34,795 bases of DNA. Source: Clostridium thermobutyricum (GTDB lineage: Bacteria; Bacillota; Clostridia; Ch29). The notes beneath the pieces were generated by a model. The model did not search any database, was not told the DNA's origin, and saw nothing but the letters and a program-made list of their open reading frames with translations. The stretch spans positions 1-34,795 of the forward strand of contig JAENYD010000024.1 in NCBI GenBank assembly GCA_016842005.1, in the 5' to 3' direction. The stretch's first letter is position 1, and each line of letters opens with the position of its first letter. Shown here piece after piece: positions 1 to 34,795 of the stretch. The position numbers and the translations under genes are program-made.

Positions 1-54
1 AGCAAATTCCTAAAAAAAATTTCCAGTTAGCACTTGACATCACACCGCTGCTCT

Positions 55-1956
55 CTACTGTTTGAATATTGCATTAACCGGACATTTCTGGATACAGGCG
101 CCGCACTTGATACAGACATCCTGATTGATGTGGAAGGGCGGTTTCTTATGTTCTCCTGTAATGGCATTCACAGGACATATCCTGGCGCATATGCCGCAGG
201 CTATGCATTTTTCATCGGAAATAACAACCTTCAGTAAAGCGTTGCAGACCCCTGCCGGGCAGGTTTTGTCTTTTATATGGGATATATATTCGTCCCTGAA
301 ATATCTGAGGGTGCTCAAAACCGGGTTGGGGGCTGTCTGGCCCAGGCCGCAGAGGGAACCGTCTTTAACGTCATGGCACAGGTTCTCCAGTATTTCCAGA
401 TCTTCCATTTCCCCTTTGCCGGTTGTGATTTTTTCCAGGATTTCCAGAATGCGTTTGGTTCCTATGCTGCAGGGGACGCACTTGCCGCAGGATTCCTGCT
501 GGGCAAATTCCAGGTAAAACCTGGCTATATCCACCATGCAGTCGGTCTCGTCCATGACAATCATGCCGCCGGAGCCCATCATGGAGCCGGCATCTGTCAG
601 GGATTCAAAATCGATTTTGGTATCCAGCAAAGAAGCGGGAATGCATCCCCCGGAAGGCCCTCCGGTCTGGACGGCTTTGAAGGCCTTGTTGTCATGAATA
701 CCTCCCCCGATATCGTAGATGATGGTTCTCAGGGTGGTACCCATGGGAACCTCTATCAGGCCGGTGTTGTTTATCTGGCCGGCCAGGGCAAAGACTTTGG
801 TCCCCTTGCTGCCTTCGGTACCTATACCTGAGTACCAGTCCGCACCCTTTCTCAGGATGACAGGTATATTGGCATAGGTCTCCACATTGTTGTTCAGGGT
901 GGGCTGCTCCCACAATCCCGCTTCTGCCGGGAAAGGGGGCCTGGGATTGGGCTCTCCCCGGAATCCCATGACCGACTGGATAAGGGCTGTCTCTTCGCCG
1001 CACACAAAGGCCCCTGCCCCCAGTCTGATGTCCAGGTCAAAGCCGAAGCCGGAATCAAGGATGCTGTCACCCAGAAGACCTGTTTTCCTGGCCTGGTCTA
1101 TGGCTGTTTCCAGGCGGTCAACGGCAATGGGATATTCCGCCCTCACGTAGATAAATCCCTGATGGGCACCGATACAATACCCGGCTATTATCATCGCCTC
1201 AATAACGCTGTGGGGGTCTCCTTCCAGGATGGACCGGTCCATAAAGGCCCCCGGGTCTCCTTCGTCGGCATTGCACAGTACGAATTTCGTGTCGCTTTCA
1301 TAAGACCGGGCGTATTCCCATTTCTTCCCCGTGAGGAATCCTCCACCGCCGCGACCCCGCAGCCCTGATTTTTTTAGCTCTTCAATGACCTGCTCGGGAG
1401 GTGTTTTTTGGGATAGAATTTCAGCCAGGGCCATGTACCCGTCCAGGGCGATGTATTCTGTTATGTCCTCCGGATTTATTATGCTGCAGTTGCGCAGGGC
1501 AATCCTCATCTGACCGTTGAAAAAATCAATCTCATCCATGGTTTTTTGAATCCGGCCGGTGGCCGGGGATTTATGCAGCAGTCTTTCGACAACCTTACCC
1601 TTCTGAATATGTTCTTCAACAATATCGTCCACATCTTCGGGTTGTACTTTACAGTACAGGGTGTCCTGGGGATGAACGGCCACTATGGGCCCCAGCTTGC
1701 AAAAACCAAAGCAGCCTGTCTTAAAGATCTTCACTTTATCTTTGAGGTTCCGTTTTTCTATCTCTTTCCGGAACAGTTCTATTACGGTCTTGCTTTTGGA
1801 TGCCGTACAACCGGTACCGGCACAGACCATGATGTGGCATTTTTCAATCTCATTCTGTATGCTGTGGTCCCCGGCTAAACGAAGGCTGATTTCCTTGTAT
1901 ATATCATCCCTGACCTTCTTCAACTCATCAATTGTTTTTATTGGTTCAAGCTTCAT
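55..1956 (-). CDS. hydB: NuoF-like NADH/FMN-binding subunit of a multimeric [FeFe]-hydrogenase (HydB/HndC type)
   Basis: This is the NAD(P)H-oxidising diaphorase subunit of a soluble cytoplasmic hydrogenase. An N-terminal thioredoxin-like [2Fe-2S] domain shows C-x4-C (CAGTGC) and C-x3-C (CFGFC). The NuoF core follows with the FMN/NADH glycine motif GRGGGGFLTGKKW and CGEETALI, and the N3-type cluster ligands SCGKCVPC plus a later Cys. A CPAGVC segment and two [4Fe-4S] ferredoxin motifs (CIACGICARICP, CIKCGACIQKCP) end the protein. This order is typical of HydB of bifurcating hydrogenases and HndC of NADP-reducing ones. The frame stays open to 2064, but the ATG at 1956 is preceded by GAGAGGTGA at good spacing and gives the usual N-terminus (633 aa). 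It lies 154 bp downstream of hydC. A catalytic HydA gene would be expected beyond the left edge, so bifurcating versus simple NAD(P)-linked activity cannot be decided here. Confidence 0.93.
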   Translation of the reverse strand: MKLEPIKTIDELKKVRDDIYKEISLRLAGDHSIQNEIEKCHIMVCAGTGCTASKSKTVIELFRKEIEKRNLKDKVKIFKTGCFGFCKLGPIVAVHPQDTLYCKVQPEDVDDIVEEHIQKGKVVERLLHKSPATGRIQKTMDEIDFFNGQMRIALRNCSIINPEDITEYIALDGYMALAEILSQKTPPEQVIEELKKSGLRGRGGGGFLTGKKWEYARSYESDTKFVLCNADEGDPGAFMDRSILEGDPHSVIEAMIIAGYCIGAHQGFIYVRAEYPIAVDRLETAIDQARKTGLLGDSILDSGFGFDLDIRLGAGAFVCGEETALIQSVMGFRGEPNPRPPFPAEAGLWEQPTLNNNVETYANIPVILRKGADWYSGIGTEGSKGTKVFALAGQINNTGLIEVPMGTTLRTIIYDIGGGIHDNKAFKAVQTGGPSGGCIPASLLDTKIDFESLTDAGSMMGSGGMIVMDETDCMVDIARFYLEFAQQESCGKCVPCSIGTKRILEILEKITTGKGEMEDLEILENLCHDVKDGSLCGLGQTAPNPVLSTLRYFRDEYISHIKDKTCPAGVCNALLKVVISDEKCIACGICARICPVNAITGEHKKPPFHINQDVCIKCGACIQKCPVNAIFKQ

Positions 1957-2110
1957 TATTTCACCTCTCAGCAGCTTTCGGATTTTCAGTTGCGTTTCTC
2001 CGGTTATATGGGGGAGTTTCCGGTGCATTCCATCCTCCAGGCCATTTGTCTGACAGTATTGCATCCCGGATGGAAAAAGGAAGTTTACTTTGCCTCAGAT
2101 ATAATGGGGA

Positions 2111-2644
2111 TCAGGGGTCTTTTTTTCCCAAAGGAGGAGCCAGGCTGCTTTTCTTGTTGCTTTTAATGTATTTGTGCAGGATGCCCGGGATATCGTCAGG
2201 CGTCAGTCTTCCGAATACCTCGTCATTGATGGTTATGACCGGGGCCAGCCCGCAGGCCCCTATACAGCGTGTCACCTCAATGGTGAAGAGTTTGTCCAGG
2301 GATGTTTCACCCACACCGATCTGAAGTTCTTTCTTTACGGCTTCCAGTATCTCCTGGGATCCTTTCACATAACAGGCGGTGCCCATACATACGCTGATGG
2401 TATACTTACCCCTCGGCTCCTGGGAGAAAAGGGAATAAAAGCTCACCACCCCGTTGACTGTTGAGATGGGGATATTCAGCCTGTCCGAAATATATGACTG
2501 TACTTTTACAGGCAGGTATCCGAAGGCTTCCTGGGCCTTCTGCAGTATACGGATGAGCATACCTTCCTGCTCCCTGTATCTGTCGATGATTTTGTCCAGT
2601 TGCCGGTATTTTTCCTTCTCTTCTTCACTGACCCTGATTTCCAT
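2111..2644 (-). CDS. hydC: NuoE-like [2Fe-2S] subunit of the hydrogenase (HydC/HndA type)
   Basis: A 177-aa thioredoxin-like ferredoxin subunit that passes electrons between the flavin subunit and the hydrogenase. The single [2Fe-2S] cluster has ligands in CMGTAC (C-x4-C) and CIGAC (C-x3-C), the NuoE pattern, after the usual helical N-terminal domain (ILQKAQEAFGYLP). The ATG at 2644 is preceded by GGAGG about 10 nt upstream. An in-frame upstream start at 2680 adds 12 residues that look non-native. It is the first gene of the hydC-hydB operon, and its C-terminal tail (KSNKKSSLAPPLGKKDP) is basic and probably disordered. No HydA or maturase is in view, so its partner is inferred from family order only. 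Confidence 0.93.
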   Translation of the reverse strand: MEIRVSEEEKEKYRQLDKIIDRYREQEGMLIRILQKAQEAFGYLPVKVQSYISDRLNIPISTVNGVVSFYSLFSQEPRGKYTISVCMGTACYVKGSQEILEAVKKELQIGVGETSLDKLFTIEVTRCIGACGLAPVITINDEVFGRLTPDDIPGILHKYIKSNKKSSLAPPLGKKDP

Positions 2645-3014
2645 AGGACATGTACCTCCGTATATAAAGTGAAATTTCATTGATTATGTTGCAGGTAAGC
2701 AAGTTCAAATGAGCGCCGCCTTTATTTTGACTTTCAAAAAGTTTTACTGCAGTCCGTTCAATCGGGATATGTGTCCCGCTTCTATTCGTGAATAGTTTTT
2801 CCACCTTTGCAAAAGAAATTCTTTTTCAGACACAAAGATTATTAAAAATCCATGACGATTGCCGGTCGGCCGGTGATTACCGGAGGGCATATGTCCGGAT
2901 GAAACAATAAATCTTTTGTAAAGTTGTCCCCCTGCCCGGAATATATTAGATTATGGAACATATTTCTTATCCGGGAGTCTAACAGGTATAAAGAACGGTG
3001 ATGAGGTGATGGAA
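2645..3014. other. Intergenic region upstream of hydC and the SLH protein gene
   Basis: This 370-bp divergent spacer has no plausible gene. It holds two short dyads: CGGGA-N6-TCCCG (2763-2778) and CTATTC-GT-GAATAG (2782-2795). They sit where a regulator of either gene could bind. Neither resembles the Rex consensus TTGTTAA-N4-TTAACAA expected for redox control of hydrogenase genes. A weak minus-strand TTGAAC-N16-TAATCA lies just upstream of hydC. No convincing promoter for the plus-strand gene was found. Confidence 0.4.
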
Positions 3015-5168
3015 TTGAAAAGAATGATATCCTTACTGATGGTATCCCTGCTGTTTGTGATGACAGCAATGACCGTGCCGTGCCTTGCGGAAGAAGATGA
3101 AGGACTGGAGCAGGCAATCAGGATTGTCAGGGAAAAATTTGATATTCCCGGTAACTTTACCGAATTCAATTACAATGTCAGCACCCAAAACGGGAAAAAC
3201 GTGTGGTACCTGAGCTGGAACAGCAAAGACGGCCTGGAGGGTGGAATGAACGTCAGCATCGATGAAGAAGGAACCATACGCAGCTACTATTCCTATAAGA
3301 GCCGGGACTATGACAGGGTGAAGAAACTACCCGGGGTCAGCAGACAGGAAGCAATGACCATAGCCCGGACATTTATGGAAAAGGTGCATCCCGGTCTGTT
3401 CTCGCAGATAAAACATATGGATAACGGCAGCAATACTATCATGGACTACACTTACAATTTCAGTTACGTCAGGCTTGTGGGCGGCATACCTTTTTATAAT
3501 AATACCGTAAGTGTGGCGGTGGACAATCAAACGGGGGAGGTAACAAGTTTCAACTACAACTGGCGGGACGACCTGGATTTCCCTGCTCCCAAAGGAATAA
3601 TAACCATGGAAGAGGCACAAAAGGCCTACGGGGAAAAACTGGGCCTGAAACTGGTGTACAACTATACCACAGACAAGGATACGTACCGGGTTTACGGGGC
3701 TTATGTTCCCGTGTATTCAAACAATTCATGTATAGATGCCTTTACTGGAGAGAAAGTGGATGTGGACGGTGGTTATTACGTGCCATTGTACGGAGGTATG
3801 GGGGAAATGAGGTCGGCAGTAAAAGATGCAGGCAATGTAGAACTTTCCCCCGAGGAGCTCAAGGCTGTGGAAGAGGTATCCAGGCTGATATCCAGGGAAA
3901 AGGCGGAAAAGATTTCACGGGAAACTGGTGTCCTGGGACTGACTGACGATTTCAGGGTCACCCGTGCAAGCCTGCAGAGAGACTGGGTGTTCCGGGACAA
4001 TTTCATATGGGATTTGAGCTTTGTGGAGGTATCGCCGGAGGAAGGAAAGCAGTCCCGGAATGCAAATGTGACACTGGATGCCAAAACCGGTGAGATCAGA
4101 GGATACTACCGGTATGTCCCGTATGACAGCAACGCAGAGGCCGGATATGATGAAGAGGATGCAAGGGTGGTGGCAGAGACGTTCTTAAAGCGGCTGCATC
4201 CGGACAAAGCCGGCCAGGTGGAGTACGATATCACATACAAGAGTCATTACCGGCCGGAAGCAGCTAACAAACAGCCCCTCCGGTACAGTTTCAGGTATAT
4301 CAGGAAGGTAAACGGGGTACAGTTTCCTTCCAATTCAATAACCTTGGGATATGACGCTGTTAAAGGGGAGATATTCAATTTCAGCATGAGCTGGTTTGAC
4401 CCGGAATTCCCGTCGCTGGACAAGGCCATGCCCATAGAGAATGTATATCGTAAACTTTTCAGTGATATAGGGCTGGAGCTACAGTACAAAGTACAGTATT
4501 CCGATGAAGACCAGCCGGGATATGACTATGAGCCGGACAGAAAACCCGAAGTGAAGCTGGTATACGGCGTCAAACCGGATAAACCGCTGAACTTTGATGC
4601 CATAACGGGTGAACTGCTTGATTACAGCGGAAAGCCCTATAAGGAGAACAAACCGGTTGAATATACAGACATATCAGGCCACTTTGCGGAAAAGCAGATA
4701 AAGGTGCTGGCGGAATACGGCATCGCCCTGGAGGGTCCCGGGTTCAGACCCGACCAGAGCATTTCCCAGAGGGATTTCTTCATACTGCTCGGGAAGACCC
4801 TGAACAGTCATACCTTCAGGGAAATGTCGGGCAGTGACGACCGGGAAGTAGAGGAACTGTACAATTATCTGATAAGGGAAGGTATTGTTAAGAAGGAGGA
4901 AAAAAACCCGGATGGGGCAGTAACCAGGGAAGAGGGAGTAAAATACATTATAAGGGCCCTTGAGTATGATGAGGTTGCAGATATAAAGGGGATATACACG
5001 ACTTCATTCAAAGATGAAACCGGTATAAATCCCGACCTGATAGGATATGTTGCCATTGCAAAGGGGCTGAACATAATAAGCGGGGACAGCCAGGGGAACT
5101 TCAATCCCAAAGGAAGATTGACCAGGGCCCAGGCGGCCGTAATAATATTCAATTATCTTGACAGGTAG
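3015..5168 (+). CDS. Secreted YcdB/PepSY-domain protein with C-terminal S-layer homology domains
   Basis: A 717-aa exported cell-surface protein. It has an N-terminal signal peptide (KRMISLLMVSLLFVM, then a TVPCLAEE cleavage region) and two tandem copies of the YcdB/YcdC-type PepSY-like module. Each copy has the recurring pattern Y..V..Q-x-W-x-L.., DAKTGEI/DAITGEL and a WFDPEFP-like strand. About 170 C-terminal residues form SLH repeats (YTDISGHFAEKQIKVLAEYG, FNPKGRLTRAQAAVIIFNYL), which usually bind pyruvylated wall polymer. Three in-frame upstream codons compete for the start. The TTG at 3015 is preferred because GAGGTG lies exactly 6 nt before it, while the ATG at 3009 and GTG at 3006 overlap that site. 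PepSY-like modules are often linked to protease inhibition, but the function here is unknown. A strong terminator follows. Confidence 0.85.
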   Translation: MKRMISLLMVSLLFVMTAMTVPCLAEEDEGLEQAIRIVREKFDIPGNFTEFNYNVSTQNGKNVWYLSWNSKDGLEGGMNVSIDEEGTIRSYYSYKSRDYDRVKKLPGVSRQEAMTIARTFMEKVHPGLFSQIKHMDNGSNTIMDYTYNFSYVRLVGGIPFYNNTVSVAVDNQTGEVTSFNYNWRDDLDFPAPKGIITMEEAQKAYGEKLGLKLVYNYTTDKDTYRVYGAYVPVYSNNSCIDAFTGEKVDVDGGYYVPLYGGMGEMRSAVKDAGNVELSPEELKAVEEVSRLISREKAEKISRETGVLGLTDDFRVTRASLQRDWVFRDNFIWDLSFVEVSPEEGKQSRNANVTLDAKTGEIRGYYRYVPYDSNAEAGYDEEDARVVAETFLKRLHPDKAGQVEYDITYKSHYRPEAANKQPLRYSFRYIRKVNGVQFPSNSITLGYDAVKGEIFNFSMSWFDPEFPSLDKAMPIENVYRKLFSDIGLELQYKVQYSDEDQPGYDYEPDRKPEVKLVYGVKPDKPLNFDAITGELLDYSGKPYKENKPVEYTDISGHFAEKQIKVLAEYGIALEGPGFRPDQSISQRDFFILLGKTLNSHTFREMSGSDDREVEELYNYLIREGIVKKEEKNPDGAVTREEGVKYIIRALEYDEVADIKGIYTTSFKDETGINPDLIGYVAIAKGLNIISGDSQGNFNPKGRLTRAQAAVIIFNYLDR

Positions 5169-5177
5169 AATGCAAAA

Positions 5178-5219
5178 CCCCCCTGTGGAGGTATGGCAAC
5201 GCCTCCCCGGGGGATTTTT
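5178..5219 (+). terminator. Rho-independent terminator after the SLH protein gene
   Basis: A long GC-rich hairpin has nested arms CCCCC/GGGGG and GGAGG/CCTCC around a short loop. It is followed by a T5 run at 5215-5219, ten bases after the stop codon. Confidence 0.85.
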
Positions 5220-5309
5220 ACTGTCAATGCGGTTGACGATAGCCTTCTACCGACCGGGCGTGCCAGCAGGCCGGCGGATTTTACTGCGAACCCATTGCTT
5301 TTATGGTGT

Positions 5310-6134
5310 TTAGCATGTATCGCCATCGGTAACGGGGCTGTCATACTTTACGGATAGTTCGCGGTATATTTCCATTACCGCTTTATTTACCCCCAGACCC
5401 AGGAGACTTACCATGACTATGGAGGTAATAACCCCTGGCATACCGGCCCTGCTTAACGGGGATATCAATATGCTGGCAAGGGACAATAAAGGCCCGTACA
5501 CCACAGCCATTTTGACCGTCAGGCCAAAATTATCGAAGAGGATGTTTACACCCCTGGAGAAGTTCTCTTTCAGAGAAACCCGGTCCACCACAATGGAATA
5601 CTGTACGTAATATATCAGTATGGCAACCAGGGACACTACAAACATCAATACCCTGTGCAGCCCGTCAACAGCTATGAAAAACAGGGGTATACGACCGATA
5701 AGCTGTAGAATGAAAAACCTGAACCAGTTTTTGTTCGCCATAACAAGCAGTTTCGGAAGGGAGATGTTTTCCCTCCCCGCCATTTCAATGCACCCCATAT
5801 ATGCGGACCTGAAAAAAGAGAGAAGCAGAATGATGGTCAGGGTGAGGAAGAAATAGAACGGGTTCATCTCGGTAATGATACCCGATATACCGTACTTTGT
5901 GCTGAAGGAATAGAGTATGGCAGGGAAATTTTCAAGGAGGTAGTGCACGCTGGGGGGAGAAGAAATAATCCCCAATTTTATTACAAAGAGGTCATTAATT
6001 CCCTGATACCGCGTCTTGAGAAAATGCATATTGGAAAACAGTTTGGACAGGTCTATAAGTATGGGTATGGCTGCAATCCAGATTACCCTGAGACACTGTC
6101 CGTATCCTTTAGCTAATCTGTCTGTCAAACTCAC
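5310..6134 (-). CDS. Integral membrane protein of unknown function
   Basis: A 274-aa protein with about six hydrophobic segments, including YFFLTLTIILLLSFF, VLMFVVSLVAILIYYV and VITSIVMVSLLGLGV, separated by short polar loops. No catalytic motif is visible. The organisation resembles the poorly characterised Firmicutes membrane proteins with several helices and a central amphipathic loop, but no family can be named. The GTG at 6134 is chosen because AAAGGGAG lies 7 nt upstream; the frame also has TTG codons at 6155 and 6152 without a ribosome site. It is transcribed divergently from the exported protein at 6225 and probably alone. Confidence 0.75.
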   Translation of the reverse strand: MSLTDRLAKGYGQCLRVIWIAAIPILIDLSKLFSNMHFLKTRYQGINDLFVIKLGIISSPPSVHYLLENFPAILYSFSTKYGISGIITEMNPFYFFLTLTIILLLSFFRSAYMGCIEMAGRENISLPKLLVMANKNWFRFFILQLIGRIPLFFIAVDGLHRVLMFVVSLVAILIYYVQYSIVVDRVSLKENFSRGVNILFDNFGLTVKMAVVYGPLLSLASILISPLSRAGMPGVITSIVMVSLLGLGVNKAVMEIYRELSVKYDSPVTDGDTC

Positions 6135-6224
6135 GCTACGACTCCCTTTCAACAATAGAAATATTTTTTATTTTACAGTTCAAGTATATTATAATACAGG
6201 TATGACAGGATTTGGAGGGATAAT

Positions 6225-7370
6225 ATGAAAAAATACGGAATGCTTGCATTTCTTCTGTTTGCTGCGGCGGCTTCCGCCTTTGCCTATTACAGTGAAGACA
6301 GGACCGGGGCCGGCATAGGCTATAATTATCCCGAAGTCCGCCTGCATACGGACAGGTATGGGGATATCAGCAATATCATATGGTCTGGCAGTGATGAGGA
6401 ACATATAATATTTCTGGCGGAAAAAAGCGGTGCAGGTGCCGGAGCACTGTCCACCCTGTATATGATGGATGTGAATACGGGGGAGGTAAAGGAACTGTAT
6501 AGTTTCGAGACGCATGACATACTGAAAGGATTCATGCAGCATTCCCGGTCGAATGATTTCTCATTGTATACGGCTTCTCCCGGAGGCATCAACGAAATCC
6601 GGGATATCCGTATTGAATCCAATTATGAGGTTACCGACCATTTCTACAGTCTGGACGGCTTTGACAATGCCAATAGTGCGTTTATAGCGGATAAAATTTA
6701 TTTCACCAAAGCAGATGACAATCTCCTGTGTATGGAAGATGTATTGTACAGGGGGTTTGGATTCTTCTATAATAATAGTGTCCAGAAAGGACAGTCCCGC
6801 TATCTGAAGAGGATAGACAAGGTCCTCTTAAAAGACTGGGGTGCTGAGCTGTACTATACCAGAAGCGGGAAAGACGGCATAGGTATATACAAACTGATCG
6901 AAGAAGATTTTAAGATTAAGGAGGAGCCTGTGGCTGCCAATGTTGTCAGCGCCAAGCCGGACTTTTGGGGGAGACAGATAACAGGCCTGTACGACCGGGG
7001 AAGGATGTACGGAGTGTACTGGACTGCCGACTTCCTCAACAATAGGCAGGTAAGTTTTACCGACGGACTTGTGAAGGAGATTCCCAAGAATAACGATCTG
7101 TTCGGCCAGATTCCAGATGTACAGGTGGCCGCAAACCTTATATTCTATACCCGGTACGATGAAGACGGCAGAGGGACTATTTTTACCGGAAAGAAAAACG
7201 GGTTGAAAACCGCCGTCGTAAAGGATGAGCCTATAGTGGGCCCTTTAAGGGTATCCCGGCAGGGTAAGAAGATACTGTATTTTACTTATGAGGATGAAGA
7301 AGTCCGTGTGAAGGTTTATGATACCGACAGTGAGAAAACGGAGGATATTACCGGAGCATTCGTCCCATGA
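6225..7370 (+). CDS. Exported protein of unknown function, possible beta-propeller
   Basis: A 381-aa protein with a clear signal peptide (KKYGMLAFLLFAAAASAFA, cleavage near AFA-YY) and no further membrane span, so it is probably secreted or surface-bound. The mature part has repeated strand-rich units with the flavour of TolB/WD-like propellers: NIIWSGSDEEHIIF, STLYMMDVNTGEVKEL, KKILYFTYEDEEVRV and KVYDTDSEKTEDI. The N-terminal set reads like a YMMDVNTGE blade. No catalytic residues or lipobox Cys were found. GGAGGG sits 7 nt before the ATG, and a TATAAT at 6190-6195 is a likely -10 element. The family is not recognised. Confidence 0.75.
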   Translation: MKKYGMLAFLLFAAAASAFAYYSEDRTGAGIGYNYPEVRLHTDRYGDISNIIWSGSDEEHIIFLAEKSGAGAGALSTLYMMDVNTGEVKELYSFETHDILKGFMQHSRSNDFSLYTASPGGINEIRDIRIESNYEVTDHFYSLDGFDNANSAFIADKIYFTKADDNLLCMEDVLYRGFGFFYNNSVQKGQSRYLKRIDKVLLKDWGAELYYTRSGKDGIGIYKLIEEDFKIKEEPVAANVVSAKPDFWGRQITGLYDRGRMYGVYWTADFLNNRQVSFTDGLVKEIPKNNDLFGQIPDVQVAANLIFYTRYDEDGRGTIFTGKKNGLKTAVVKDEPIVGPLRVSRQGKKILYFTYEDEEVRVKVYDTDSEKTEDITGAFVP

Positions 7371-7487
7371 CTGCTCCCGCTGATATTCTGCCCTTGCGCT
7401 CGGAAGATAATCGGCGCGTCCCCGGATAATCAGGGATTGAATATTCCGGTGAAATATGTTAAGCTGGAAACAGAATTGAATATTCAC

Positions 7488-7577
7488 TGGGGGAGCTGGA
7501 AAGGCCGGCTGAGAAAAAGACCCTATGAAGTCTTTAACCCTTTACCTGATCTGGATAATGCCAGCGTAGGGAAGTGA
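7488..7577 (+). promoter_or_regulatory. TPP riboswitch (THI element) controlling thiW-thiD
   Basis: The conserved thiamine pyrophosphate aptamer sequences are present in order: GGGGGAGC, GGCTGAGA, a variable P3 arm, ACCTGATCTGGATAAT and CCAGCGTAGGGAAGTGA. One departure from the usual sequence is GATAATGCCAGC in place of GATAATACCAGC. An intrinsic terminator starts 20 nt downstream, so ligand binding should stop transcription before thiW. Confidence 0.96.
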
Positions 7578-7596
7578 TGATTTTCAAGTGCTAACC

Positions 7597-7637
7597 AAAG
7601 GCACAAACCTATTCTGGGTTTGTGCTTTATGTTTTTG
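7597..7637 (+). terminator. Expression-platform terminator of the thiW TPP riboswitch
   Basis: The hairpin GCACAAACC (7602-7610) pairs with GGTTTGTGC (7617-7625) with flanking AAAG/TTT extension. It is followed by TTTATGTTTTT. It lies between the aptamer and the thiW ribosome site. Confidence 0.88.
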
Positions 7638-7667
7638 CATGATATAACAAAGAGGAGGTATAATTTC

Positions 7668-8168
7668 ATGAAAACCGGTAAGATGACCTTATCCGCATTA
7701 CTTGTGGCCATAGGAACCGCAGCAGGGCATATAATATACATACCTGTCGGTATAGCCAAGTGTTATCCGGTACAGCATACCATCAATGTCCTGTCCGCGG
7801 TTATACTCGGCCCCTGGTACGGGGTTGCCAACGCCTTCGCCATTTCTCTTTTGAGAAACATAACGGGGACCGGTACGCCTCTGGCATTCCCGGGGAGTAT
7901 GATTGGTGCCTTTCTCGCCGGAATGCTTTTCATAAGATACAGGAAAAGGATTGCCGCCGTCCTGGGAGAGGTGTTTGGAACCGGGATTATTGGTGCACTG
8001 GTGGCGTACCCGGTAGCAAAGTTCTTTCTGGGCAGGGAAGTGGCTGTTTTCTTCTTTGTAATCCCCTTTCTTGTCAGTACACTGGGAGGAAGTGTGCTGG
8101 GGTATCTGGTTCTGAGAATCATGGACAGCAGTGGGTTGCTCAACAAAATGGAAACAAAATTTGATTAA
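7668..8168 (+). CDS. thiW: ThiW, energy-coupling factor S component for thiazole precursor uptake
   Basis: A 166-aa membrane protein with about five or six helices, the substrate-binding subunit of an ECF-type transporter. ThiW family proteins import the thiazole moiety of thiamine, and their genes normally follow TPP riboswitches, as here. Visible family features are the N-terminal [17 protein letters not shown] helix, the loop [16 protein letters not shown] and the [17 protein letters not shown] segment. The ATG at 7668 has GGAGG 8 nt upstream. Earlier in-frame ATGs fall inside the riboswitch terminator and are rejected. The energising AT module is not in this window. thiD follows after 16 bp. 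Confidence 0.92.
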
Positions 8169-8184
8169 GCCGGGAGGAGATAGA

Positions 8185-8988
8185 ATGAAAAAGGCCTTAA
8201 CAATTGCAGGCTCGGACAGCAGCGGCGGTGCAGGCATACAGGCAGACCTTAAGACATTTTCAGCCCTCGGGGTATTCGGCATGAGTGTCATAACGGCGGT
8301 CACAGCCCAGAACACCCGGGAGGTTTCGGCGGTGCATGATATTCCCGCCGATGTTATTGCAAAGCAGATAGACGCCATATTTGAAGACATAGAGGTGGAT
8401 GCGCTAAAAATAGGCATGGTTTCCAGAACAGATACCATCAAGGTCATAGCGGACAAGCTGCGGGAGTACAAACCGGAGAATATAGTGCTGGACCCGGTTA
8501 TGATATCCAAAAGCGGGTATGACCTTTTGAAGCCGGAAGCAAAGGAAGCATTGATCAGGCATCTCTTGCCCCTCGCAACGGTGATTACGCCCAATATACC
8601 CGAGGGAGAGGCAATAACAGGTCAAGGGATTAAAGATTTGAAAGCCATGGAACAGGCGGCCAGGGACATTTATGAAATGGGCCCCCGGAATGTCCTGTTG
8701 AAAGGCGGTCACCTGGAAGGGGATGCAGTGGATATCCTTTACGACGGCAGAAAAATACATTATTTCAGGGCCGGGAGAATTGATACCAGGAATACCCACG
8801 GTACCGGCTGCACCCTGTCTTCGGCCATAGCTGCGCATCTTGCCAGGGGTTATACGGTGGAGGAAGGAATAAAAATGGCAAAAGAATATATAACCACTGC
8901 CATTGAACATTCATTCTCCATAGGCAGAGGGGTGGGTCCGGTTCACCATTTTTACATGCTTTACCGGAAGGCGGGGATGATGGACTGA
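8185..8988 (+). CDS. thiD: Hydroxymethylpyrimidine/phosphomethylpyrimidine kinase ThiD
   Basis: A 267-aa ribokinase-fold enzyme that phosphorylates HMP to HMP-P and then HMP-PP for thiamine synthesis and salvage. It shows the ThiD substrate-binding start ([20 protein letters not shown]), [25 protein letters not shown] and the C-terminal anion hole and catalytic segment [11 protein letters not shown]. The ATG at 8185 follows GGGAGGAG at good spacing. It is translated in the same TPP-controlled transcript as thiW. The second thiamine operon at 28 kb supplies thiE, thiM and thiC, so the two operons complement one another. Full length for the family. Confidence 0.97.
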
Positions 8989-9029
8989 CGGCAGTCAGTC
9001 CCATGGAGGACTATCCCTCCATACCCCGT

Positions 9030-9908
9030 TTAAATACCGTATTTTTCCAGGACGTTTTTAACTATCTGCCTTTCATCTTCTGACAGCGGCAGGAGCGGTC
9101 TTTTCGGCATACCACCCTGGTAGCCGAGCATATCCAGGGCTGCTTTAAGGGCGGGGATGCCGAGTTTGCCTGTTACAAGGAAGTTGATTTCCAGCATTCT
9201 CAGTTGAAGTTCACGGCATTCCTCCATATTGCCCTGGTTAAACAGCTCAACCATTCTGCAACAGTCTTCCGGCAGTATGTTTGCCAGAGCCAGGGTAGCT
9301 CCGGCTGCGCCCACTGATAAGGCCGGCAGAAGATAGCCCGCATTTCCCGCAAAAACCGAAAAGCCTTCCGCAGTATCCCTTATCAGTTCGGACAGCTGGA
9401 CTATGTTCCCGGAGGTGTCTTTGATGCCCGCGATGTTGGGATGGGCGGACAACCGGCTTACCAGTGACACGGGAAGATTGATGCCTGTGTTCCCGGGCAT
9501 GTTGTATATCATGACAGGTACCGGGGACGCCTCCGCTACGTGCATATAATGTTCATACAACACTGTTTCTTTCATGGAACCTTTGTAATAATGGGGGGGA
9601 AGCACCAGCACTGCATCCGCACCCAGGGCCGCGGCCTCCCTGCAAAGGTATGTGGTTTCCCTGGTGGATTCGCATCCGGTGCCTACAATAACCTTCTTGT
9701 CCCTGTTGAAATTATTGATAACGAAATCCACCAGTTTCAGTTTTTCTTCGGATGTCTGGTAGGCAAATTCCCCGTTGGAACCAAGTACCACTATACCATC
9801 CAGAGGAGTTTTCCCCCACCGCTCAAGGTTGTGTTTCATCTTGCCATAGTCTATGGTTTCCTCTTGTGTAAAGGGGGTGACAATGGGAGTGTAAATTCCT
9901 TTGAACAT
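9030..9908 (-). CDS. DapA-family (dihydrodipicolinate synthase/N-acetylneuraminate lyase) class I aldolase
   Basis: A 292-aa TIM-barrel Schiff-base lyase. The catalytic Lys is in AGIKDTSGN, the Tyr in MIYNMPGNTG, and the substrate-carboxylate motif is GSNGEF in place of the GTTGE that true DapA usually has. GSNGE variants are common in paralogues such as 4-hydroxy-2-oxoglutarate aldolase and other sugar-acid lyases. Both DapA and a 2-keto-acid aldolase are therefore possible, and the paralogue is slightly favoured because no lysine genes lie nearby. The ATG at 9908 is preceded by GGAGGG; the upstream in-frame ATG at 9959 has no ribosome site. Monocistronic, convergent with thiD. Confidence 0.9.
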   Translation of the reverse strand: MFKGIYTPIVTPFTQEETIDYGKMKHNLERWGKTPLDGIVVLGSNGEFAYQTSEEKLKLVDFVINNFNRDKKVIVGTGCESTRETTYLCREAAALGADAVLVLPPHYYKGSMKETVLYEHYMHVAEASPVPVMIYNMPGNTGINLPVSLVSRLSAHPNIAGIKDTSGNIVQLSELIRDTAEGFSVFAGNAGYLLPALSVGAAGATLALANILPEDCCRMVELFNQGNMEECRELQLRMLEINFLVTGKLGIPALKAALDMLGYQGGMPKRPLLPLSEDERQIVKNVLEKYGI

Positions 9909-10025
9909 TTTAATCCCTCCGCTGAGAATATTCTGATTCTTCAATATTTTATCATACATTTCATGATATTTCCTCAGCCTGATAATGAACTTATGGTATA
10001 TTAACAGAAATATTGCGGGCAGTCA

Positions 10026-10054
10026 TTGACATGAGGGGAAATGAAGAGTATACT
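10026..10054 (+). promoter_or_regulatory. Strong sigma-A promoter upstream of the AbrB-type gene
   Basis: TTGACA (10026-10031), an exact 17-bp spacer and TATACT (10049-10054). It is the only consensus-quality promoter in the spacer and would give a transcript with a leader of about 170 nt. Confidence 0.75.
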
Positions 10055-10234
10055 GTTGTACTGTTACGGCGGCTAACATTCCACGGTGGTGGAATGTTTA
10101 ATGGGGTGGACAAATAATGTCATTGCAACAGTAGAATAAAAAAGGTCACCCAGAACTTAAATAAGGACTTGCTTTAGCTGCACGGAAGCATTTAAGCTAT
10201 TATAACCGACAAAGACGGAGGTTTTGATAAACAG
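10055..10234 (+). promoter_or_regulatory. Structured 5' leader of the AbrB-type gene
   Basis: The leader contains a perfect hairpin: AACATTCCAC (10075-10084), loop GGTG, GTGGAATGTT (10089-10098). It is enclosed by an 8-bp long-range pairing of TACTGTTG (10051-10058) with CAACAGTA near 10126-10133. No T-run follows either structure, so attenuation by termination is not supported. It matches no riboswitch class known to me. The outer arm overlaps the -10 element, so part of this symmetry may be operator rather than RNA. Confidence 0.4.
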
Positions 10235-11302
10235 ATGACAGGATTTACGCCCTCTATGCCACTGACTTTCACATCGATTTTTTTTCTGGGATATCTGGGT
10301 TACCGGGTTTTTAGACGTCTCCATATACCGGGAGGTGCTGTTACAGGTTCACTGGTCATGGTTGCCGCATTAAGCAGTCAGGGTGTGGTATGGGCTGACC
10401 TTCCGTCTTTTGTAAGCACGGTTTTTCAGGTAGTGATTGGAATAATGATTGGGTGTAAGTTCAGCAGGGAAAAGATAACCCGGCTCAGATCGTTAATTGT
10501 TCCCGGATTGATGGTCTCTGCCTGGATGTTGTGTACAGGTCTCCTGGTGGGCCTGCTGATGGCCAAGATTACAGGGCTCAGCCTGGGTACGGCCCTTTAT
10601 GGCGCTGTGCCTGGCGGACTGGCCGAAATGGGCCTTATTGCCCTGTCGTACAATCTTAGTGTTCCGGTAGTGTCACTGTTTCAGTTTGTAAGAGTAATGG
10701 TGGTGCAATTGGTTATTCCTCCCATTGCCTCAATGTATGGACATTCGAAGAAAGAAGAAGCAGTCAGTAAAGAGATAGAGGCCACGGATGAAACGGGAGA
10801 TAAGGAAAAGAAATATTATGGAATCCTGCTTACTCTTATGGCCGGAGGATGTGGTGGCTTTGCAGCCAAGTATCTTGGAATTCCCGTGGGAGGTATGATT
10901 GGGGCTATGGTCGTTGTGGGGGTCCTACGCTCTGCAGGAGTACCGCTTAAGGAGATGCCTGCATGGGTATCCGTATCAGCCCAGATTGGACTTGGAGGTT
11001 ATCTGGGAAGCACATTCACGCCGGAGATAATTGACGTTTTCCACAGGATGTTGTTTCCCACCCTTGTATTTTCCGCAGCCATTGTGGCCAGCGGTGTGGT
11101 CCTTGGTTTTCTGGTTCACCGTATTTTTGGATGGGACCTGGCTACATCCCTGATGTCCTGTGCGGCAGCGGGGGCAACCCAGATGAGTGTCATTGCCCTG
11201 GATATGGGCGCCGATGCGGTTACGGTAGGACTCATCCAGGTAATGCGCCTTGCTACGATAGTTTTGCTTATGCCTCCCATAATTGTTCTTTTGATTTTCT
11301 GA
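10235..11302 (+). CDS. AbrB-family integral membrane protein (two-copy AbrB domain)
   Basis: A 355-aa polytopic protein with two homologous halves, each about five helices. The repeated signatures are TALYGAVPGGLAEMGLIAL in half one and TSLMSCAAAGATQMSVIALD in half two, with matching FRRLHIPGGAVTGSLVMVAA and KYLGIPVGGMIGAMVVVG segments. This is the AbrB membrane family (COG3180), named after E. coli AbrB, a protein of unclear transport role often annotated as an ammonia monooxygenase-like regulator. The polar linker between halves (near 10750-10820) is charged. GGAGG lies 14 nt before the ATG, which is longer than ideal; no better in-frame start exists nearby. Expressed from the consensus promoter at 10026. 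Confidence 0.85.
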   Translation: MTGFTPSMPLTFTSIFFLGYLGYRVFRRLHIPGGAVTGSLVMVAALSSQGVVWADLPSFVSTVFQVVIGIMIGCKFSREKITRLRSLIVPGLMVSAWMLCTGLLVGLLMAKITGLSLGTALYGAVPGGLAEMGLIALSYNLSVPVVSLFQFVRVMVVQLVIPPIASMYGHSKKEEAVSKEIEATDETGDKEKKYYGILLTLMAGGCGGFAAKYLGIPVGGMIGAMVVVGVLRSAGVPLKEMPAWVSVSAQIGLGGYLGSTFTPEIIDVFHRMLFPTLVFSAAIVASGVVLGFLVHRIFGWDLATSLMSCAAAGATQMSVIALDMGADAVTVGLIQVMRLATIVLLMPPIIVLLIF

Positions 11303-11464
11303 AAAGACACTTTCGCCACCAGACAGGTAATAGACTGTGTCTGGCATACCCGTTATCCGGCCTGCCTGCTTGCAGTATTTTTAATGTCACCAAATTATCC
11401 TTTCCCAATAAACTAATAGTATATGGAAAAACAATAACCGATATCAGTTGAAAGGGTGGTCTGA

Positions 11465-12544
11465 GTGGCAGGGAAGGTAAGAAGGGTGTTTCCGGGGGGG
11501 AATACCGGGTCGGGATTTTATTCATATTATGAATACATAATCCCGGAAGATGCAAGGCGTATATTTGTTATTAAAGGGGGCCCCGGGGTAGGTAAATCCA
11601 GCTTCATGAAGAGGATTGCCCGGGAAATGCTGGACAGGGGTTTTGACGTGGAGATGCACCAGTGCTCTTCTGATAACAATTCCCTTGACGGAATAGTGAT
11701 ACCTGAACTGGATACGGCTTTTATAGACGGTACAGCACCCCATATAGTGGACCCCCGTAATCCGGGGGCTGTTGACGAGATAATACACCTGGGAGATTAC
11801 TGGGATGCAGGATCCCTTGAGAGAAATAAAGAATTTATACTCAGGGACAACATGGAAATCAGGAAGCTGTTTGCCAGGGCGTACAGATATCTGGCGGCAG
11901 CAAAAGAAATCATGGATGACCTGGAGGAGAAATACGGCAGGGCCGTGAATTTAGGTAAGGTCAATCTGGTTACTGAAGAACTGAAAGAAGAATTGTTTGG
12001 GGACTGGCCGGTTTCGGATTTTCCCGGCAGAGAAAGGCATTTGTTCGGCAGTGCATTTACTCCGGGCGGATTTGTGGATTATGCCGATACGGTACTGGAT
12101 AAGGCAGGCAAAATCTATTATATAAACGGCCAGCCGGGGACAGGGAAAACCACCATGATGAACAGGCTGGCAAGATATGCCGTGGACAGGGGGCTGAAAG
12201 TGGAGTATTTCCATGCACCCCTGAAACCCCACAAGCTGGACAGCATCGTAATAGGCGGTCCGGACATAGCGGTTACCTGCAGCCAGAAGGGCAAGAATAT
12301 GGCCTTCCGGTCCATTGACCTGGACAGCTATCTTGACGGTGGCATACTCGGTGAAGAGGAGAGATTTATTCACAGTGACTGGAGAACATATCAGAGACTT
12401 ATCGATGAAGCCATTACAACCATTGGAAGGGCAAAGGAAGTCCACGATCGCATGGAGGCCTATTATATAGCTGCCATGGATTTTGCAGGAGTAAATAACC
12501 TGAGAAAGAAAATAGTGGAGAGAATACTGGATTACAGGAATTGA
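11465..12544 (+). CDS. Tandem P-loop ATPase of unknown function
   Basis: A 359-aa cytoplasmic protein made of two P-loop NTPase modules. The Walker A motifs are GGPGVGKSS (about residue 38) and GQPGTGKTT (about residue 221). Each is followed by a similar strand-helix series: EMHQCSSDNNSLDGIVIPEL in the first half aligns with EYFHAPLKPHKLDSIVIGG in the second. Both halves end in a helical region with an R/K-rich stretch. This matches an uncharacterised Firmicutes ATPase family of two repeats with no assigned substrate. The GTG at 11465 follows AAAGGGTGG at short spacing. No operon partner; a terminator follows at 12622. Halves this well conserved suggest an internal duplication with both sites functional. 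Confidence 0.8.
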   Translation: MAGKVRRVFPGGNTGSGFYSYYEYIIPEDARRIFVIKGGPGVGKSSFMKRIAREMLDRGFDVEMHQCSSDNNSLDGIVIPELDTAFIDGTAPHIVDPRNPGAVDEIIHLGDYWDAGSLERNKEFILRDNMEIRKLFARAYRYLAAAKEIMDDLEEKYGRAVNLGKVNLVTEELKEELFGDWPVSDFPGRERHLFGSAFTPGGFVDYADTVLDKAGKIYYINGQPGTGKTTMMNRLARYAVDRGLKVEYFHAPLKPHKLDSIVIGGPDIAVTCSQKGKNMAFRSIDLDSYLDGGILGEEERFIHSDWRTYQRLIDEAITTIGRAKEVHDRMEAYYIAAMDFAGVNNLRKKIVERILDYRN

Positions 12545-12621
12545 GACGGTTTCCTCCCGGATACCCGTCGGCAAATGGGTCGTAAGAGGATTGGATGGTA
12601 AACGCATTAACAATATTTTTG

Positions 12622-12672
12622 AACCGGTAGGGTAACCTGGAATTAAGGCAAAGCCGTACCGGTTTTTGTTTT
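12622..12672 (+). terminator. Terminator after the tandem ATPase gene
   Basis: AACCGGTA (12622-12629) pairs with TACCGGTT (12657-12664). The 27-nt interior contains a smaller GGC/GCC fold, and TTTTTGTTTT follows. Confidence 0.7.
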
Positions 12673-12703
12673 GCGTGCAGAACAGGATAAACAGGATTCT
12701 TGG

Positions 12704-12733
12704 CTTCAGGTGGGGTTTTAACCCCATCTGAAG
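12704..12733. repeat. 13-bp hairpin between ATPase gene and structured element
   Basis: CTTCAGGTGGGGT pairs with ACCCCATCTGAAG with one G-T pair and the loop TTTA. No T-run follows on either strand. It directly abuts the structured stretch at 12743-12873 and may be part of the same element. Confidence 0.6.
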
Positions 12734-12742
12734 TGCAGGGGC

Positions 12743-12873
12743 GCGGCGCCGCTTATCTTTAGTTGATGACATTCCGATGGGGACGTTCCTGTGCACAGAG
12801 GAATACCGGGGCTTCAGCAGGTGTATCCCCTGACCTCTGACAGGACGGGAGTATTAGCGGCGGTAGACATCGG
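12743..12873 (+). ncRNA. Candidate structured RNA or mobile-element end with pseudoknot potential
   Basis: Several exact complementarities are packed into 131 bases. CGCCGCT (12747-12753) pairs with AGCGGCG (12856-12862). CCGATG (12774-12779) pairs with CATCGG (12868-12873). The two pairings cross, giving a pseudoknot. Between them lies a long hairpin in which CGT-CCTGT (12784-12792) pairs with ACAGGACG (12840-12847), stacked on CAGAGG/CCTCTG (12796-12801 with 12834-12839) and GGGG/CCCC. No convincing ORF or promoter was found. I do not recognise an RNA class; the end of an IS200/IS605-type element is one alternative. The opposite strand could equally be the transcript. Confidence 0.4.
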
Positions 12874-12924
12874 ATAAAAGAAAGCGATACTAACATAAAA
12901 CAGAATAATTTCCAATAATAGTTA

Positions 12925-12953
12925 TTGACATAGACAGAGGACTGATGTATCCT
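12925..12953 (+). promoter_or_regulatory. Sigma-A promoter of the arsR-sdpI operon
   Basis: TTGACA (12925-12930), a 17-bp spacer and TATCCT (12948-12953). The downstream edge of the -10 box touches the palindromic operator, which fits steric repression. Confidence 0.75.
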
Positions 12954-12986
12954 ATATTTAGATATTTATCTAAATATCTAAATATA
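12953..12986. promoter_or_regulatory. 34-bp palindromic operator of the ArsR-type repressor
   Basis: Two perfect 16-bp arms (12953-12968 and 12971-12986) flank a 2-bp centre, TC. The core is built from overlapping TTTAGATA/TATCTAAA half-sites. It covers the -10 edge and transcription start and ends just before the ribosome site GAGAGGTGG, so bound repressor would block its own operon. Confidence 0.8.
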
Positions 12987-12999
12987 GAGAGGTGGTATA

Positions 13000-13284
13000 T
13001 TGATTGGAGATACTTTTAAGGCTTTGTCCGACAGGACCCGGAGGTCAATATTGTTTCTGCTGAGGGATGGGGAAATGAGTGCCGGAGAAATTGCGGAGAA
13101 ATTTTCTTCCAGCCATGCAACCATATCCCACCACCTGAAACTGTTAAAGGATGCGGGCCTGGTGTTCGCCGACAGGAGAGGCCAGAACATAGTTTATTCT
13201 CTGAATACCACCGTATTTCAGGACATAGTGGGGTGGTTCATGAATTTTGCGGATGAGGGAGGAGGAGAGAAGAATGAAAAGTAA
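13000..13284 (+). CDS. ArsR/SmtB-family winged-helix repressor (SdpR-like)
   Basis: A 94-aa autorepressor. The winged-helix core runs from FKALSDRTRRSILFLLRDGE through the recognition helix region SSSHATISHHLKLLKDAGLV to the wing RRGQNIVYSLN. The metal-site motif ELCVCDL of ArsR/SmtB sensors is absent (here GEMSAGEIAEKF), so it is probably a non-metal regulator of the SdpR type, whose partner is a membrane SdpI-like protein. The TTG start at 13000 is supported by GAGAGGTGG 4 nt upstream. The C-terminal GGGEKNEK overlaps the start of the next gene by 11 bp, indicating translational coupling. In Bacillus subtilis the homologous pair senses an extracellular toxin; no toxin gene is seen here. Confidence 0.9.
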   Translation: MIGDTFKALSDRTRRSILFLLRDGEMSAGEIAEKFSSSHATISHHLKLLKDAGLVFADRRGQNIVYSLNTTVFQDIVGWFMNFADEGGGEKNEK

Positions 13285-13933
13285 GAGTTTGAACTATTTT
13301 ATGCTGCTAATGATGCTGGTGGTTTTCATTGTGGCTGTTTACGCATATGTAAACCTTCCGGCAGACGGAAGATACCCGGTTCACTGGAATATAAAGGGAG
13401 TTCCCGATAGGTATGGTTCCAGGACGGAAGTGGTAATTATAGGGCCCATCATTGCTGCAGGGATTTATGTGCTGGCACGGGTGCTGCCTAAGATTGACCC
13501 TAAAAAACTCAATTACGCCAAGTTTTCAGGGGAGTACAATCTTTTGATGGGCATAATCATGCTGGTACTGTCGGCAGTATACATCATAGCTGTCCTGGCC
13601 GCCCTGGGGGTCAAAGTAAAGGTGGAATTATGGATTCCGGGCATTATAGGTGTTCTCTTCATAATCATAGGCAACTATCTGGGCAGGGTGAAACAGAACT
13701 GGTTTATGGGCATCAAGACACCGTGGACCCTGTCCAACGAAAAGGTCTGGTACAAAACCCACAGATTTAGCGCTAGAATATTTGTCCTTCTGGGCGTATT
13801 CATGATAATAGAAGCTTTTACCGGATTTGTTATGAACCAGGCAATACTCGTGACACTGATACTGGGTGCTGCACTGCTGCCCATAGCGTATTCTTACATT
13901 ATCTACAGGCAGATTGAAAAGGAAGGAAAATAA
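13274..13933 (+). CDS. SdpI/YhfL-family membrane protein (DUF1648-type), partner of the ArsR repressor
   Basis: A 219-aa protein with about six membrane helices. The N-terminal DUF1648-like segment has the diagnostic LPADGRYPVHWNIKGVPDRY motif between the first two helices. The SdpI-type region follows, with YLGRVKQNWFMGIKTPWTLS and VWYKTHRFSARIF. In B. subtilis SdpI is the immunity protein for SdpC and sequesters SdpR at the membrane, so a signalling or immunity function is inferred, not shown. The ATG at 13274 follows GGAGGAG and overlaps the end of arsR. An earlier ATG in the frame at 13247 would add 9 charged residues and lacks a better site. The operon ends at a strong hairpin right after the stop. 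Confidence 0.9.
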   Translation: MKSKSLNYFMLLMMLVVFIVAVYAYVNLPADGRYPVHWNIKGVPDRYGSRTEVVIIGPIIAAGIYVLARVLPKIDPKKLNYAKFSGEYNLLMGIIMLVLSAVYIIAVLAALGVKVKVELWIPGIIGVLFIIIGNYLGRVKQNWFMGIKTPWTLSNEKVWYKTHRFSARIFVLLGVFMIIEAFTGFVMNQAILVTLILGAALLPIAYSYIIYRQIEKEGK

Positions 13934-13966
13934 GGCGCATTCTCTGATGCGCCTATCTTGTTTTTC
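13934..13966. terminator. Bidirectional terminator between sdpI-like gene and the 14-kb minus-strand operon
   Basis: GGCGCAT (13934-13940), a 6-nt loop and ATGCGCC (13947-13953), then TATCTTGTTTTT on the plus strand and TTATTTTCC on the minus strand. It overlaps the stop codon region of the convergent gene. Confidence 0.85.
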
Positions 13967-14981
13967 TATCCTGTTCTGCCATGTTGGCCAGACGGATTTC
14001 TTCCTCAATTTTTATGACTTTTTCCAGGGTATCCTGCGACAGCCTGGAGAATATTTCTTTTCTCATGGATATACCGGTCTTTATTTTTCCTTCCTTTTTT
14101 ATATCCTTATCCAGTGACGCAAATTCCACTTTCTTGTTTCTATAGTACAGGTCCATATCCACAAACCGTTTTCCGTTCTTATTGTATTCGAGTCCCACCA
14201 GAATTTTTTTGATTTCATCCGGGGGCAAAAGAGTGAACAACCTGATCTGGTATGCGACAACCGAAAAAAGCATCATTGCCTGGTCGCGGGTCCAGGTTTC
14301 TCCCAGGATGAGTCCCGCTTCCAGGTCAGAGAATACCAGAGTGAGTCTTTCAACATGTTTCATGTAGTGATTGTCGCCGTCGTATATGTTTATCCTCATT
14401 TCATACCAATGGGTGTCCTTTAAACCTTCAGTTATATACCTTACGGCATCTCTCCTGATGTTCCTCTGAATCTCCATCAGGGGTCTGTTTATCAACAAAT
14501 AAGTACTGAACATGTCATGGGTCGGGACCGGTCTGTTAAGAGACCTGCTGGTGAAGGCAAGGATGGTGTCCGCCGCTTCTCCTTCATCGATTGCTTTGCT
14601 CAGGGAATGGATACCGGCATTGTATTCCTCCGAGATACGCTGTATTATTTTTCCTCCTCCCTCCGGTATTTTCATGAACAATAGGGCGGGGCCCAGATGA
14701 ACTCTGTCAATCATATCTACAGCTCTGTCGTTTATGAGGCTGGTCAGGACATTAGGACATACATCGTTCAGGAGGATGATGGACAGGGCGTCCTTTGTCA
14801 TGGTCTTTTCAAGGCCGGGAGGGGTAATGAATACTATTGTCGTGTTTTCCCCGGACCCTTCAAAGGCATCCTCCAGATTGGTACGGTAGCCGGACAGGGA
14901 TCTCACCAGGTATTCTTCCAGCTGCTCGTGCTGGCCGCTTCTCAGGAACAGAAATCTTGATCCCATACGGGTAAATATCAT
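13953..14981 (-). CDS. Unrecognised soluble protein, last gene of the MetH-like operon
   Basis: A 342-aa soluble protein without signal peptide or membrane span. I do not recognise the family. Its features are an N-terminal MGSRFLFLRSGQHEQLEEYL segment, a glycine-poor mixed alpha/beta core, an acidic region (DNHYMKHVERLTLVFSDLEA) and a long charged helical C-terminus (TLEKVIKIEEEIRLANMAEQ). No nucleotide-binding or catalytic motif stands out. The ATG at 14981 has AAGGAG 7 nt upstream, and the gene starts 12 bp after the metallophosphoesterase stop, so the two are almost certainly co-transcribed. Function can only be guessed from that linkage. Confidence 0.75.
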   Translation of the reverse strand: MIFTRMGSRFLFLRSGQHEQLEEYLVRSLSGYRTNLEDAFEGSGENTTIVFITPPGLEKTMTKDALSIILLNDVCPNVLTSLINDRAVDMIDRVHLGPALLFMKIPEGGGKIIQRISEEYNAGIHSLSKAIDEGEAADTILAFTSRSLNRPVPTHDMFSTYLLINRPLMEIQRNIRRDAVRYITEGLKDTHWYEMRINIYDGDNHYMKHVERLTLVFSDLEAGLILGETWTRDQAMMLFSVVAYQIRLFTLLPPDEIKKILVGLEYNKNGKRFVDMDLYYRNKKVEFASLDKDIKKEGKIKTGISMRKEIFSRLSQDTLEKVIKIEEEIRLANMAEQDRKTR

Positions 14982-14993
14982 AGATATTCTCCT

Positions 14994-15605
14994 TTACATT
15001 AATCTTCTAAACTTGATATATCTGCGAAAATGGTCGGTTCCCCGGGGATAGGGAATGCTGAAAACCTGCCTGGAAGGAAGCAGGATAATATTTATGCTGA
15101 TAACTCCGTTCAAATAGACCGACTTTTGCCGGTCACCGGGAAGCTCGAAATTATGCCCGTATAACATAAAGTCAGCTTCCTCCGGGAGGTCGTTAATATC
15201 ATGGGCAACCCCGAAGGTGTGGTTCTGTATTTCTGTTGTTCCGGGACTGAGTATGTTCAGAGAAGGTTTTATTCTTTTGAGAAAAGATACGGCATCATGG
15301 TTGCCCGGTATAACAGTTGTATTGGGTATGATTTCTTTCACCCTTTGGAGGAACGGGCTTACGGTTCTTGCGTATAGCCTTCCGTATCCCGGGTTCAACT
15401 CCAGCTTGATATCATCTGCCAGGTCCCCGGTATGGATAAACATATCCGGTTTCAGGTCTTGTAGAAGAAGGATTATGGGCCTGTATATCTGGGAAGGAGT
15501 ATCGCTTACATGAAGCACCTTGTATTCCCGGGACGATACAACTTCACGGGGAATACTTATTTCATTCTTAAGGTATTTGATTATCCGGTCAAGTTTGATT
15601 GCCAT
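14994..15605 (-). CDS. Calcineurin-like metallophosphoesterase with a degenerate first motif
   Basis: A 203-aa cytoplasmic phosphoesterase. The family motifs GDxxD (HTGDLADD) and GNHD (VIPGNHDAV) are intact, and further His residues appear in GVAHDIND and LYGHNFE. The first motif, normally DxH, reads SDTPSQ, so the metal-ligand His is a Pro. That could leave a weakened metal site or a substrate-specific variant. The ATG at 15605 is chosen because homologous sequence begins near MAIKLDRII; the GGGG ribosome site is weak and a TTG at 15611 is a possible alternative. It lies 43 bp downstream of the methyltransferase-like gene and 12 bp upstream of an unknown gene. Confidence 0.82.
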   Translation of the reverse strand: MAIKLDRIIKYLKNEISIPREVVSSREYKVLHVSDTPSQIYRPIILLLQDLKPDMFIHTGDLADDIKLELNPGYGRLYARTVSPFLQRVKEIIPNTTVIPGNHDAVSFLKRIKPSLNILSPGTTEIQNHTFGVAHDINDLPEEADFMLYGHNFELPGDRQKSVYLNGVISINIILLPSRQVFSIPYPRGTDHFRRYIKFRRLM

Positions 15606-15648
15606 ACGCAACGGTCCCCGCCCAATAGTATTAATTATTATTATAATC

Positions 15649-17235
15649 TTAAAGGTTATCCGGGTCAATGACAGCATTGCCGGTGGATAGCGTCAAAGAC
15701 CCCGCGGAGGTCAGTATAACCGCATCTAAGCCTCTGGAAAGAGCTATATCAATGCAGGTATTATCTAGGTGTTTTTCAGGCGGGTTTGTGCAGTGGGCGC
15801 CGCAGAGATTCATTATTACCGCATATCCCAGTTTCTCTTTGATGGAGGACAGCGTATCCAGGGCGGCTGTACATCTGTTTTTTTCACAGATGTCCCCTTG
15901 CACCGTGCAGTCAAAGATTACTCTGTCCCTTTCCAGCCCTTCTTTTTTGAGCTTTTCTGCCAGGTGCCCGGCTGTTTCAAGGCGTTCATGCGCTGTTAAG
16001 AGGGGACCGCTCGGGTCTGCCGTATAAGCTATCACCGATGCCCCGTATTTTTTTATTACCGGTATCAGTACATCAAGTGTATCCGGGTTGCGCTCCACAG
16101 GGTCTATCAGGGGGGTTCCGGGGTATACTCTCAGAGTCCTTTCCAGTATACCGGGGTCTGAACAACCGAATACAAAGGGAGTATCCATATCTTCAGAAAA
16201 GGCATCCACCGGTGCAGATATGCTTTGTCCCTCTTCCGGTTGACGGGAGGTCAGGTTTATGTAAAGCATATCCGCTGTCCCTGTCCTGTTTTGAATATCC
16301 TCACTGCCGGCAATATATACAACGGGCATACCTGTACCTATTCTCACCAGGCGGGTGGGAGATGCGGCATATATACAGTTTCTGCTCCTTATTTCCCTTC
16401 TGACAGGCAGACCTTTAAATCTGGACGACACCATTTCTACATGCGGTGGGGCGGCATTACAGCAACCTCCCAGTACAGCGGCTCCTCCCCGGTACAGCTT
16501 TTCCCATTGGGATATCTGTGCATCCGGTTGCATACCCGACTTTTGGATGTGACAGCACAAACGGGCAATCACCGGGGTTCTTGTATTTTCTGCCAGCAGA
16601 CCCACACACCCGTCAATATCACCGGGATTACTGCAGTCAATGCCTGCTGCATCAGCGCCGAGGGAGGCCAGTATAAAGGCGGCGGCCTCAGGGTGGGTAT
16701 TGTCTGTACTACCTGAAGTTTCAGCGGATTTCATCAGGCATGCTGCAGGTATCAGGCAGTTTTCCCTGACTGCCAGAAGGGCTGCCCTAGCTTCCTGAAG
16801 CAGGGTCATATCTTCAATCAATATCAAATCTACCGGAAATTTGTTGATTATCCTTGCCTGATCCCGGAACTGGCCATAATACCAGTCGAAGTCTTTATCG
16901 GTTTCCCCGGTGGGTCCCATGGAGTAAGCCACCAGGACTTTTGCCTGGGCTGCCTTAATACCGTTGAATATGGCTGTTGTGATTATCTGTTCCTGGTAAT
17001 CTTCCAGGTGATGACGGGAGAGGCTGGTACGGCTGCACCCGTAGGAATTGCAGCATATGAGGGATGCCCCCGCTTTTATATACTTGCGGTGAATATCCAC
17101 TATCAGTTCTGGTTTTTCCAGATTTAACAGTTCGGGACATTTATTCTGCAGGGGATATCCCATTGCCAGAAATGACCTGACGGGACCATCGGTAATCAGC
17201 ATTTTCCCTCTGTTCAGAGTATCAATAAAGTTCAT
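15649..17235 (-). CDS. MetH-like zinc methyltransferase: homocysteine-binding domain plus pterin-binding-like domain
   Basis: A 528-aa protein. Residues about 10-275 are a homocysteine S-methyltransferase (Hcy-binding) domain with all three zinc cysteines: GIDC at 198-201 and GGCC at 256-259. The C-terminal half (about 285-528) resembles the pterin-binding barrel of MetH or corrinoid methyltransferases: LIDPVERNPDTLDVLI, IKKYGASVIAYTADPSGP, RDRVIFDCTV and a final segment like GLDAVILTSAG. The cobalamin-binding and reactivation domains of MetH are absent, so it would need a separate corrinoid protein or a different methyl donor. The AGGAGG site 8 nt before ATG 17235 fixes the start. It is the first gene of a three-gene operon with a metallophosphoesterase and an unknown protein. 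Confidence 0.85.
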   Translation of the reverse strand: MNFIDTLNRGKMLITDGPVRSFLAMGYPLQNKCPELLNLEKPELIVDIHRKYIKAGASLICCNSYGCSRTSLSRHHLEDYQEQIITTAIFNGIKAAQAKVLVAYSMGPTGETDKDFDWYYGQFRDQARIINKFPVDLILIEDMTLLQEARAALLAVRENCLIPAACLMKSAETSGSTDNTHPEAAAFILASLGADAAGIDCSNPGDIDGCVGLLAENTRTPVIARLCCHIQKSGMQPDAQISQWEKLYRGGAAVLGGCCNAAPPHVEMVSSRFKGLPVRREIRSRNCIYAASPTRLVRIGTGMPVVYIAGSEDIQNRTGTADMLYINLTSRQPEEGQSISAPVDAFSEDMDTPFVFGCSDPGILERTLRVYPGTPLIDPVERNPDTLDVLIPVIKKYGASVIAYTADPSGPLLTAHERLETAGHLAEKLKKEGLERDRVIFDCTVQGDICEKNRCTAALDTLSSIKEKLGYAVIMNLCGAHCTNPPEKHLDNTCIDIALSRGLDAVILTSAGSLTLSTGNAVIDPDNL

Positions 17236-17351
17236 TTCTTAGTCCTCCTGAAAAAAGTATCTGTTAATATATTTATGTGATAGATTACCATATTGAGAAG
17301 ACCTTTTCAGGGATTCCCGGGCTGAGATTTGCAGAATGCCGCTTTAAGGTA

Positions 17352-17379
17352 TTTACCAGCGGGAAATTAGTGGTATAAT
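17352..17379 (+). promoter_or_regulatory. Promoter of the FmdB-type gene
   Basis: TTTACC (17352-17357), a 16-bp spacer and perfect TATAAT (17374-17379). The leader is about 60 nt. Confidence 0.6.
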
Positions 17380-17443
17380 AATATATATACCCCCCCTGCC
17401 TATAAGGGGAATAAACCGGTGTCTTAGGAAAGAGGTGAATTTG

Positions 17444-17638
17444 ATGCCTGTATATGAATACCAATGTGAGGAATGCGGCAAGACCTTTGAGGTACTTACC
17501 AAAGTGTCCAGAATGGATGATGAGAAAGAATGTCCTGACTGCGGCAGTACCAAGGTAAAAAGGGTTTTTTCGGTCTTCGGGGTAAAAGGAGGCTGCGGGG
17601 GTTGTACATCAAAGACATCCTCCTGCGGATCAGGGTGA
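17444..17638 (+). CDS. FmdB-family small zinc-ribbon protein
   Basis: A 64-aa cytoplasmic protein with a zinc ribbon. CEECGKTF and CPDCGST give a C-x2-C...C-x2-C site typical of the FmdB/putative regulatory protein family. The Gly/Cys-rich tail GGCGGCTSKTSSCGSG is also characteristic. Function is unknown; the FmdB name comes from a formamidase-locus protein in Methylophilus. The ATG at 17444 follows GAGGTG with 6-nt spacing, whereas the GTG at 17435 overlaps that site. Monocistronic between a promoter and two terminators. Confidence 0.92.
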   Translation: MPVYEYQCEECGKTFEVLTKVSRMDDEKECPDCGSTKVKRVFSVFGVKGGCGGCTSKTSSCGSG

Positions 17639-17672
17639 GGAGTATAGCGGTCCTGGATCCAGGGCAGAGATA

Positions 17673-17704
17673 GGGGCGGTCTTTCTATAGACCGCCCCGG
17701 TTTG
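17673..17704 (+). terminator. Terminator hairpin after the FmdB gene
   Basis: GGGGCGGTCT (17673-17682), loop TTCTAT, AGACCGCCCC (17689-17698), then GGTTTG. The T-run is weak, so termination may rely on the second hairpin downstream. Confidence 0.6.
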
Positions 17705-17711
17705 CAGACAG

Positions 17712-17747
17712 ACGCCGTTTCTGAAAATAGGGAAAGGGCGTTTTTTT
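17712..17747 (+). terminator. Second terminator downstream of the FmdB gene
   Basis: ACGCC (17712-17716) pairs with GGCGT (17737-17741), with an inner TTTC/GAAA stem, followed by a T7 run. Together with the preceding hairpin this is a tandem terminator. Confidence 0.75.
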
Positions 17748-17893
17748 ATTGTAGTGTTTTGCATTTTGTTATAATTGATTATAGGAATACAATATTTATG
17801 GGACTTTTGATAAAATGTAATAAATAAAGATTTAGTACCGGATACATGGCTAAGCAGGTGTTAAGAGAATATAAGCGGGAGGAATTTGTTATA

Positions 17894-18127
17894 ATGGGGT
17901 ATTTTCTTATTGCGTTTTCAGCATTGATTATTTCTTTATTTATTTCTCTGGTTGTATTTCTTCTTGCAGCATATTTTAAAATGAAATCAAACCAGGCAGG
18001 ACATTCGGAGATGGATTTTTTCGATTATATCCAGAATACATCAAAAAGGATATTTCATACAGTCTTTATAATTTTATTCGTGTTGATCAATGGTGTGCTG
18101 ATGGCTTTTTATAGTTTTGGTACATAG
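17894..18127 (+). CDS. Small membrane protein upstream of SatD
   Basis: A 77-aa protein with two hydrophobic helices (YFLIAFSALIISLFISLVV and FHTVFIILFVLINGVLMAF) separated by a polar loop with an acidic patch. It is not recognised. The ATG at 17894 has GGGAGG about 11 nt upstream, while the in-frame ATG at 17846 has no ribosome site. It lies 33 bp before satD and may be co-transcribed. The spacing and lack of a known family leave some doubt about the coding call. Confidence 0.55.
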   Translation: MGYFLIAFSALIISLFISLVVFLLAAYFKMKSNQAGHSEMDFFDYIQNTSKRIFHTVFIILFVLINGVLMAFYSFGT

Positions 18128-18160
18128 AGATTAAATAATAGGTGTAAAGGGGTATTGATA

Positions 18161-18805
18161 ATGAAATACTGCGCAATCATTGGAGATATTGTGGGGTCCC
18201 GGACTTTACCCAACAGAGCATCGGTTCAGGTCAGGTTCAAAAAGGCAATTGACCAAATCAATAAAAAATACAGGAGATTCATTGCATCAAGCTTCACCGT
18301 TACACTGGGGGATGAGTTCCAGGGCCTGTTATATGACCCCTCTGCCAGTTATGGGATCATTAAGAGTATGAAAGAAGAAATACTTCCTGTTGAACTGGTC
18401 TTTGGCGTGGGTATAGGAGAAATGACCACCGGGTTTGATGAGAGTATATCCATAGGCTCCGATGGGCCTGCATATCACTATGCCAGACAAATGGTCATGC
18501 GGGCAAAAAAGAAAAAGCCTTCCATCTGCTATTTTTCAGCCTCGCCGGAAGACGGGATTATAAATGCATTGGTGTATTTTATTGAATCCTGTACCAATAA
18601 ACAGACGGCCCGACAGAGAGAAGTCATTAAACTTTATGAACAAGGTTTTTCCCAGGAACGGATTGCAAAACAGCTGGGTATTAAACAGCCCAGCGTATCC
18701 AATATCATTGATAAAGGCTTTTATCACGAGATAAAAAACGCAGAAGAACAAATAGTTGATTTTTTAAGGAGCAGGTATAATTGCCCGGATAATAACCAAG
18801 GATAG
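18161..18805 (+). CDS. satD: SatD-family protein with C-terminal helix-turn-helix
   Basis: A 214-aa cytoplasmic protein. The SatD core shows the N-terminal GDIVGSRTLPNR and the TLGDEFQGLL segments that define the family (PF16264). After a linker there is an HTH of sigma/LuxR type (SQERIAKQLGIKQPSVSNII). satD was first described in Streptococcus mutans as part of an acid-stress operon; biochemical role unknown. The ATG at 18161 follows AAGGGG with 8-nt spacing; the TTG at 18155 overlaps that site. It is followed by a DUF3307 protein gene across a remarkable inverted repeat. SatD/DUF3307 pairs are frequent in Firmicutes, suggesting one functional unit. Confidence 0.88.
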   Translation: MKYCAIIGDIVGSRTLPNRASVQVRFKKAIDQINKKYRRFIASSFTVTLGDEFQGLLYDPSASYGIIKSMKEEILPVELVFGVGIGEMTTGFDESISIGSDGPAYHYARQMVMRAKKKKPSICYFSASPEDGIINALVYFIESCTNKQTARQREVIKLYEQGFSQERIAKQLGIKQPSVSNIIDKGFYHEIKNAEEQIVDFLRSRYNCPDNNQG

Positions 18806-18815
18806 CTTCTACAAT

Positions 18816-18876
18816 CTATATCCATATATATAGGTTATTGAGCCTATATATATGGATATAGGTTCAGTAACCTATA
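18816..18876 (+). promoter_or_regulatory. Alternative hairpins between satD and the DUF3307 gene
   Basis: A perfect 19-bp inverted repeat (arms 18816-18834 and 18843-18861, loop TTATTGAG) overlaps a second hairpin TATAGGTT-CAGT-AACCTATA (18857-18876). A third pairing, GGTTATTGAGCC (18833-18844) with GGTTCAGTAACC (18861-18872), has 12 bp with two G-U pairs and excludes both. The second hairpin abuts the AGGGGG ribosome site of the next gene, so translational switching is plausible. No T-run is present. Confidence 0.7.
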
Positions 18877-18889
18877 GGGGGTAAATGTA

Positions 18890-19813
18890 TTGGACAATCT
18901 TGTTATAAGTTTATTCCTTCTGACCCACGTAATAACCGACTTCTGGATTCAGGACGATACACTGACCGGGAACAAAAGAAAGGGCAACAGGTATCAGGTA
19001 ATACATGCACTGCATTTCTTTCTGATTACTCTTTTATTAATGATGTATTTTTTCGGTTTCAAGCTATTACCCCATATATTTATATTATCCATTCTTCATT
19101 TTGCCATTGACAAACTGAAAATAAGTCTGGAGATGCAATCAGTTAAGACCACGTCACCGTTACTCCGGATATTTGACCGCATATTTCAGCGTTCCTGCAT
19201 GTACAAGTCAATATTACTGTTTATGCTGGACCAGCTCTTACATATAGCAAGCATCCTGCTTATGTCATTCCATATACCGGATTTGCAGTTCACAGCGCTG
19301 CACAGGACAATAGCCGACTATCTGACAGGGCAATTCAGTTTCCTGGGAGCTTTGAACAGTGATATGGGAGCCTATGCCGTTCTTGTGCTCACAGGCTACA
19401 TATTCATAATAAACGGAGGGACAGTTATAACCAAAAAGGTCTTGGCGCTCCCGGATGAATTGGGGGTCATGAAGGTATCCGTTAACCCCGAACTGAAACC
19501 TGCCCATGCAGAGCAAGCCGCAGCTTACGATACGTACGACAGTGAAACCTCTGTCCGGGATAACGGGAGAAGAGACGGGGAAGTAATCGGTATTCTTGAA
19601 AGAATAATAGTCCTTACGCTGGTGATTATCGGTCAGTATCAGGCCATAGCCTTTGTTGTCGCCGCCAAGTCCATAGCACGGTTTAAGGAATTTGACAAAA
19701 AGAGTGACGGGAAGAACTTCGCCGATTATTATCTGGAAGGAACCCTGGCAAGCATAGGGGTGGCAATAATCACCGGAATATTGCTGGGGACAGCCAGAAA
19801 GCTCCTTTTGTAA
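18890..19813 (+). CDS. DUF3307-family membrane protein
   Basis: A 307-aa membrane protein with about seven helices. The N-terminal LFLLTHVITDFWIQDD matches the HxxxDFxxQ signature of DUF3307 proteins, followed by the conserved region HFAIDKLKI. A central hydrophilic stretch near residues 190-235 has no predicted helix. The C-terminal half (LTLVIIGQYQAIAFVVAAKS, FADYYLEGTLASIGVAIITG) matches longer family members. The TTG start at 18890 has AGGGGG 8 nt upstream. It is placed downstream of satD and the overlapping hairpins, so its expression may depend on the alternative leader structures. Function unknown. Confidence 0.88.
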   Translation: MDNLVISLFLLTHVITDFWIQDDTLTGNKRKGNRYQVIHALHFFLITLLLMMYFFGFKLLPHIFILSILHFAIDKLKISLEMQSVKTTSPLLRIFDRIFQRSCMYKSILLFMLDQLLHIASILLMSFHIPDLQFTALHRTIADYLTGQFSFLGALNSDMGAYAVLVLTGYIFIINGGTVITKKVLALPDELGVMKVSVNPELKPAHAEQAAAYDTYDSETSVRDNGRRDGEVIGILERIIVLTLVIIGQYQAIAFVVAAKSIARFKEFDKKSDGKNFADYYLEGTLASIGVAIITGILLGTARKLLL

Positions 19814-20026
19814 AACAGGGGGTTTGGCATATAACCTCATTCTGTACGGATTTTATCATACTGTGGGTACAGGACCTGACTGTGCACATATAGTGTGGGG
19901 GTAATGGTACTAAGGACACATAAAACTCTTTTTCTATGCTCTGGTTTAACAAAAAAGTTAAAACAGTGAAAAAGTCATATCATATATTATAAAATTTTGT
20001 AAATAACCGAAAAGGAGGGACAGAAT

Positions 20027-20665
20027 TTGCGCACAAGGCCTTATATGATTTTTACAATAATTATTGCTTTAACTGCAATGATTGTTATTTATGCGTATAA
20101 TCATATTACAATAGAAAAAACAGTGAATTCAAAATCTAATATTACGAGAATATATGAAAAGATACCTTTTTCAGCGGGATACGTTGCAATATGCCGTACA
20201 GATACAGGAACTTTAGTCGATATACCTGACGGTGAAAAGGCAAGGCTGTACCATTCGGAAAATCAGGCGCTGCGGACAATCCACAGTAATGCACTGCCCG
20301 CCGACTGGTCAAGGGCTGCGGGAGTGATTAACGTATCGGTGGGAGAACAGTTGAATTTGGTGAATAATGATTATTATGCTTCGCTGGAGCAGGTTCTGCT
20401 GTGGGATCCGGATGTTATAATAGCCAATGAAACCACCGCAATGAAATATATTCTGGGCAACCCCCAGTGGTCGGGTATCAAAGCTGTGAGAAACAAAAGG
20501 GTCTATCAGCTGCCCCAGGGGATATCACGATGGGGTCATCCGGGTTCGGTTGAAACGCCGTTGGCTATTATGTGGACGGCAAAGACGGTTTATCCGGAAA
20601 AGTTTGAACATATCGACTGGGAAAAAAACAAAGGGCACGGTACTTGCCAAAGAAGAGGCTTATGA
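20027..20665 (+). pseudogene. Degraded ABC-type iron/siderophore substrate-binding protein
   Basis: A 212-codon remnant. It keeps an N-terminal membrane anchor (MIFTIIIALTAMIVIYAYN) and the C-terminal lobe of a periplasmic-binding fold: EQVLLWDPDVIIANE, KAVRNKRVYQLPQGISRWGHPG and MWTAKTVYPEKFEHIDW. The N-terminal lobe, about 130 residues in intact proteins, is missing, because the C-lobe strand GEKARLYHSENQAL follows only about 45 residues after the anchor. The last codons (KGHGTCQRRGL) are foreign to the family, so the 3' end is also broken. A TTG start with GGAGGGA 6 nt upstream is retained. This looks like a gene damaged by an internal deletion and a 3' truncation. Confidence 0.7.
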
Positions 20666-20879
20666 AACGGCGTCAAAACTGGGTGTCCATCTAAGCGAAC
20701 ACGGCGGTACGGGAAGCGGGGTGATAGGAGCTTTGGCCGGAGCCGGTCTGAGGCTTGGCGGCAATGACGGGCGCATTAAGGGCAAGTATTTTGTTGATGC
20801 ACAAAATGAAGTGATGACGGTGGAAGAAATCCTGTGCCGGACAAATATCCGGGAGGTAAGTATACTTCTTCATTTATAA
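20636..20879 (+). pseudogene. Fragment of an unidentified gene, fused behind the binding-protein remnant
   Basis: From about 20636 the sequence switches to a different open frame with a gene-like, conserved-looking peptide: KEEAYETASKLGVHLSEHGG, then GSGVIGALAGAGLRLGGNDG, then VEEILCRTNI. The glycine-rich GVIGAL...GNDGR run is suggestive of the C-terminal part of a larger enzyme; it recalls TiaS-like proteins from memory only. No start codon or ribosome site precedes it, so it is not a functional gene here. Its last codons pass through the 20-bp repeat shared with 25.77 kb. Confidence 0.5.
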
Positions 20880-21129
20880 GTCCTCTTAATCTTTCACTGA
20901 CTTCATCAATTGTGTAGGTCTTTGCACCGTTAATTCTCTGCATTTCCGCATCCAATAGTTTTTCACGGAGGTCCAGCATTTCTTCCCTGTGGGAATAGGC
21001 TTCTATGCTCATAACGACCAGGTCGCCTTCGCCGTTTTTTGTAAGAAATACAGGTTCCATTTTTTCCTTGCAATAGGTGGATATCTCGTTGTAATCGTTC
21101 CTGAGAGAAGTTGATGGTTTTATCATCAT
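20776..21129 (-). CDS. Orphan Phd/YefM-family antitoxin with aberrant C-terminus
   Basis: A 117-aa open frame whose first ~87 residues are a Phd/YefM antitoxin: MMIKPSTSLRNDYNEISTYC, FLTKNGEGDLVVMSIEAYS, LREKLLDAEMQRINGAKTYT and EVSERLRGLI. The DNA-binding N-terminal domain is complete. From about residue 88 (VYLPPGYLSG onward) the protein reads antisense through the repeat and the fused gene fragment, so the native C-terminus has been replaced. The start ATG at 21129 follows AAGGGTGA. No toxin gene is adjacent. In the right-hand repeat at 25.77 kb the same frame reads PGYLSGLEYYR and stops, so a related segment occurs there. Confidence 0.8.
   Translation of the reverse strand: MMIKPSTSLRNDYNEISTYCKEKMEPVFLTKNGEGDLVVMSIEAYSHREEMLDLREKLLDAEMQRINGAKTYTIDEVSERLRGLINEEVYLPPGYLSGTGFLPPSSLHFVHQQNTCP
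20836..20855. repeat. 20-bp direct repeat, left copy
   Basis: The 20-mer starting GCCGGACAAATATCC is identical at 25772-25791 (25 bp with one mismatch if extended through TAAG). It contains the dyad CCGGA-N6-TCCGG. It marks a junction between the unknown gene fragment and the antitoxin region. Confidence 0.8.
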
Positions 21130-21200
21130 TGGAATTCACCCTTTATGTGCGTATTCTATACATATTATATCAATATTATATGCACGTTACAAGGACTCAT

Positions 21201-21301
21201 TCATGAACCCCATAAAGCCGATTAATGTCTGTCTATAAAGAGAAGCAGCCTTTTCAGGCTGCCTCTATGGATTAAACCAGTTTGACAAGATGATATACCT
21301 T
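21201..21301. repeat. Duplicated tyrS 3' end and downstream hairpin, left copy
   Basis: A 101-bp segment with 94 matches to 25865-25965. It includes the last nine codons of tyrS (KVYHLVKLV), the stop codon, the GCAGCC/GGCTGC hairpin and about 40 bp beyond. This copy is not connected to a tyrS gene, so it is a vestige of an insertion or duplication. Mismatches are spread evenly, indicating an old event. Confidence 0.85.
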
Positions 21302-21347
21302 GCGGGATACCCTATCCGCAATTTGTGCTATATATTCCCTGCTCAAT

Positions 21348-21462
21348 AAGTTCAAGGATACCTTGCCGTTACCGTTACGCTTCTTTGTGGACGGAAACCC
21401 GATCCATCTCCTGGCGCAGCACTTCTTTGCCCAGCATAACATTAATTTTGGTTCAACGTTGA
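21348..21462 (+). pseudogene. Probable DDE transposase fragment
   Basis: In one plus-strand frame, the peptide LPLPLRFFVDGNPIHLLAQH and the continuation FFAQHNINF resemble the core DGNP..LA..FF segment of Clostridial DDE-type transposases. The frame runs for about 70 codons without a start site or the rest of the enzyme. It lies against the tyrS duplication and may mark how this region was rearranged. Recognition is from memory of the motif. Confidence 0.35.
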
Positions 21463-21506
21463 ATTTTGTGGTCAAGAGATTTTTATCATGTAATTATTGC
21501 CAGTGG

Positions 21507-21600
21507 CTTTTGTGAAAATCAATATTTATAAGGGTTTCATAAAGCCATATGGTATAATTTACATATCAAAAATTTATTGACACCCCATTTTTCACAAAAG
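21507..21600. repeat. 12-bp inverted repeat, possible IS remnant ends
   Basis: CTTTTGTGAAAA (21507-21518) and TTTTCACAAAAG (21589-21600) are perfect inverted copies 70 bp apart. They lie just after the transposase-like fragment. They could be remnant terminal repeats or an operator. No coding region lies between them. Confidence 0.4.
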
Positions 21601-21690
21601 TCGTTGATGAACCAATTTTTTTTATAATAGAAACGTAATCAAATGGTGTTTTGGCACCAAACTTACCAGCACAATACGTAGATCAAGGTT

Positions 21691-21720
21691 TTGACGGATA
21701 ATATACTCAACTGGTAAAAT
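21691..21720 (+). promoter_or_regulatory. Promoter of the PHP phosphatase gene
   Basis: TTGACG (21691-21696), 18-bp spacer, TAAAAT (21715-21720). The spacing is one over optimum but both boxes are close to consensus. The ribosome site GAAGGACGGTGG lies downstream. No CIRCE element is visible here, unlike the convergent ino1 operon. Confidence 0.55.
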
Positions 21721-21780
21721 CGGTGCTAAGGTACTGCTGGCGGGGCAAAAACTAAAAATAAAAGAAGGACGGTGGAACTG

Positions 21781-22668
21781 ATGAAATCTGTAAGGACCGA
21801 TTATCACGTACATCCGGACTATTCCATAGATGCCTTTCCGGTAAAAATAAGGGATTATTGTCACCGGGCGTTGGAATTAGGACTTATGGAGATTTGTTTC
21901 ACAACCCATTTAGAACTTGATCCCGTACGACGGGAAATGGATAATTTCGTTTTTTTTAAGGGGAAAAAGCATCCGGTTCACGACCTGACCTGGCTAGACG
22001 CTTATTTTAACGAAATTACCCGGGCACAGGAAGAATTTGAGGCGGAAGGTCTCAAAGTAAAGGCCGGCATTGAGGTCGGGTACGACCGGGGGCTGGAAAA
22101 AGATGTTGAAAAAATCGTTGAGGAGTATCCCTTTGATTTCGTACTGGGAGCTATCCACTGCCTTAACCACATTGCTATTTCTTCTATGAAAGAAAGCCCA
22201 CGCTATTTCAGTTCCAAAAGTTGCGCCGAAATACGCGACGATTACTTTACAACCTTGGAAGAGGCAGTGAAAAGCGGGCTTTTTGATTGCATAGCTCATG
22301 TTGATCTTTACCGACGGTATGGCATTAAACATTACGGTCCTGAGATCTTAACCATTCACCGGGGTGCTATAGAACCGGTTTTTAAAGAAATGGCGCGCAA
22401 GGGAATGGGTCTGGAAATCAATACCTCAAGCTGCCGCCGGGGATTGAAGGAATTTCACCCTTCTCCAGAAATAATTTCTTTGGCGGTGGAAGCAGGTATC
22501 AAAATTTTTACTATTGGCTCTGACGCACATTCCCTTGACGACTTGGGGGACCACATCCAAGATGCTCTGGATCTTCTGGAAGATTTTAATCTCTGCAACC
22601 ATGTTTTCACCCGGAGGTGCGCCGTTCCGTGCCTTTACAAAGCTATCGGTCAGAAAGCCGACCGATAG
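21781..22668 (+). CDS. PHP-domain phosphatase (histidinol-phosphatase-like), candidate inositol-phosphate phosphatase
   Basis: A 295-aa PHP-family metal-dependent phosphoesterase. Metal-site motifs are DYHVHPDYS (HxH), TTHLELD, EVGYD, GAIHCLNH, IAHVDLYRRY and GSDAHS, all intact. Family members hydrolyse histidinol phosphate and other small phosphates. No histidine genes lie nearby; it is convergent with the ino1-IPCT/DIPPS operon with only 18 bp between stops. That context makes inositol-1-phosphate or di-myo-inositol-phosphate-phosphate possible substrates, which is inference. The ATG at 21781 follows GGTGGA; a GTG at 21772 is an alternative. It has its own promoter and is not part of the convergent transcript. 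Confidence 0.82.
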   Translation: MKSVRTDYHVHPDYSIDAFPVKIRDYCHRALELGLMEICFTTHLELDPVRREMDNFVFFKGKKHPVHDLTWLDAYFNEITRAQEEFEAEGLKVKAGIEVGYDRGLEKDVEKIVEEYPFDFVLGAIHCLNHIAISSMKESPRYFSSKSCAEIRDDYFTTLEEAVKSGLFDCIAHVDLYRRYGIKHYGPEILTIHRGAIEPVFKEMARKGMGLEINTSSCRRGLKEFHPSPEIISLAVEAGIKIFTIGSDAHSLDDLGDHIQDALDLLEDFNLCNHVFTRRCAVPCLYKAIGQKADR

Positions 22669-22686
22669 CAGGCGAAATCGGCAGCT

Positions 22687-24018
22687 TCACATTGATTTAC
22701 GGGCATTATAGAGGCGAATCAAGGCCTGAAGATGAGTAAGGATGGCAAGCAAGATTAGGGTAGCCGGAATCAGGTTTAAAATACCGCCCAGCATAATGAT
22801 AAACAGGCGACCGTCGCGATTAGCGGGGAGGTAACGAAGTATACCGTCATAGAGTTCAGATATAAAGGGTTGACCGGTCAGGGCGTGAAATTTTTCCTTG
22901 AGCAGCATGGACATAGGCATTCCAGCGAGAGTGACGGCGCAGGCTAGCAGCGCCAGGGAGCTCTCTGTCTTAGAACACCAGGCATATGCCATGCCAAGAA
23001 TAATGAAAAAATCTGCGTAACGGTCGAGCATGGCATCGAAAAGTCCTCCATAATTGCTTTTTAAAAACTTCAGGCGGGCAATTTCCCCGTCAACCCCGTC
23101 CAAGATAGAACAGAACTGCGCCAACAGTCCACCATAAAGAGGATACACCATAGCAAAAAGAACAGCCGAAGCCGCTGAAATCAAAAAAGAAAGGAAAGTA
23201 ATTTGATTCGGTGTTATCCTGGTCCGGGCGAAAAGTTTTGTTATCCGAAGGGAAATCCTGCGGTTTAAAATGCGGGAAACAAGACCATCTTTAGAGGGCA
23301 CCAGGGACTGAAGGAGAATTTTTTCAGCGTGGCGGTAGCTGGGAAGGTCATCCACATCAATCCAGGTACCCTTAACGAAATGCAATTTTACTTTGTGCCG
23401 GCTGGACATTATATTTACTGCATCGGTGAGGGTGTAGTGGCATTGAGAAATTGCCTCGGAAAGGGCTTCCAAAAGCGCTCCGGTGCCAATGAAAAGACCG
23501 CAGTCTACGGTGTTAAAATCACACAGGTCTTTGCCCAGTTTTACGGCGAAATCCTGCTCAGCTTTTACCTTGGTACATTCCTCCAGGTCATACACGCTTT
23601 TCAGACGTCGGTCAGCAGCCAGCAAAAGTTCATCTTCTTTAATATTTGATGCCTCGGCAACAAAAGCTTTGAGGACATCAAGTTCGAAGACGTGGTCCGA
23701 CATTATTAAAATAAATTTTTCTCCCTGACGGTAATCTTTTTGGAATGTGTAGGCAGACACGCCGTTTCCCAGTTCCCAGTCTGGGTTATGTAAATAGGTA
23801 ATGTTTATTCCAAATTTGCTTCCGTTTCCAAGATGGTCTCGAATTTCACTGGAATAACAGCCGGTTATAATTACAAAGTCATTGATGCCGCATTCCCGCA
23901 AAGCAAGAATGCTTCGCTCAATTAAAGAAAGGCCCAATAAGCGCACCAGAACCTTGGGAGTGCTAAAATGTGGTTTTAGCCTCTTCCCCTCACCGGCAGC
24001 AAGGATAACGGCCCGCAT
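22687..24018 (-). CDS. Bifunctional CTP:inositol-1-phosphate cytidylyltransferase / CDP-inositol phosphotransferase (IPCT-DIPPS type)
   Basis: A 443-aa fusion. Residues 1-235 are a nucleotidyltransferase: LAAGEGKRLKP then PKVLVRL, SDHVFE with the metal Asp at 108, DCGLFIG and a C-terminal WIDVDDLPSYRHAE. Residues about 245-443 are a membrane CDP-alcohol phosphotransferase with the full catalytic set: D307, D310-G311, A314-R315, G324, D328 and D332, within several hydrophobic helices. This architecture makes CDP-inositol and then either di-myo-inositol phosphate phosphate, as in Archaeoglobus and Thermotoga, or inositol lipid from diacylglycerol, as reported for Rhodothermus. The ATG at 24018 shares one base with the Ino1 stop (TAATG), so the genes are tightly coupled. 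The second-step acceptor cannot be decided from sequence alone. Confidence 0.88.
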   Translation of the reverse strand: MRAVILAAGEGKRLKPHFSTPKVLVRLLGLSLIERSILALRECGINDFVIITGCYSSEIRDHLGNGSKFGINITYLHNPDWELGNGVSAYTFQKDYRQGEKFILIMSDHVFELDVLKAFVAEASNIKEDELLLAADRRLKSVYDLEECTKVKAEQDFAVKLGKDLCDFNTVDCGLFIGTGALLEALSEAISQCHYTLTDAVNIMSSRHKVKLHFVKGTWIDVDDLPSYRHAEKILLQSLVPSKDGLVSRILNRRISLRITKLFARTRITPNQITFLSFLISAASAVLFAMVYPLYGGLLAQFCSILDGVDGEIARLKFLKSNYGGLFDAMLDRYADFFIILGMAYAWCSKTESSLALLACAVTLAGMPMSMLLKEKFHALTGQPFISELYDGILRYLPANRDGRLFIIMLGGILNLIPATLILLAILTHLQALIRLYNARKSM

Positions 24019-25109
24019 TAACGTTCTCTCCTGCCGGCAATAAATTCTTCTACCATCTTTTTGGCTTCGGTATCGGTGTATTGAATCGGCGGCGATTTCA
24101 TAGTAAAAGCCGAAATGGAAGTCAAGATACCACCGATTTTGCGATCTAGAGCCAGCTTCATGCATCTGATGGCGTCTATGATAACACCACCGCTGTTGGG
24201 AGAGTCTTCTACGGAAAGCTTTACATCCAATGTTAGTGGTACATTTCCGAAACCCCTTCCCTCCATACGAATATGACAAATTTTATTGTCATTCAACCAG
24301 GGAATATAATCACTGGGACCGATGTGAATGTTATCATCAGTCAGGGAAACTTTCAGCTCTGCCTGTACAGACTGGGTTTTTGATTTTTTCTTGGACTTGA
24401 GCCTGCTACGATTAAGCATGTTTAAGAAGTCCGTATTTCCCCCGAAATTCACCTGGTAAGTACGGTCAAGAATTACACCACGGTTTTCAAATAGTTTGGT
24501 CAGAGTTCGATGGATAATGGTGGCTCCCACCTGGCTTTTTACATCATCCCCTATAATGGGAATATTTTTTTTACGGAATGTTTCACTCCATTCCTCGTCG
24601 GAAGCGATAAAAACCGGCATAGCATTAATAAATCCTACGTTGGCTTCCAGGCACGCTTCGGCGTAGAACCTGGCCGCTTTTTCGGACCCCACCGGCAGGT
24701 AATTTATAAGGATCTCTGCACCGCTTTCCTTGAGGACTCTGACCACATCACAGGGTTCCTGATCAGCAACAACAAAGGTTTTGTTCTCGTCATAATCGAC
24801 CATGTGTTCAGATATGCCATCCAGAACGTGACCCATTTGTACCTCAACGGGATAGTCTGGCAGATCCTTGTAAAAGATGGTGGTACAGTTGGGCGTTGCA
24901 AAAATTGCATCCTTAAGTCCTTTACCTACCTTGCGCTTGTCCACGTCAAACGCAGCAACTACATTGATGTCTCCAGGTTTATATTCGTTAAGGTCATAAT
25001 TCATAAGCCCGATTGTATTTTTCGGCGAGTTTTTGTACATTTCGATTCCCTGGAGCAAAGCACTCGCACAGTTGCCTACACCTACAATAGCTATGTTTAT
25101 TTTACCCAT
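24018..25109 (-). CDS. ino1: myo-Inositol-1-phosphate synthase
   Basis: A 363-aa NAD-dependent enzyme that converts glucose-6-phosphate to inositol-1-phosphate. Visible family features are the N-terminal Rossmann motif IAIVGVGNCASALLQG, ADQEPCDVV, GDDVKSQVGAT, the active-site NFGGNTDFLNM and the lysine-rich SRLKSKKKSKTQ segment. The short prokaryotic form (about 360 aa) matches actinobacterial, archaeal and Thermotoga enzymes. GGAGGAGG lies 11 nt upstream of ATG 25109. It is the first gene of the ino1-IPCT/DIPPS operon, whose promoter carries a CIRCE site. Myo-inositol synthesis is uncommon in Clostridia, which supports acquisition by transfer. Confidence 0.93.
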   Translation of the reverse strand: MGKINIAIVGVGNCASALLQGIEMYKNSPKNTIGLMNYDLNEYKPGDINVVAAFDVDKRKVGKGLKDAIFATPNCTTIFYKDLPDYPVEVQMGHVLDGISEHMVDYDENKTFVVADQEPCDVVRVLKESGAEILINYLPVGSEKAARFYAEACLEANVGFINAMPVFIASDEEWSETFRKKNIPIIGDDVKSQVGATIIHRTLTKLFENRGVILDRTYQVNFGGNTDFLNMLNRSRLKSKKKSKTQSVQAELKVSLTDDNIHIGPSDYIPWLNDNKICHIRMEGRGFGNVPLTLDVKLSVEDSPNSGGVIIDAIRCMKLALDRKIGGILTSISAFTMKSPPIQYTDTEAKKMVEEFIAGRRER

Positions 25110-25193
25110 TTTAATTTTTACCTCCTCCTTTTTTGATTCTATTTGCCAGCTTTTTTAATGAACACTCTTCTATATAAAGGCATCCCCTCCTTG

Positions 25194-25226
25194 AAACAAA
25201 AAAACTCCCGATGTGCAACCGGGAGT
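25194..25226 (-). terminator. Leader terminator upstream of ino1
   Basis: On the minus strand ACTCCCG (25226-25220), a 9-nt loop, CGGGAGT (25210-25204), then T7 and a further GTTT. This classic intrinsic terminator lies between promoter and ino1, so ino1 expression requires readthrough or antitermination. Confidence 0.8.
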
Positions 25227-25433
25227 GTCGTTTACTTCAGCTGTTCCAGAACAACTGGTACAACGCTCACAGAAACTATTTGATATGTTTTCGTGTTCTC
25301 TTGAGCAGGAAAGATACACTCCCTTAGAATGCTTATCTTCATAAGAGGTTTTTTTCAACTTGCCGGTTATTAAAACCGGGAAAGAGATATGTGCAGTTTT
25401 AGATAGTCTTTTAGGTATTTATCAAGCATATTG

Positions 25434-25460
25434 TTAGCACTCAACAAGCATGAGTGCTGC
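25434..25460. promoter_or_regulatory. CIRCE element (HrcA operator)
   Basis: TTAGCACTC (25434-25442), exactly 9 bp, GAGTGCTGC (25452-25460). The left arm is a perfect match to the CIRCE consensus TTAGCACTC-N9-GAGTGCTAA and the right arm matches in 7 of 9. It lies 12-38 bp downstream of the predicted start of the minus-strand ino1 promoter, the usual position for HrcA repression. Confidence 0.85.
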
Positions 25461-25478
25461 TGTCGATAACTGTATACA

Positions 25479-25507
25479 ATTATATAAGCAAAATAATCCA
25501 ATTTCAA
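25479..25507 (-). promoter_or_regulatory. Sigma-A promoter of the ino1 operon
   Basis: On the minus strand TTGAAA (25507-25502), an exact 17-bp spacer and a perfect TATAAT (25484-25479). The adjacent CIRCE element indicates HrcA control. Confidence 0.85.
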
Positions 25508-25771
25508 GTCCCGTTTTAGCGGGTTTTACCTAAAATAAGACCTTAAAAGGGAAAAAGAAATGTGAATATTTAAATAATATTCATTTCCGGCAAATTATGC
25601 CCGATATTTTGGTATTTCATTTAAGAATTGTTCAGTAAAATCTTGGGTAACTATTAGGTGCCCTTGTGAATTAGTGCCACTGAATAATTATGATTCAACT
25701 TATGGGAAAAGGGTTTAATTTTTTATACTGACGTGGTCCGGAGGGGAGTTTCTTTATCTGTAATATTCTAA
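25508..25771. other. Non-coding spacer between the ino1 promoter and the right 20-bp repeat
   Basis: AT-rich, with a small dyad GAATATT-N5-AATATTC and a short CCCG/CGGG hairpin near 25510. No gene is supported. Near 25755-25771, reading minus, the frame continuing from the shared 20-mer gives GLEYYR and a stop, a possible antitoxin 3' end. Confidence 0.5.
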
Positions 25772-25791
25772 GCCGGACAAATATCCGGGAG
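25772..25791. repeat. 20-bp direct repeat, right copy
   Basis: Identical to 20836-20855. It lies 74 bp from the right copy of the tyrS-end repeat, compared with about 345 bp on the left, the difference being mostly the antitoxin gene. Confidence 0.8.
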
Positions 25792-25864
25792 ATAAGGGAG
25801 AAAAAGGGCGGAACACTGGGAGCTTGTCTACTTTCTTTTTTTCTACAATAACTTTACACTATGC

Positions 25865-25965
25865 TCATGAACTCCATGAAGCCGATTAATGTCTGCCTAT
25901 AAAGTGAGGCAGCCTTTTCAGGCTGCCTCTATGGGTTAAACCAGTTTGACCAGATGATATACCTT
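25865..25965. repeat. Functional tyrS 3' end and hairpin, right copy of the 101-bp duplication
   Basis: Matches 21201-21301 with seven differences. This copy is joined to the complete tyrS and contains its last codons, stop and downstream hairpin. Confidence 0.85.
25906..25929 (-). terminator. Hairpin after tyrS
   Basis: GAGGCAGCC and GGCTGCCTC arms (9 bp) with a 6-nt loop, 7 nt after the tyrS stop on the minus strand. The run after the stem is only CTTTAT, so termination strength is uncertain. Confidence 0.5.
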
Positions 25966-27162
25966 TTTCCCTTTGCGCAGCATCAGTTTCCCTTCAGGAA
26001 AATCTTTTTCAAAGAGGTTCAGATCAATGTCCTTTACCCGTTCCTCTTCCATATACAGTCCCCCCTGTTCCACCAGCCGTCTTCCTTCTCCCCGGGAGGC
26101 GGTAAGTCCTACATCCATCAGCAGGTTCAGTATATTGATGCCGTCTTTAATCTTATCCCTGGATATTTCGGTTGCAGGCACCGATGTCATGTCCGCACCG
26201 CTGCCGAAGAGGGTTCTGGCGGCAGTGCGGGCTTTACGGGCTTCCTCCTCGCCGTGGACCAGTTTTGTCACTTCATAGGCCAGTGTTTCTTTGGCCTTAT
26301 TTATTTCCGACCCCTGAAGAGATCCTAGCTTCCTTACTTCCTCCATGGGCAGGAAGGTCAGAAGGGACAGACATTTTTCCACATCCCTGTCATCCACATT
26401 TCTCCAGTACTGGTAGAAGTCGTAGGGAGATGTTTTCTCCGCATCCAGCCAGACAGCCCCGGCTTCTGTCTTACCCATTTTTTTGCCTTCACTGGTAGTC
26501 AGCAGTTTGAAAGTAAGGCCGTAGGCAGATGCACCTTCAACCCTCCGGATAAGCTCTACCCCGCCGATTATATTGGACCACTGGTCGTTCCCTCCCATCT
26601 GCATCTTGCAGTTGTATCTCCTGTACAGTTCCAGGAAATCGTAGGACTGCATGAGCATGTAGTTGAATTCCAGAAAAGTCAGGCCGGTTTCGAGACGGCC
26701 TTTGTAGCATTCCGCCGAGAGCATCCTGTTTACTGAAAAATGCCTGCCTATTTCTCTTAAGAATGGAACGTATTCCAGCTTCAACAGCCAGTCGGCGTTA
26801 TTAGCCATGATGGCTTTGCCGTCTTTAAAATCAATCAGACGGGAGAACTGCTTTTTGAATTTTTCAGCATTCTGCTGTATCTGTTCCTGAGTCAGCATTT
26901 TCCGCATCTCGGTTTTTCCGGAAGGGTCTCCCACCATCGTGGTGCCTCCGCCCAGAAGTACAATGGGTCTGTGGCCTGCCCTCTGCATATGGGCCATTGT
27001 TATCATCTGGAGGAAATGTCCGACGTGCAGGCTGTCAGCAGTGGGATCAAAACCGATATAAAAAGTTACCGATTCCCTTCCGAGCAGCTCCCGGATTTCT
27101 TCTTCATGGGTTGCCTGTTCAATAAATCCCCGTTCGCATAAAATGTCATAGATATTGTCCAT
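25936..27162 (-). CDS. tyrS: Tyrosyl-tRNA synthetase
   Basis: A 408-aa class I synthetase that attaches tyrosine to tRNA-Tyr. The HIGH-type motif is in [16 protein letters not shown], the KMSKS-type motif is [13 protein letters not shown], and substrate residues sit in [27 protein letters not shown]-terminal S4-like domain follows ([20 protein letters not shown]). The ATG at 27162 follows GGGAGG with 8-nt spacing. It is preceded by a T-box leader with a UAC specifier, so expression depends on uncharged tRNA-Tyr. A duplicate of its last codons and hairpin lies at 21.2 kb. Confidence 0.97.
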
Positions 27163-27302
27163 ATAGAAAACCTCCCTCTATAATATTTAATTTTCTTCGT
27201 TTTTCTTCCCTATTCTTAGAATTTCGTCATTTCAAAAGTAAGCATCCTCCAGAAAACAGGCCTCAAAATTACATCTATGCTCCCTTATTCTATTAAAGTT
27301 GC

Positions 27303-27535
27303 GAAAAATAAAAGGCCTCCCGTTTTAAGGACGAGAGGGCCCGTGGTACCACCTTAATTTGCATTCCGTACGAATGCCTCGGACCATGTTAACGGATGGT
27401 GTCCGCCAGGGGCTGCCTGAAACTCCGGAGTGTAATTCACAATTCCACGTACTGCAGTCCTTTCACCGGCCGGGCTGCTCTCTGAATAGTAACCGCGGAT
27501 TGCTACTGTGCTCTTTCATTGTTTTTACTGATTTA
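27303..27535 (-). promoter_or_regulatory. T-box leader controlling tyrS
   Basis: Read on the minus strand, the leader shows the conserved AAAGAGCACAG and AGAGAGC start of stem I, the GGTGAAA element and a specifier region GAATTACACTC with UAC, a tyrosine codon. The T-box sequence AGGTGGTACCACGGG follows and then a terminator ending in TTTTATTTTT. Uncharged tRNA-Tyr should stabilise the antiterminator and switch tyrS on. Confidence 0.93.
27305..27342 (-). terminator. T-box terminator before tyrS
   Basis: GGCCC-TCTCGT pairs imperfectly with ACGGGAGGCC on the minus strand, followed by TTTTATTTTT. It competes with the T-box antiterminator. Confidence 0.8.
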
Positions 27536-27553
27536 CAATTATTGATTTATTAT

Positions 27554-27583
27554 ATACTAGCACAATAATATGTATTCTGACAA
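27554..27583 (-). promoter_or_regulatory. Promoter of the tyrS T-box transcript
   Basis: On the minus strand TTGTCA (27583-27578), an 18-bp spacer and TAGTAT (27559-27554), immediately followed by a second possible -10, TATAAT, at 27554-27549. Confidence 0.55.
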
Positions 27584-27741
27584 GGGGAAACTCCAAAATC
27601 AGACAGCCTGGCCGCCGTTAATGCAGGGGCAGACTTGGGTTTTGGTATATTTGTGTAAAATTGGTTAATACTAAATAATAGGGTATTCCGCCGCTGAACG
27701 GAAAATGATTGTATACAGTTAGGAGGGCAGAGGTGTTGTTT

Positions 27742-28164
27742 ATGAGACTCTGGTCAATTCATCCAGAATACCTGGATGCAAAGGGACTTCTGGGGCTGTG
27801 GAGAGAGGCCCTTCTTGCCCAGAAGGTGCTTATGGGTGAAACCAAAGGGTATACAGAGCATCCCCAGCTGGACAGATTTAAAAACCATCCTTTGACAATA
27901 TGTGCCATAGGTTCATACCTGAAATATGTGTATGAAGAAGGCAGGAGAAGAGGTTATGGGCTTGACAAGGACAAGATAATATACACATTCCCTGTGGAAA
28001 TAAATGTCACAAGCGGACAGATAATATATGAGTTCGAACACCTGAAGAAAAAGCTGAAAACAAGAGACCAGGAGAAATACAGGGAGATTTCAAGGGTTGA
28101 AGTGGTGAAACCCCACCCCTTATTCCGCGTAATTGAAGGGCCAAAGGAAGTATGGGAAAAATAA
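27742..28164 (+). CDS. Pyrimidine-dimer DNA glycosylase (PF03013 family)
   Basis: A 140-aa small repair enzyme. The N-terminal MRLWSIHPEYLDAKGLLGLW is the signature of this family, related to T4 endonuclease V, which removes UV-induced cyclobutane dimers. Further family segments are WREALLAQKVL, HPQLDRFKNHP and RGYGLDKDKI. The ATG at 27742 follows GAGGTG with 6-nt spacing, while the earlier ATG at 27709 has no site. Monocistronic, between the T-box promoter region and the thiEMC riboswitch. Confidence 0.85.
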   Translation: MRLWSIHPEYLDAKGLLGLWREALLAQKVLMGETKGYTEHPQLDRFKNHPLTICAIGSYLKYVYEEGRRRGYGLDKDKIIYTFPVEINVTSGQIIYEFEHLKKKLKTRDQEKYREISRVEVVKPHPLFRVIEGPKEVWEK

Positions 28165-28173
28165 TCGCAAAAC

Positions 28174-28202
28174 TTTACAAATCTTTATAATACCATTAAA
28201 AT
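28174..28202 (+). promoter_or_regulatory. Promoter of the thiEMC operon
   Basis: TTTACA (28174-28179), 17-bp spacer and TAAAAT (28197-28202), placed 26 bp before the TPP aptamer. Confidence 0.7.
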
Positions 28203-28227
28203 ATAGGTAGAGAACTGAATAGTTAAC

Positions 28228-28322
28228 CGCTAGGGGGGCCGGAAAGCCCGGCTGAGATAAAAGCGCGATGAAGCTTTTTACCCTTGAACCTGATCTGGAT
28301 AATACCAGCGTAGGGAAGTGAA
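28228..28322 (+). promoter_or_regulatory. TPP riboswitch controlling thiE-thiM-thiC
   Basis: A consensus-quality aptamer: GGGGGGCC, GGCTGAGAT, ACCCTTGAACCTGATCTGG and ATAATACCAGCGTAGGGAA. The terminator at 28342 completes the expression platform. Confidence 0.97.
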
Positions 28323-28341
28323 TGTCAAATGCTACTATTTG

Positions 28342-28383
28342 ATACCATGGGTTCCAACGCCGGATTCCATGGTGTTTTATTTT
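28342..28383 (+). terminator. Expression-platform terminator of the thiE TPP riboswitch
   Basis: ACCATGG (28344-28350) pairs with CCATGGT (28367-28373), with an inner TCC/GGA, followed by GTTTTATTTT. Confidence 0.88.
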
Positions 28384-28488
28384 CTCTCCGTGTTCTTACT
28401 GACCGGAAGCTGGTGCGGGGGGTCTTTTGCCGGAGACGTACAAGGAGCATGGGTATGAAAACATTAATTTACAGGGGGAGGTGTTTAA

Positions 28489-29133
28489 ATGAGATATGAC
28501 CTGTATGCTGTCATCGGGAGGGAATTTTGCAGGGATAAAGACCTGGACAGTATGGTTTCGGAAGCCATTGAAGGCGGTGCGGATGTTGTTCAACTGAGGG
28601 AAAAGGATATAACGGTGGAAGAATACATAAGGCTGGGGAAGAAGATAAGGGAGATTACCCGTCGAGCAGGAGTAGGCTTTATTATCAATGACTGTGTTGA
28701 TGTGGCTGCCGCAGTGGATGCAGACGGAGTGCACCTGGGTCAGGATGATACTCCTATTTCAATGGCAAGAAAAATAATGGGATATGACAGGATAATAGGC
28801 ATATCGGCCCACAATCTGTCCCAGGCCCTTGAGGCCCAGGAAGCCGGTGCGGATTACCTGGGTGTGGGCCCGGTATTTCCCACTCCGTCCAAGGATGATG
28901 CATCTGCGCCCATAGGCATACCTGCCCTCAGGGAAATATGCGACAGGGTGACAATACCAGTGGTGGCCATCGGAGGCATAAATGCAGGCAATGCGGAAGA
29001 AGTGCTGAAGGCCGGGGCCAGCGGGGTAGCCGTAATCTCGGCAATCTTCGGTGCTGGAGATATCATAAGGGCTGCGGCAGAGCTGAAGAAGAGGATAAGC
29101 ATTATTAAATACCCGGAAGCCGGAAATGAATAG
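28489..29133 (+). CDS. thiE: Thiamine-phosphate synthase ThiE
   Basis: A 214-aa TIM-barrel enzyme that joins HMP-PP and thiazole phosphate into thiamine phosphate. Family motifs are present: VVQLREKD, FIINDCVDVA, GVHLGQDD, GPVFPTPSK and a final AIGGINAGNAEEVL. The ATG at 28489 follows GGGAGGTG with 5-nt spacing. First gene of the second TPP-regulated operon. Full length. Confidence 0.97.
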   Translation: MRYDLYAVIGREFCRDKDLDSMVSEAIEGGADVVQLREKDITVEEYIRLGKKIREITRRAGVGFIINDCVDVAAAVDADGVHLGQDDTPISMARKIMGYDRIIGISAHNLSQALEAQEAGADYLGVGPVFPTPSKDDASAPIGIPALREICDRVTIPVVAIGGINAGNAEEVLKAGASGVAVISAIFGAGDIIRAAAELKKRISIIKYPEAGNE

Positions 29134-29161
29134 AAAATCAGGATGTCAGGGAGTGATTTGA

Positions 29162-29962
29162 ATGATAAAGGGTCTGTTAACAGAGGTTAGAACCAAAAAA
29201 CCTTTGATACACCATATAACAAACATGGTGACTGTCAGTGAATGCGCCAATGCAACACTTTGTATAGGTGCCCTGCCGGTAATGGCCCATGCGCCGGAAG
29301 AAGTGGAGCAGATGGTAACGGCTGCAGGGGCCCTGGTGCTCAACATAGGAACTCTGACCCAGGACCAGGTGAAGTCAATGATTATTGCCGGCAGGAAGGC
29401 CAATGAAAAGGGTATTCCTGTAATTCTGGATCCCGTAGGGGCCGGTGCCACCGACCTGAGGACCGACAGCGCCAATGAAATACTGCGCCAGGTCCGGGTA
29501 AGCGTAATAAAAGGAAATCGTGCCGAGATAAGCATACTGGCAGGTATGGGCGGACAGATAAAAGGAGTGGAGGCAGTGGGAGACTACAGTGACATACTAA
29601 ATACATGTAAAGCATTGGCCAATAAATATGGCACCACTGTAGCCATGACCTCCAAACAGGACATAGTCACCGACGGAGAAACGGTATACCTTATTGATAA
29701 CGGTCATCCCTTCATGGGTAAAGTTGTGGGAACCGGCTGTATGGCCGCATCTGTCATTGGTGCCTATGCAGCGGTGGAAGGAGATACGGCAAAGGCTGCG
29801 GCGGCAGCTCTGGCAACCTACGGTATAGCCGGTGAAATGGCGGCATCCAGGGGTTGCTCAGGCCCGGGAACTTTCAAGGCCCTGTTTTTTGACGAATTGC
29901 ATAATCTTTCAGAGGAAGTAATATCAGAGAGACAAAAAATAAATCCGGTAAGGAGTGAATAA
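29162..29962 (+). CDS. thiM: Hydroxyethylthiazole kinase ThiM
   Basis: A 266-aa ribokinase-fold enzyme that phosphorylates the salvaged thiazole alcohol. Visible motifs are [44 protein letters not shown] and [16 protein letters not shown] with the catalytic segment. The ATG at 29162 follows GGGAGTGATTTGA. Paired with ThiW (7.7 kb), it forms the thiazole salvage route, which fits the lack of thiazole synthesis genes here. Its stop is 2 bp before the thiC start. Confidence 0.97.
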
Positions 29963-29963
29963 T

Positions 29964-31259
29964 ATGACACAACTGGAAAGGGCGCGAAGAGGAGAGATTA
30001 CCCCCCAGATGGAAGCAGTGGCCGCAAAGGAAGGCCTTGACCCGGAATTCATCAGGCGGGGGATAGAAAAGGGGACAATAGTGATACCCTGCAATGTAAA
30101 CCACAAAAACCTGAACCCCTCAGGCTTCGGGCAGGGTCTGTCCACGAAGGTTAACGCCAATATAGGCACCTCGGATGCCTTTCCCGAAACAGAGAAGGAA
30201 CTGGACAAATTGAAGGCAGCCGTCAATGCCGGTGCAGACGCTGTCATGGACCTGAGCACCGGGGGAGACATAAATCTTTCCCGCAGAAGGATAATAGAAG
30301 CCTCTACGGTGGCGGTGGGTACCGTTCCCATATACCAGGCAATGGTTCAGGGCTATGAAGAGCACGGTAATAAGGTGGGTCTGACCGCCGATGAACTTTT
30401 CCGGGTGATTGAGGAACAGGCGGCGGACGGGGTGGATTTTATCACCGTCCACTGTGGTGTAACCATGGAAACCATAGAAAGGCTGAAAAACCAGGGAAGG
30501 ATAACTGATATAGTAAGCCGGGGAGGGGCCTTTATGACAGGATGGATGCTGCATAACCGGAAAGAGAACCCCCTGTACGAACAGTATGACCGGCTGCTGG
30601 ATATCGCACGGAAATACGATGTAACCCTAAGCCTTGGTGACGGTCTGAGGCCCGGCTGCCTGGCGGATGCCACCGACAGAGCCCAGGTCCAGGAACTGAT
30701 AATACTGGGCGAATTGGTCAAGAGGGCCCATGAAGCGGGGGTTCAGGCAATGGTGGAGGGTCCCGGGCACGTACCCATGGACCAGATAGAGGCCAATATC
30801 AAGCTGGAGAAGCAGCTGTGCCACGGGGCACCGTTTTATGTACTGGGTCCTCTGGTAACAGACATAGCTCCCGGATACGACCATATCACCGCTGCCATAG
30901 GGGGAGCCATAGCGGCGGCTTCGGGGGCGGATTTTCTGTGTTATGTCACCCCTGCCGAGCATCTCGGGTTACCGGATATTGACGATGTGGTGGACGGAGT
31001 GGTGGCTTCAAAGATTGCCGCCCATGCGGCAGATATCGCAAAAGGCGTAAAAGGTGCCCTTGAGAGAGATATAGAGATGGCTAAAGCCAGGAAGGCCCTG
31101 GACTGGCAAAGGCAAATACAGCTGTCCATAAATCCATCCAGGGCCGGGAAGGTAAGGGAAGCCAAAAACGCTCCGGAACAGGAACTGTGCACCATGTGCG
31201 GGAAATTCTGCGCCATGAAGGTTGTAGAAGAACACCTGGGCAAGTCCTGCAGCAATTGA
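29964..31259 (+). CDS. thiC: Phosphomethylpyrimidine synthase ThiC
   Basis: A 431-aa radical SAM enzyme that converts AIR to HMP-P. The C-terminal cluster motif reads CTMCGKFC (C-x2-C-x4-C), as in the family. Conserved core segments include [45 protein letters not shown] and [20 protein letters not shown]. The length matches the short bacterial form without the N-terminal extension. The ATG at 29964 has AAGGAG 8 nt upstream; the GTG at 29955 overlaps the ribosome site. Last gene of the operon. Confidence 0.97.
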
Positions 31260-31350
31260 GGGTAAAATAAAACTATATCGAATACAAAGGTGCATGATTG
31301 GAATATAATGAATACTGACATATTAATATTTGAACAGCGGGAGAGATAGT

Positions 31351-32073
31351 ATGAAACCGGTAATAGGCATCACTTCGTCCTTATTGGAAAATGACTGCAG
31401 GGATTACTACAAGCTGTATACCAATTACTGCCAGTGTATATCAGACAGCGGAGGTATCCCTGTAATTATTCCTGCTGCAGAAAAAAGTTCGGTTGATGTA
31501 TACCTTGATATGATGAACGGTTTATTATTGAGCGGCGGTCCGGACATTGCCCCGGCTTATTATGGCCAGGAAGTTAAAGTAAATAATATCACCACGGTAA
31601 AAATAAGGGATGAATCCGAGATACTCCTTACGGAAAAAGCCCTGGAAAAGGATATGCCGGTGCTGGGCATATGCCGTGGAATGCAGGTGCTCAATGTGGC
31701 TTCCGGGGGAACTTTATATCAGGATATAAACAGGTGCGGTATAAGTTCTTTCAATCACAGTGTTACAGGTCCTGAAGAATATTCGGGTACCCATATGGTC
31801 ACTCTGAATAAGGGCAGTATATTGTTCGAGTTGTTTCAAAGAGAAAAATTTATGGTTAACAGTATTCATCACCAGGCAGTGGAAAAAGCAGCCCCGGGAT
31901 TTGCCGGAACAGCCCTGTCCGAGGATGGGATAATAGAAGGGATAGAGAGCAGCATACACTATTTTGCCATCGGAGTCCAGTGGCACCCGGAGAGGATGGT
32001 GGAGAATTATCCCTTCCAGTACCGGCTGTTTGACGGGTTCATTACAAGGTGCAGCCGGACAATGAACAGATAG
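31351..32073 (+). CDS. Gamma-glutamyl-gamma-aminobutyrate hydrolase-like class I glutamine amidotransferase (peptidase C26)
   Basis: A 240-aa cytoplasmic hydrolase of the PuuD type. The nucleophile Cys is in LGICRGMQVLN, the catalytic His is in GVQWHPERM, and LLLSGGPDIAPAYYG precedes them. Homologues cleave gamma-glutamyl-GABA or other gamma-glutamyl amides. The ATG at 31351 follows GGGAGAG with 5-nt spacing; the in-frame ATG at 31330 has no site. It may be co-transcribed with the small coiled-coil gene downstream. The specific substrate is not known. Confidence 0.9.
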   Translation: MKPVIGITSSLLENDCRDYYKLYTNYCQCISDSGGIPVIIPAAEKSSVDVYLDMMNGLLLSGGPDIAPAYYGQEVKVNNITTVKIRDESEILLTEKALEKDMPVLGICRGMQVLNVASGGTLYQDINRCGISSFNHSVTGPEEYSGTHMVTLNKGSILFELFQREKFMVNSIHHQAVEKAAPGFAGTALSEDGIIEGIESSIHYFAIGVQWHPERMVENYPFQYRLFDGFITRCSRTMNR

Positions 32074-32142
32074 ATAAAGAAGAAATACCGGCTTTTTGGG
32101 TGGAACATTCTGTGGTAAAATAGTGTCTGGGGAGATGGAAAT

Positions 32143-32406
32143 ATGGAAGAGAAAATATTTAAACTTATTGAGTCTATGTATGGCGAGATGAAACAAGGAT
32201 TTACTAACTTAGAAAATAAAATTGAAGATAATAGAAAAGCCATAGTTGGCTTGGAAAACAGGCTTGGGGGAAAAATCGATGCCCTTTTTGACGGATATAA
32301 ACAGAATACAGAAGCTATTAATAGATTAGAGACCAAATTTGATGCACTGTCTGAAAAAGTAGACAAACAGGAAGTGGAGATAAGAGTTATCAAGGGCGCC
32401 AAGTAA
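32143..32406 (+). CDS. Small coiled-coil protein
   Basis: An 87-aa highly charged helical protein with a continuous heptad-like pattern (NLENKIEDNRKAIVGLENRL, then RLETKFDALSEKVDKQEVEI) and no membrane segment. Similar short coiled-coil proteins are common in Clostridia and have no assigned role. The ATG at 32143 has GGGAGATGG upstream. A terminator follows 33 bp after the stop. Confidence 0.75.
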   Translation: MEEKIFKLIESMYGEMKQGFTNLENKIEDNRKAIVGLENRLGGKIDALFDGYKQNTEAINRLETKFDALSEKVDKQEVEIRVIKGAK

Positions 32407-32438
32407 GGTGCATATTGCATATATTCAGGAATATAAGG

Positions 32439-32469
32439 CTTCCGGGCTTAAGGACCGGGAGTTTTTTAT
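32439..32469 (+). terminator. Terminator after the coiled-coil gene
   Basis: CTTCCGG (32439-32445) and CCGGGAG (32455-32461) form a 7-bp stem with one G-U, followed by a T6 run. Confidence 0.8.
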
Positions 32470-32607
32470 TGCACCATTTTATATATTTAATATTGCAGGA
32501 ATTTATGTACTTATATGGAATAAATATAACAGGTTCCCATATTACAAAGGGTAAACTTTATAACGATCCAAGTACCGTATTTATTCAGCTTCTTTAGGAT
32601 GGTGCGT

Positions 32608-33177
32608 ATGAGTGGCTTTATGTCAAAAAATGAATACACTACAGCTTTTCAGAAGCTCTATGACTTTATACATAAAACAGTCCTATACATCATAAAAGAC
32701 AAAGACCTGGCTTCGGATATCTGCCAGGAGGCTTTCATAACAGGATATAATAAGATAAACACCCTTAAGGATACGGCAAAGTTCAGGCCCTGGATACTGA
32801 AAATAGCTGCCAATATTGCATATGAATATATTAAGCGGAACAAAGAGATATGCTTTGAAGGTATTAATGGTATAATACAACTGGAAAACCAATTTCATAG
32901 CGAGATAAGCAACAGCGTAGAGCAAGAAGTTTTGAATCATGAATTGGAAGAGGAAATAAAAAAGATGTTAATATCATTAAATTCCAGGCATTCCACTGTT
33001 TTAATCTGCAGGTTCTACTGTGAAATGACTTATGAAGAAATAGCTGCAGAACTGGATATTGATATTAATTCAGTTAAGGTAAATCTGTACAGGGGGAAAA
33101 GACAATTGAAAAAGCGGTTACAGACGAATAATACCCTCAAAGAATACATAAGGGGCGTGGGGATAAATGGTGAATAA
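32608..33177 (+). CDS. ECF-family RNA polymerase sigma factor
   Basis: A 189-aa sigma factor of the extracytoplasmic-function type. Region 2 shows DLASDICQEAFITGYNKINTL and FRPWILKIAANIAYEYIKRN; region 4 has the HTH segment EMTYEEIAAELDIDINSVKV then NLYRGKRQLKKRL. The ATG at 32608 follows AGGATGG with 5-nt spacing; the ATG at 32599 is an alternative. The anti-sigma gene downstream overlaps by 11 bp. The divergent promoters near 34.5 kb carry ECF-like -35 and -10 blocks and may belong to this regulon. No such promoter is evident upstream of the gene itself. Confidence 0.92.
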   Translation: MSGFMSKNEYTTAFQKLYDFIHKTVLYIIKDKDLASDICQEAFITGYNKINTLKDTAKFRPWILKIAANIAYEYIKRNKEICFEGINGIIQLENQFHSEISNSVEQEVLNHELEEEIKKMLISLNSRHSTVLICRFYCEMTYEEIAAELDIDINSVKVNLYRGKRQLKKRLQTNNTLKEYIRGVGINGE

Positions 33178-33931
33178 AGAGGATGCAATTATAAAAAAAT
33201 GCCTGGACGATGTAATAAACAGCTTACCCGGACCGGATACTCAACCGGACTGGGATGCTTTAATCTCACGGATTGAGGAAGATAAAAGAAGGAGAAATAC
33301 TCATAGGACGAATTTTTTTATAAAATCGAAGAAATATCTAATTGCAGCATCAGTCTTCCTGGTGATTGTCATAAGTATATCTTTAGCCGTCAGTCCGACC
33401 AGTGCAAAGGACACCTTGGTAGGGAATATCATCTTTAAAGCAAGACAAAACATCGGCAGCATTTTCAAAATCTCAACCGATCACAGGATAGAAAGCGGGG
33501 ATATCGGGGAAGAAGAAAATGACGACCTGGTAAAAGAGTTTAATACTTCAGATATTGAGGAAGCAGAAACCGTCTCAGACGGTATAATCACTTTTCCTGC
33601 TTATATACCTGCGGCTTACAGTCTGGAGAATATAACCCTGTATAAAGTGAGGAATGAAGTAAAAAATATATTCCTGGAATTTGCTGATGATAAAGGGAAT
33701 TACATTAAGTTAAGGGAAACCATAATTGATGAAGGAAACACCTATCAGATAAACTATAAACAGGACAGCGCAAGTGTATCCGAGTTTCAGGAAGACGGTA
33801 TCAATTATATCCTGCTATCCCTTGAAACCGGTTTATCCAAACTAATCTGGGATAAATACGGCATAAATTATATGCTGACCGGTCCGTTGAATAGAGATGA
33901 AATGCTGGATATAGCAAAATCCATAAAATAG
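33167..33931 (+). CDS. Anti-sigma factor with DUF4367 domain
   Basis: A 254-aa membrane-anchored regulator. The N-terminal cytoplasmic part (residues about 1-50) should bind the sigma factor, a single helix follows (YLIAASVFLVIVISISLAV), and the extracytoplasmic half ends in DUF4367-type features: AYIPAAYSLENITLYKV, FADDKGNYIKLRET, LSKLIWDKYGINYML and NRDEMLDIAKSIK. Genes with this layout sit downstream of ECF sigma factors in Clostridia. The ATG at 33167 overlaps the sigma gene by 11 bp, so translation is coupled. A terminator overlaps the end. Confidence 0.9.
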   Translation: MVNKEDAIIKKCLDDVINSLPGPDTQPDWDALISRIEEDKRRRNTHRTNFFIKSKKYLIAASVFLVIVISISLAVSPTSAKDTLVGNIIFKARQNIGSIFKISTDHRIESGDIGEEENDDLVKEFNTSDIEEAETVSDGIITFPAYIPAAYSLENITLYKVRNEVKNIFLEFADDKGNYIKLRETIIDEGNTYQINYKQDSASVSEFQEDGINYILLSLETGLSKLIWDKYGINYMLTGPLNRDEMLDIAKSIK

Positions 33932-33937
33932 ACGGGA

Positions 33938-33962
33938 GAGAGGGGCAACCCCCTCTCTTTTC
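33938..33962. terminator. Bidirectional terminator between anti-sigma and secreted-protein genes
   Basis: GAGAGGGG (33938-33945), loop CAAC, CCCCTCTC (33950-33957), then TTTTC. It sits at the convergent ends of the two genes. Confidence 0.8.
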
Positions 33963-34452
33963 AGTCTATAAAATATGGGTCAGTATAGCTTGTCTGCGTC
34001 TCCATCAAACTTCCGTCTTCAGCATAATGAGTTCCTTTGCCCCTGTATTCATAACCCATATCAACAGCAGCACTTTTAAAACAGTAAGCTTCATTCTCAT
34101 TAAACTGAACATCATCCCATGTCTTGACAGTAACCCAGGATGACCCTGTTTTCTTCTGAAGTTCAACTTTTACACGTACTTCTTCCACGCTAAAGTAGGC
34201 TTCTGTGCTTCCTTCAACTCCAACCAGACCATCACCGTAGTCATGCAAAGCAGTATACCATACACTAATCAGGTCTGCCTCCCCGGCGGCATTGGGTATC
34301 AACTTCATATCAGTCTTGGAATGATAGTCCTTTACGGTATAAATGGCTGTTTTCCCTTGAAATGTACCACCTGCGGCATAAGCGGTTGTAGTGGAAACGA
34401 CCAACAAAGGAATGATTAATAGGGCGATAAGGATTTTACAACAGTTTTTCAT
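33961..34452 (-). CDS. Secreted protein of the DUF6147 type
   Basis: A 163-aa exported protein. The signal peptide is clear (KNCCKILIALLIIPLLVVST, then TAYAAGG cleavage). The mature part is a small beta-rich domain, with KTAIYTVKDYHSKTDMKLIP, SVWYTALHDYGDGLVGVEGS and GYEYRGKGTHYAEDGSLMET. It resembles DUF6147 proteins from memory, a family with no known function. GAGGAGAG lies 6 nt upstream of ATG 34452. It is transcribed from an ECF-like promoter in the inverted-repeat region at 34483-34517. Confidence 0.72.
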   Translation of the reverse strand: MKNCCKILIALLIIPLLVVSTTTAYAAGGTFQGKTAIYTVKDYHSKTDMKLIPNAAGEADLISVWYTALHDYGDGLVGVEGSTEAYFSVEEVRVKVELQKKTGSSWVTVKTWDDVQFNENEAYCFKSAAVDMGYEYRGKGTHYAEDGSLMETQTSYTDPYFID

Positions 34453-34482
34453 AACAACTCTCCTCTCTGTATTTTTTCATCC

Positions 34483-34517
34483 ATATATAAGAGGGAAAAT
34501 TTATTAAAAATGTTACA
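34483..34517 (-). promoter_or_regulatory. ECF-type promoter for the secreted-protein gene
   Basis: On the minus strand TGTAACATTTTT (34517-34506), 10 bp, CCCTCTTATATAT (34495-34483). Both blocks and spacing are exactly mirrored on the plus strand at 34553-34587, while the 10-bp gaps differ. The blocks resemble ECF promoters: TGTAAC-like -35 with T-rich tail and a CTCT-containing -10. Confidence 0.65.
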
Positions 34518-34552
34518 GCTCTGAGAAAAAATCGAAAATTTTTTCAAAAAAG

Positions 34553-34587
34553 TGTAACATTTTTTGCCTTAAAACCCTCTTATATAT
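34553..34587 (+). promoter_or_regulatory. ECF-type promoter reading off the right edge
   Basis: TGTAACATTTTT (34553-34564), 10 bp, CCCTCTTATATAT (34575-34587): the mirror copy of the promoter at 34483-34517. Between the two is a small hairpin GAAAAAAT-N5-ATTTTTTC (34525-34545). Confidence 0.65.
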
Positions 34588-34795
34588 AGACAAGCAAAAT
34601 GGGGTACAGGTGAAGGAGAGGTGATGCTTATGAGGGCGTGAAAAATATATCTATAGAACGCAGGAAGCGCTACATTGCAAAAAGTTGTCAGTACGAAAAA
34701 GATAGGTTGTGAGAGGTAAATTACGACTATTGAGAGTATTTATCCTACATTCCCGGAATTTATAACGAGGGTGGTTCCACTCCTAATGCAGTGTA
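34588..34795 (+). other. Transcribed region at the right edge without a clear gene
   Basis: It has a good ribosome site (GAAGGAGAGGTGATG near 34612-34626), but the frame after it stops after five codons (MLMRA). A second short frame from GTG at 34639 gives MKNISIERRKRYIAKSCQYE and stops at 24 codons. A frame without start from about 34719 (ESIYPTFPEFITRVVPLLMQ) stays open to the edge. It may be a leader peptide, a frameshifted gene or the start of something beyond the window. Confidence 0.35.

Follow-up and report, generated by a model that had tools for sequence, protein, structure and literature searches.

A putative three-helix transcription attenuator behind a degenerate CIRCE promoter in the leader of a di-myo-inositol-phosphate operon

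A DIP operon preceded by a structured leader

The window, by which we mean the whole analysed stretch of 34,795 nucleotides from Clostridium thermobutyricum, carries two adjacent genes that, judged by their sequences, make up an operon of the di-myo-inositol-phosphate (DIP) pathway (Table 1). The product of ino1, the first gene under the control discussed here, also matches NCBIfam TIGR03450 at 449 bits, which is under that model's cut-off. The product of the second gene, a bifunctional IPCT/DIPPS enzyme, gives a full-length match to NF041135 (E=3.2e-86, residues 88-528) that lies below the curated cut-off of 580 bits, and also matches PDB 4mnd (E=2.4e-54); this gene starts near 24018, and the mechanical ORF extends to 24279. 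A PHP-domain phosphatase-like gene (21772-22668) is convergent with the operon. DIP is a thermoprotectant and compatible solute best known from hyperthermophiles; the genes for its synthesis (22687-25109 in the window, and also in L173) are found here in genomes of mesophilic-looking rRNA and tRNA composition. Elsewhere in the window, Rfam models place a T-box leader upstream of tyrS (27324-27528, minus strand) and two TPP riboswitches (7479-7589 and 28222-28333, plus strand), one of them upstream of a thiamine-phosphate synthase gene.

Table 1. Features of the DIP operon and its leader (window coordinates)
Feature	Position	Strand	Remarks
Promoter	25479..25507	-	-35 TTGAAA (25507-25502), 17-nt spacer, -10 TATAAT (25484-25479); 11/12 consensus match
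Degenerate CIRCE (predicted HrcA operator)	25434..25460	-	GCAGCACTC-N9-GAGTGCTAA; 2 mismatches, both in the upstream half
P1, predicted anti-antiterminator hairpin	25310..25340	-	AAGATAAGCATTCTAAGGGAGTGTATCTT; would sequester strand 2; weak in the window (-9.2 kcal/mol)
Strand 2, 5' strand of the antiterminator	25316..25323	-	GGGAGTGT; conserved in 16 leaders
Linker hairpin P2	25265..25306	-	GCTCA...TGAGC; predicted fold
Linker hairpin P3	25238..25257	-	CAGTTGTT-CTGG-AACAGCTG; conserved only in the window, L132, L141 and L142
Strand 3, common to antiterminator and terminator	25221..25228	-	ACACTCCC
Intrinsic terminator	25197..25226	-	Stem 25226-25204 (9 bp, 5 G-C), T7 tract 25203-25197; terminator scan
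Shine-Dalgarno sequence of ino1	25120..25129	-	AGGAGGAGGT
ino1, myo-inositol-1-phosphate synthase	24018..25109	-	First gene under control; ATG at 25109; Pfam PF01658, E=1.5e-35
Bifunctional inositol-1-phosphate cytidylyltransferase/di-myo-inositol-phosphate-phosphate synthase	22687..24018	-	Second gene of the operon

Between the CIRCE-like site and the terminator lie ~200 nt of leader. A terminator scan would find 0.6 such sites in the region by chance. The first-pass annotation had located this terminator and an alternative partner for its 5' arm, at coordinates that prove exact to the base: strand 3 is perfectly complementary to strand 2, and the 2:3 pairing encloses 87 nt which, as had been proposed, form hairpins of their own in the predicted fold. 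How unusual is such a match? When the 180 nt ahead of the terminator are shuffled with their dinucleotides preserved, an equal or better duplex arises in 5 of 2000 cases; of the genome's real terminators, 5 of 60 have a duplex as stable upstream of them, and 22 of 75 others have an uninterrupted upstream match of at least 8 bp (G-U allowed). Judged from the window alone, the complementarity is weak evidence; it gains its significance from the conservation of the strands across leaders, with covariation (see below).

Past the terminator by 10-20 nt, a Shine-Dalgarno-like stretch (AAGGAGGTG/AAGGAGGGG) is followed by a few codons and a stop (25191-25172, minus strand); the stretch recurs in L132, L141, L161, L164, L165, L169 and L175, and could be a mini-ORF or a remnant.

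Homologous leaders share the layout and covary

An Ino1 search yielded eleven relatives of at least 79% identity besides the window. The attenuator is intact in nine of them (L132, L142, L134, L175, L003, L083, L084, L135 and L144); L141 (94% Ino1 identity) has kept the terminator and lost the 2:3 pairing, and L002 (89%) has a promoter and a CIRCE directly before the gene, with no attenuator leader. Two covariance models extended the set. The earlier one, R1, was made from three leaders; it picked up L134 (2e-8) and L144 (1.6e-4) but not the window's own leader. R2, which comprises P1 and the terminator and was built from eight leaders, does recover it, though it was partly trained on that leader. 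Run without gene information over 398 genomes of the phylum, R2 matched 14, 10 of them at ino1, adding six new leaders (L159, L161, L164, L165, L166 and L169) that lie directly upstream of ino1, each verified by tblastn; when 13 genomes were searched one by one, strong matches fell only at ino1. This brings the intact ino1 attenuator leaders to 16 including the window, the 15 others coming from uncultured Bacillota-like genomes, and the shared order is promoter, CIRCE-like site, P1, antiterminator strand, terminator. Weak R2 matches away from ino1 (L163, L167, L168 and L170) were set aside, having no ino1 nearby; among the three read in detail, those in L163 and L168 adjoin tRNA-like sequence, and what lies downstream of the L167 match appears by eye to be the far strand of a gene.

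Twelve of the 16 leaders are of a short-linker type with four strands: strand 1, CUUCUGRUU; strand 2, UYGGGAGUG; strand 3, ACACUYCC; and strand 4, the complement of strand 3, followed by U. Their pairings are 1:2 (P1, the anti-antiterminator), 2:3 (the antiterminator) and 3:4 (the terminator). P1, a third element that the first-pass annotation overlooked and that would sequester the antiterminator strand in most homologues, is strong and conserved across these 12 leaders; its lower extensions are A/U-rich and lineage-specific (CAGAAAA/UUUUCUG in L134, AAAAA/UUUUU in L084, long stems in L003 and L166), and its loop varies from a few to >20 nt. The linker mostly measures ~24-38 nt where measured, and ~50 nt in L175. 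Two leaders are more elaborate: in L161, GGGAGT hairpins with T-tracts follow one another three times, and in L165 a weak terminator precedes a stronger one by ~200 nt, each of them complementary to strand 2. A palindrome, ATTCGTTTTGAAA...TTTCAAAACGAAT (GATCCGTTTTGAAATTAATTTCAAAACGGATC in L134), is conserved in L003, L084, L134 and L159, ~45 nt before the ino1 ATG and past the terminator; it may be a DNA operator or an RNA hairpin.

Across the 12-leader alignment, which left out L135 (same layout, P1 differently built), the 2:3 helix is 94.7% paired vs 39-54% in slid controls, its covariation is 0.284 vs 0.206 in shuffles (reached in 0 of 500), and five double-change cells are seen vs 1.3 expected; strands 1:2 and 3:4 are 97.7% paired, their covariation likewise reached in 0 of 500, and these shuffled and slid controls do not remove the shared ancestry of the leaders. 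In a 15-leader alignment that includes the window and L135, the 2:3 helix is 92.5% paired. From leader to leader, strand 2 changes in step with strand 4, only 44 of 10000 permutations giving as high a value; this would be expected if both have to pair with strand 3. Strands 2, 3 and 4 are altered together in L003 and in L164/L169. The covariation that the first-pass annotation had proposed to look for in homologous ino1 leaders is thus present (2:3 helix, 0/500 shuffles), and its mutually exclusive antiterminator and terminator on the inositol-phosphate (DIP) operon are supported by the covarying helices. Comparison establishes that there are three such predicted helices, that they come in this order and exclude one another, and that they go with ino1; from this we infer that termination occurs and is regulated and, with less confidence, that the signal acts directly on the helices and not via a metabolite aptamer.

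The window itself belongs, with L132, L141 and L142, to a sub-type in which the linker is ~75-90 nt long and carries a conserved hairpin just before strand 3, its motif as RNA being CAGUUGUU...AAYRGCUG; P2 shows one compensated pair (GCUCA/UGAGC in the window vs GAUCA/UGAUC in L132). In these leaders the antiterminator is much the more stable helix, in the window at -33 vs -9 kcal/mol for P1 (all energies in this work are ViennaRNA equilibrium estimates); P1 is weak in both the window and L132, and the window's P1 is degraded in L132, its 96% relative. The antiterminator/terminator pair of the window is well supported, and its anti-antiterminator partly supported; the full three-helix logic is seen in the short-linker majority and holds for the window only partly. 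A protein-coding reading of the sub-type linker was rejected: the changes are not at third positions, and the relatives have in-frame stops or indels.

A degenerate CIRCE-like operator at the same promoter

The TTGAAA...TATAAT block is also found upstream of most homologous ino1 leaders, and a CIRCE-like site accompanies all of them except L142. Set against the consensus TTAGCACTC-N9-GAGTGCTAA, the window's site has correct spacing and a perfect downstream half; the same genome, which encodes HrcA, has perfect CIRCEs at groESL and at hrcA-grpE. The relatives repeat the pattern: their ino1 sites usually have a perfect downstream half and typically 3 mismatches in the left half, the alterations falling mostly in its last three bases (TTAGCAGCA and similar, in L003, L084, L161, L164, L166 and others). 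The lost bases would spell CACTC, the core of strand 3; in the RNA, such a stretch would be a rival of strand 3 for pairing with strand 2. The upstream half stays closer to the consensus in L141, in which the antiterminator is lost, in L002, which has no attenuator, and in the window, in which P1 is weak. It is possible that the ino1 operator has been compromised to spare the RNA switch, or that its repression is deliberately weak.

The two elements are separable because L002 has a CIRCE without an attenuator and L142 an attenuator without a CIRCE, which fits the earlier suggestion of two independent controls on the operon. L009, a distant member of the Bacillota whose Ino1 is 66% identical, has a PHP-ino1 gene pair preceded by a near-perfect CIRCE (~2000-3000); this is apparently a separate case of a CIRCE at an inositol operon.

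How the leader might work

The leader is very likely a real transcription attenuator, to judge from its conserved and covarying strands, and we consider it probable that it acts in cis on the DIP operon, behind the degenerate HrcA/CIRCE promoter, through three competing helices. P1 (strands 1:2) would fold first and hold strand 2. As long as P1 stays closed, strands 3:4 would form the terminator and RNA polymerase would stop before ino1; if strand 2 is free as strand 3 emerges, the 2:3 antiterminator would form instead and ino1 would be transcribed. The trigger could be a protein, an RNA chaperone or an RNA acting in trans to open strand 1, or heat that melts P1, and the attenuator would then add a second, stress-dependent gate to that of HrcA. 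In the sub-type of the window, with its weak P1, the antiterminator would probably win by default, and the conserved hairpin of the long linker may carry the input. That the operon goes without regulation by the leader is very unlikely.

What does the leader sense? No Rfam family matches it at gathering or relaxed thresholds, in a search that does find the T-box and the two TPP riboswitches of the window; the sole relaxed match, atoC-like, is below the gathering score, on the other strand and outside the leader. There is no RF00230 match and no T-box sequence in the leader, the window's T-box being the one at tyrS, so the absence of a T-box or known aptamer consensus that had been remarked from the sequence is borne out, and with neither an Rfam match nor a shared aptamer the accompanying reading as a metabolite riboswitch or T-box finds no support. 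No aptamer-like sequence is shared, the linker being AU-rich and unconserved in the 12 short-linker leaders, and no ORF with a ribosome-binding site consistently overlaps P1, most leaders having none at all. In the short-linker leaders little beyond strands 1-4 is conserved, so that a shared aptamer has nowhere to lie. The helices themselves are therefore the probable target of the signal, be it temperature, the kinetics of RNA polymerase, or a chaperone or RNA-binding protein.

Weighing the alternatives

The layout could be fortuitous in either of two ways. The upstream match could be mere chance complementarity to an ordinary terminator, as the frequency of comparable matches and duplexes at other terminators of this genome (22/75 and 5/60) would allow; however, the same strands recur with covariation in 16 ino1 leaders, and a model blind to genes found them, so that the comparative data largely refute this reading and leave it extremely unlikely. 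P1 and the terminator could instead be similar terminators in tandem, without a switch, the 2:3 pairing being a by-product of the likeness between strands 2 and 4. Several leaders do have a terminator-like U-run after P1, and the triple hairpins of L161 and the second terminator of L165 are in keeping with such an arrangement; yet independent terminators need neither the covariation of strands 2 and 3 nor the tracking of strand 4 by strand 2, P1 uses conserved G-U wobbles where the antiterminator has Watson-Crick pairs, and, with these elements placed between ino1 and the promoter of the operon itself, termination would silence the operon unless relieved. We consider tandem terminators improbable. 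If the switch is genuine, a ribosome on a short ORF overlapping strand 1 could select between P1 and the antiterminator, a scheme that the formal likeness to trp-type 1:2, 2:3, 3:4 attenuators invites, and the window has a frame of 36 codons that begins with an ATG at ~25342-25340 and stops just short of the terminator. That frame lacks a good ribosome-binding site, in the relatives the corresponding linker stretch is either interrupted by an in-frame stop (L141) or frame-shifted with respect to the window, and, as noted, the leaders offer no consistent ORF over P1; leader-peptide control has only a slight chance of being correct.

A metabolite riboswitch, with the 2-3 linker or P1 as an aptamer for inositol, an inositol phosphate, CDP-inositol or DIP whose binding would decide between antiterminator and terminator, would suit a biosynthetic operon preceded by helices that exclude each other, and a ~20-36 nt linker hairpin (CAGTTGTTC.TGTAATGGCTGAAGT) is kept in L132, L141 and L142 while the remaining linker diverges. 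That motif, however, is confined to four leaders, one of which (L141) has no antiterminator; the linker is short, AU-rich and unconserved in 12 of the 16, the P1 loop is variable and the leader belongs to no Rfam family, all of which makes a riboswitch quite unlikely. A factor acting in trans, be it a CsrA-like, cold-shock-type or PyrR-like protein or a small RNA, could bind P1 or strand 1 and either free strand 2 or stabilise P1. The near-invariance of strands 1 and 2, perhaps beyond what pairing needs, speaks for it, as does the lack of a leader ORF or aptamer to serve as sensor; but four mutually locked strands would also give near-invariance, the operon shows no candidate regulator gene, and the loop of P1 is unconserved. 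We consider a factor of this kind possible, though less likely than not.

Heat sensed by the RNA itself is the other possible trigger. In most short-linker leaders, the modelled balance between P1 and the antiterminator shifts toward the antiterminator on heating, crossing zero at ~43 to 70 C in about eight leaders, with most crossovers >50 C; in the sub-type of the window the trend runs the opposite way. Such a shift is expected of any long AU-rich hairpin set against a shorter helix, so it does not itself show heat sensing; its direction fits the short-linker leaders, but its magnitude does not discriminate. What makes the trend suggestive nonetheless is the role of DIP as a thermoprotectant, together with the heat induction of its synthase in Pyrococcus (PMC10746257). 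By GC content (53% in the 16S rRNA of one relative, 60% in the genome's own tRNAs), the genome looks mesophilic, and for this reason we consider direct heat sensing rather unlikely. Still more doubtful is a sensor free of both protein and aptamer, in which an AU/GU-rich P1 would melt and the antiterminator form, so that the operon would be gated twice by heat, by HrcA/CIRCE and by the leader RNA.

Relation to known systems and significance

In the PyrR attenuators of Bacillus, an anti-antiterminator, an antiterminator and a terminator compete without a leader peptide. The TRAP attenuators of Bacillus rely on such helix competition as well (PMC3913778). The ino1 leaders share this competition with both and differ from them in having no conserved binding loop, no (G/U)AG repeats and no regulator gene seen in the operon. 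Attenuators of the trp/his/ilv type, for which a three-hairpin model has been described for ilvBNC (PMC11857589), have the same 1:2, 2:3 and 3:4 pairings between promoter and first gene, with the terminator last; by contrast, the ino1 leader has no conserved leader peptide or regulatory codons, and its target is an operon for a compatible solute, read from a CIRCE-type promoter. With riboswitches and T-box leaders it has in common an expression platform of exchanging antiterminator and terminator, but not an aptamer or T-box consensus. RNA thermometers usually mask a ribosome-binding site. The ino1 leader resembles them in having an AU/GU-rich helix that, by the energy model, would open on heating, and in serving a stress-protectant operon; unlike them, it would act on termination. 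In Pyrococcus furiosus, PF1616, the ino1 of the DIP pathway, is induced by heat shock (log2FC 4.0), and the organism has a dedicated heat-shock repressor, Phr (PMC10746257); here, in contrast, an RNA attenuator would come on top of CIRCE, the bacterial operator for HrcA.

In the libraries searched, we found no described family or paper for the ino1 leader RNA and no paper linking CIRCE to DIP synthesis; the titles and abstracts of the literature on HrcA, CIRCE and inositol point to nothing on this operon. To our knowledge, and within these searches, the attenuator is undescribed.

The leader would join a heat-shock DNA operator to an RNA attenuator on one thermoprotectant operon, and the consistent divergence of the left CIRCE half suggests how an operator in DNA and a switch in RNA may constrain one another when they overlap within a single transcript. 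At ~100 nt in most relatives, it is small enough for a direct in vitro test of its input. Should the helices themselves sense temperature, they would constitute a transcription-terminating thermosensor, of which we know of few or no natural examples; and if the heat-sensor reading is true, bacteria that look mesophilic would gate twice by heat the synthesis of a solute best known from hyperthermophiles.
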